Part shown: positions 1-36,158 of the stretch, one piece after another | Numbering within the stretch: the first letter of the stretch is position 1 | Layout of the letters: the number at the start of each line of letters is the position of its first letter | DNA from: Bacteroidota bacterium | Lineage (GTDB): Bacteria > Bacteroidota > Bacteroidia > Palsa-965 | Direction of reading: 5' to 3' | DNA: 36,158 nt | Assembly: GCA_003153435.1 (NCBI GenBank) | Contig: PLYR01000079.1 | Location: forward strand, 1 to 36,158 | Program-made: the position numbers and the translations under genes | Notes under the pieces: generated by a model | What the model saw: only the letters and a program-made list of their open reading frames with translations | What the model was told of the DNA's origin: nothing | The model's database searches: none

Positions 1-92
1 TTGGTTACTTTGGTCACTCGTTGAATAGAGACAAGTTTGTCTTTCAGTTCAATATCGCTTGACTTGACTCTTTTGATGTTTACGTTTGCCAT
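1..92 (-). CDS. rpsE: Ribosomal protein S5, N-terminal part (cut by window edge)
   Basis: Only the first 30 codons are inside the window. The reverse strand reads MANVNIKRVKSSDIELKDK and then VSIQRVTKVTK, which matches the start of bacterial S5, where the IQRVTKVTKGGR segment leads into the double-stranded RNA-binding-like domain. S5 sits in the 30S subunit near the decoding centre. It starts 24 nt after the rplR stop, the usual position in an spc-type operon. The gene continues past the window start, so nothing can be said about its 3' end. Confidence 0.93.
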   Translation of the reverse strand, partial: MANVNIKRVKSSDIELKDKLVSIQRVTKVT

Positions 93-116
93 TTTTTTTT
101 CTACTAGTATGAATAT

Positions 117-473
117 TTAGAATTTAAGCCCACCTTCTCGTGCTCCGTCTGCGAGTGATTTCACCCGGCCGTGATAGAGGTAACCATTACGGTCAAAACA
201 AACAGCTTTGATTCCGGCTTGAATTGCTTTTTCAGCTACTGCTTTGCCTACAAGCTTAGCTTGCTCCACCTTATTCACTTTCTGGGTAGCGATCTCTTTT
301 ATTTTAGAAGAGGCGGAAACGAGTGTTTTACCTGCTACGTCGTCGATGATCTGAGCATATATATCGGAATTGCTTCTGAAAACCGACAACCGTGGAGCAG
401 CTGCTGTGCCACTAACGACACCGCGGATACGTTTTTTAATTTTGGCCCTTCTTGTTGCCTTTGTAACTATCAT
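117..473 (-). CDS. rplR: 50S ribosomal protein L18
   Basis: The 118-residue product matches L18, a 5S rRNA-binding protein of the 50S central protuberance. Visible family features are the basic N-terminus ([12 protein letters not shown]), the [19 protein letters not shown] segment and the C-terminal [18 protein letters not shown] and REGGLKF. The length is normal for the family. It lies between rplF (36 nt upstream) and rpsE (24 nt downstream) and is certainly co-transcribed with them. Confidence 0.97.
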
Positions 474-509
474 TTTATTTGAAATTTAATTCGTTTGAGT
501 TCTTCTTAA

Positions 510-1061
510 TTATTTGCCGGCAGATTTACCAGCTTTTCTCCTTAATTGTTCATCCACAAACTTGATACCTTTTCCTTTGTATGGCTCAGGCTTGCGCATT
601 GATCTGATTTTGGCAGCTACCATTCCGATGAGTTGCTTGTCCGCACACTCCATGATAATGGTCGGGTTCTTTCCTTTCTCTGCAGTAGTTGCCAGTTTGA
701 TTTCTTTTGGAAGTTCAAACAGGATATTGTGAGAATAGCCCAGTGTAAGCTCGAGTATTTGTCCTTTTACAGTGGCACGGTAACCAACACCAACAAGTTC
801 CTGCTCGGTGCGGTATCCTGTTGATACTCCTTTCACCATGTTATTGATGAGAGAGCGGTAGAGTCCGTGAAGGGCTTTATGTCTTTTTTGTTCAGTGGGT
901 CTGGCCAAAGTAACTGTACCATCCTTAACTTCTACACTGATTGCAGAGTCAATGGCCTGGGTGAGGGTTCCTTTTGCACCTTTAACAGTAACCGTGCTCT
1001 TGGCGACGGATACTTCTACTCCTTTAGGCAGAGTAATCGGTAATTTTCCTATTCGTGACAT
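510..1061 (-). CDS. rplF: 50S ribosomal protein L6
   Basis: The 183-residue product begins MSRIGKLPITLPKGVEV, the standard L6 start. It has the two tandem L6 alpha-beta domains, and near the C-terminus the conserved RKPEPYKGKGIKF motif (about residues 155-168) that contacts 23S rRNA close to the GTPase-associated region. Length is within the family norm. The gene follows rpsH by 21 nt and precedes rplR. Confidence 0.97.
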   Translation of the reverse strand: MSRIGKLPITLPKGVEVSVAKSTVTVKGAKGTLTQAIDSAISVEVKDGTVTLARPTEQKRHKALHGLYRSLINNMVKGVSTGYRTEQELVGVGYRATVKGQILELTLGYSHNILFELPKEIKLATTAEKGKNPTIIMECADKQLIGMVAAKIRSMRKPEPYKGKGIKFVDEQLRRKAGKSAGK

Positions 1062-1082
1062 GTGTTTTTTCCTCCCTGGGTT

Positions 1083-1478
1083 TTAGTAAACAAAGCATAA
1101 TACTTCTCCGCCAACATTCTCTTTCTTGGCTTCCTTATCGGTCATAATACCTTTGGAGGTGGAAAGAATGGCAATACCCAGACCGTTCAATACGCGGGGC
1201 AGCTTTTCTGATCCTGTGTATTTTCTAAGTCCGGGACGGCTAATCCTGTCAAGTCCCCTGATTGCAGGCTGCTTGGTTACAGGATGGTACTTAAGTGCAA
1301 TCTTGATTGTTCCTTGTACGCTGGTAGTCTCAAATTTATAGTTGAGAATATAGCCTTTATCGAAGAGGATTTTCGTAATTTCTTTCTTCAGGTTAGAAGA
1401 AGGAACTTCAACGATTCTGTGGTTTGCCCTGATGGCGTTCCTTACGCGTGTAAGGTAATCAGCAATTGTATCTGTCAT
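1083..1478 (-). CDS. rpsH: 30S ribosomal protein S8
   Basis: The 131-residue product starts MTDTIADYLTRVRNA, followed by the basic RANHRIVEVPSS segment. It ends with the S8 C-terminal signature GIAILSTSKGIMTDKEAK and GGEVLCFVY. S8 is a primary 16S rRNA-binding protein needed for assembly of the central domain, and in enterobacteria it also represses the spc operon. The 80-nt gap upstream, which holds a small hairpin, is the longest in the spc half of this operon. Confidence 0.97.
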   Translation of the reverse strand: MTDTIADYLTRVRNAIRANHRIVEVPSSNLKKEITKILFDKGYILNYKFETTSVQGTIKIALKYHPVTKQPAIRGLDRISRPGLRKYTGSEKLPRVLNGLGIAILSTSKGIMTDKEAKKENVGGEVLCFVY

Positions 1479-1495
1479 TTTTTTTAGTTTATATG

Positions 1496-1515
1496 TTATC
1501 CCGCGCGCAGGATAA
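1496..1515 (-). promoter_or_regulatory. Small hairpin in the rpsN-rpsH gap
   Basis: TTATCC (1496-1501) pairs with GGATAA (1510-1515) around a GC-rich 8-nt loop, 18 nt before the rpsH start codon in the transcript. It is the only obvious stem in the 80-nt gap. A role in translational control by S8 would be by analogy with enterobacteria only; the stem does not clearly copy the S8 site on 16S rRNA. Confidence 0.25.
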
Positions 1516-1558
1516 TTATAGTAAACACGCTATTAATAATTACTTGTCTAAAACCGTA

Positions 1559-1828
1559 TTACCAGCTTGCTTTGGTCACACCTGGTATTTTACCAAACAG
1601 TGCCATTTCGCGGAACTGATTCCGGCAGAGTCCAAACTGGCGGATATAACCTCTTGGTCGTCCTGAAAGTTTGCAGCGGTTACGCATGCGAATCTTAGAG
1701 GAATTTTTAGGAAGTTTCTGGAGGCCAACTGAATCACCTGCCGCTTTCAAAGCTGCACGTCTATCAGCGTATAATGCTACCATTCTTGCTCTCTTGACCT
1801 CACGGGCCTTCATTGATTCTTTTGCCAT
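1559..1828 (-). CDS. rpsN: 30S ribosomal protein S14 (zinc-free form)
   Basis: The 89-residue product begins [13 protein letters not shown] and ends with the S14 signature [20 protein letters not shown] and [18 protein letters not shown]. It has the length of the long form and only two cysteines in the region where zinc-binding S14 has two CxxC pairs, so it is the C-minus type. S14 acts in the head of the 30S subunit. It starts 14 nt after the rplE stop. Confidence 0.97.
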
Positions 1829-1842
1829 GTCTTATCTTGATA

Positions 1843-2409
1843 TTATTTCTTCTGATTCTTAAAAGGTAATCCAAATTCACTGAGCAGAGAAAGTGCTTCT
1901 TCATCATTCTTTGCAGAAGTAACGAAGGTAATATCCATACCCATCATCTTTGTCACCTTATCGATGTCGATTTCCGGGAAAATGATCTGCTCGGTGATCC
2001 CAAGTGTGTAGTTTCCTTTTCCATCAAAACCTTTTTCGTTGATTCCGCGAAAATCACGGATACGTGGAAGAGAAGAAGAAACCAGGCGATCGAGAAACTC
2101 GTACATTTTATCTCCACGCAGGGTAACCCTCACACCAATTGCAACCCCCTTACGGAGTTTGAAGTTGGAGATGTCCTTCCGGGAATAGGTTGGTACAGCT
2201 TTCTGACCCGTGATCATGGTCATTTCTTTTACTGAAGACTCGATGAGCTTTTTATCAGACACAGCGTCTCCAACACCCTGGTTCAGGCAGATTTTTTCCA
2301 ATTTAGGAACCTGCATGGGGCTGCTGTAATTAAATTTCTTCTGCAAGGCCGGGATTACCGATTCCTTGTAGGTTTTCTTCATTCTTGGGGTATACGTTGC
2401 AGTGGCCAT
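1843..2409 (-). CDS. rplE: 50S ribosomal protein L5
   Basis: The 188-residue product has the L5 features: the N-terminal [15 protein letters not shown], the [12 protein letters not shown] segment, [17 protein letters not shown], and the C-terminal [22 protein letters not shown]5 binds 5S rRNA and contacts tRNA and the 30S subunit through bridge B1b. The ATG overlaps the rplX stop codon by one base (TAATG), which suggests translational coupling. Confidence 0.97.
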
Positions 2410-2732
2410 TATTTAACTACCTCCTTGGTTGTTTTAAAAAAACGAACTAATTTATTTGTCTTCTCGTCCAGCTTTCTACCAGTACGACTTGCTTTACCTG
2501 CTCCGTCCACCAACATGAGATTCGAAACATGGATGCTTGCTTCCATTTCAATGATCCCCCCGTTAGGGTGTTTTGCATTGGGTTTGGAATGTTTTTTCAC
2601 TTTATTAACACCTTCTACTAGCGCTCTGTTACTGACCTTATTTACGGAAAGTACCTTCCCCGTGTCACCCTTGGATTCCCCACTGATAACTTTAACGAGG
2701 TCGCCTTTCTTAATTTTTAATTTGCTTGACAT
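2409..2732 (-). CDS. rplX: 50S ribosomal protein L24
   Basis: The 107-residue product has an N-terminal KOW motif ([20 protein letters not shown], about residues 8-27). The family segment [20 protein letters not shown] follows. L24 is an early assembly protein near the exit of the peptide tunnel. It starts 28 nt after rplN and overlaps rplE by one base. The family lengths and gene order are ordinary. Confidence 0.96.
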
Positions 2733-2760
2733 TTCTCTTTTTTTTATTCAGCTGTTAATA

Positions 2761-3129
2761 TTAAAGCACTTCCGGAGCAAGTGATACGATCTTCATAAAC
2801 TGCTTATCTCTCAGTTCACGTGCAACAGGTCCGAATATCCGTGTTCCACGAAGCTCATCCTGGGGATTCAACAGGACACAGGCGTTATCATCAAAGCGAA
2901 TATAAGAACCATCATGACGACGAATTTCTTTTTTCACGCGGACGATTACAGCCTTGGAAACTGTTCCCTTTTTCACGTTTCCGGAAGGAAGAGCATGCTT
3001 TACGGTTACTACGATTTTGTCGCCGATTGATGCATATTTCTTACGGGTACCACCCAATACTCGTATACAAAGAACTTCTTTTGCTCCGCTGTTGTCAGCT
3101 ACTGTGAGTCTTGATTCCGATTGTATCAT
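2761..3129 (-). CDS. rplN: 50S ribosomal protein L14
   Basis: The 122-residue product starts [19 protein letters not shown], the near-invariant L14 N-terminus. It also contains [30 protein letters not shown] and [14 protein letters not shown]14 forms intersubunit bridges B5 and B8. Its length is exactly typical for bacteria. It lies 61 nt downstream of rpsQ. Confidence 0.98.
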
Positions 3130-3190
3130 TTTCTATTTTTTTTTCAGCAGCGGAATGTATAAAAACATTCATGCGAATTCATAATTCCGT

Positions 3191-3451
3191 TTACTTCACT
3201 CTCTCAACAACCTCCACAAGTCTCCAGCATTTGCTCTTGCTGAGAGGGCGTGTTTCAGTAATACGCACGGTATCACCGATATTGCAATCATTTTTTTCGT
3301 CGTGAGCCATAAATGTGGAGGTCCTTTTTACGAACTTTCCGTATTTACCGTGCTTCACTCTGCGTTCAACGCTTACAACGATGGATTTTTCCATCTTGTT
3401 GCTGGTAACGATACCAACTTTTTCTTTTCTGAGATTTCTTTCCATTATCAT
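3191..3451 (-). CDS. rpsQ: 30S ribosomal protein S17
   Basis: The 86-residue product has the S17 OB-fold features [19 protein letters not shown], then the [20 protein letters not shown] block and the [20 protein letters not shown] block. S17 is a primary 16S rRNA-binding protein of the 30S body. The start used is the first Met of [11 protein letters not shown]; the third residue is also Met and could be the real start, changing the protein by two residues. Confidence 0.96.
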
Positions 3452-3475
3452 TTTTCTTCAGGAATTCTGATTCAA

Positions 3476-3682
3476 TTATTTTTTGCTTGCTGCTGTTATC
3501 TCTCTGTTTTTCAGTTCTGTCTTCAAACGCGCAATAAGTCTGCGAGTGGTTCTGATCTTAAGCGGATTTTCAACCGATGAAACGGCGTGATTCAGTTTAA
3601 GCTTATAAAGAGATGCTGACTCTTCCGCAATTTTTTCGCGGATTCCGTCTGGAGCAAGCTGGGCAATTTCTGTCTTTTTCAT
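3476..3682 (-). CDS. rpmC: 50S ribosomal protein L29
   Basis: The 68-residue product is a short two-helix protein. It has the L29 pattern: ESASLYKLKLNHAVSSVENP, then KIRTTRRLIARLKTELKNRE. L29 sits next to L23 at the tunnel exit. It lies between rplP and rpsQ, its conserved place in S10 operons, with gaps of 18 and 24 nt. Confidence 0.95.
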   Translation of the reverse strand: MKKTEIAQLAPDGIREKIAEESASLYKLKLNHAVSSVENPLKIRTTRRLIARLKTELKNREITAASKK

Positions 3683-3700
3683 TGGTTCTGTAGCTTTAAA

Positions 3701-4132
3701 TTAAGCTGCTGATTCTGGTGAATAATCTTTTCTGGTAACAAACTTGCAAGGGATCGGGAGTTTCTGAGCAGCAAGGCGTAGAGCCTCTTTTGCTGTCTCC
3801 AGAGAAACACCATCAGCCTCGAAAATGATACGGCCTGGTTTTACTACTGCCACCCAATATTCGGGAGCTCCTTTACCTTTACCCATACGTACCTCTGCAG
3901 GCTTACGGGTGATCGGTTTATCAGGAAATATGTTGATCCATACCTGACCTTCACGCTTCAGGTAACGGGTAACAGCCACACGTGCAGCTTCAATCTGCTT
4001 GGCAGTCATCCAGCAACCTTCCATGGCTTTAATACCGAAAGTCCCAAATGAAAGCTCGCTACTTCTTTTCACGTTGCCCTTCATTTTCATTTTATGGGTC
4101 TTCCTGTGCTTCGTTCTTTTTGGCTGTAACAT
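3701..4132 (-). CDS. rplP: 50S ribosomal protein L16
   Basis: The 143-residue product starts [19 protein letters not shown], the standard bacterial L16 start. Conserved blocks follow: [60 protein letters not shown]16 helps position the aminoacyl-tRNA acceptor arm at the A site. The gene follows rpsC by 37 nt. Confidence 0.98.
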
Positions 4133-4169
4133 ATTCTATTGTATTGAAATTGAGTATTTAAGTCTTAAA

Positions 4170-4961
4170 TTAAGCTGCTGGTCCGTCTTTCTTTCTGCGT
4201 GGAGCTCTTGAATCACCACCTCTTCCTCCGCCCGGGTGACCTCCACCTGGTCTACGTTCTTGTCTCTCTCCTCCTCCGGTTCCGCTTCCAGCTTTCTTCT
4301 CAGCAGTACTCTGGAAATTTGGGCTCAGGTCTCTTTTTCCGAAAACTTCTCCTTTGCAGATCCAAACCTTTACTCCGATACGTCCATAGGTCGTGTGAGC
4401 TTCAGCGATTGCGTAATCGATATCGGCACGGAGTGTATGCAAGGGTGTTCTTCCTTCTTTATAACCTTCCACACGTGCAATTTCAGCTCCACCCAAACGA
4501 CCCGAAGTTTTAACCTTGATACCTTCTGCACCCATTCTCATGGTTGAAGCGATAGCCATTTTAATTGCTCTACGGAAAGAGATCCTGCCTTCCAACTGAC
4601 GTGCAATGCTCTCAGCGACAAGACGTGCATCCAGCTCAGGACGTTTGATCTCAAAAATATTGATCTGAACTTCTTTTTTTGTCAGTTTCTTAAGTTCTTC
4701 TTTCAACTTATCAACTTCTTTACCGCCTTTTCCGATAATGATTCCCGGACGAGCCGTGTGAACGGTTACGGTTACAAGTTTCATTGTACGTTCGATAACG
4801 ATCTTAGAGATACTGGCTTTTACAAGACGGGCTCTCAGATAATTCCTGATTGTCTCATCTTCCAGAAGTTTATCGGCATAATGTTTGCCACCATACCAAT
4901 TAGAATCCCATCCTTTGATGATTCCAAGCCTGTTACCTATCGGATTCGCTTTTTGTCCCAT
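4170..4961 (-). CDS. rpsC: 30S ribosomal protein S3
   Basis: The product is 263 residues. It starts [20 protein letters not shown] and has a KH domain with the GXXG loop in [14 protein letters not shown]. The C-terminal S3 domain reads [20 protein letters not shown], then [15 protein letters not shown]3 lines the mRNA entry channel. Compared with the roughly 233-residue E. coli protein it has a Gly/Arg-rich tail (about residues 225-263, rich in GGG and RR) that looks disordered; such tails vary between lineages. Confidence 0.98.
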
Positions 4962-4979
4962 TTAATTAGTGCTGAAAAT

Positions 4980-5423
4980 TTATTTAGTTTCTGCTTTAAC
5001 TTCTTTAGTTTCTTTGGTCCTTTTGGTGCTTTCTTTTTTCTCTCCAACAACCAGTGTTACATGGTTTGAGCGTTTACGAACCCGGTATGCACGGCCCTGA
5101 GGGGCAGTCCGGATACGTTTCATTTGAAAGCCACTATCCACAAAAATTTCCTGAACAACCAGGTGTCCTTCGTCAGGACGGTTTCCTGATTTTTTCTCGT
5201 AATTCATGATCGCAGATGCGAGCAGTTTTTCGAGTCTTCCAGCTGCTTCCTTCGGAGTAAACTTCAGGATACTGAGTGCTTTGTAAACATCTTTCCCACG
5301 GATAAGATCGGCTACAAGCCTCATCTTACGGGGTGAAGTAGGACAGTTGTTCAATTTCGCAAGGAATTGCGATTTTTTCTCTTCTTTCCTTTCTTCGGCA
5401 GCTATATGCTTTCTATTGGCCAT
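4980..5423 (-). CDS. rplV: 50S ribosomal protein L22
   Basis: The 147-residue product has the L22 core: NCPTSPRKMRLVADLIRGKD, AL.ILKFTPKEAAGRLEKLL segments, and FQMKRIRTAPQGRAYRVRKR with the beta-hairpin that lines the peptide exit tunnel. The C-terminus carries a Lys/Thr/Glu-rich extension (about residues 130-147). It lies 30 nt after rpsS and 18 nt before rpsC. Confidence 0.97.
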   Translation of the reverse strand: MANRKHIAAEERKEEKKSQFLAKLNNCPTSPRKMRLVADLIRGKDVYKALSILKFTPKEAAGRLEKLLASAIMNYEKKSGNRPDEGHLVVQEIFVDSGFQMKRIRTAPQGRAYRVRKRSNHVTLVVGEKKESTKRTKETKEVKAETK

Positions 5424-5453
5424 TGCTTATTCAGGTTATCTTAATTCTTTTGC

Positions 5454-5729
5454 TTATGCGTTATCTTTCTTGTTTCCGCTATGTCCTCTGAAGGTACGGG
5501 TTGGAGCAAATTCTCCTAATTTGTGGCCTACCATGTTTTCAGTTACATAAACCGGGATAAAACTTTTTCCGTTATGCACAGCAAAAGTATGGCCTACATA
5601 ATCCGGGGTGATGGTTGATCTTCTCGCCCAGGTTTTGAGAGCAGATTTCTTGCCGGTCTCAATCATCTTGTGAACTTTCTTTTCCAACTTGTAATCGAGG
5701 AAAGGACCTTTTTTAATCGAACGTGCCAT
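5454..5729 (-). CDS. rpsS: 30S ribosomal protein S19
   Basis: The 91-residue product starts [19 protein letters not shown]. It contains the S19 signature [20 protein letters not shown] and ends [13 protein letters not shown]19 is in the 30S head and makes contact with the 50S subunit through bridge B1a. A 70-nt gap separates it from rplB; it holds only a weak GC-rich stem. Confidence 0.98.
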
Positions 5730-5799
5730 TTTTTGTTTTTTCTGGTTGTGAATGTCGCCGGTGGCGTCACCATTAAACCGTATTTAATTTAACTGAAAT

Positions 5800-6624
5800 T
5801 TATTTTTTTCTTCTTTCGATGATATGCTTGTTAGAAGCCTTCTTCGGGTAACGAGTTTTGTATCCTTTAGCCGGTATACCTTTTCTTGAGCGAGGGTGAC
5901 CTCCGGAAGCTCTTCCTTCACCACCACCCATTGGGTGATCGACTGGGTTCATTGCAACACCTCTTACACGAGGTTTGCGTCCGAGCCAACGGCGTCGACC
6001 TGCTTTACCGTGGCTCTCGAGGTTATGCTCGGAGTTGGAAACAGAACCGATAACTGCAAGACACTGCACCAGAATCATTCTCAATTCGCCTGAAGGCATG
6101 CGCAATACAGCATATTTTCCTTCACGTGCAGTAAGCTGTGCATAAGCACCAGCACTACGTGCCATCTTAGCTCCCTGACCCGGGCGGAGTTCAATATTGT
6201 GGATAAAAGTACCCAATGGAACTTCGCTCAGATAAAGGGCATTCCCGACATCAGGAGTCGCTGTCTTACCAGACATAAGTTTCTGACCCACTTTCAGTCC
6301 ACCTGGAGCGATTATGTAACGCTTTTCACCATCTGCGTAAACGAGCAGGGCAATACGTGCGGTACGGTTCGGATCGTACTCAATGGTTTTAACCGTAGCA
6401 GGGATATCAAATTTATCGCGTTTGAAATCCACAATACGGAATTGCTTCTTATGTCCACCGCCTACATTACGGATGGTCATCTTCCCGGAGTTATTTCTTC
6501 CCCCGGTGCTCTTGGTAGAGGTTACGAGGCTCTTCTCCGGCTTAGAGGTTGTAATCTCTTCGAAGGTTGGAGCCAGTTTGAATCGCTGTGACGGTGTTAA
6601 CGGTCTGTATTTCTTTAAAGCCAT
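5800..6624 (-). CDS. rplB: 50S ribosomal protein L2
   Basis: The 274-residue product starts [15 protein letters not shown]. It contains [19 protein letters not shown], the central [20 protein letters not shown] block, and near the C-terminus [20 protein letters not shown], which includes the conserved histidine close to the peptidyl transferase centre. L2 is one of the largest rRNA-binding proteins of the 50S subunit. Length and order are typical, 12 nt after rplW. Confidence 0.98.
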
Positions 6625-6636
6625 TTTACTTATAAA

Positions 6637-6927
6637 TTAAATGCTGCTGTAAAAATCAATGGTTTCTCCCTTTTTCAAAGTGACAACTGCCTTCTTCGCT
6701 TTATTGGCGATTCCGACTTGCATGCCTGCTTTGGTGTTACGCATACGCACTTTCCCGATGTAGTTCTGGGTATTTACACGCTCTACTGTCACTCCGTACA
6801 TCTTCTCAATGGCGGACTTGATCATGAGCTTGTTGGCTTCTTTAGCCACTACAAAGCCGTAACGATTCAGCTTATCTGTAGCTGAAGTCATTTTTTCGGT
6901 AACAATTGGTTTGATTATGATATCCAT
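6637..6927 (-). CDS. rplW: 50S ribosomal protein L23
   Basis: The 96-residue product starts MDIIIKPIVTEKMTSATDKL, the usual L23 start. It has the AIEKMYGVTVERVNT segment and a C-terminal KAVVTLKKGETIDFY. L23 sits at the tunnel exit and in known bacteria is the docking site for trigger factor and SRP. The spacing to rplD is 4 nt. Confidence 0.97.
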   Translation of the reverse strand: MDIIIKPIVTEKMTSATDKLNRYGFVVAKEANKLMIKSAIEKMYGVTVERVNTQNYIGKVRMRNTKAGMQVGIANKAKKAVVTLKKGETIDFYSSI

Positions 6928-6931
6928 CTTC

Positions 6932-7564
6932 TTAATTGCTTAACAATGTTTCTTCAATCACCTTCAGGGAACCCTCAGCGAGCACCAAATTTGTGGCATC
7001 CAATATGTCATAAGTGTTTAATTCAGAAACAGTTACAACTTTACTGAGGCTTAAATTTCGGGACGACAAATATAGGTTTTTATTTGACTCGGCAATGATA
7101 ATGAGTGTTTTTTTGCCGGACACTTTTAAATTGTTCAGTAAATCAAGAAAACTCTTTGTTTTCGGGGTTTCCATCTGAAAATCCTCCAAAACGATAATTT
7201 GGTTTTCCTTAGCCTTGTAGGTGAGGGCTGATTTACGCGCCAATTTCTTCAATTTTTTGTTCAGCTTGAAGGAATAATCACGGGGTCTTGGACCGAATAC
7301 ACGTCCTCCACCTCTGAAAAGAGGAGATTTCATTGAACCTGCACGAGCTCCTCCGGTACCTTTCTGCCTTTTGAGCTTTTTGGTAGTACGGTGGATATCT
7401 GCACGCTCTGTAGCCGAATGTGTCCCTTGACGTTGTGCAGCAAGATATTGCTTCACATCGAGGTAAATTGCGTGGTCATTAGGCTCGATGGCGAATACTT
7501 CATCGTTCAGCTTCACCTTCTTGCTGGTTGCCTTTCCGCTTTTATTTGTTACTGTAACTTCCAT
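6932..7564 (-). CDS. rplD: 50S ribosomal protein L4
   Basis: The 210-residue product has the L4 basic extended loop: [20 protein letters not shown], then [20 protein letters not shown] and [21 protein letters not shown] Rossmann-like C-terminal domain follows, ending [12 protein letters not shown]4 lines the exit tunnel together with L22; in enterobacteria it also represses the S10 operon. It lies 39 nt after rplC. Confidence 0.97.
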
Positions 7565-7603
7565 TGTCTTCTAGTGTTATGCTGCCCAGAGGGCATATTG
7601 CAA

Positions 7604-8218
7604 TTATTTTTCAATCAATACATAGGATCCTTTAGCTCCAGCCACAGAACCTTTCACGAGGATCAGGTTTTTTTCTGCAAAAACTTTCACCACGGTGATG
7701 TTTCTTGACTTTACGCGGTCTCCACCCAAACGACCAGCCATTTTCATGCCTTTGAATACACGGGCAGGAAAAGAAGATGCACCCAGTGATCCAGGGGCAC
7801 GCTGACGATCGTGTTGACCATGTGTTTGTCCTCCAACACCACTAAAACCGTGACGTTTAACAACACCCTGAAACCCTTTTCCTTTAGAGGTTCCAACTAC
7901 ATCAACGAATTCTCCTTCAGTGAATATTTCAACAGTTACAACATCGCCCAGGTTCTTAGGCTCTTCGAAATCAAATTCTACAAGCTTACGTTTTGGGGTA
8001 GTCTGTGCTTTTGCAAAATGGCCTTTCATAGCTCCGCTTGTGTGCTTTTCTTTCTTTTCGTCGTAAGCAATCTGAGCAGCCGAATAACCGTCCTTCTCCA
8101 GGGTTTTTACTTGCGTTACTATGCAAGGACCAGCTTCGATAATTGTGCATGGAATGTATTTTCCATTGGCACCGAATACGCTGGTCATTCCGATTTTTTT
8201 ACCTATGATACCTGACAT
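7604..8218 (-). CDS. rplC: 50S ribosomal protein L3
   Basis: The 204-residue product starts [20 protein letters not shown]. It has the central L3 loop that reaches toward the peptidyl transferase centre ([20 protein letters not shown] and [20 protein letters not shown]). The glutamine in GGQTHGQ corresponds to the residue methylated by PrmB in other bacteria. Gap to rpsJ is 33 nt. Confidence 0.98.
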
Positions 8219-8251
8219 TTTTATTTACAATTTAATGATGTACAAAATTGA

Positions 8252-8560
8252 TTAAGGAACTTTGATTTCCACCTCTACTCCACTTGGGAGTTCAAGTTTT
8301 CCAAGAGCATCTACTGTCTTTGCAGTCGCGCTGTAGATATCCAGCAAACGCTTGTAAGAACAAAGTTGAAATTGCTCCCTAGCTTTCTTGTTAACGTGAG
8401 GGGAACGCAGCACCGTGTAAATCTTCTTGTGAGTAGGCAATGGAATGGGTCCACTAACCACAGCACCTGTAGATTTAACCGTTTTTACAATCTTCTCAGC
8501 CGACTTGTCAACTAGGTTGAAGTCGTATGATTTCAATTTGATTCTGATCTTCTGGCTCAT
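8252..8560 (-). CDS. rpsJ: 30S ribosomal protein S10 (NusE)
   Basis: The 102-residue product starts [20 protein letters not shown]. It contains [20 protein letters not shown] and [20 protein letters not shown], both nearly invariant. S10 is in the 30S head, and as NusE it also takes part in transcription antitermination. It lies 32 nt after fusA, so the str and S10 operons are joined with no tuf gene between them. Confidence 0.98.
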
Positions 8561-8592
8561 CTTGTATCTAAGTTTCCGGTGTTATATGCGAA

Positions 8593-10716
8593 TTATACTT
8601 TTTCTGCTTTTTTGCCTTTGGCTTTTGCGATAACTTCATCAGCAATAGCTCTTGGTGTTTCCTGGTAGTGGTCAAACTCCATAGTAGAGGTTGCGCGACC
8701 GGATGTAATAGTCCTTAAAGAAGTAACATAACCGAACATTTCAGAAAGAGGTACTTTAGCCTTCACAACCTGAGCAGCTCCTTTGGAGTCCATCCCTTCG
8801 ATCACACCGCGACGCTTGTTAAGGTCACCTACTACATCACCCATATTCTGTTCCGGAGTAATAACTTCCATTTTCATGATAGGCTCCAGAAGTACTGGCT
8901 TGGCTTTAGGAAGTGCTTCCCTGTAAGCTGTTTTTGCACAGATTTCGAAAGAGAGTGCATCAGAGTCAACGGCGTGGAATGAACCGTCAGTCAACTTCAC
9001 TTTCATACGATCGAGCGGATATCCTGCAAGTACGCCATTAACCATGGCTGCTTTGAATCCTTTTTCAACTGCCGGAATAAATTCACGAGGAATATTTCCT
9101 CCGGAAATTGCATTCTCGAACTGAAGTCCTCCGTTTTTATCGGTGATTTCGAAATCGGCATCCACTGGTCCGAGTGTAAACTTGATATCCGCAAATTTAC
9201 CACGACCACCTGTTTGTTTCTTATATACTTCACGGTGCTCAACAGTACCGGTGATTGTTTCTTTGTAAGCAACCTGAGGAGCTCCCTGATTCACTTCTAC
9301 TTTAAATTCACGACGGAGACGGTCAACGATAATTTCCAGGTGCAGCTCACCCATACCACTAACAATCGTCTGCCCAGAATCTGGATCTGTCTTCACACGG
9401 AAAGTAGGATCTTCTTCAGCCAGTTTGTTCAATGCTACACCCAGCTTATCAAGGTCTGCCTGAGTCTTAGGTTCAATAGCGAGTCCGATAACAGGCTCCG
9501 GAAAGTTCATTGCTTCAAGAACAATCGGATGCTTTTCATCACAGAGGGTATCCCCTGTTTTGATGTCTTTAAAACCAACAACTGCTCCGATATCTCCTGC
9601 TTCAAGGCAATCGATTGCGTTTTGTTTGTTGGCATGCATCTGGAAAATACGGGAAATACGCTCTTTATTACCTGAACGGGTGTTCAGTACATAGGATCCT
9701 GCATCAAGTTTGCCGGAATAAGCACGAATAAAGCAAAGACGTCCTACAAATGGGTCTGTAGCAATTTTGAATGCAAGAGCAGTGAAAGGTTCTGTAACAT
9801 CAGGCTTGCGGGTAACTTCAAGTTCTGTGTCAGGGTTAATGCCTATAATTTCATTTTTATCCATCGGGCTAGGCATCAGTTCCATCACGTAATCGAGCAT
9901 GGTCTGAACACCTTTATTCTTGAAAGCGGAACCACAAACCATCGGTACAACTTTACCAGCTATACAAGCCTGGCGAAGAGCAACAAGGATTTCTGTTTCA
10001 GTGATAGAGTCTGGATTCTCAAAGAATTTCTCCATCAGCTTATCATCAAATTCTGCGATGGCTTCAAGAAGTTTGGCGCGGTATTCGTGAACCTCATCCT
10101 TCATATCATCAGGAATAGGTACAACGCTGAAAGTCATTCCCTGGTCTGCTTCATTCCAAACAATACCACGGTTATTTATTAAATCAACAACTCCTTTAAA
10201 GTTTTCTTCAGCACCAATCGGGAGCTGCAATGGAAGCGGGTTACCGCCAAGCATTTCTTTAACCTGGTTAACAACACTCAGGAAGTCAGCTCCGGCACGA
10301 TCCATCTTGTTGACGAAACCGATACGGGTGACATTATAGTTATTCGCAAGTCTCCAGTTAGTTTCGGACTGAGGCTCTACCCCGTCAACAGCTGAGAACA
10401 AAAACACCAGTCCATCGAGTACGCGGAGTGAACGATTTACTTCCACCGTAAAGTCAACGTGACCAGGTGTATCAATAATATTGATTTTGTATTTGTTATT
10501 TCTGTAATTCCAGAAACAGGTAGTAGCAGCAGATGTAATTGTGATACCGCGTTCCTGCTCCTGAACCATCCAGTCCATCGTAGCAGCACCGTCATGCACT
10601 TCACCAATTTTATGGGTCACACCGGTATAATAGAGAATACGTTCGGTACAGGTAGTCTTACCTGCATCGATGTGGGCTGCAATGCCTATATTTCTTGTAT
10701 ATCTTAAGTCGCTCAT
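8593..10716 (-). CDS. fusA: Translation elongation factor G
   Basis: The 707-residue product is EF-G, the GTPase that drives translocation of tRNAs and mRNA. Visible motifs are the P-loop AHIDAGKT (14-21), switch I RGITI (56-60), DTPGH (82-86) and NKMD (136-139). Domain II, domain III, domain IV and the C-terminal domain V (ending with the RSxTxGRA-like [17 protein letters not shown]) follow. Its length is standard, and it sits in the str arrangement, 45 nt after rpsG. Its place right before rpsJ and the complete motifs favour the canonical elongation paralogue over a specialised one. Confidence 0.97.
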
Positions 10717-10761
10717 GGTGTGTTCCCTTCTAACCTTTGTTTACAATGCTTTTATAAAAAT

Positions 10762-11229
10762 TTAGAGTCTGAAGTGTGAGTATGCTTTATTCGCTTCAGC
10801 CATCCGGTGTACATCTTCTTTCTTTTTGAAAGCTGCGCCTTCTTCTTTAGAAGCTGCGATAACCTCAGCAGCCAATTTATGGCTCATCGATTTCTCATTA
10901 CGCGCGCGGGAATAATCAATCATCCATTTGATTCCAAGTGCAACTTTGCGCTCTGGACGAATTTCCTGTGGGATCTGGAAAGTAGCACCACCAACACGAC
11001 GGCTACGAACTTCCACATTAGGCATGATATTATTCAGTGCCTTCTTCCATACCTCAAGTCCTGGCTGTTCAGTACGTTTTTCGATCAATGCCATAGCATC
11101 GTAGAAAACAGCATAAGAAGTGCTCTTCTTACCATCGTACATCAGGTTATTAACGAAACGAGTTACTAACTGATCGTTGAATTTTGGATCAGGCAACAGG
11201 ATTCTTTTTTTCGCTCTCGATTTTCTCAT
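10762..11229 (-). CDS. rpsG: 30S ribosomal protein S7
   Basis: The 155-residue product starts [20 protein letters not shown]. It contains S7 blocks [20 protein letters not shown] and [20 protein letters not shown], followed by [21 protein letters not shown]7 nucleates assembly of the 30S head and contacts E-site tRNA. In enterobacteria it represses the str operon. It starts 40 nt after rpsL. Confidence 0.98.
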
Positions 11230-11269
11230 TGGTGAATCGAATTAATATTTATCGGTAAAGTGGTTTATC

Positions 11270-11689
11270 TTATTTTTTCTTTGGGGCTGCTCCTTTAGCT
11301 GCTGCTCCAGCCGCTCCGGCTTTCGCTTTCTTTGTTCCATATTTTGAACGACGCTGATTTCGTCCTTCTACACCTGCTGTATCAAGCGCACCACGTACAA
11401 TGTGGTAACGTACCCCTGGAAGATCTTTAACCCTTCCTCCTCTAACGAGAACGATGGAGTGTTCCTGAAGGTTGTGGCCTTCTCCGGGGATATAAGCAAT
11501 GACTTCTAACTTATTAGTCAGACGTACTTTGGCTACTTTACGAAGTGCGGAATTTGGTTTTTTAGGAGTGGTTGTATACACACGTGTGCATACACCTCTT
11601 CTCTGTGGACAGGAGTCCAAGGCTGCAGATTTGCTCTTGTTGGGCGCTTTCGAGCGGCCTTTACGTATCAATTGTTGAATGGTAGGCAT
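11270..11689 (-). CDS. rpsL: 30S ribosomal protein S12
   Basis: The 139-residue product starts [14 protein letters not shown]. It has the decoding-centre loops [17 protein letters not shown] and [20 protein letters not shown]. The lysines at the positions that give streptomycin resistance when mutated (in PKKPNS and VKDLPG) are wild-type. The C-terminus carries an Ala/Lys-rich extension after the usual end. It is the first gene of the super-operon, downstream of the promoter at 11756-11784. Confidence 0.98.
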
Positions 11690-11755
11690 CGATTTTATTG
11701 GTTTTTAAACCTATTTCAGTATGTTATATTCACCCCTAACGAGTTTTGGGGACGG

Positions 11756-11784
11756 CAAAGGTACATTAATTTAGATATAAACAA
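11756..11784 (-). promoter_or_regulatory. Promoter of the rpsL super-operon
   Basis: Read on the minus strand, the -33 element TTG (11784-11782) is followed by 18 nt and then TACCTTTG (11763-11756). The latter is an exact match to the TAnnTTTG -7 element used by the Bacteroidota primary sigma factor. It leaves a leader of roughly 60 nt before the rpsL start. It is the best promoter match in the window. Confidence 0.7.
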
Positions 11785-11882
11785 GAGATAGTTGAAAATA
11801 AATTAACCCTTTGGACAGGATACCCTGTGGATTTGGGGGATTTAGGAATTAAAAAAATTGGGGATTTGAAGAGAGGAGCAGC

Positions 11883-11931
11883 GTTCTGGACCTTAATTGG
11901 GTCCAAAACGACCGGATACTAAAGAAACGGT
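11883..11931. other. Two stem-loops after the 161-residue gene
   Basis: Just past the stop codon of the minus-strand gene at 11932 there is a short stem (GACCG with CGGTC, about 11911-11931). A longer one follows (GTTCTGGACC at 11883-11892 with GGTCCAAAAC at 11900-11909, one wobble pair). Neither is followed by a run of U on the minus strand, so a classical intrinsic terminator is not supported. They may protect or end the transcript. Confidence 0.3.
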
Positions 11932-12417
11932 CTATTCCTGCATCTTGGTACCAACCCAGATAGCTTCCTTATTTGGTTTGGTTTTATCTACCACATAATA
12001 AATCTGAATCGGATCCAGGTAGGAGAATACATAAACATCCTTTCCTTTCTTAATGCCCTCGCTAAGAGGGTGGTACTTACCATCCTCATCCTTGATTCCC
12101 CAGTAATAGGGGGCCAGATCAGATAGTAGTTTTTTAAAAAACACAGTCGAAGACTCCCCATTTTTGACAATGGAATACCATACTTGATTGTCTTTTTTAC
12201 CAAAAGACTCCGTATATCCTTTACGCTTAAACTCATAGGTAATTACCCCATCCTTACTGGTAGAATGTTTGGAGGTGCCGAGGGAATCCATTTTCTTGGT
12301 GAAATCAGCAGCAGAATACATGGTAATTCTGGCCAAATCCCACATATCAGGGGTTATTTTCTGTGCCTTCAAGGCCAGGGATGATAGAATAAGGAGTATA
12401 GAAAGGAACTTTTTCAT
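11932..12417 (-). CDS. Exported protein of unknown function (161 aa)
   Basis: I do not recognise a family. The N-terminus MKKFLSILLILSSLALKAQ is a clear type I signal peptide with a cut after KAQ. The mature part, about 142 residues, contains several aromatic and charged beta-strand-like stretches and repeated Tyr (VITYEFKRKGY, DVYVFSYLDPIQIYYVVD). There is no lipobox and no predicted transmembrane segment beyond the signal. It is transcribed alone: its neighbour rpsL has its own promoter. A periplasmic or secreted role is the only safe inference. Confidence 0.75.
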   Translation of the reverse strand: MKKFLSILLILSSLALKAQKITPDMWDLARITMYSAADFTKKMDSLGTSKHSTSKDGVITYEFKRKGYTESFGKKDNQVWYSIVKNGESSTVFFKKLLSDLAPYYWGIKDEDGKYHPLSEGIKKGKDVYVFSYLDPIQIYYVVDKTKPNKEAIWVGTKMQE

Positions 12418-12434
12418 TTTAGTGAATTTGGGAT

Positions 12435-12465
12435 CGAAGGTATTGAAAAATGATAAATATGCAAA
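12435..12465 (-). promoter_or_regulatory. Candidate promoter for the 161-residue exported protein
   Basis: On the minus strand TTTG (12465-12462), 19 nt, then TACCTTCG (12442-12435). This matches the Bacteroidota pattern except for one base in the -7 element. The same TACCTTCG variant recurs before the acyltransferase gene at 32590. It ends 17 nt before the start codon. Confidence 0.45.
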
Positions 12466-12561
12466 TATCTGCTTGTCCTTTGAGGTAGGATCTATAAACG
12501 TATCTCTTTTATAGGGTCTGTATTATGCCTTTTCCTGATCGGTGATTTTTACGTCTGACCT

Positions 12562-13695
12562 CTAGAATTGAAGTTTGGCAAAGGAAAGCTCGGCTCTGAG
12601 TTTATCTTTCTCTGCTGAAGGCATTGGATTTCCTGTTAGATCCACGATCTTTAACTCCTTCATCTGAGCAATCTCCACAGGAACGGTTTCCAGTTGATTT
12701 CTCGATAGTTTAAAGGTGGTTAGCTTCTGCATGCCCGCAATCCCAGAGGGTAATTTGTCCAATTCGTTATAGCTGAGATCAAGGGTCTGAATTTCTTTCA
12801 GTTTATTGATGCATTCTGGGAGGGTTGAAAGTTTATTCTTGCTCAATCCAAGTGTTTCAAGAGATTTTAAGGAACAAACCTCATCCGGGAGTGCTGTAAA
12901 CTGGTTTTCATCTAATAACAAAAGTGTCAGGGCTTGTAAGTTCTCAATTCCTTTAAAAGCACGGCTTAGATTATTATGACTAAGATTTAGTTCTTTCAGT
13001 TCAGTCAATGCAGAAAGGCCATCAGGCAGGCTTTCAAGGCGGTTTGAATCCAGCTCTAGTCTGGTTATATGTACAAGTTTGGCCAAATCAGCAGGGAGCA
13101 TGCTCAACTTATTTCCGGTTAGAAACAGCTCCTGTAGATTTGAAAGATTCCCCATGTCCTGCGGAATCGCTTTTAAACCATTACCTGAAAGCGATAAGCT
13201 TGTAAGATGTTGAAACTGAGTTAACATCGTAGGAAAGCTATCAATCATGTTATTTGACAGATCCAGTTTTTCCAAAATCGGAAGCCTTTCTTTTTCTTTT
13301 CCAGTAGGTTTATTTTTTCCGATAGGAGGTGCTGGAAGTAACGCCATAGCCAGATCAAGCTCCTTCAAACTCCTCGTATTCAGTAAATTTCCGTTGAGAT
13401 CAAGAACTTGTAGCTTATTAAGAACACCCAGAAAAGAAGGCAGAGCCATTATCCTGTTGTTCTTTAAGTTTAATATTTGTAGGTTCTTAAACTTCTGGAT
13501 TTCAGGAGGGAAAACTTTTAATGCTTGTGAACTAAGATCCAGTTTATAGACCTTATCAGGGAATGCCAGAGCCTCTTTGATGGATTTAAATTCTTTTTGT
13601 TTTCCCAGATCACTTGGTGAAAGTATGGTTTGGGAGAAGAGACCCAAAAATGAACAACATAAAATCAAGACGAACGGTAGCCGCTTAGTTTTCAT
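12562..13695 (-). CDS. Exported leucine-rich-repeat protein
   Basis: The 377-residue product starts with a signal peptide (MKTKRLPFVLILCCSFLGLFSQ). From about residue 45 on it is almost entirely leucine-rich repeats of about 23 residues with the pattern LxxLxxLxLxxNxLxxLPxx. About thirteen repeats can be counted, for example LQILNLKNNRIMALPSFLG and LKELNLSHNNLSRAF. This matches the bacterial LPxx-type (SDS22/internalin-like) class, which gives a curved binding surface. No catalytic, anchor or Por-secretion C-terminal domain is visible. It is probably a secreted or periplasmic protein-binding scaffold; its partner is unknown. Confidence 0.85.
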   Translation of the reverse strand: MKTKRLPFVLILCCSFLGLFSQTILSPSDLGKQKEFKSIKEALAFPDKVYKLDLSSQALKVFPPEIQKFKNLQILNLKNNRIMALPSFLGVLNKLQVLDLNGNLLNTRSLKELDLAMALLPAPPIGKNKPTGKEKERLPILEKLDLSNNMIDSFPTMLTQFQHLTSLSLSGNGLKAIPQDMGNLSNLQELFLTGNKLSMLPADLAKLVHITRLELDSNRLESLPDGLSALTELKELNLSHNNLSRAFKGIENLQALTLLLLDENQFTALPDEVCSLKSLETLGLSKNKLSTLPECINKLKEIQTLDLSYNELDKLPSGIAGMQKLTTFKLSRNQLETVPVEIAQMKELKIVDLTGNPMPSAEKDKLRAELSFAKLQF

Positions 13696-13890
13696 GAATT
13701 GTTGATGTTAAGGGATTATTAAAGCAATTTAGCACTATTTTGTTAATAAAAAAAAATAAAATGATGTTTCATTCTTGAGATATATTAAAAAAATAAATAC
13801 AATTTTTTGTTGATGTCGTGGTAATCGAGCGTTCAAGTCCCGGAATCAAACAATTTCTTATCTTTAAAACCATCCAAAGCCAGACCATTT

Positions 13891-15054
13891 ATGTCGAAAA
13901 TTCTGATTATAGACGACGAGAAAAGCATACGTAAAACACTCCGGGAGATCCTGGAATATGAAAGTTTCAAGGTAGATGAGGCGGGAGATGGGCTGGAAGG
14001 CTTCGGAATGATAGAAAAGGAAAAATATGATCTGATCCTTTGCGATATCAAGATGCCAAGGATGGATGGGATTGAATTACTGGAAAAAGTAATGGCGATG
14101 GGTTCGGATACCCCATTGGTCATGATTTCCGGGCATGGGAACATCGAAACAGCTGTAGAAGCAGTCAAAAAAGGTGCCTTTGATTATATACCAAAACCGT
14201 TAGACCTCAACAGGCTGCTCGTGACGATCAGAAATGCGATGGATAAGACCAGCCTGGTCAGGGAGACGAAAGTCCTGAAGAAAAAGGTGAGTAAGACATT
14301 TGACATGATCGGTGATTCCAAACTGATCAGCCAGATCAAGGAGATGATTGAGCGCGTTGCTCCGACAGATGCCAGGGTCCTGATTACCGGAGGAAACGGG
14401 AGTGGAAAAGAGCTGGTTGCAAGATGGCTTCATGAAAAAAGTAACCGGTCCCAGGCTCCGCTGATTGAAGTCAACTGTGCAGCTATTCCCGGTGAACTCA
14501 TTGAGAGTGAATTATTCGGTCATGAAAAAGGAGCATTCACGTCCGCCATCGGGCAACGCAAAGGAAAATTTGAACTTGCCGAAGGAGGCACTATTTTTCT
14601 GGATGAAATCGGAGATATGAGTCTCAGTGCACAGGCCAAGGTGCTCCGGGCTCTTCAAGAGAACAAGATTACCCGCGTTGGCGGAGAAAAAGAGCTTAAA
14701 GTCAATGTCAGGGTTATTGCAGCGACTAACAAGGATCTGAAAAAGGAAATTGAAAAAGGAAATTTCAGGGAAGATCTTTATCATCGACTAAGCGTTATCC
14801 TCATTCATGTACCTTCTCTGAATGAGCGCATTGAAGATATTCCCCTCCTCGCCGAACACTTTCTTAAAAACCTTTGTGAGGAACACGGTATGGCTCAAAA
14901 ATCTTTCACAAAAGAAGCTCTCAAGGAACTTCAAAAGATAAACTGGACCGGCAATATACGGGAGTTTAGAAATGTTGTAGAGAGGTTGATTATCCTCTGT
15001 GACAAGACTATAACCGACAAGGATGTTTTACTTTATGCTGGAACAAAAAAATAA
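13891..15054 (+). CDS. NtrC-type response regulator (REC-AAA+) without DNA-binding domain
   Basis: The 387-residue product has an N-terminal receiver domain (acidic pair D8-D9, phospho-acceptor D52, S80, K102). A sigma-54 activator AAA+ domain follows: Walker A GGNGSGKE at 167-174, L1 loop GAFTSA at 214-219, Walker B FLDE at 236-239, and the arginine-finger region near REDLYHRL. The protein ends a few residues after the AAA+ lid, so the Fis-type helix-turn-helix of NtrC is missing. The L1 loop has Ser where most activators have Gly (GAFTGA). No histidine kinase is adjacent. It should contact sigma-54 RNA polymerase, perhaps from solution as FlgR does. Confidence 0.9.
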   Translation: MSKILIIDDEKSIRKTLREILEYESFKVDEAGDGLEGFGMIEKEKYDLILCDIKMPRMDGIELLEKVMAMGSDTPLVMISGHGNIETAVEAVKKGAFDYIPKPLDLNRLLVTIRNAMDKTSLVRETKVLKKKVSKTFDMIGDSKLISQIKEMIERVAPTDARVLITGGNGSGKELVARWLHEKSNRSQAPLIEVNCAAIPGELIESELFGHEKGAFTSAIGQRKGKFELAEGGTIFLDEIGDMSLSAQAKVLRALQENKITRVGGEKELKVNVRVIAATNKDLKKEIEKGNFREDLYHRLSVILIHVPSLNERIEDIPLLAEHFLKNLCEEHGMAQKSFTKEALKELQKINWTGNIREFRNVVERLIILCDKTITDKDVLLYAGTKK

Positions 15055-15073
15055 CCGCACACCTGCATAATCC

Positions 15074-15718
15074 TTATTCCACCTTACACAGCATCCAGCC
15101 TTTATAGAATACTTTCTGTTTATAAGGTCCCCGTGCAATATCATTGAGGTCATACTCAATAAAGAAATCAAGCTCCGCTTTAAATACCTCCCCTTTCTGA
15201 TAAGTTGATTTGTTTAACCTCAGGCGTCGGAATTCGACTCTTTGTCCAAGAATATTATCCTTTTTTGAAAAGACTTCAAGTACTCCAGCAGTCAGTGACG
15301 ATGGAGTCAGTGAGATCTTGATTATTTCCCCGCTCAGGGTTGATTGGTAGGCACAGAAAATAAATAATGTATCATTGCTTCGCAGGGCACGCGAATCAAC
15401 GGAGAGAATGGTATCCGGTGAATTATGACCATTGACGCCTGCATCTCTCATCAGAAAAGAAGTAACTGGAGTCCGGAGTGCAAGTGTATCCGCCTGACGA
15501 ATCCTCTTCTTGGTAACCGCATGTAATAGCCTGCCTTTCCGATCCTTCAATACCCATTTCGGATAAAGCAATCCCGGGTTATGAAAGAATGGAGCGTCAA
15601 GGGTACTATCAATACGGAGCACTTCAGTCTGAGCAATACACACAGATGGGATTGTCGCCGACAAAAAGAGGAAGAAGATACAGTAAATCCAATTTCTGGT
15701 ACCCAGGAAATTCGGCAT
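15074..15718 (-). CDS. Exported protein of unknown function (214 aa)
   Basis: The start chosen is the ATG giving MPNFLGTRNWIYCIFFLF, because a signal peptide (cut near CIAQ, about residue 30) follows and the gene then begins 7 nt after the upstream stop. A longer frame starting at 15784 would overlap that gene. The mature part is about 185 residues, rich in beta-strand-like sequence (VEFRRLRLNKSTYQKGEVFK), and ends YKGWMLCKVE. No family was recognised. It is probably co-transcribed with the CpsB-like gene upstream and convergent with the response regulator, with only 19 nt between the stops. Confidence 0.72.
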   Translation of the reverse strand: MPNFLGTRNWIYCIFFLFLSATIPSVCIAQTEVLRIDSTLDAPFFHNPGLLYPKWVLKDRKGRLLHAVTKKRIRQADTLALRTPVTSFLMRDAGVNGHNSPDTILSVDSRALRSNDTLFIFCAYQSTLSGEIIKISLTPSSLTAGVLEVFSKKDNILGQRVEFRRLRLNKSTYQKGEVFKAELDFFIEYDLNDIARGPYKQKVFYKGWMLCKVE

Positions 15719-15725
15719 TGTGAAT

Positions 15726-16478
15726 TTAAAGTGTTGAATTGAGAAGTTTACCGCTTTCCAGTAAAGTATGCAGGGACTTCTCAAATACAGCCTTATCGAT
15801 CAGTTCGGTATGTCCGAGATGGTGACAGTCAGATCCGAGAAAGCTTATCATCCCCTTTTCAATCATCTGCTCTGCAATTCTCTTAGTGGGGATTGAATAA
15901 TGCCCGGTAAGTGAGTTGATATTGAGTTGCAGGAGTACCCCCTTATCTATAATCTCTTCATACTTTTCAAAATCATTATGCCAGAAGCTGTAGCGCTCAG
16001 GATGAGCAAGTACAGGTCTATAGCCACTTGTCTGAAGTTTGAAAAAGATATTATTCAGATTATCCGGAGGATTGACAAAGCTAAGTTCAACAAGAACATA
16101 ATTTTTCCCGAACGAGAGAAGGTTCCCTTTGTCAATTTTTTCTTCAAAATCGTAATCAATATAGTATTCTGCCGCAGCTTCAATTTCAATCGGAATCTGA
16201 TTTTCTTTCAGCGCATTTCTGACTACTTCAAGTCCTCCCAGTATGATCTCCGGAGTATTGCGATAAGCATCACCCATAATATGAGGAGTGGTGATTACTT
16301 TTTTATAACCCCTGTTATAAAAATAAGTGATGAGATCGAGTGAGTCTTTCAAGGTCTGGGCTCCGTCGTCAATTCCTGGAATAAAGTGAGAATGAACATC
16401 TGTTTTCAGAAGCGCCAGCTCAGCCGCAATGGTTGTTTTCTTACTAGATTTATTAAATATGTTGGAAAGGAAACTCAT
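15726..16478 (-). CDS. CpsB/YwqE-like tyrosine-protein phosphatase (PHP fold)
   Basis: The 250-residue product carries the metal-binding motifs of the CpsB/YwqE branch of PHP phosphatases: DVHSHFIPGIDDGA (H29, H31), TPHIMGD, a glutamate in AAEYYIDYDFEE, LAHPERY, and GSDCHH near the C-terminus. In Gram-positive and Gram-negative capsule systems these Mn-dependent enzymes dephosphorylate the tyrosine kinase that controls polysaccharide chain length. No kinase (Wzc-like) is in the window, but the polysaccharide precursor cluster starts 2.4 kb away. Activity on tyrosine phosphate is inferred from the family. Confidence 0.88.
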   Translation of the reverse strand: MSFLSNIFNKSSKKTTIAAELALLKTDVHSHFIPGIDDGAQTLKDSLDLITYFYNRGYKKVITTPHIMGDAYRNTPEIILGGLEVVRNALKENQIPIEIEAAAEYYIDYDFEEKIDKGNLLSFGKNYVLVELSFVNPPDNLNNIFFKLQTSGYRPVLAHPERYSFWHNDFEKYEEIIDKGVLLQLNINSLTGHYSIPTKRIAEQMIEKGMISFLGSDCHHLGHTELIDKAVFEKSLHTLLESGKLLNSTL

Positions 16479-16529
16479 ACAACGAAATTACGCAATAATA
16501 CCTGATTCAGTGTCGTTGGCGTACAATTC

Positions 16530-18782
16530 CTATTTAAACTTCCCTTTTAATGCAGCAAGTTTGAGTGAAAGATCGGACTCGGCATTAACGGGAGGTGATG
16601 ATTTGAAGTTCCCCGAGTTTCCTTTTTCACCAGCACCAAGAACCGGATTGTCTTTCATGGAGAGTGCAATTCGTTTCCGTTTAGCGTCCACCTCTGTAAC
16701 AGTAACCATTACCTTCTGCTGAACCTTTACGACCTTATTCGGATCATCTACGAAAGCATTGGAGAGCTGGCTGATGTGAACAAGCCCGTCCTGGTGCACC
16801 CCAATATCCACAAAGGCTCCGAAGTTGGTGACATTGGTGATGATACCCGGAACCTTCATTCCAACCCTCAGATCCCCGATTGCATTGACACCTTCTTCAA
16901 ATACGAATGCTTCGAATCCTTTTCGTGGGTCACGGCCTGGTTTGTCAAGCTCTTTGATGATATCATTCAGAGTAGGGAGACCGGCTTTCTCCGATACATA
17001 TTTTTGAAGTACAATTTTTTTCCTCAAGTCTTTATCCTTCATCAAATCATCCACTTTGCACTGCAAATCGCGGGTCATCGCTTCTACTACGAAATAAGTC
17101 TCTGGGTGTACAGCACTTTTATCAAGAGGGTTCTCACCATCTCTGATACGAAGGAATCCGGCGCTCTGTTCGAATATTTTCTCACCCATCCTTGGCACTT
17201 TGAGCAATTCTTTTCTCGTCTTGAATGGTCCGTTTTGATTTCTGTAATCCACGATATTCTGAGCAACCACGGCACCGAGGCCCGAAACATAAGTCAGTAA
17301 TTGTTTGCTAGCGGTATTCAGCTCAACTCCTACTCCGTTCACGCAACTTTCAACCACTTCATCCAGCTTCTTTTTTAGGTTATTCTGATCCACATCATGC
17401 TGATACTGCCCCACTCCTATAGCCTTCGGATCAATCTTAACAAGCTCGGCAAGAGGGTCACATAAACGCCTGCCGATAGACACAGCCCCTCTCACCGTCA
17501 CATCTTCATTCGGAAACTCTTCTCTTGCTGCCTCCGATGCAGAATAAACCGATGCTCCGCTTTCATTAACCATAATGATGGTAATGTCTTTGGGCAGAGC
17601 TTTGATGCCCCTTACAAATGATTCTGTTTCTCTTCCGGCGGTTCCATTTCCTATAGCAATAGATTCTACCTTATATTTTGCACAAAGTGCGAGCAATATA
17701 GATTCTGCCTCTCTGGTCTGGCGCTGTGGTTCATGGGGATAAATAACAGTATGCTCCAGCAATTTCCCTTGGCGGTCGAGCACCACCAGTTTACAGCCGG
17801 AACGAAAGCCAGGGTCGAGTGCCAAAACACTTTTCTGCCCTAGCGGTGGCGAAAGCAGGAGTTCACGTAAATTATCAGCAAACACCTGAATGGCTTTCTC
17901 TTCAGCAACCTGCTTGGTGAAGATGCGCATTTCGGTTTCAATAGAAACCTGCATCATTCTGGAATAGCTGTCTTCCGCCGCCAGCCTGACCTGTTCACTT
18001 GAGGGATAGTTGGTCTTAACAAAGAGTCGGGTTAAGATATCAAAGGCATCTTTTTCTGGAGGGGCAATATCGATACTCAGAAAATCTTCTTTCTCTCCTC
18101 TTCTCATCGCCAGAAGGCGGTGTGAGGGACAAGAAAGGAGGAGTTCTTCCCATTCAAAATAATCTTTGAATTTCTCAGCCTCTTCTTCTTTTCCTCCCAT
18201 AATCCTGGAACGGATCATCGCCTTTTCTCTGAATAACTGACGGATCTTATCCCGTGCTTCTGTATTTTCATTGATCCACTCGGCCATGATATCTCTGGCT
18301 CCCTCGAGTGCAGCATCTGTATCTTCTACTTCTTGGGAAGGGTTTATATATTTTCCCGCTTCTGCCTGTAGATCAAATTTTGTCTGTGCGAAAAGCAGAT
18401 GTGCAAGAGGTTCCAGTCCTTTTTCCCTTGCAATGGTAGCACGTGTACGTCGTTTGGGTTTGAAAGGCAGGTAGAGATCTTCCAGGCGGCTCATTGTTTC
18501 TGCTTCCAGAATGAGGGCTTCCAGTTCCGGGGTTAGTTTTTCCTGCAGTTTGATGGATTTAAGAATAGCTTCCCTACGTGTTTCCAGTGCCCTTAATCGC
18601 TCCACTTCATCTCTGATATTGGCAATAAAGACTTCATCAAGGCTGCCTGTCATTTCTTTCCGGTATCTGGAAATAAATGGAATGGTTCCCCCTTCATCGA
18701 GGAGTTGAATAGTTGCAACTACTTGTTCTTTGGTTATCCCCAGCTGCGCTGCAATGCGCCTGGCAAATTTGGCTTCCTTCAT
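16530..18782 (-). CDS. tex: Tex-family RNA-binding transcription accessory protein
   Basis: The 750-residue product has the full Tex architecture. The N-terminal helical region (FARRIAAQLGITKEQVVATI) is followed by a YqgF/RNase H-like domain around residues 322-460 (VLALDPGFRSGCKLVVLD). Helix-hairpin-helix repeats lie around 494-551 (LGAVVAQNIVDYRNQNGPF). A C-terminal S1 RNA-binding domain lies around 635-705 (GIITNVTNFGAFVDIGVHQD). Tex binds nucleic acid and affects transcription in the bacteria where it has been studied. The gene stands alone with its own -7 element. Confidence 0.95.
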   Translation of the reverse strand: MKEAKFARRIAAQLGITKEQVVATIQLLDEGGTIPFISRYRKEMTGSLDEVFIANIRDEVERLRALETRREAILKSIKLQEKLTPELEALILEAETMSRLEDLYLPFKPKRRTRATIAREKGLEPLAHLLFAQTKFDLQAEAGKYINPSQEVEDTDAALEGARDIMAEWINENTEARDKIRQLFREKAMIRSRIMGGKEEEAEKFKDYFEWEELLLSCPSHRLLAMRRGEKEDFLSIDIAPPEKDAFDILTRLFVKTNYPSSEQVRLAAEDSYSRMMQVSIETEMRIFTKQVAEEKAIQVFADNLRELLLSPPLGQKSVLALDPGFRSGCKLVVLDRQGKLLEHTVIYPHEPQRQTREAESILLALCAKYKVESIAIGNGTAGRETESFVRGIKALPKDITIIMVNESGASVYSASEAAREEFPNEDVTVRGAVSIGRRLCDPLAELVKIDPKAIGVGQYQHDVDQNNLKKKLDEVVESCVNGVGVELNTASKQLLTYVSGLGAVVAQNIVDYRNQNGPFKTRKELLKVPRMGEKIFEQSAGFLRIRDGENPLDKSAVHPETYFVVEAMTRDLQCKVDDLMKDKDLRKKIVLQKYVSEKAGLPTLNDIIKELDKPGRDPRKGFEAFVFEEGVNAIGDLRVGMKVPGIITNVTNFGAFVDIGVHQDGLVHISQLSNAFVDDPNKVVKVQQKVMVTVTEVDAKRKRIALSMKDNPVLGAGEKGNSGNFKSSPPVNAESDLSLKLAALKGKFK

Positions 18783-18796
18783 ATTTTCGCTTTGAA

Positions 18797-18804
18797 CAAA
18801 AATA
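18797..18804 (-). promoter_or_regulatory. Candidate -7 element of tex
   Basis: The minus strand reads TATTTTTG, an exact TAnnTTTG match, 14 nt before the tex start codon. No convincing TTG lies at the right distance upstream, so the call rests on the -7 element alone. The short distance to the ATG would give a near-leaderless transcript. Confidence 0.3.
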
Positions 18805-18887
18805 CACTTTACCGCAGGGGAAAGCAGATCAAATTATGAACAGGTATTCATAAGTTTTAGGGAACAAAAAGAAATGCGGGAGGAGAT

Positions 18888-19889
18888 TTATTTTATAGCC
18901 TGGACCTCTTTTTGATGGAACCAGGAAATGGTTTTCCGCAACCCTTCTTCCATCATCACACCAGGTACGTAGCCGAGCTCCCTTCTGGCTTTCTGAATAT
19001 CCGCTAGTGAATCTTTGACATCTCCAATACGGTCTGCCCTGTAAGAAGGCTGGACTGTAGATCCTGTTAATTTTTTCAGGATGCTGATTAAATCGTTGAG
19101 TGAGATACGTTCTCCAACGGCCACGTTAAATACTTCCCCTTGTGCAGGGATACCTTCTGCAAGGACAGCCCTAATATTTGCCTGAACAGCATTTTCAACG
19201 AAGGTAAAATCACGTGTTTGTTTTCCGTCTCCGTTAATAGCAGGGGGCTGATTCTTCAGAAAAGCATCAATAAAGAGGGGAATAGCAGCCGCATAAGCTC
19301 CAAGCGGATTTTGGCGAGGACCGAAAATATTAAAGTAACGGAGTCCGATAATCTCCATTTGGTAAGTCTTAGCAAAAATCTCGGCATATAATTCGTTTCC
19401 TCTTTTGGATACCGCATAAGGGGATAACTGTTTGCCTATCCTTGCTTCGGTTTTAGGAAGATCCGTAATATCACCATACACGGAAGAGGAGCTTGCGTAA
19501 ACAATTCTTTTAACTTTTGCATCTCTAGCCGCAATCAGGAGCTGAATAAACCCTGTTTCATTAACTACATGAGTGGCTAGAGGATTTTCAATGGAGCGGG
19601 GAACAGAACCCAGTGCCGCCTGATGAAGAATGTAATCAATCCCTTCACTCGCCTTTTTACAATCGGCCGCCTGGGTGATATCTCCTTGAAGGAACTTGAA
19701 GTTAGGTTCGTTTTCGAATGGTTTAATATTCGCCGCAAATCCGGTGGCCAGGTTATCCAGCACTACGACTCGTCCTGCTTTATATTTAAGCAAATACTCA
19801 ACCAGGTTGGATCCGATGAAGCCTGCACCTCCGGTAACCAGGAAAGAACTCCCTGAAATATTTTTTGTATGGAAAGGTGTTTGATACAT
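18888..19889 (-). CDS. UDP-N-acetylhexosamine(-uronate) 4-epimerase, WbpP/TviC-like
   Basis: The 333-residue product is an extended short-chain dehydrogenase with NAD-binding TGGAGFIGSN, a catalytic SSSSVYGD and YAVSK pair, and family blocks HQAALGSVPRSIENP, GLRYFNIFGPRQNP and NGDGKQTRDFTFVENAVQAN. These blocks are characteristic of WbpP of Pseudomonas and TviC of Salmonella Vi antigen. The former interconverts UDP-GlcNAc and UDP-GalNAc, the latter the corresponding uronates. Its start overlaps the rmlB stop by one base (TAATG), so the two are coupled. Which sugar it uses cannot be read from sequence; the nearby uronate pathway favours an N-acetylated substrate. Confidence 0.87.
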   Translation of the reverse strand: MYQTPFHTKNISGSSFLVTGGAGFIGSNLVEYLLKYKAGRVVVLDNLATGFAANIKPFENEPNFKFLQGDITQAADCKKASEGIDYILHQAALGSVPRSIENPLATHVVNETGFIQLLIAARDAKVKRIVYASSSSVYGDITDLPKTEARIGKQLSPYAVSKRGNELYAEIFAKTYQMEIIGLRYFNIFGPRQNPLGAYAAAIPLFIDAFLKNQPPAINGDGKQTRDFTFVENAVQANIRAVLAEGIPAQGEVFNVAVGERISLNDLISILKKLTGSTVQPSYRADRIGDVKDSLADIQKARRELGYVPGVMMEEGLRKTISWFHQKEVQAIK

Positions 19890-20953
19890 TACCCGCGTTT
19901 AACGTACTGGCCTTCGTAATATTTCTTATAATCACCACTCGTCACATTATTCAACCAGGTCTCGTTTGCGAGGTACCAATCAACGGTCCTCTCGAGCCCC
20001 TCTTCGAACTGCAGGGAGGGTGTCCATCCAAGTTCTTTCTGCAGTTTAGATGAATCAATCGCATAACGGAGATCATGCCCTGCTCTATCGAGGACAAAAG
20101 AAATCAAGCCTGCCGATTCCCCCTCCTTACGGCCCAATTTTTCATCCATGATCTTGCAGAGCAGGCGAATAAGGTCAATATTTTTCCACTCATTGTGGCC
20201 TCCAATATTATAGGTCTCTCCTGTTTTACCCTTGTGGTAAATCACATCGATGGCTCGTGCATGGTCTTCTACAAATAGCCAGTCCCTTACATTTTCTCCT
20301 TTTCCATAAACAGGAATTGGTTTCTTGTTTTTGATATTGTGTATGGCTAATGGGATGAGTTTCTCTGGAAAATGAAATGATCCGTAGTTGTTGGAACAGT
20401 TGGAGATAACTGCAGGAAGTTTATAGGTATCGAAGTAAGCCCTTACAAAATGATCAGAACTTGCTTTGGAAGCCGAATAAGGGCTATGTGGGTCGTATTT
20501 GGTGTCTTCGGTGAAGAACCCCGTCTCACCCAGTGATCCATATACCTCGTCGGTACTAACATGATAAAACCTTGGATTTTTGATTGTGGAATTGGGAGCT
20601 AACCAAATATGGCGGGCTGCATTCAGTAGATTTACAGTTCCAACCACATTCGTAATAACAAACTCCAGAGGATTTGAGATGGAGCGGTCGACATGCGATT
20701 CAGCGGCGAGGTGTATCACCCCATCGAATGAGTGAATAGAAAATAATTCTTCGATGAATTTTGCATCGGTAATATCCCCCTTTATAAACTCGTAGTTCGG
20801 TTTTTCTTCAACATCACGAAGATTTTCGAGATTGCCGGCGTAGGTGAGTTTATCGAGATTATATATTTTATAGTCAGGATATTTGTTGACGAACAATCTG
20901 ACCACATGGGAACCGATAAAACCAGCTCCTCCGGTTATCAATAACTTTTTCAT
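19889..20953 (-). CDS. rfbB: dTDP-glucose 4,6-dehydratase
   Basis: The 354-residue product has the RmlB/RfbB features: TGGAGFIGSHVVRLFV, HLAAESHVDRSI, the catalytic STDEVYG with Asp-Glu, the YSASKASSDHFVRAY active-site Tyr/Lys, NCSNNYGSFHFPEKLIP, and YGKGENVRDWLFVEDHARAI. It turns dTDP-glucose into dTDP-4-keto-6-deoxyglucose, the entry point to rhamnose and many 6-deoxyhexoses. RmlA, RmlC and RmlD are not in the window, so the final sugar is open. It leads a small operon with the downstream epimerase. Confidence 0.95.
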   Translation of the reverse strand: MKKLLITGGAGFIGSHVVRLFVNKYPDYKIYNLDKLTYAGNLENLRDVEEKPNYEFIKGDITDAKFIEELFSIHSFDGVIHLAAESHVDRSISNPLEFVITNVVGTVNLLNAARHIWLAPNSTIKNPRFYHVSTDEVYGSLGETGFFTEDTKYDPHSPYSASKASSDHFVRAYFDTYKLPAVISNCSNNYGSFHFPEKLIPLAIHNIKNKKPIPVYGKGENVRDWLFVEDHARAIDVIYHKGKTGETYNIGGHNEWKNIDLIRLLCKIMDEKLGRKEGESAGLISFVLDRAGHDLRYAIDSSKLQKELGWTPSLQFEEGLERTVDWYLANETWLNNVTSGDYKKYYEGQYVKRG

Positions 20954-20982
20954 TGAATGAATTTAATAGAATATCTGAAACT

Positions 20983-20990
20983 CAAAAGTA
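20983..20990 (-). promoter_or_regulatory. Candidate -7 element before rfbB
   Basis: The minus strand reads TACTTTTG, an exact TAnnTTTG match, 29 nt before the rfbB ATG in the 72-nt gap after the sugar dehydrogenase. The -33 position is AT-rich without a clear TTG. If used, rfbB and the epimerase form their own transcript. Confidence 0.35.
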
Positions 20991-21025
20991 ATCAAAAGTT
21001 AAAGACTATTCTAAATAAATCTATT

Positions 21026-22312
21026 CTAAAGGCTCCAGTAACCCAGGCTCTTGAACCGGCGGCGGTAAATACCTTTTACATCCACCAGGATACCTTTGGG
21101 AGTGAGCAGGGACTTAAAGAATTTCTCATCCAGATGGAGATATTCCTTATGATTTACAGCTACGATTACACCGTCGTATCCTTTCCCAAGCTTGTTCAGA
21201 CCAAAACCGTATTCATGTTTAAGATCATCAGAGTCGGCATGCGGATCCACAACATCAACTTTGAGTCCGAAGGATTTAAGTTCCTTCACAATGTCTGCAA
21301 CCTTTGAATTACGGGTATCACTTACATCTTCTTTAAAAGTAGCCCCCATAATGAGCACTTTAGATTTGGCAATATTCTTTCCGGCTGCGCTGATTTTTTT
21401 TACCAGATTTTTGGCCACATAGAAACCCATGCTATCATTCACATAACGGCCTGAATTTATGACGCGGGCATGATAACCGAGAGATTCCGCTTTGTGTGTG
21501 AGGTAGTAAGGGTCTACACCTATGCAATGCCCTCCGACTAATCCTGGAAAGAATTTCAGGAAGTTCCATTTGGTCCCGGCGGCATCAAGAACATCATAGG
21601 TATTGATTCCCATACGGCCGAAGATAATGGACAGTTCATTCATCAGTGCGATATTCACATCACGCTGGGTATTTTCAATAATCTTAGCTGCCTCTGCTAC
21701 CTTGATACTTGCGGCTTTATAAACACCGGGTTCAACTATAATTTCATACACCCTTGAAATCTCTTTCAGAGATTCCTCATCACAGCCTGAAACCACTTTA
21801 AGGATCTTGGTGATGGTATGTTCCTTATCCCCCGGATTAATACGTTCTGGGGAGTAGCCCACCTTAAAGTCTTTTTTATATCTCAGCTTCGAATGGTGTT
21901 CCAGAACAGGGATACAATCCTCTTCTGTACAACCCGGATATACGGTTGATTCATAAACTACATAATCACCTTTTTTAAGCACCTTTCCTACGGAGTAAGA
22001 AGCACCAAGCAAGGGCTGGAGATTCGGAAGATTATGTTCGTCAATTGGAGTAGGAACCGCGATAATAAAAAAGTTTGCACTTTTCAGTTCATCCAAAGAT
22101 GCAGTGAATGTAATATCACATCCTTTAAAGGCTGATTTGTCAAGCTCTCCACTGGGATCTATCCCCTTCTTCATCATAGCTACCCGCTTCTCATTAATGT
22201 CGAAGCCAATAACTTTCACTTTTTTTGCAAAGGCAAGAGCAATGGGTAGTCCTACATATCCCAGACCCACTACGGCTAGCTTAGCTTTTTTATCTATAAG
22301 TTGTTTGTACAT
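21026..22312 (-). CDS. UDP-N-acetylhexosamine 6-dehydrogenase, WbpO/TviB/WbpA-like
   Basis: The 428-residue product is a nucleotide-sugar dehydrogenase: Rossmann motif VVGLGYVGLPIALAF (about 14-28), VPTPIDEHNLPNL, YESTVYPGCTEE, GYSPERINPGDKEHTI, and the catalytic cysteine in GGHCIGVDPYYL near residue 260. The C-terminal domain begins near KVLIMGATFKEDVSDTRNSK. The details match the branch that oxidises UDP-GlcNAc or UDP-GalNAc to the uronate (WbpA, WbpO, TviB) rather than UDP-glucose dehydrogenase. With the WbpB- and WbpD-like genes directly upstream, UDP-GlcNAc to UDP-GlcNAcA is the likely reaction. Confidence 0.9.
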   Translation of the reverse strand: MYKQLIDKKAKLAVVGLGYVGLPIALAFAKKVKVIGFDINEKRVAMMKKGIDPSGELDKSAFKGCDITFTASLDELKSANFFIIAVPTPIDEHNLPNLQPLLGASYSVGKVLKKGDYVVYESTVYPGCTEEDCIPVLEHHSKLRYKKDFKVGYSPERINPGDKEHTITKILKVVSGCDEESLKEISRVYEIIVEPGVYKAASIKVAEAAKIIENTQRDVNIALMNELSIIFGRMGINTYDVLDAAGTKWNFLKFFPGLVGGHCIGVDPYYLTHKAESLGYHARVINSGRYVNDSMGFYVAKNLVKKISAAGKNIAKSKVLIMGATFKEDVSDTRNSKVADIVKELKSFGLKVDVVDPHADSDDLKHEYGFGLNKLGKGYDGVIVAVNHKEYLHLDEKFFKSLLTPKGILVDVKGIYRRRFKSLGYWSL

Positions 22313-22360
22313 ATGTTCTGCTTTGAATGAATTATTTTTGAATCCTTGAACTTTATTAAA

Positions 22361-23386
22361 TCAATTTTTTCTTTCCGGCTTACGGATGGCATATATCCGT
22401 TCAATGATATCTACTATTTTCATTCCTTCAAGAGCATTCGTAGTAACTGTTTGCCTGCCTTTGAGTGTATCTACAACATTCTGAATAATATAAGCGTGGT
22501 TATTGGCAGAGCCTTTGTATCCTCCATAATCATTCGCAGGATTCGTTGGAGCCAGTGTTGGCATTTGATAATCCTTGATATGGCAATACTCTACTTTATC
22601 CATATACTGTCCACCTACTTTTACACTTCCTTTACTTCCAATAATAGTGAGGCTGCTCTCTAAGTTCGTATCCCACACGGCAGTCGAATAATTAAGAGAA
22701 CCCATTCCTCCATTCAGGAAGCGGAAATTAACAAAGCCTGAATCTTCAAATTCGGTTGATTGGGCATGTGTAAAGTCAGCAAATTTTGCCTGAATATCGG
22801 TTATATCCCCGAAGAGCCAATACATGATATCTACAAAATGTGAAAATTGAGTAAACAGCGTTCCCCCATCCAGGGTCTGAGTTCCTTTCCAACCTCCTTT
22901 TTTATAATAGCGCTCATCCCGGTTCCAGTAGCAATTCAGCTGAACCATAAATACATCTCCAATAATTTTCTTCTCTACTAATTCCTTTAACCAAACAGAA
23001 GGAGGAGAAAAGCGGTTCTGCATCACACAAAAAACCTGTTTATGGATCTGTAAAGCTTTAAACAGAATCGATTCACAATCCTGACGGTGCAGGGCCATTG
23101 GTTTCTCGCAGACTATATGTTTCCCTGCTTCCAGAGCAAGAAGTGAATGTTCGGCATGTAACCCGTTAGGAGTACAGATATTAAGAATTTCCACCTCCGG
23201 ATGAGCTTTGAGGAGCGCACTGATGGAGGGATAAAATTTTTCTGAAGAGCCATTTAAGCCGAGTTTTTCCGGAGGGAGAATATCACATACAGCTACCAAT
23301 TCAGATTCTTCATTCCTACGGATCATTTCGGCATGTCTTTTTCCGATATGGCCTTGGCCAATAACAGCAAATTTTAATTTATGCAT
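22361..23386 (-). CDS. Gfo/Idh/MocA oxidoreductase, WbpB/WlbA-like
   Basis: The 341-residue product begins MHKLKFAVIGQGHIGKRHAE, a Rossmann NAD-binding motif. It carries the family's EKP motif (HIVCEKPMALHRQDCE, about residues 93-108) and the substrate-domain blocks NRFSPPSVWLKELVE and GGTLFTQFSHFVDIMYWLFG. These match the WbpB/WlbA branch, which oxidises UDP-GlcNAc uronate at C3 for transamination. The assignment is supported by the adjacent WbpD-like acetyltransferase and WbpA/O-like dehydrogenase. The C-terminus contains the typical NNHAYIIQNVVDTL segment. Confidence 0.85.
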   Translation of the reverse strand: MHKLKFAVIGQGHIGKRHAEMIRRNEESELVAVCDILPPEKLGLNGSSEKFYPSISALLKAHPEVEILNICTPNGLHAEHSLLALEAGKHIVCEKPMALHRQDCESILFKALQIHKQVFCVMQNRFSPPSVWLKELVEKKIIGDVFMVQLNCYWNRDERYYKKGGWKGTQTLDGGTLFTQFSHFVDIMYWLFGDITDIQAKFADFTHAQSTEFEDSGFVNFRFLNGGMGSLNYSTAVWDTNLESSLTIIGSKGSVKVGGQYMDKVEYCHIKDYQMPTLAPTNPANDYGGYKGSANNHAYIIQNVVDTLKGRQTVTTNALEGMKIVDIIERIYAIRKPERKN

Positions 23387-23430
23387 GTTGAGGGTTCTGT
23401 AACAAAGGCTTGAGAGGCTCTTGTTGCTGG

Positions 23431-24012
23431 TTAAGAAACTATTTTGAGGACTGAACCGTTCTCCAAACGGTATTTTTCTTTAGACTCCGGGCATTCTGCA
23501 TGACCGTTTTTATCAAAATGAAGCCGATGGCCATATTCACTCATCCAGCCCATCTGCTTCGCAGGGTTTCCCGCCCAGAGGGAATAAGGAGGAACATTCT
23601 TTGTGACCACTGCGCCAGCACCGATAAAGGCGAAAGCACCTATATCGTGACCACAAACGATGGTGGCATTCGCTCCGATAGTCGCTCCCTTTCCAACGTG
23701 TGTTTTTGCATATGCGTTTTTGCGATTGACAGCACTTCTTGGATTGATCACATTGGTGAATACCATGGAAGGCCCAAGGAATACATCATCGTCACATGTT
23801 ACACCGGTATAAATGGAAACATTATTCTGGACCTTCACATTTTTGCCAAGAGTCACATCCGGAGAGATTACTACGTTCTGTCCGACATTGCAGTTTTCTC
23901 CCAATTTACAACCGGGCATGAGGTGAGTAAAGTGCCAGATTTTTACTCCTTTGCCAATAACACATCCTTCATCAATGATGGAACTGGGATGTGCATAAAA
24001 TTCTTTTTCCAT
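23431..24012 (-). CDS. N-acetyltransferase, WbpD/WlbB-like (left-handed beta-helix)
   Basis: The 193-residue product is a hexapeptide-repeat acetyltransferase with blocks very close to Wbp[61 protein letters not shown], and [17 protein letters not shown]. WbpD acetylates UDP-2-acetamido-3-amino-2,3-dideoxy-glucuronate to the 2,3-diacetamido sugar used in B-band O antigen and similar glycans. It lies 44 nt upstream of the WbpB-like gene in the same direction. The C-terminal extension after the beta-helix ([20 protein letters not shown]) is also found in the family. Confidence 0.9.
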
Positions 24013-24033
24013 AAAGGATCCTTAAAAACGTAA

Positions 24034-24041
24034 CAAAAATA
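24034..24041 (-). promoter_or_regulatory. Candidate -7 element before the WbpD-like gene
   Basis: The minus strand has TATTTTTG, an exact TAnnTTTG match, 21 nt before the start codon in the 114-nt gap after the aminotransferase gene. No clear -33 TTG is seen. It would allow the wbpD-wbpB-dehydrogenase block to be transcribed separately from the two upstream genes. Confidence 0.35.
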
Positions 24042-24126
24042 GACATTTAGCCGAACTATCGGTTAAAACGAATTAGAACTGTTATTGGATTAAAATCACT
24101 TCCGGATCAGAAAACGGAGTTCTTAT

Positions 24127-25242
24127 TTATTCTGATGTGTGTGATTCAGAAAGGGCCAGACTTATATTTTTAAGACCCTGTTCAAATTCCTTTTTCTTAG
24201 GCCAGCCAAAACCGAGACGCATATATCTCCTGCTGGTTTCGAACCAATGCCCTGGACCGGCATAGGTAGAATATTTCTGATTCAAAGATATATAAAATTT
24301 ATTAATATCAATTCCTGACCCTGAAATAATTCTCGGGAAACACACGACTCCACCTTCCGGTTTTATCCATTCCAGTTCAGGAGTGGAACTTATCCAATTC
24401 TCGAGCAGACTGAAATTAACCTGGACATGAGCCCGGATTGCGGGCAGAAATGATTCTTTTTTAAGTAGAAAACGCCAGGCTATTTCTTCATCCACTACAG
24501 AATTGCATAGGAAAATCTGCTCCTTGGCTGCCAAAAATAATTGCTGCAGGGCTTTGCTTCGGGTGATGAGCCACCCTAATCTTATCCCTGGAAGTCCATA
24601 AGCTTTGGAAACAGAAGAAACACTGATGACCTTTTCGGAGAGCGATGCCCCCATCGGAAGCTTTCTTCCAAAGCTCAGATCACGGTAGGTCTCATCGATC
24701 AGGAGCCAGATATTATATTCTTCTGCGATCTGGATTATTTTCTCCAGCTCGGTTTGCGTGAGCATGACTCCGGTAGGATTATGCGGACAGGTAATGCTGA
24801 TCAACTTTGTATTCGGGCGGATCAGAGAACGAAGCTTTTGCAGATCCGGACGAAAACCTTGTTCAAATTCAAGTTCCAGATAACTCACTTCACACCCTAT
24901 TGCTTTAGGCGTTTCTATATTGGTAGCATAATTCGGTGACATCACCACTAGGTGGTCGGTCTTTTCCAGAAGAGAAGTGGATACGATAAAGAGTGCGGCA
25001 GCAGCACCGGCCGTGAGCAGAATATCCTCTGCTTTGATATGCTCCGATTCGGAGGCAATGAGTTCTCGGAGTTCTGGTTTCCCCAGGTGATCACCATAGC
25101 AGAGTACGAGCTTTCCAAGGTCTATTCCAAGATCATCATAGATGGCATCGCTTACTGAACTTTCCGCCAGGTTACAGGCTATGCTTCCATAACCCAACTG
25201 TTCGGGAGATTCTATCTCAATGGGCATCCGTTTGTACTGCAT
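24127..25242 (-). CDS. PLP-dependent class I/II aminotransferase
   Basis: The 371-residue product is a fold-type I enzyme of the aspartate aminotransferase branch: LLTAGAAAALFIVSTSLLE, SITCPHNPTGVMLTQTELE, LLIDETYRDLSFG and the PLP lysine in SVSSVSKAYGLPGIRLGW (near residue 213). Arg in RYMRLGFG binds the substrate carboxylate in the family. The sequence is not of the DegT/DnrJ/EryC1 (WbpE) type that normally supplies the 3-amino group in this pathway. Its place between the UXS-like and WbpD-like genes suggests a role in the same cluster, but the substrate is unknown. Confidence 0.85.
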   Translation of the reverse strand: MQYKRMPIEIESPEQLGYGSIACNLAESSVSDAIYDDLGIDLGKLVLCYGDHLGKPELRELIASESEHIKAEDILLTAGAAAALFIVSTSLLEKTDHLVVMSPNYATNIETPKAIGCEVSYLELEFEQGFRPDLQKLRSLIRPNTKLISITCPHNPTGVMLTQTELEKIIQIAEEYNIWLLIDETYRDLSFGRKLPMGASLSEKVISVSSVSKAYGLPGIRLGWLITRSKALQQLFLAAKEQIFLCNSVVDEEIAWRFLLKKESFLPAIRAHVQVNFSLLENWISSTPELEWIKPEGGVVCFPRIISGSGIDINKFYISLNQKYSTYAGPGHWFETSRRYMRLGFGWPKKKEFEQGLKNISLALSESHTSE

Positions 25243-25289
25243 CTGGATCAGAAACTAGGTGTAGATTCTAGAAGGTATTCCTACTTGAA

Positions 25290-26264
25290 TCAGGCGAAAC
25301 GGTGCTCTTTTTTGAAGAGTTCTTCCTGAGGAAGACTTTTAAAATAAGCATACGTAATTTTCAACCCCTCTGCCCTGCTCATCTTTGGCTCCCAACCCAG
25401 CAGCTTCTTAGCAAGGGTGATATCCGGCTTGCGCTGTTTAGGGTCGTCCTGAGGAAGAGGTTTGGAGATCAGCTTTTGAGAGGTACCCGTAAGTTTAATT
25501 ATTTCTTCCCCAAATTCTTTGATCGTAATTTCACTAGGGTTGCCTATGTTCACTGGTTGCGCATAATCGCTTTTCAGCAAACGGCAGATCCCTTCCACCA
25601 GATCATCCACATAACAGAAAGAACGGGTCTGAGAGCCGTCACCGAACATGGTAAGATCTTCTCCCCTTAGTGCCTGACCAATAAAAGCCGGCAGTACCCT
25701 TCCGTCATTGAGTCGCATCCGGGGTCCGTAGGTATTAAATATGCGGATAATACGCGTTTCAACTTGATGATAGGTATGATAAGCCATCGTGATGGCTTCC
25801 ATAAAACGTTTGGCTTCATCGTAAACACCTCTGGGTCCAACAGGGTTCACATTGCCCCAGTATGATTCTGTCTGAGGATGTACAAGCGGATCTCCATAAA
25901 CTTCGGAAGTAGATGCAACCAGTATACGAGCTTTCTTTACTCTGGCCAATCCAAGCAGGTTATGCGTTCCAAGGGAACTGACCTTCAGGGTTTGAATTGG
26001 AATTTTGAGATAGTCAATCGGGCTCGCCGGAGAAGCAAAATGCAGAATGTATTTAAGCTCACCGGGAATGAATACGAATTTGGAAACATCGTGGTGGTAA
26101 AACTCAAAATGCTCCAGCTTCATCAGGTGCTGTATGTTGCGCAGATCTCCGGTGATCAGGTTATCCATCCCGATGACATGATAGCCATCTTTAATGAAAC
26201 GGTCGCATAAATGCGAGCCCAGGAATCCGGCAGCGCCCGTGATCAGTACTTTTTCTTTGGTCAT
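25290..26264 (-). CDS. UDP-glucuronate decarboxylase-like SDR enzyme (UXS family)
   Basis: The 324-residue product is an extended [50 protein letters not shown], the catalytic STSEVYGD and [26 protein letters not shown], and [20 protein letters not shown]. The ASPASP, NTYGPRM and [12 protein letters not shown] blocks are hallmarks of UDP-xylose synthase, which decarboxylates UDP-glucuronate. A UDP-glucose dehydrogenase to feed it is not in the window. It is the first gene of the minus-strand sugar cluster, downstream of an inverted repeat. Confidence 0.87.
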
Positions 26265-26288
26265 AATGGTCTATTCAGCGTACGTAAA

Positions 26289-26384
26289 TTTAACCACTAA
26301 GGCACTAAGAACACTAAGGTTCACTAAGCCCGTTTCCGGAAATCCTTAGTGGTTCTTAGTGCCCTTAGTGCCTTAGTGGTTTAA
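26289..26384. repeat. Imperfect inverted repeat of 'actaagg' units
   Basis: ACCACTAAGGCACTAAG (26293-26309) is repeated in perfect reverse complement at 26364-26380. Further partial 'cactaag' copies fill each arm. The whole can fold into a long hairpin in the gap between the UXS-like gene and the DUF3127 gene. Such 'ccactaaggcactaag' palindromes are common intergenic repeats in Bacteroidota genomes. A role as bidirectional barrier or terminator is possible but not shown. Confidence 0.7.
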
Positions 26385-26391
26385 AAAATGC

Positions 26392-26760
26392 CTAGAACGG
26401 AAGATCACTCTCTCCTTCTGAAGCAGAGAAAGAAGTGACATCCGGTTCGGATATGGGAGCAGAGCTGCTCTGTGCGGCTCCTGCTTTCTCAATTTTCCAC
26501 GCTTCGAGGGAATTGAAATATTTCAGCTCATTATCTTTAGGGCTTTTCCATTCACGTCCACGAAGGTTAAAGAATACTTTTATTTCATCCCCTACTTTGC
26601 AGCTGTCAATCAGGCTGCATTTATCCTGAGTAAGCTGAAAAGAGATATGTTGAGGATACTGAGAAGAGCTGTCGGTAATAACAAACTCCCGTTTGCGGAA
26701 TTTGTCACTCACTTGCTGTTCTGCATTTTTTACTTTTAGAGTTCCTGTGATGTTAAACAT
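26392..26760 (-). CDS. DUF3127 protein with SSB-like C-terminal tip
   Basis: The 122-residue product matches DUF3127, a small beta-rich family found mainly in Bacteroidota: MFNITGTLKVKNAEQQVSDK, FRKREFVITDSSSQYPQHIS, FQLTQDKCSLIDSCKVGDEI, then KVFFNLRGREWKSPKDNELK. The body looks like an OB-fold. The tail is Ser-rich and acidic and ends ESDLPF, the same acidic-hydrophobic tip that single-strand DNA-binding proteins use to recruit partners. It starts 36 nt after the flavin-reductase-like gene. A nucleic-acid role is inferred, not known. Confidence 0.82.
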   Translation of the reverse strand: MFNITGTLKVKNAEQQVSDKFRKREFVITDSSSQYPQHISFQLTQDKCSLIDSCKVGDEIKVFFNLRGREWKSPKDNELKYFNSLEAWKIEKAGAAQSSSAPISEPDVTSFSASEGESDLPF

Positions 26761-26796
26761 GGTATAGAGATTTAGATTTAAATTTTTGAATTTGTA

Positions 26797-27717
26797 TTAC
26801 TCATTGGTTGCAACGCCTTCTGCCGAAAGGAGCACTTTCCAGGCCTCCAGAACCTTGCCGTCATCCAGCAGACATTTGGCAATATGATGGAGGTGATCTT
26901 CCAGCTTGTGCAAGTTCCTTCCATAAAGCTCATAAGCTTCAGAAATGGCACCACTCTGTTTGAAATGCATGACTTCGTCAACTGCCGGGATCAACTCCAC
27001 ATTCCCAAGCTGTGCCAGGTTGTTTCCAGTAAGAACCTTGCTCGACCGGATATGTGAGGGTATAGCATCTACTCCTACTCCCCTTGTCAGCAAAGGCTTG
27101 GCGATCTGAAACAGAGCTGCTCCGGAAGCGCGGCAATACCAGTTGCCACCCATTCGGGCCGCCAGATCAATCTTATTCGGATCGATATGTCCTTCCTCAT
27201 CCAAAACAGATTCCCGGATATGCATGAGGAGTATTTCACAAATAATAAGGTTACCTGCCCCTCCTTCGTGTCCAAGCTCAATGACTTGTTTTACACGGCA
27301 TTCCATCTGAACTGGAGATTCCTGAACGCGAAATGGCTTGACTTTGAGGGAAGGGATCGGTGTGAGGCCGGCCTTTATAAATTCATTGACTCCTTTGGGA
27401 TATTCCGTACTGGCAAGAGAGGCCTGCTGTACAATATCGTAGTTTACTACATTGATAACTACCTCTTTAACCTCCTGTATATTTTCAAAAGTATGTTTGT
27501 TGGTATTGGTCCGTCCACTCCTGGCAGGTGAGAAGATAGCGATCGGGGGATTGGCACTAAATACATTAAAGAAACTAAAAGGGCTCAGGTTAGGATTACC
27601 GTCTTTGTCTATCGTAGAAGCAAAAGCGATAGGTCTTGGTGCAACTGCACCCAGCATATACGAATGAAATTGCCCTGTTTTTACAAGAGAAGGGTCGACG
27701 GAGAGCATTTTATGCAT
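26797..27717 (-). CDS. Flavin reductase-like (split-barrel FMN) protein
   Basis: The 306-residue product has the DIM6/NTAB flavin-reductase fold: LGAVAPRPIAFASTIDKDGN, NLSPFSFFNVFSANPPIAIF, SPARSGRTNTNKHTFENIQE, and VVINVVNYDIVQQASLASTE. These match the FMN-binding split barrel of a branch common in Bacteroidota, in which about 200 residues of barrel are followed by an extra C-terminal helical region (here about residues 215-306) of unknown role. The substrate is not known. The fourth residue is also a Met and might be the start. A -7 element lies 7 nt upstream. Confidence 0.85.
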   Translation of the reverse strand: MHKMLSVDPSLVKTGQFHSYMLGAVAPRPIAFASTIDKDGNPNLSPFSFFNVFSANPPIAIFSPARSGRTNTNKHTFENIQEVKEVVINVVNYDIVQQASLASTEYPKGVNEFIKAGLTPIPSLKVKPFRVQESPVQMECRVKQVIELGHEGGAGNLIICEILLMHIRESVLDEEGHIDPNKIDLAARMGGNWYCRASGAALFQIAKPLLTRGVGVDAIPSHIRSSKVLTGNNLAQLGNVELIPAVDEVMHFKQSGAISEAYELYGRNLHKLEDHLHHIAKCLLDDGKVLEAWKVLLSAEGVATNE

Positions 27718-27724
27718 AGGAAAA

Positions 27725-27732
27725 CAAAAATA
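27725..27732 (-). promoter_or_regulatory. Candidate -7 element of the flavin reductase-like gene
   Basis: The minus strand reads TATTTTTG, an exact TAnnTTTG match just upstream of the ATG at 27717. The distance is very short, which would favour the internal ATG three codons later. The -33 region is only T-rich. Confidence 0.3.
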
Positions 27733-27787
27733 TAGAATAAAAATTAGCAGAAAAGGGCCTGTTCATAAAATGTGCAAGGAAAAAAAG

Positions 27788-27795
27788 TATATTTG
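27788..27795 (+). promoter_or_regulatory. Candidate -7 element for tRNA-Leu
   Basis: TATATTTG matches TAnnTTTG exactly. It would start a transcript near 27802 that runs through the two hairpins at 27871-27949 and into the tRNA. The -33 position shows no clear TTG. Confidence 0.4.
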
Positions 27796-27870
27796 CGAGC
27801 CTTTTAAGCGGGAAACTGAGTAAAAAAGGATGTTAGGAGCATTGAATTATTGGAATGCAACTAGCGAGAA

Positions 27871-27949
27871 TCCGCCTACGTCACGCAAAATGCGTGATTA
27901 TGGCGGACAAAGCCCGCCTACGTCACGCCAATGGCGTGACTTCGGCGGA
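27871..27949 (+). repeat. Two tandem 42-bp hairpin units before tRNA-Leu
   Basis: Two copies start with CCGCCTACGTCACGC at 27872 and 27914 and end GGCGGACAAAG. Each folds: CCGCC pairs with GGCGG, and TCACGC with GCGTGA. The second copy replaces an A-T pair by C-G at the inner end of the stem and a G-T by a G-C pair, so the fold is preserved while the sequence changes. The second unit ends 6 nt before the tRNA, whose first bases GCGGA resemble the repeat end. They look like REP-type elements. Confidence 0.75.
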
Positions 27950-27954
27950 CAAAG

Positions 27955-28036
27955 GCGGATATGTCGTAATTGGTAGCCGAGCCAGACTTAGGATCTGGTG
28001 CCGCGAGGCGTGTGGGTTCGAGTCCCCCTATCCGCA
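27955..28036 (+). tRNA. tRNA-Leu (anticodon UAG)
   Basis: The acceptor stem GCGGATA (27955-27961) pairs perfectly with TATCCGC (28029-28035), followed by discriminator A. The anticodon stem CCAGA/TCTGG encloses loop CTTAGGA with anticodon TAG at 27989-27991, reading CUN leucine codons. A long variable arm (TGCCGCGAGGCGT) marks it as class II. The T arm has TTCGAGT with one mismatch in the stem. CCA is not encoded. The length is 82 nt. Confidence 0.95.
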
Positions 28037-28051
28037 CTAGGAATAGAGCTG

Positions 28052-28133
28052 AGAGCGGAGAGCGAAGAGCGATAAAAGCTTTTTTCTCTTTATTCGCTCT
28101 CCGCTCTGTTTCTGTTTCTGAGTTGAATTTGTC
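28052..28133. repeat. Hairpin-bearing dispersed repeat, copy A
   Basis: AGAGCGGAGAGCGAA (28052-28066) is a perfect 15-nt inverted repeat of TTCGCTCTCCGCTCT (28093-28107). The element continues to TTTCTGTTTCTGAGTTGAAT and TTGTC. A second 82-bp copy with the same ends lies at 36029-36110. Copy A sits 15 nt after the tRNA and may also end its transcript, since the loop contains TTTTTT. Confidence 0.75.
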
Positions 28134-28225
28134 CTTTCTCTTCATATTGGAGAAGAATGCTGAATCCAGAGCGAAGCGCTTTCTCCACTTCCTCTCATCA
28201 TCTGCTCTGTCCTAACAATTTGAGC

Positions 28226-28582
28226 ATGTTCTCCTACCAAACCCTTGAAGTCTACAAAAAGGCATTCGCCCAAAACAGAAAGATTTACTCCTTTCTTAAA
28301 CACAACCGTTCCATAGCTCGTTATTTGAAAGACCAGCTCGGTCGATCAAGTCTAAGTATAATGTTAAATATTGCAGAAGGAAGCGGTAAATTCTCGGAAA
28401 AAGATCGACGCAGCTTCTTCGTAATCGCCCGCGGCTCTGCCTTCGAATGTGCTGCAATCGTAGAATTCCTTAGAGCAGAAGAAGAAATTTCGGAAGAATT
28501 AAAGAATGAATTGGTTGGTGGGTTTGAGGAAGTATCTAAGATATTGTTCGTGATGATCAGAAACCTAAGTGAGAAAAAATAG
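28226..28582 (+). CDS. Four-helix-bundle protein (23S rRNA intervening-sequence family)
   Basis: The start chosen is the ATG giving MFSYQTLEVYKKAFAQNRKI, which fits the family start; a longer frame from 28157 is unlikely because it reads through the flanking low-complexity DNA. The 118-residue product has the signature pattern of this family: LEVYKKAF, YLKDQLGRSSLSIMLNIAEG, SGKFSEKDRRSFFVIARGSA, and FECAAIVEFLRAEEEIS. Homologues are encoded in 23S rRNA intervening sequences, and the Avd protein of diversity-generating retroelements shares the fold. The function of stand-alone members is unknown. Palindromic repeats flank it on both sides, and no reverse transcriptase is near. Confidence 0.9.
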   Translation: MFSYQTLEVYKKAFAQNRKIYSFLKHNRSIARYLKDQLGRSSLSIMLNIAEGSGKFSEKDRRSFFVIARGSAFECAAIVEFLRAEEEISEELKNELVGGFEEVSKILFVMIRNLSEKK

Positions 28583-28690
28583 AAACAGAATACAGAATGA
28601 GAAGAAGACCTTTTGACTGTTTCTCTTTCTGTATTCTCTTTCTGTCCTTTGGGGCTTTTTCTCTCTTTCTCTTTCCGTATTCTGTTTCTA
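28581..28690. repeat. Palindromic, pyrimidine-rich element after the four-helix-bundle gene
   Basis: AGAAACAGAATACAGAA (28581-28597) begins inside the stop codon and has two near-perfect reverse complements downstream, at 28627-28643 and 28673-28689, each with one mismatch. The strand between is almost all C and T. A CCTTTGGGG block resembles CCTTTAGGG in the repeat copy near the window end, so this may be a diverged relative. It could act as a terminator or as an element end. Confidence 0.6.
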
Positions 28691-28703
28691 ATTATCTGTC
28701 ATG

Positions 28704-28733
28704 TTGCAAGCTTGAAAAAAAATCTTATTTTAG
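28704..28733 (+). promoter_or_regulatory. Candidate promoter of the glycosyltransferase gene
   Basis: TTG (28704-28706), 19 nt, then TATTTTAG (28726-28733), one base off TAnnTTTG. It precedes the chosen ATG by about 100 nt. The region also lies downstream of the pyrimidine-rich element. Confidence 0.4.
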
Positions 28734-28835
28734 TATTCAGGCTGCAGACTCCATTTCACTTTAAATTCTCTATGCTCGTATCTTTTTCCGGTGAGGTTTC
28801 AGACACAGCATGTACGCTCCAGCCATATCATTTGT

Positions 28836-31190
28836 ATGAGTAATGACATCGAAAATCTGAAAGAAGAAGTCAGAAGGCTCAACGAGTCCTTGAAGTGGTA
28901 TCAGGCCACCTTCGAGAACAGGAAGCTACTCGGTATCATCAAGGATCGTATTGTCATGAAACTGAAAAAGATTTCACGCATTACATCCAGCAAAATTCGC
29001 TTCGTAGATCTTCTTTCAGGAGGTGTGAACAGCAGGAAAAAGAGACAGGCTTCCACGCAGTCTGTACACCAATTGGAGGTGGATGTAGCACGGATTGAAG
29101 AAGGTACTCCTGAAGAAAACAATGAAAAAAGCAGGAAAGAAAGAAAAGGTTTTCTTTCAGATATCCTTCCCCACTTTTATACCCTGGACGATAAGAAATG
29201 GACCATCCGGATCCATGCGGAGATTGACATTATATTACCCGTTTATAACGGGTTGGATTATCTTAAAGTTCTGATTCCTCAGATTTTCAGAAACAGCGAC
29301 CTCCCTTTTAACCTGTTTATTGTAAACGATTACAGCCCTGACAAACGGATGCTTCCCTACTTAAAATCCGTGGAAGCAGCTCATTCCAATGTCACCCTTA
29401 TTAATAACCGCAAGAACATTGGCTTTACACACTCGGTAAATGTGGCTCTAAGAAAAACAAAGCGTCATGTGGTGTTGCTCAATTCCGATACGGAAGTGCC
29501 TGAAGGTTGGTTATCCAGATTGGTTTTTCCGATTATTCACAATTCTTCCATTGCCAGTTGTACCCCATTCTCCAATGCAGCAACGATTTGCAGTTTCCCG
29601 AATATCGGCGATAATGATTTGGTGGCAGGCCTTTCGGCACAAGAGATTGACAAGCTATTTCAAAGGGGAAAATCGTATTACTTTGAAGTTCCAACCGGGG
29701 TTGGCTTCTGCATGCTGCTCAACCGTGCAGCCATTGATAAGATAGGACTGCTGGATGAAAAGCGGTTTGAAAAAGGCTATGGAGAGGAGGTGGATTGGTG
29801 CCAGAGGGCCATCAGGGCAGGCTTTATCAACGTTATCGTACAAAACCTCTTTGTGTATCATAAGCATGGTGCTAGTTTTCTGCCTGAAGTAAAAAGCCGG
29901 CTTCTCAGCAAGCATCAAGCAATTCTCAATTCACTTTATCCTGATTTCCATGAAAAGGTGATGAATTCCATCGAACATTCATTTCACAACAAGATCAGGG
30001 AACTCTTTTTGGTATTGTTGGGTAATGAAACTGCGGGTAAGAGGATTCTATATTACGATCACGACCTTGGCGGAGGAGCAAACCTGTATATTGAAAATAA
30101 TACCGAAAAGAGGAAAGACAAGGATCTGGTTTTGGTCCTCAAGTATATCCATCCTTTGTCAAATCCAACCCGGTCTTACCGTCTGCAAGTGTTCTATAAG
30201 GATTACAGCGCAACTTTCCTGCTGGATTCTACAAATGACATACGCCTTCTGTTCAACTACATTCACCTGGATGAGATTATTGTCAGCGAAATCGTGAGTT
30301 ATCCCGATCCTCTGACAGAGCTTTCCAGGCTTCAGTCTTTGAAGAAGCAGTTCGGAGTAAAAATTTCATTTCTGCTGCATGACTATTTCTCTGTCTGCCC
30401 CAATTTCAACCTGATGCAGAACAACAAGAAATTCTGCAATGTCCCGGAAATGAGTGGTTGTGAGAAATGCGTCAGTATGGTAGGATACAATCCGGTGTTG
30501 TTCCCATCCGATTATGAAAATCTTGTACAATGGAGAGCTCAATGGATGGCTTTCCTGGAAGCAGTAGACGAAATCATTTGCTTTTCAACCCATCCAAGAA
30601 AAATTCTGGATAAGGCTTATCCAGGTCTCGATGCCGGGAAGATTCATGTAGTGCCCCATGTCGTTGAGGGAATTAAACGAAAGGCTCCTGCTGCAAATGC
30701 AAGAAGGCATGCTGATGGTGAAGGCAGAAAGTTAAACCCGCCAAAAGCATTACGCATAGCTGTTCTTGGAAGCATTCATTCAGAGTTTAAAGGGGCGAGC
30801 GTTGTCAATAGCCTGGCTAAGCTTTTAGAAAAGAAAGGAATTCAAGACATAACCCTGACCGTTATCGGTGACCTTAGTCGCGACTTTCATCATCAAAGAA
30901 TTAAAATCACCGATGAATATAATCGGGAAAACCTCATGCAAATTATTGAAAGTCATGAAACAGATGTGATTTTTATTCCTTCCATCTGGCCTGAAACATT
31001 CTCGTACACCACCGCCGAAGCCATTCTTTCAGGCTTGCCGGTTTGTAGTTTCAACCTGGGTGGACAGGCAGATCAGATTCTGGGATATAAGAAAGGAATA
31101 TTGTTTGAAGAAATGGAGCCGGAAAATGTAATAAGATCTTTCGTCAAACTTCGGAATCAGCAGAAAACCAGGACTGGCGTCTTTGGGTAG
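28836..31190 (+). CDS. Two-domain glycosyltransferase (GT2 followed by GT4)
   Basis: The start chosen is the ATG giving MSNDIENLKEEVRRL; a GTG at 28791 would add 15 residues without a family reason. The 784-residue product begins with a coiled-coil-like segment. A GT2 (GT-A) domain follows at about 125-380: DIILPVYNGLDYLKVL, NNRKNIGFTHSVNVAL, the DxD-like NSDTEVPEGW, and GYGEEVDWCQRAIRAG. A GT4-like (GT-B) domain covers about 410-770, with YYDHDLGGGANLYIE, GSIHSEFKGASVV, and the EX7E-like PETFSYTTAEAILSGLPV. It probably adds two sugars to a surface glycan. No transmembrane segment is seen. Confidence 0.9.
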   Translation: MSNDIENLKEEVRRLNESLKWYQATFENRKLLGIIKDRIVMKLKKISRITSSKIRFVDLLSGGVNSRKKRQASTQSVHQLEVDVARIEEGTPEENNEKSRKERKGFLSDILPHFYTLDDKKWTIRIHAEIDIILPVYNGLDYLKVLIPQIFRNSDLPFNLFIVNDYSPDKRMLPYLKSVEAAHSNVTLINNRKNIGFTHSVNVALRKTKRHVVLLNSDTEVPEGWLSRLVFPIIHNSSIASCTPFSNAATICSFPNIGDNDLVAGLSAQEIDKLFQRGKSYYFEVPTGVGFCMLLNRAAIDKIGLLDEKRFEKGYGEEVDWCQRAIRAGFINVIVQNLFVYHKHGASFLPEVKSRLLSKHQAILNSLYPDFHEKVMNSIEHSFHNKIRELFLVLLGNETAGKRILYYDHDLGGGANLYIENNTEKRKDKDLVLVLKYIHPLSNPTRSYRLQVFYKDYSATFLLDSTNDIRLLFNYIHLDEIIVSEIVSYPDPLTELSRLQSLKKQFGVKISFLLHDYFSVCPNFNLMQNNKKFCNVPEMSGCEKCVSMVGYNPVLFPSDYENLVQWRAQWMAFLEAVDEIICFSTHPRKILDKAYPGLDAGKIHVVPHVVEGIKRKAPAANARRHADGEGRKLNPPKALRIAVLGSIHSEFKGASVVNSLAKLLEKKGIQDITLTVIGDLSRDFHHQRIKITDEYNRENLMQIIESHETDVIFIPSIWPETFSYTTAEAILSGLPVCSFNLGGQADQILGYKKGILFEEMEPENVIRSFVKLRNQQKTRTGVFG

Positions 31191-31244
31191 AAAGCAAGGT
31201 TTTTAATTCTCATTCCAAATGAATAATATTTACCTTCACGGGCT

Positions 31245-31970
31245 ATGAATATTCAACTCATAAACGAACACTACCAACGGCTTGCTAAGGCAGGGCTGGA
31301 GATATTTCAGAACAACCAGATTATCGCGGATGATTTCATGTTTGAAGCTCCATGCGGTTTGAAATTCACACAAGCCGATCAGTATGTGCAGCTGGGTGCA
31401 TTCAGTTATGTCGTAAGTGGCTACGTCTGCGGCGTGAAGATTGGCAGGTATTGTTCTTTTGGTGAAAATGTACAAATAGGGCGCCAGGGCCATCCTTTAA
31501 ACTGGGTCAGCACCTCCCCTTTTATGTACCTCCCTAATGAAATGATTGTTCCAATGAAAAGTATCAGTCCCGACCAATATGCCGGTACGATGCAGCCTTT
31601 TCCATTCCCCCCCACTTTTTTGCAGAAAACAAATATTGGAAATGATGTGTGGATCGGTCATGGAGCCATTGTCTTACCTGGGGTAACAATCGGCAACGGA
31701 GCTATTGTGGCTGCAGGAGCAGTAGTGACCAAAGATGTGCTTCCCTACAGTATTGTAGGCGGAAATCCGGCTGTTTTCATCCGCTTTCGCATTCCTTTGA
31801 CCCTGATTCCCGAAATGGAAAGTTTACAATGGTGGAATTATGCTCCCGCAGACTTGAACAAATTCCCGGTATGGTCTCCCTCTGAATTCATTCGTGAATT
31901 CAGGGACGCAAGGGAAACCCTTACCCCTTATGAAACTCCTTTCCGTGCGGTGAGTGAAGTGGTTGGTTAG
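31245..31970 (+). CDS. Left-handed beta-helix acetyltransferase (CatB/Vat-like)
   Basis: The 241-residue product has hexapeptide repeats in two blocks. The first is [20 protein letters not shown]; the second runs from [20 protein letters not shown] to [20 protein letters not shown] and GNPA. Between them, [17 protein letters not shown] matches the loop with the catalytic histidine of CatB/Vat xenobiotic acetyltransferases. Its position just after the glycosyltransferase makes sugar O- or N-acetylation more likely than antibiotic inactivation. It is convergent with the next gene, with 14 nt between stops. Confidence 0.85.
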
Positions 31971-31984
31971 AATGGAAGCGGATT

Positions 31985-32590
31985 CTATTTAGGAAGTAAG
32001 GCTTTATTCCAGGTCACATACTCATTCAGCACCCGTGCCGGAACTCCTGCAACAAGTGTATTTTCAGGAACATCACGGGTAACGACCGACTTTGCCCCTA
32101 CAATGGCATTTTTCCCGATGTGAACCCCTTTGGCAATAAATACATCCATTCCCACCCACACATGATCGTCTATCACAATGTCTTTGGCAAAATTGATGCG
32201 CTTATTCGTGCGGATATCCAGAATACTGTGCATGTCGCTTACGTCCATCATCACACCACCTGAAAACATGCAATCTTTGCCAATGGTTATTCTGCCTGAT
32301 TCATGCGCAAAGATGCGTACACCAAGAAAAGCAGAAAGATCTCCAATGTGAATGTGCGTATCGTAATAACAGCATCTCAGCTCACCGGAAATGGCAGCAT
32401 TTTTTCCTACTACGATGCTGCTGTGATCGCAAGTGAATTCGATGTAGGCATTAGGAAGTACAGTTCCTTCGCCGATAGTTAGCGTGTTGTTGTTGCCTTT
32501 GATAATCACATGCCCGTGAGACTTTTCCATTACATCCGCTGCAATAGTAATGTTATTGTGATTGCCTTGATTATCGATGATTAGAGCCAT
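31985..32590 (-). CDS. Left-handed beta-helix acyltransferase
   Basis: The 201-residue product is built of hexapeptide repeats from near its N-terminus (GHVIIKGNNNTLTIGEGTVL) to IDDHVWVGMDVFIAKGVHIG. The typical end KNAIVGAKSVVTRDVPENTL and VAGVPARVL follows. The N-terminal part is rich in Asn and reads like an extra beta-helix coil block. It resembles maltose/colanic-acid-type O-acetyltransferases. With the gene opposite it forms a pair that may decorate the same glycan. A promoter of the TTTG-20-TACCTTCG type lies upstream. Confidence 0.85.
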   Translation of the reverse strand: MALIIDNQGNHNNITIAADVMEKSHGHVIIKGNNNTLTIGEGTVLPNAYIEFTCDHSSIVVGKNAAISGELRCCYYDTHIHIGDLSAFLGVRIFAHESGRITIGKDCMFSGGVMMDVSDMHSILDIRTNKRINFAKDIVIDDHVWVGMDVFIAKGVHIGKNAIVGAKSVVTRDVPENTLVAGVPARVLNEYVTWNKALLPK

Positions 32591-32625
32591 ACTAAAGTTG
32601 ATGAAGGAAGATTAATCACTTTCTT

Positions 32626-32657
32626 CGAAGGTAATTATTATAATATTTACAAACAAA
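32626..32657 (-). promoter_or_regulatory. Candidate promoter of the acyltransferase gene
   Basis: On the minus strand TTTG (32657-32654), 20 nt, then TACCTTCG (32633-32626). It has the same -7 variant as the element before the 161-residue exported protein. It ends 36 nt before the ATG at 32590. Confidence 0.45.
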
Positions 32658-33351
32658 AGAACAGACTATACATAACTCCCGCGTTGCAATAAACCGTATA
32701 CAGATTCTCAAAATACCCATATCCAAACTTAACATCCTTAACAGCTGCTTCTGCAAAGAAATCCAGTCTGCTGTTTTTTCTATAATTCATTCCAAGGGTT
32801 AGTCCAGGTCTGAGATAAGATTCAAGCACGGAATTTCGCAAACCCATATTGCTGAATGGATTCTTTTGTCCATTCATAGTAACATTTCCCTCATCGAGAT
32901 ACTTATAGAACATCGTCACTTCCTCCCCAATTCCAGCGTAACAATCAAATTTTCCCGAATGCAGATGGGCCAATAATGTAAGAGGCATGTTGAAAGAATA
33001 TTCTTTAGTGGATTCATCCAGGGTGTAGGGATTACCAATATTGTATTGGTTTTCTCCAGATAGATTGGTGTGGTAGTGCAGCTCCCCATAAGAAAACCCG
33101 CTGGAGAATAGAAAGAAGCGGGAAAGCCTGAATATTGTTCTCACCCCGAGTTCATAACCCCACTCCGGTTTTCCAGCAAGTGAATAAGAAGGGTCACTGA
33201 AATTGGCGTCTTTAGGAACGGTATAGTTCGTTCCGAGATAAAATCCTGCTTTACAAATAGGAGATTTAGGGGATATGCTGTCCGTCTGGGCATTCAAGAA
33301 TGCTTGATGACTAAACACGAATAGAATTAAAAAGGTAAGCCAATACTTCAT
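32647..33351 (-). CDS. Exported outer-membrane-beta-barrel-like protein
   Basis: The 234-residue product has a signal peptide (MKYWLTFLILFVFSHQAFLN, cut near NAQ). The mature part has alternating hydrophobic/polar strands with many aromatic residues at strand ends (FYLGTNYTVPKD, YELGVRTIFRLSRFFLFSSG, PGLTLGMNYRKNSRLDFFAE), and it ends with an aromatic-rich strand (VYCNAGVMYSLFFCL). This fits a small eight-stranded outer-membrane barrel (OMP_b-brl/PorT-like class). No specific family was recognised. It stands alone, divergent from mntA. Confidence 0.75.
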   Translation of the reverse strand: MKYWLTFLILFVFSHQAFLNAQTDSISPKSPICKAGFYLGTNYTVPKDANFSDPSYSLAGKPEWGYELGVRTIFRLSRFFLFSSGFSYGELHYHTNLSGENQYNIGNPYTLDESTKEYSFNMPLTLLAHLHSGKFDCYAGIGEEVTMFYKYLDEGNVTMNGQKNPFSNMGLRNSVLESYLRPGLTLGMNYRKNSRLDFFAEAAVKDVKFGYGYFENLYTVYCNAGVMYSLFFCL

Positions 33352-33463
33352 GGAAGGCGGTAGACAGTAATGAAACGTATAAAGAGGGGGATTATTGCTC
33401 TCGGAATGTGCACGTTAGGCAACAAATTGAGATAATTTTCTTAAATTTGAACATGTCTTCAGT

Positions 33464-33781
33464 ATGCTTTTTATGAAACTCATTTCAACCAATATCAATC
33501 AGATCCGATCATTTTGCATTCAGCATCATGTGAAGTCTCTGTTCGCATTTGGGTCAATTACCCGAAATGCATTGAAGTCAGGCAGCGATATTGATCTTCT
33601 GGTTGATATTGATTGCAGTGATCCTCTTGTTTATTCAGACAATTACTTTGCCCTCAAATTTCATCTGGAACATTTGTTAAAAAGACAAATTGACCTCCTG
33701 GAGAAAAGAGCAGTTAAAAACCGGTATCTGAAAAAAAATATTGAAGAGACCAAAGTGCTGGTTTATGGAAAAGGAAATTAA
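33464..33781 (+). CDS. mntA: MntA-like nucleotidyltransferase antitoxin
   Basis: The 105-residue product is a minimal nucleotidyltransferase with the exact GSX10DXD motif (G30, S31, D42, D44) in FGSITRNALKSGSDIDLLVD. In HepT-MntA systems this protein transfers AMP to a tyrosine of the HEPN toxin and neutralises it. The ATG at 33473 (MKLIST) is an equally good start. The stop overlaps the start of the HEPN gene by 17 nt, which is usual for the pair. The motif is intact, so the antitoxin looks functional although its toxin gene is broken. Confidence 0.88.
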   Translation: MLFMKLISTNINQIRSFCIQHHVKSLFAFGSITRNALKSGSDIDLLVDIDCSDPLVYSDNYFALKFHLEHLLKRQIDLLEKRAVKNRYLKKNIEETKVLVYGKGN

Positions 33782-34102
33782 AGTCTGGCTTTCCGATATA
33801 AAACAAGCTGTTTCTGAAATAAAACAATTCCTTCCCGCGAGAAAAAGCTTTCTTCTGTTTCAAAAAGATCTAAAAACAAAAGGGCTGTTGAACGGAATAT
33901 TGAAATTATTGGTGAGGCCATCAAACGAATTATAAGCTTAAGGCCAGATATTCAAATAACGAATTCCCGTAAAATTGTGGATACACGGAATCGAATCTCA
34001 CATGGTTATGACAGTGTTTCAGAAGACATTCTCTGGTCCATTGTCATCAAGGATCTACCTGAGCTTGAAAAAGAAGTCAACCGACTTCTGAAAAAAGGGT
34101 GA
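33765..34102 (+). pseudogene. hepT: HepT-like HEPN toxin, frameshifted
   Basis: Codons 1-39 (MEKEIKVWLSDIKQAVSEIK ... DLKTK) are in one frame. From about 33881 the sequence continues in the -1 frame as RAVERNIEIIGEAIKRII ... and ends at the TGA 34100-34102. Adding one A to the AAAA run at 33878-33881 restores a 112-residue HEPN (DUF86-type) protein with the complete RX4HXY motif (R75, H80, Y82 in RNRISHGY). As read, the gene gives a 56-residue truncated product without the active site. It could be a true inactivation, a sequencing error in the homopolymer, or less likely a frameshifted product. Confidence 0.85.
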
Positions 34103-34191
34103 AAATTATTTCTTTTTATAACTTACTCCCCATCCCAAATTCCATCTAACCGGTTTTAAGCCACTCATTATCAAGCTGTGCTGAAAACCCT

Positions 34192-34233
34192 TTGTATGAT
34201 TGAACCCCGCTGAAATGGGGTTCAATCATACAA
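34192..34233. other. Perfect 17-bp hairpin
   Basis: TTGTATGATTGAACCCC (34192-34208) is the exact reverse complement of GGGGTTCAATCATACAA (34217-34233), with an 8-nt loop GCTGAAAT. It lies 90 nt after the HEPN stop. No U-run follows on either strand, so it is not a classical terminator. It could be a REP-like remnant. Confidence 0.7.
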
Positions 34234-34342
34234 TGCCGTCAAGTGGTTAGCTACTTTGTCGTATTATTTCCTAATCTTGGGAATCAATGCCAGCTGATTT
34301 CTGTTTCTCTCCTTACCGATCCCGACCAGAAATCGACTTTCT

Positions 34343-35035
34343 AAGTTATGAAGTGAACTGTCTAAATTAATGTACCACTTTCGGAAGCTTCCGTACCGAT
34401 TTCTTAAGCTTAGGTATGACAAATGGAAGCTTCCAAACTACCTGCGTAAGCTTCTGCACCGTTTTCTTAAGCTTAAGTATTGCGAATGGAAGCTTCCAAA
34501 CTACCTGCGTAAGCTTCTGTACCGTTTTCTTAAGCTTAAGTATTGCGAATGGAAGCCTCCAAATTACTTTCGTAAGCTTCCATACCATTTTCTTAAGCTT
34601 ACGCATTACAAATGGAAGCTTGCAAACTACTTTCTGAAGCTTCCATACCATTTTCTTAAGCTTATGCATGACCAATGGAAGCTTACGAAATGGGTACAGA
34701 AGCTTACGGAGGCAAAATCATAACTTACAAAGAGCGTTCCATAACTTATCGAGTTAGGTTCTTCGTTTAAACAAACACTTCTTCAGTTACTGAAATTGTT
34801 CATTTTGCTTAAGAAGGGTGTAAACGAGCAAATAGATTTACTTTCTTAAATAGTGCTGACAATCTTTGAGTTTCCGCATCAGCTTCATCAAGTTAAGAAA
34901 GCACTTCATAAGCGGAGAGAAACAATATTTCAGCTTCTCTTTTCACTTCATTAATTTCAGGAAGCACTCTTTAAGCTAATACATCTGATACTTCAACTTA
35001 AGAAAGTCCTTCCTGACGTTAAATACTTTCCCTTC
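34343..35035. repeat. Extended, decayed 21-bp-register region around the AAGCTT array
   Basis: Counting in steps of 21 from the array, the hexamers are AAGTTA (34343) and AAATTA (34364) before it. After it come TAACTT (34721), TAACTT (34742), CAGTTA (34784), TTGCTT (34805), GAGTTT (34868), CAAGTT (34889), AAGCGG (34910), CAGCTT (34931), TAATTT (34952), AAGCTA (34973), CAACTT (34994) and GACGTT (35015). A few positions (34763, 34826, 34847) do not fit. Between them, similar blocks such as GCACTTCAT and GCACTCTTT recur. This looks like an older, eroded part of the same array. Confidence 0.6.
34385..34705. repeat. Array of AAGCTT palindromes every 21 bp (16 units)
   Basis: AAGCTT occurs at 34385, 34406, 34427, 34448, 34469, 34490, 34511, 34532, 34574, 34595, 34616, 34637, 34658, 34679 and 34700, and AAGCCT at 34553: sixteen positions with a spacing of exactly 21 bp. 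The spacers form three types in rotation (ending in TGCGT-like, TTCTT and AATGG), which makes a 63-bp higher-order repeat; 34427-34489 and 34490-34552 differ at one base. Several units extend to 12-bp palindromes (CTTAAGCTTAAG, TGGAAGCTTCCA). The hexamer is much more conserved than the spacers. Function unknown. Confidence 0.93.
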
Positions 35036-35149
35036 ACCCAGCTGCTGTAGAAACAAGCCTCAATTCAGTATATGGCTATTCAGGTATAACATCTTCTTAT
35101 TCCTTTCTGCTTATCCTATTATCTGTAAATGAATACTTTACAAAAATAA

Positions 35150-35200
35150 TTTGCGCAAGTGATTATTTGCACATATATTTGCAACCGATTACTTGCACAA
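35150..35200 (+). promoter_or_regulatory. Promoter and operator of the arsR-like operon
   Basis: TTTG (35150-35153), 20 nt, then TATATTTG (35174-35181, exact TAnnTTTG). An imperfect palindrome overlaps it: GCAAGTGATTATTTGC (about 35155-35170) and GCAACCGATTACTTGC (35181-35196) match in 12 of 16 positions when one is reversed. This is a plausible operator for the ArsR-family protein encoded 17 nt downstream, so the operon is probably self-repressed. Confidence 0.6.
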
Positions 35201-35212
35201 TAAATAAACAGC

Positions 35213-35533
35213 ATGAGAAGAGATGTATTCCAAGCCATAGCAGATCCTACCAGACGAGCTATATTAAGTCTCATTGCAATCCAAGCAATGACCCCCAATG
35301 CTCTTGCAGAGCATTTTGAAATATCCCGACAGGGAGTATCCAATCATATCCAGATCCTGTCCGAGTGTGAACTTGTAAAACAAGAACAACAAGGACGGGA
35401 AATTTATTACAAACTTGAAATAAGCAAAATGAAAGAAATTGACCAATGGCTTGAACAGTTCCGGAAAATCTGGGAAACCCGCTTTGATCAACTTGACCAA
35501 GTATTATCAACCCTTAAAAAAAAGAAAAAATGA
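35213..35533 (+). CDS. ArsR/SdpR-family transcriptional regulator
   Basis: The 106-residue product is a winged helix-turn-helix repressor: [20 protein letters not shown] at the start, the recognition region [20 protein letters not shown], and the wing [16 protein letters not shown]. There are no metal-binding Cys pairs of the ArsR/SmtB type. The DPTRRAIL and long last helix ([20 protein letters not shown]) are typical of the SdpR-like group that is paired with SRPBCC proteins. Its stop overlaps the next start by four bases (ATGA), and a palindromic operator lies over its promoter. The inducer is unknown. Confidence 0.92.
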
Positions 35534-36030
35534 ACACCAATCTGCTATTTGATTTTATCGTTGACAAAACCACAAAAACGATATTCGTAAACAAAGAATT
35601 TGATGCCGACCTTTCACTGGTATGGGATGCTTTTACCAAACAAGAATATCTTGACCAATGGTGGGCTCCGAAACCCTGGCAATCAAAAACAAAGCACATG
35701 GATTTCAAAGTCGGAGGACGAAGATTTTATGCTATGGTAAGCCCCGAAGGACAAGAACATTGGTCTTTGGAGCAATATTCTTCCATCAGTCCAAAAACCA
35801 ATTACAAAATGTTGAATTCGTTTGCAGACAAGGATGAAAACCCTGAAGTGCCAGGTTCTGACTGGGATTTAACTTTCAGCGAAAAGGATGGAGTTACAAA
35901 AGTTAGTATTACAATTAAAAATGATTCACTCGCCCGTATGGAAAAGATGATCGAAATGGGATTCCAGGGTGGGTTTACAATGACTTTGAACTACCTCGAG
36001 AAAATGTTGAGCGGAAAGAGGAAAGAGTAG
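35530..36030 (+). CDS. SRPBCC (AHSA1-like) ligand-binding domain protein
   Basis: The 166-residue product has the START/AHSA1 pattern: [31 protein letters not shown], the [18 protein letters not shown] block, and the C-terminal helix [20 protein letters not shown]. The fold encloses a hydrophobic pocket. In ArsR-SRPBCC pairs the protein is thought to bind or process a small ligand, but the ligand is rarely known. The four-base overlap with the regulator gene shows coupling. The stop codon lies at the first bases of repeat copy B. Confidence 0.9.
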
Positions 36031-36110
36031 AGCGGAGAGCGGAGAAACAGCATTTTTCGCTCTTCGCTCTGTTTATCCTTTAGGGTTTCTGTTTCTGAGT
36101 TGAATATGTC
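36029..36110. repeat. Hairpin-bearing dispersed repeat, copy B
   Basis: The copy begins AGAGCGGAGAGCG (36029-36041), pairs with CGCTCTTCGCTCT (36058-36070) with one wobble, and ends with TTTCTGTTTCTGAGTTGAAT and ATGTC. The start and end blocks match copy A at 28052-28133, and both are 82 bp long, although the middle differs. It starts in the stop codon of the SRPBCC gene and may end its transcript. Confidence 0.7.
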
Positions 36111-36158
36111 AATGCATCCGTCTTAGTTTTTTTTACTGGTAATTCAAATCAACTTGCT

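Follow-up and report, generated by a model that had tools for sequence, protein, structure and literature searches.

A 21-bp tandem array in a Bacteroidota genome as the probable minisatellite core of an old, dispersed, MITE-like intergenic element

The window, by which we mean the whole 36,158-nucleotide stretch of DNA analysed here (contig PLYR01000079.1 of assembly GCA_003153435.1), carries a series of AAGCTT hexamers whose neighbors encode nucleotidyltransferase, ArsR-type HTH, AHSA1, and hexapeptide proteins. A nucleotidyltransferase-domain gene followed by a putative, apparently frameshifted HepT-like partner gene occupies 33464 to 34102. As originally predicted, sixteen slots lie between 34385 and 34705 with every step exactly 21 bp and no slip, fifteen of them AAGCTT and one AAGCCT (34553). 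Three AAGCTT hexamers at 21-bp spacing occur at 27 places in the genome from which the window comes (G000) versus none for a reversed control pattern, so the series cannot be due to chance. This series forms the core of a non-coding element of approximately 650 to 750 bp, located on the minus strand at approximately 34316 to 35028 and made up of the following features.

34316 to 34384, minus strand: tail of more decayed 21-mers (GTTCACTTCGTGACTTAGAAAGTTGGTTTCTGG), common to copies C13 and C51
34385 to 34705, minus strand: core array of 16 slots of 21 bp, with a 63-bp higher-order repeat
Core array, minus-strand reading: monomer type A, AAGAAAANGGTACAG
Core array, minus-strand reading: monomer type C, ACGAAAGTAGTTTGG
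Core array, minus-strand reading: monomer type B, CCATTTGTCATACGT
34706 to 35028, minus strand: leader, composed of decayed 42-bp (2 x 21) repeats; the other copies have homologous leaders; boundaries approximate

The top tandem period of the array is 63 bp, or 3 x 21 (TRF, 34385 to 34684, score 397), because each 15-bp spacer belongs to one of three types, A, C, and B, that recur; type B is inverted in orientation relative to types A and C. The spacers had been described as differing from one another; they are indeed not identical, but they recur and so build a 63-bp higher-order repeat. A CRISPR array was rejected on the same grounds, as its spacers would have to be unique. Decayed 21-bp periodicity continues past 34705, through the leader, to about 35028. 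An iteron or partition (centromere) array was also rejected, since the neighbors in the window include no replication or partition gene; this agrees with the earlier remark that rep, par, and phage genes are absent nearby, and a search of plasmid and phage collections gave no match. In an Rfam scan, the best matches fell far under the gathering scores and nothing stood above chance. Elsewhere in the window, two copies of an intergenic repeat of 42 bp (2 x 21), itself containing an inverted repeat (GTCACGCAAAAGGCGTGAC), lie at 27872 to 27954.

The array is not a unique site, as at least six dispersed copies of the element are present in G000, on contigs C136 (the window), C13, C51, C33, C59, and C119. 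The array is common to all six, as is a leader of roughly 300 bp, in which the repeat is clearest in C119 (GAAGTGAAAATGGAAGCTGAGAAAGTGCTTCTTTCAGTTAAT), and three of them (the window, C13, and C51) also have the tail. Pairwise identity is 73 to 82% over alignable stretches and 62 to 75% in the leader alone. Every copy is intergenic, with unrelated neighbors and with flanking genes that are divergent, convergent, or tandem, and the contexts of the other copies differ from that in the window. The copies differ in size overwhelmingly by 21, 42, 63, or 84 bp; the few 1-bp slips are mostly within the leader. The KL reading frame of the repeat is interrupted by stop codons in C13, C33, and C119, which excludes a heptad-repeat protein open in all copies and shows that the element in G000 is non-coding. 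Around the six copies, the search for inverted-repeat ends gave only weak, AT-rich candidates, and neither these nor any target duplication was convincing. Low-complexity intergenic repeats of the GAGCGGAGA/GAAACAG type were seen at 36000 to 36065 of the window and at L162:1124-1256, one of them directly adjoining a copy of the element.

The original prediction suggested that the palindrome itself is constrained. Over 93 monomers, 7.7% of hexamer cells were changed versus 17.9% of spacer cells, a difference that would suit a palindromic protein-binding site. It is AGCTT that accounts for the low rate (4.5%), however, and the dyad partners are unequal: position 1 of the hexamer was changed in 22 of the 93 monomers and position 6 in only 6. 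The spacer blocks GAAA and GGTA of type A are conserved equally to AGCTT. In the genome of a sister species of the same genus (G001, public record JABDAO01), where the unit is GGGGAACATGTCGGG followed by the hexamer, the hexamer is one of the parts of the unit that vary most (AAGCTT, AACCTT, AAACTA, AACCCT, and GAGGTT), whereas most of the spacer is fixed; relatives of this kind, with no constraint on the hexamer, are what the prediction itself had named as counting against it. The conserved feature is the 21-bp register and not the AAGCTT palindrome, and the exact phasing that was first noticed is, being nearly slip-free, the most conserved property both here and across the genus. Folding z-scores were set aside, as they were calculated against plain shuffles and their values mostly reflect repetitiveness.

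A search of 84,980 genomes for four AAGCTT hexamers at this spacing yielded, among the matches listed, chiefly uniform 21-bp repeats distributed over many phyla; because AAGCTT was the search motif, the few whose spacers diverge are ascertained by it. These include L122:4566-4797, L124:4332-4440, and L077:4653-4912 (Bacteroidetes and Planctomycetota), where AAGCTT or AAAGCTTT recurs at 21 bp between strongly divergent spacers.

The 21-bp period extends to arrays of other sequence within the genus. In a sample of approximately 398 kb from G001, consisting of contigs drawn regardless of repeats, although in some of them arrays at other positions were known beforehand, the top lag was 21, 42, or 63 in 28 of 31 tandem arrays; the corresponding count in 382 kb of G000, including the window, was 6 of 10. 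Several arrays with such multiples of 21 (21n arrays) were found in G002, and a single 14/21 array in 180 kb of G003, a fourth member of the genus. Samples of G004, G006, and 20 further genomes contained few or no 21n arrays, their non-coding arrays being more often of 14 bp. The units of 21n arrays are mostly unrelated to each other, although a few families recur, and the arrays are mostly intergenic with stops in most frames. Across 42 arrays (18.6 kb), chosen for their 21n period, there was essentially no slip of the lag to neighboring values. Dyad symmetry was in excess in 14 of 33 array profiles at p<0.05, the arrays not all being independent; the excess may stem from inverted monomers or from quasi-palindrome correction. 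In G001, at L202 to L221 and L302 to L316, an intergenic tandem array of 21, 42, or 63 bp occurs about every 13 kb, with many unrelated units. The arrays of one G001 family (GGGAACATGTC; L024, L025, L216, L221, L304, L308, and others) read in one frame as GEHVGKL-like heptads, in which V and L are spaced like the a/d positions of a coiled coil. In G014, of the same class, alternate 21-mers of a 42-bp array (L248:299-614) form a near-perfect 20-bp palindrome (CATTCGCACATGTGCGAATG) with AT-rich 21-mers in between. A scan of the phylum turned up CAGTNNN heptamers in many genomes, along with some true 21-mers; CAGTNNN arrays, in which a conserved tetramer is followed by a variable triplet, are abundant in Bacteroidota (e.g., G084, G109, G112, G147, G166, G189, G274, and G293). 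We found nothing specific to 21-bp intergenic repeats of Bacteroidota in the openly accessible literature.

In G001, many arrays are bounded by 22-bp inverted repeats (left end GGGTCAACGTCATTTTCCGGGG; right end, reversed, GGGTCAATGTCAAAAGCTGGGG), and 8-bp target duplications are perfect at four loci and match at 6 to 7 of 8 positions at others. The four perfect duplications are as follows.

L203 (G001): target duplication GAGAATAG, 8/8
L211 (G001): target duplication ATAATTTG, 8/8
L025 (G001): target duplication TTGAGTGT, 8/8
L304 (G001): target duplication ATTTTTTT, 8/8

Such ends number 26 in G001 versus none in nine other genomes, and many arrays of G001 sit within MITE-like elements bearing GGGTCAANGTCA ends. 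The short elements at L303 (346 bp) and L306 (364 bp) have the same leader and tail as the long element at L025 (870 bp), which differs from them by an array of approximately 29 units. Ends of this type also enclose arrays of unrelated units (L203, L303, and L315), and two further end types, flanked by 10-bp direct repeats, bracket arrays at L217 and L221; many G001 arrays lack all of these end types. The lengths of 10 G001 elements are non-uniform modulo 21 (p=0.004). In a search for an autonomous partner in G001, none of the open reading frames around three of the ends looked transposase-like when judged by reading.

We consider it probable (roughly 0.7) that the array in the window forms the minisatellite core of an intergenic element that is old, dispersed, and non-autonomous (MITE-like). 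Copies would have spread between genes by transposition or copying, after which each may have grown or shrunk by whole 21-bp units, through slippage or unequal exchange, with amplification probably proceeding at 21 bp first and in 42- and 63-bp higher-order blocks later. Change by whole units would keep the register exact while the units themselves diverge, and AAGCTT would then be common to all monomer types because the ancestral unit already had it, and not because of selection on a protein site. The element in G000 appears to be old and decaying. The lack of convincing ends or target duplications at its six copies is a point against this reading; because the ends in G000 are not recognisable, we infer from the sister species that this family moved as the G001 elements did. 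We likewise infer that the 21-bp period was inherited. Passive amplification and inheritance do not obviously account for the finding that many units of unrelated sequence, under three or more end types, have one period, 21, and a MITE-like minisatellite does not predict the excess of dyad symmetry among arrays.

The fixed period is what an alternative based on helical phasing would explain. With 10.5 bp to a helical turn, no whole number of bases below 21 makes up whole turns, and a two-turn register could have been selected for a nucleoid-type or oligomerising protein, or for DNA architecture, with units on the same face and their exact sequence of minor importance. Phasing is a possible account of the fixed period across unrelated units, given that 21, 42, and 63 dominate, that slip is nearly absent from 18.6 kb of arrays, and that dyad symmetry is in excess. 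However, neither intrinsic curvature nor 10.5-bp roll periodicity exceeded that of permuted units, a clear period-10.5 spectral excess is absent across families, and the 21n arrays of the samples were restricted to this genus. A common origin in a small number of MITE families would yield an equal period as well. We regard selection for phasing at this array as doubtful. We are just as hesitant about its genus-level form, in which several unrelated MITE types would carry 21-bp, often dyad-symmetric arrays as phased platforms for a candidate nucleoid or regulatory protein, the two-turn period being selected and the sequence not.

Descent of the arrays from a gene that encoded a coiled-coil protein with heptad repeats (21 bp being 7 codons, with V and L at a/d) is very improbable. 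The GGGAACATGTC family, the main one in G001, has a stop-free frame over 280 units with changes by codon position of 251/123/369, the minus frame in G000 reads KLKKTVQKLTKVVWKL, and a search of the array translation against Pfam gave a sub-threshold match to the SlyX coiled coil and nothing else. The equivalent frame has stops in several G000 copies, however; a second frame of the G001 family, antisense, is equally stop-free, no ATG start was seen on reading the open frames in G001, several other 21-bp arrays are stopped in all six frames, and in G000 the Leu codon CTT hardly varies at its third base. Very improbable, in spite of the slower change in the hexamer and the recurrence of AAGCTT at 21 bp between divergent spacers elsewhere, is that AAGCTT is the palindromic operator of one cooperative DNA-binding protein with phased copies, as position 1 changes freely and its dyad partner does not, spacer blocks match AGCTT in conservation, the hexamer of G001 ranks with the most variable parts of its unit, and no rep, par, or regulator gene is consistently adjacent. 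The case is a warning that a diverged minisatellite with repeated short palindromes can mimic an operator array.

To our knowledge, minisatellite-bearing MITEs have rarely been described in bacteria. Extrapolation from our samples suggests that the genus holds dozens to perhaps hundreds of arrays, with unrelated sequences, several end types, and a period fixed at 21 bp; it is thus a natural data set on what sets the unit length of a minisatellite, whether the mechanism that generates it, descent from a single ancestor, or selection on helical phase.

At plasmid origins, iteron arrays consist of in-phase direct repeats near two helical turns, a description that also suits the present array; unlike them, the element does not lie beside rep or par, has many chromosomal copies, and shows no single conserved site. 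Heptanucleotide repeats (the cyanobacterial STRR type and CAGTNNN of Bacteroidota) are likewise intergenic, abundant, and in strict register, with a conserved core plus variable letters, and 21 is 3 x 7; however, they are simple tandem heptamers, and no 7-bp sub-periodicity was found when it was sought in the 21-bp units. The closest known system is BrickBuilt of Porphyromonas gingivalis, a 23-nt minisatellite within a MITE that has a leader, a tail, and inverted-repeat ends and is present in 19 intergenic copies, its ends being approximately 12 nt and its target duplication short (PMC4596501). BrickBuilt proper is not matched, as the unit here is 21 bp and the G001 ends (GGGTCAACGTCA) differ from those of BrickBuilt (GAGACCTTTGCA). 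The six G000 copies resemble it as dispersed intergenic copies with a shared leader and/or tail around an array of short direct tandem repeats without spacers, which varies in repeat number and contains no transposase; inverted-repeat ends and target duplications are shared with it by the G001 elements. Where BrickBuilt is one family with a 23-nt unit, the genus studied here has unrelated units of 21 bp and at least three end types, G001 has 22-bp ends and an 8-bp duplication, and the window's own family is without recognisable ends. We call the present element a new variant of the BrickBuilt kind.
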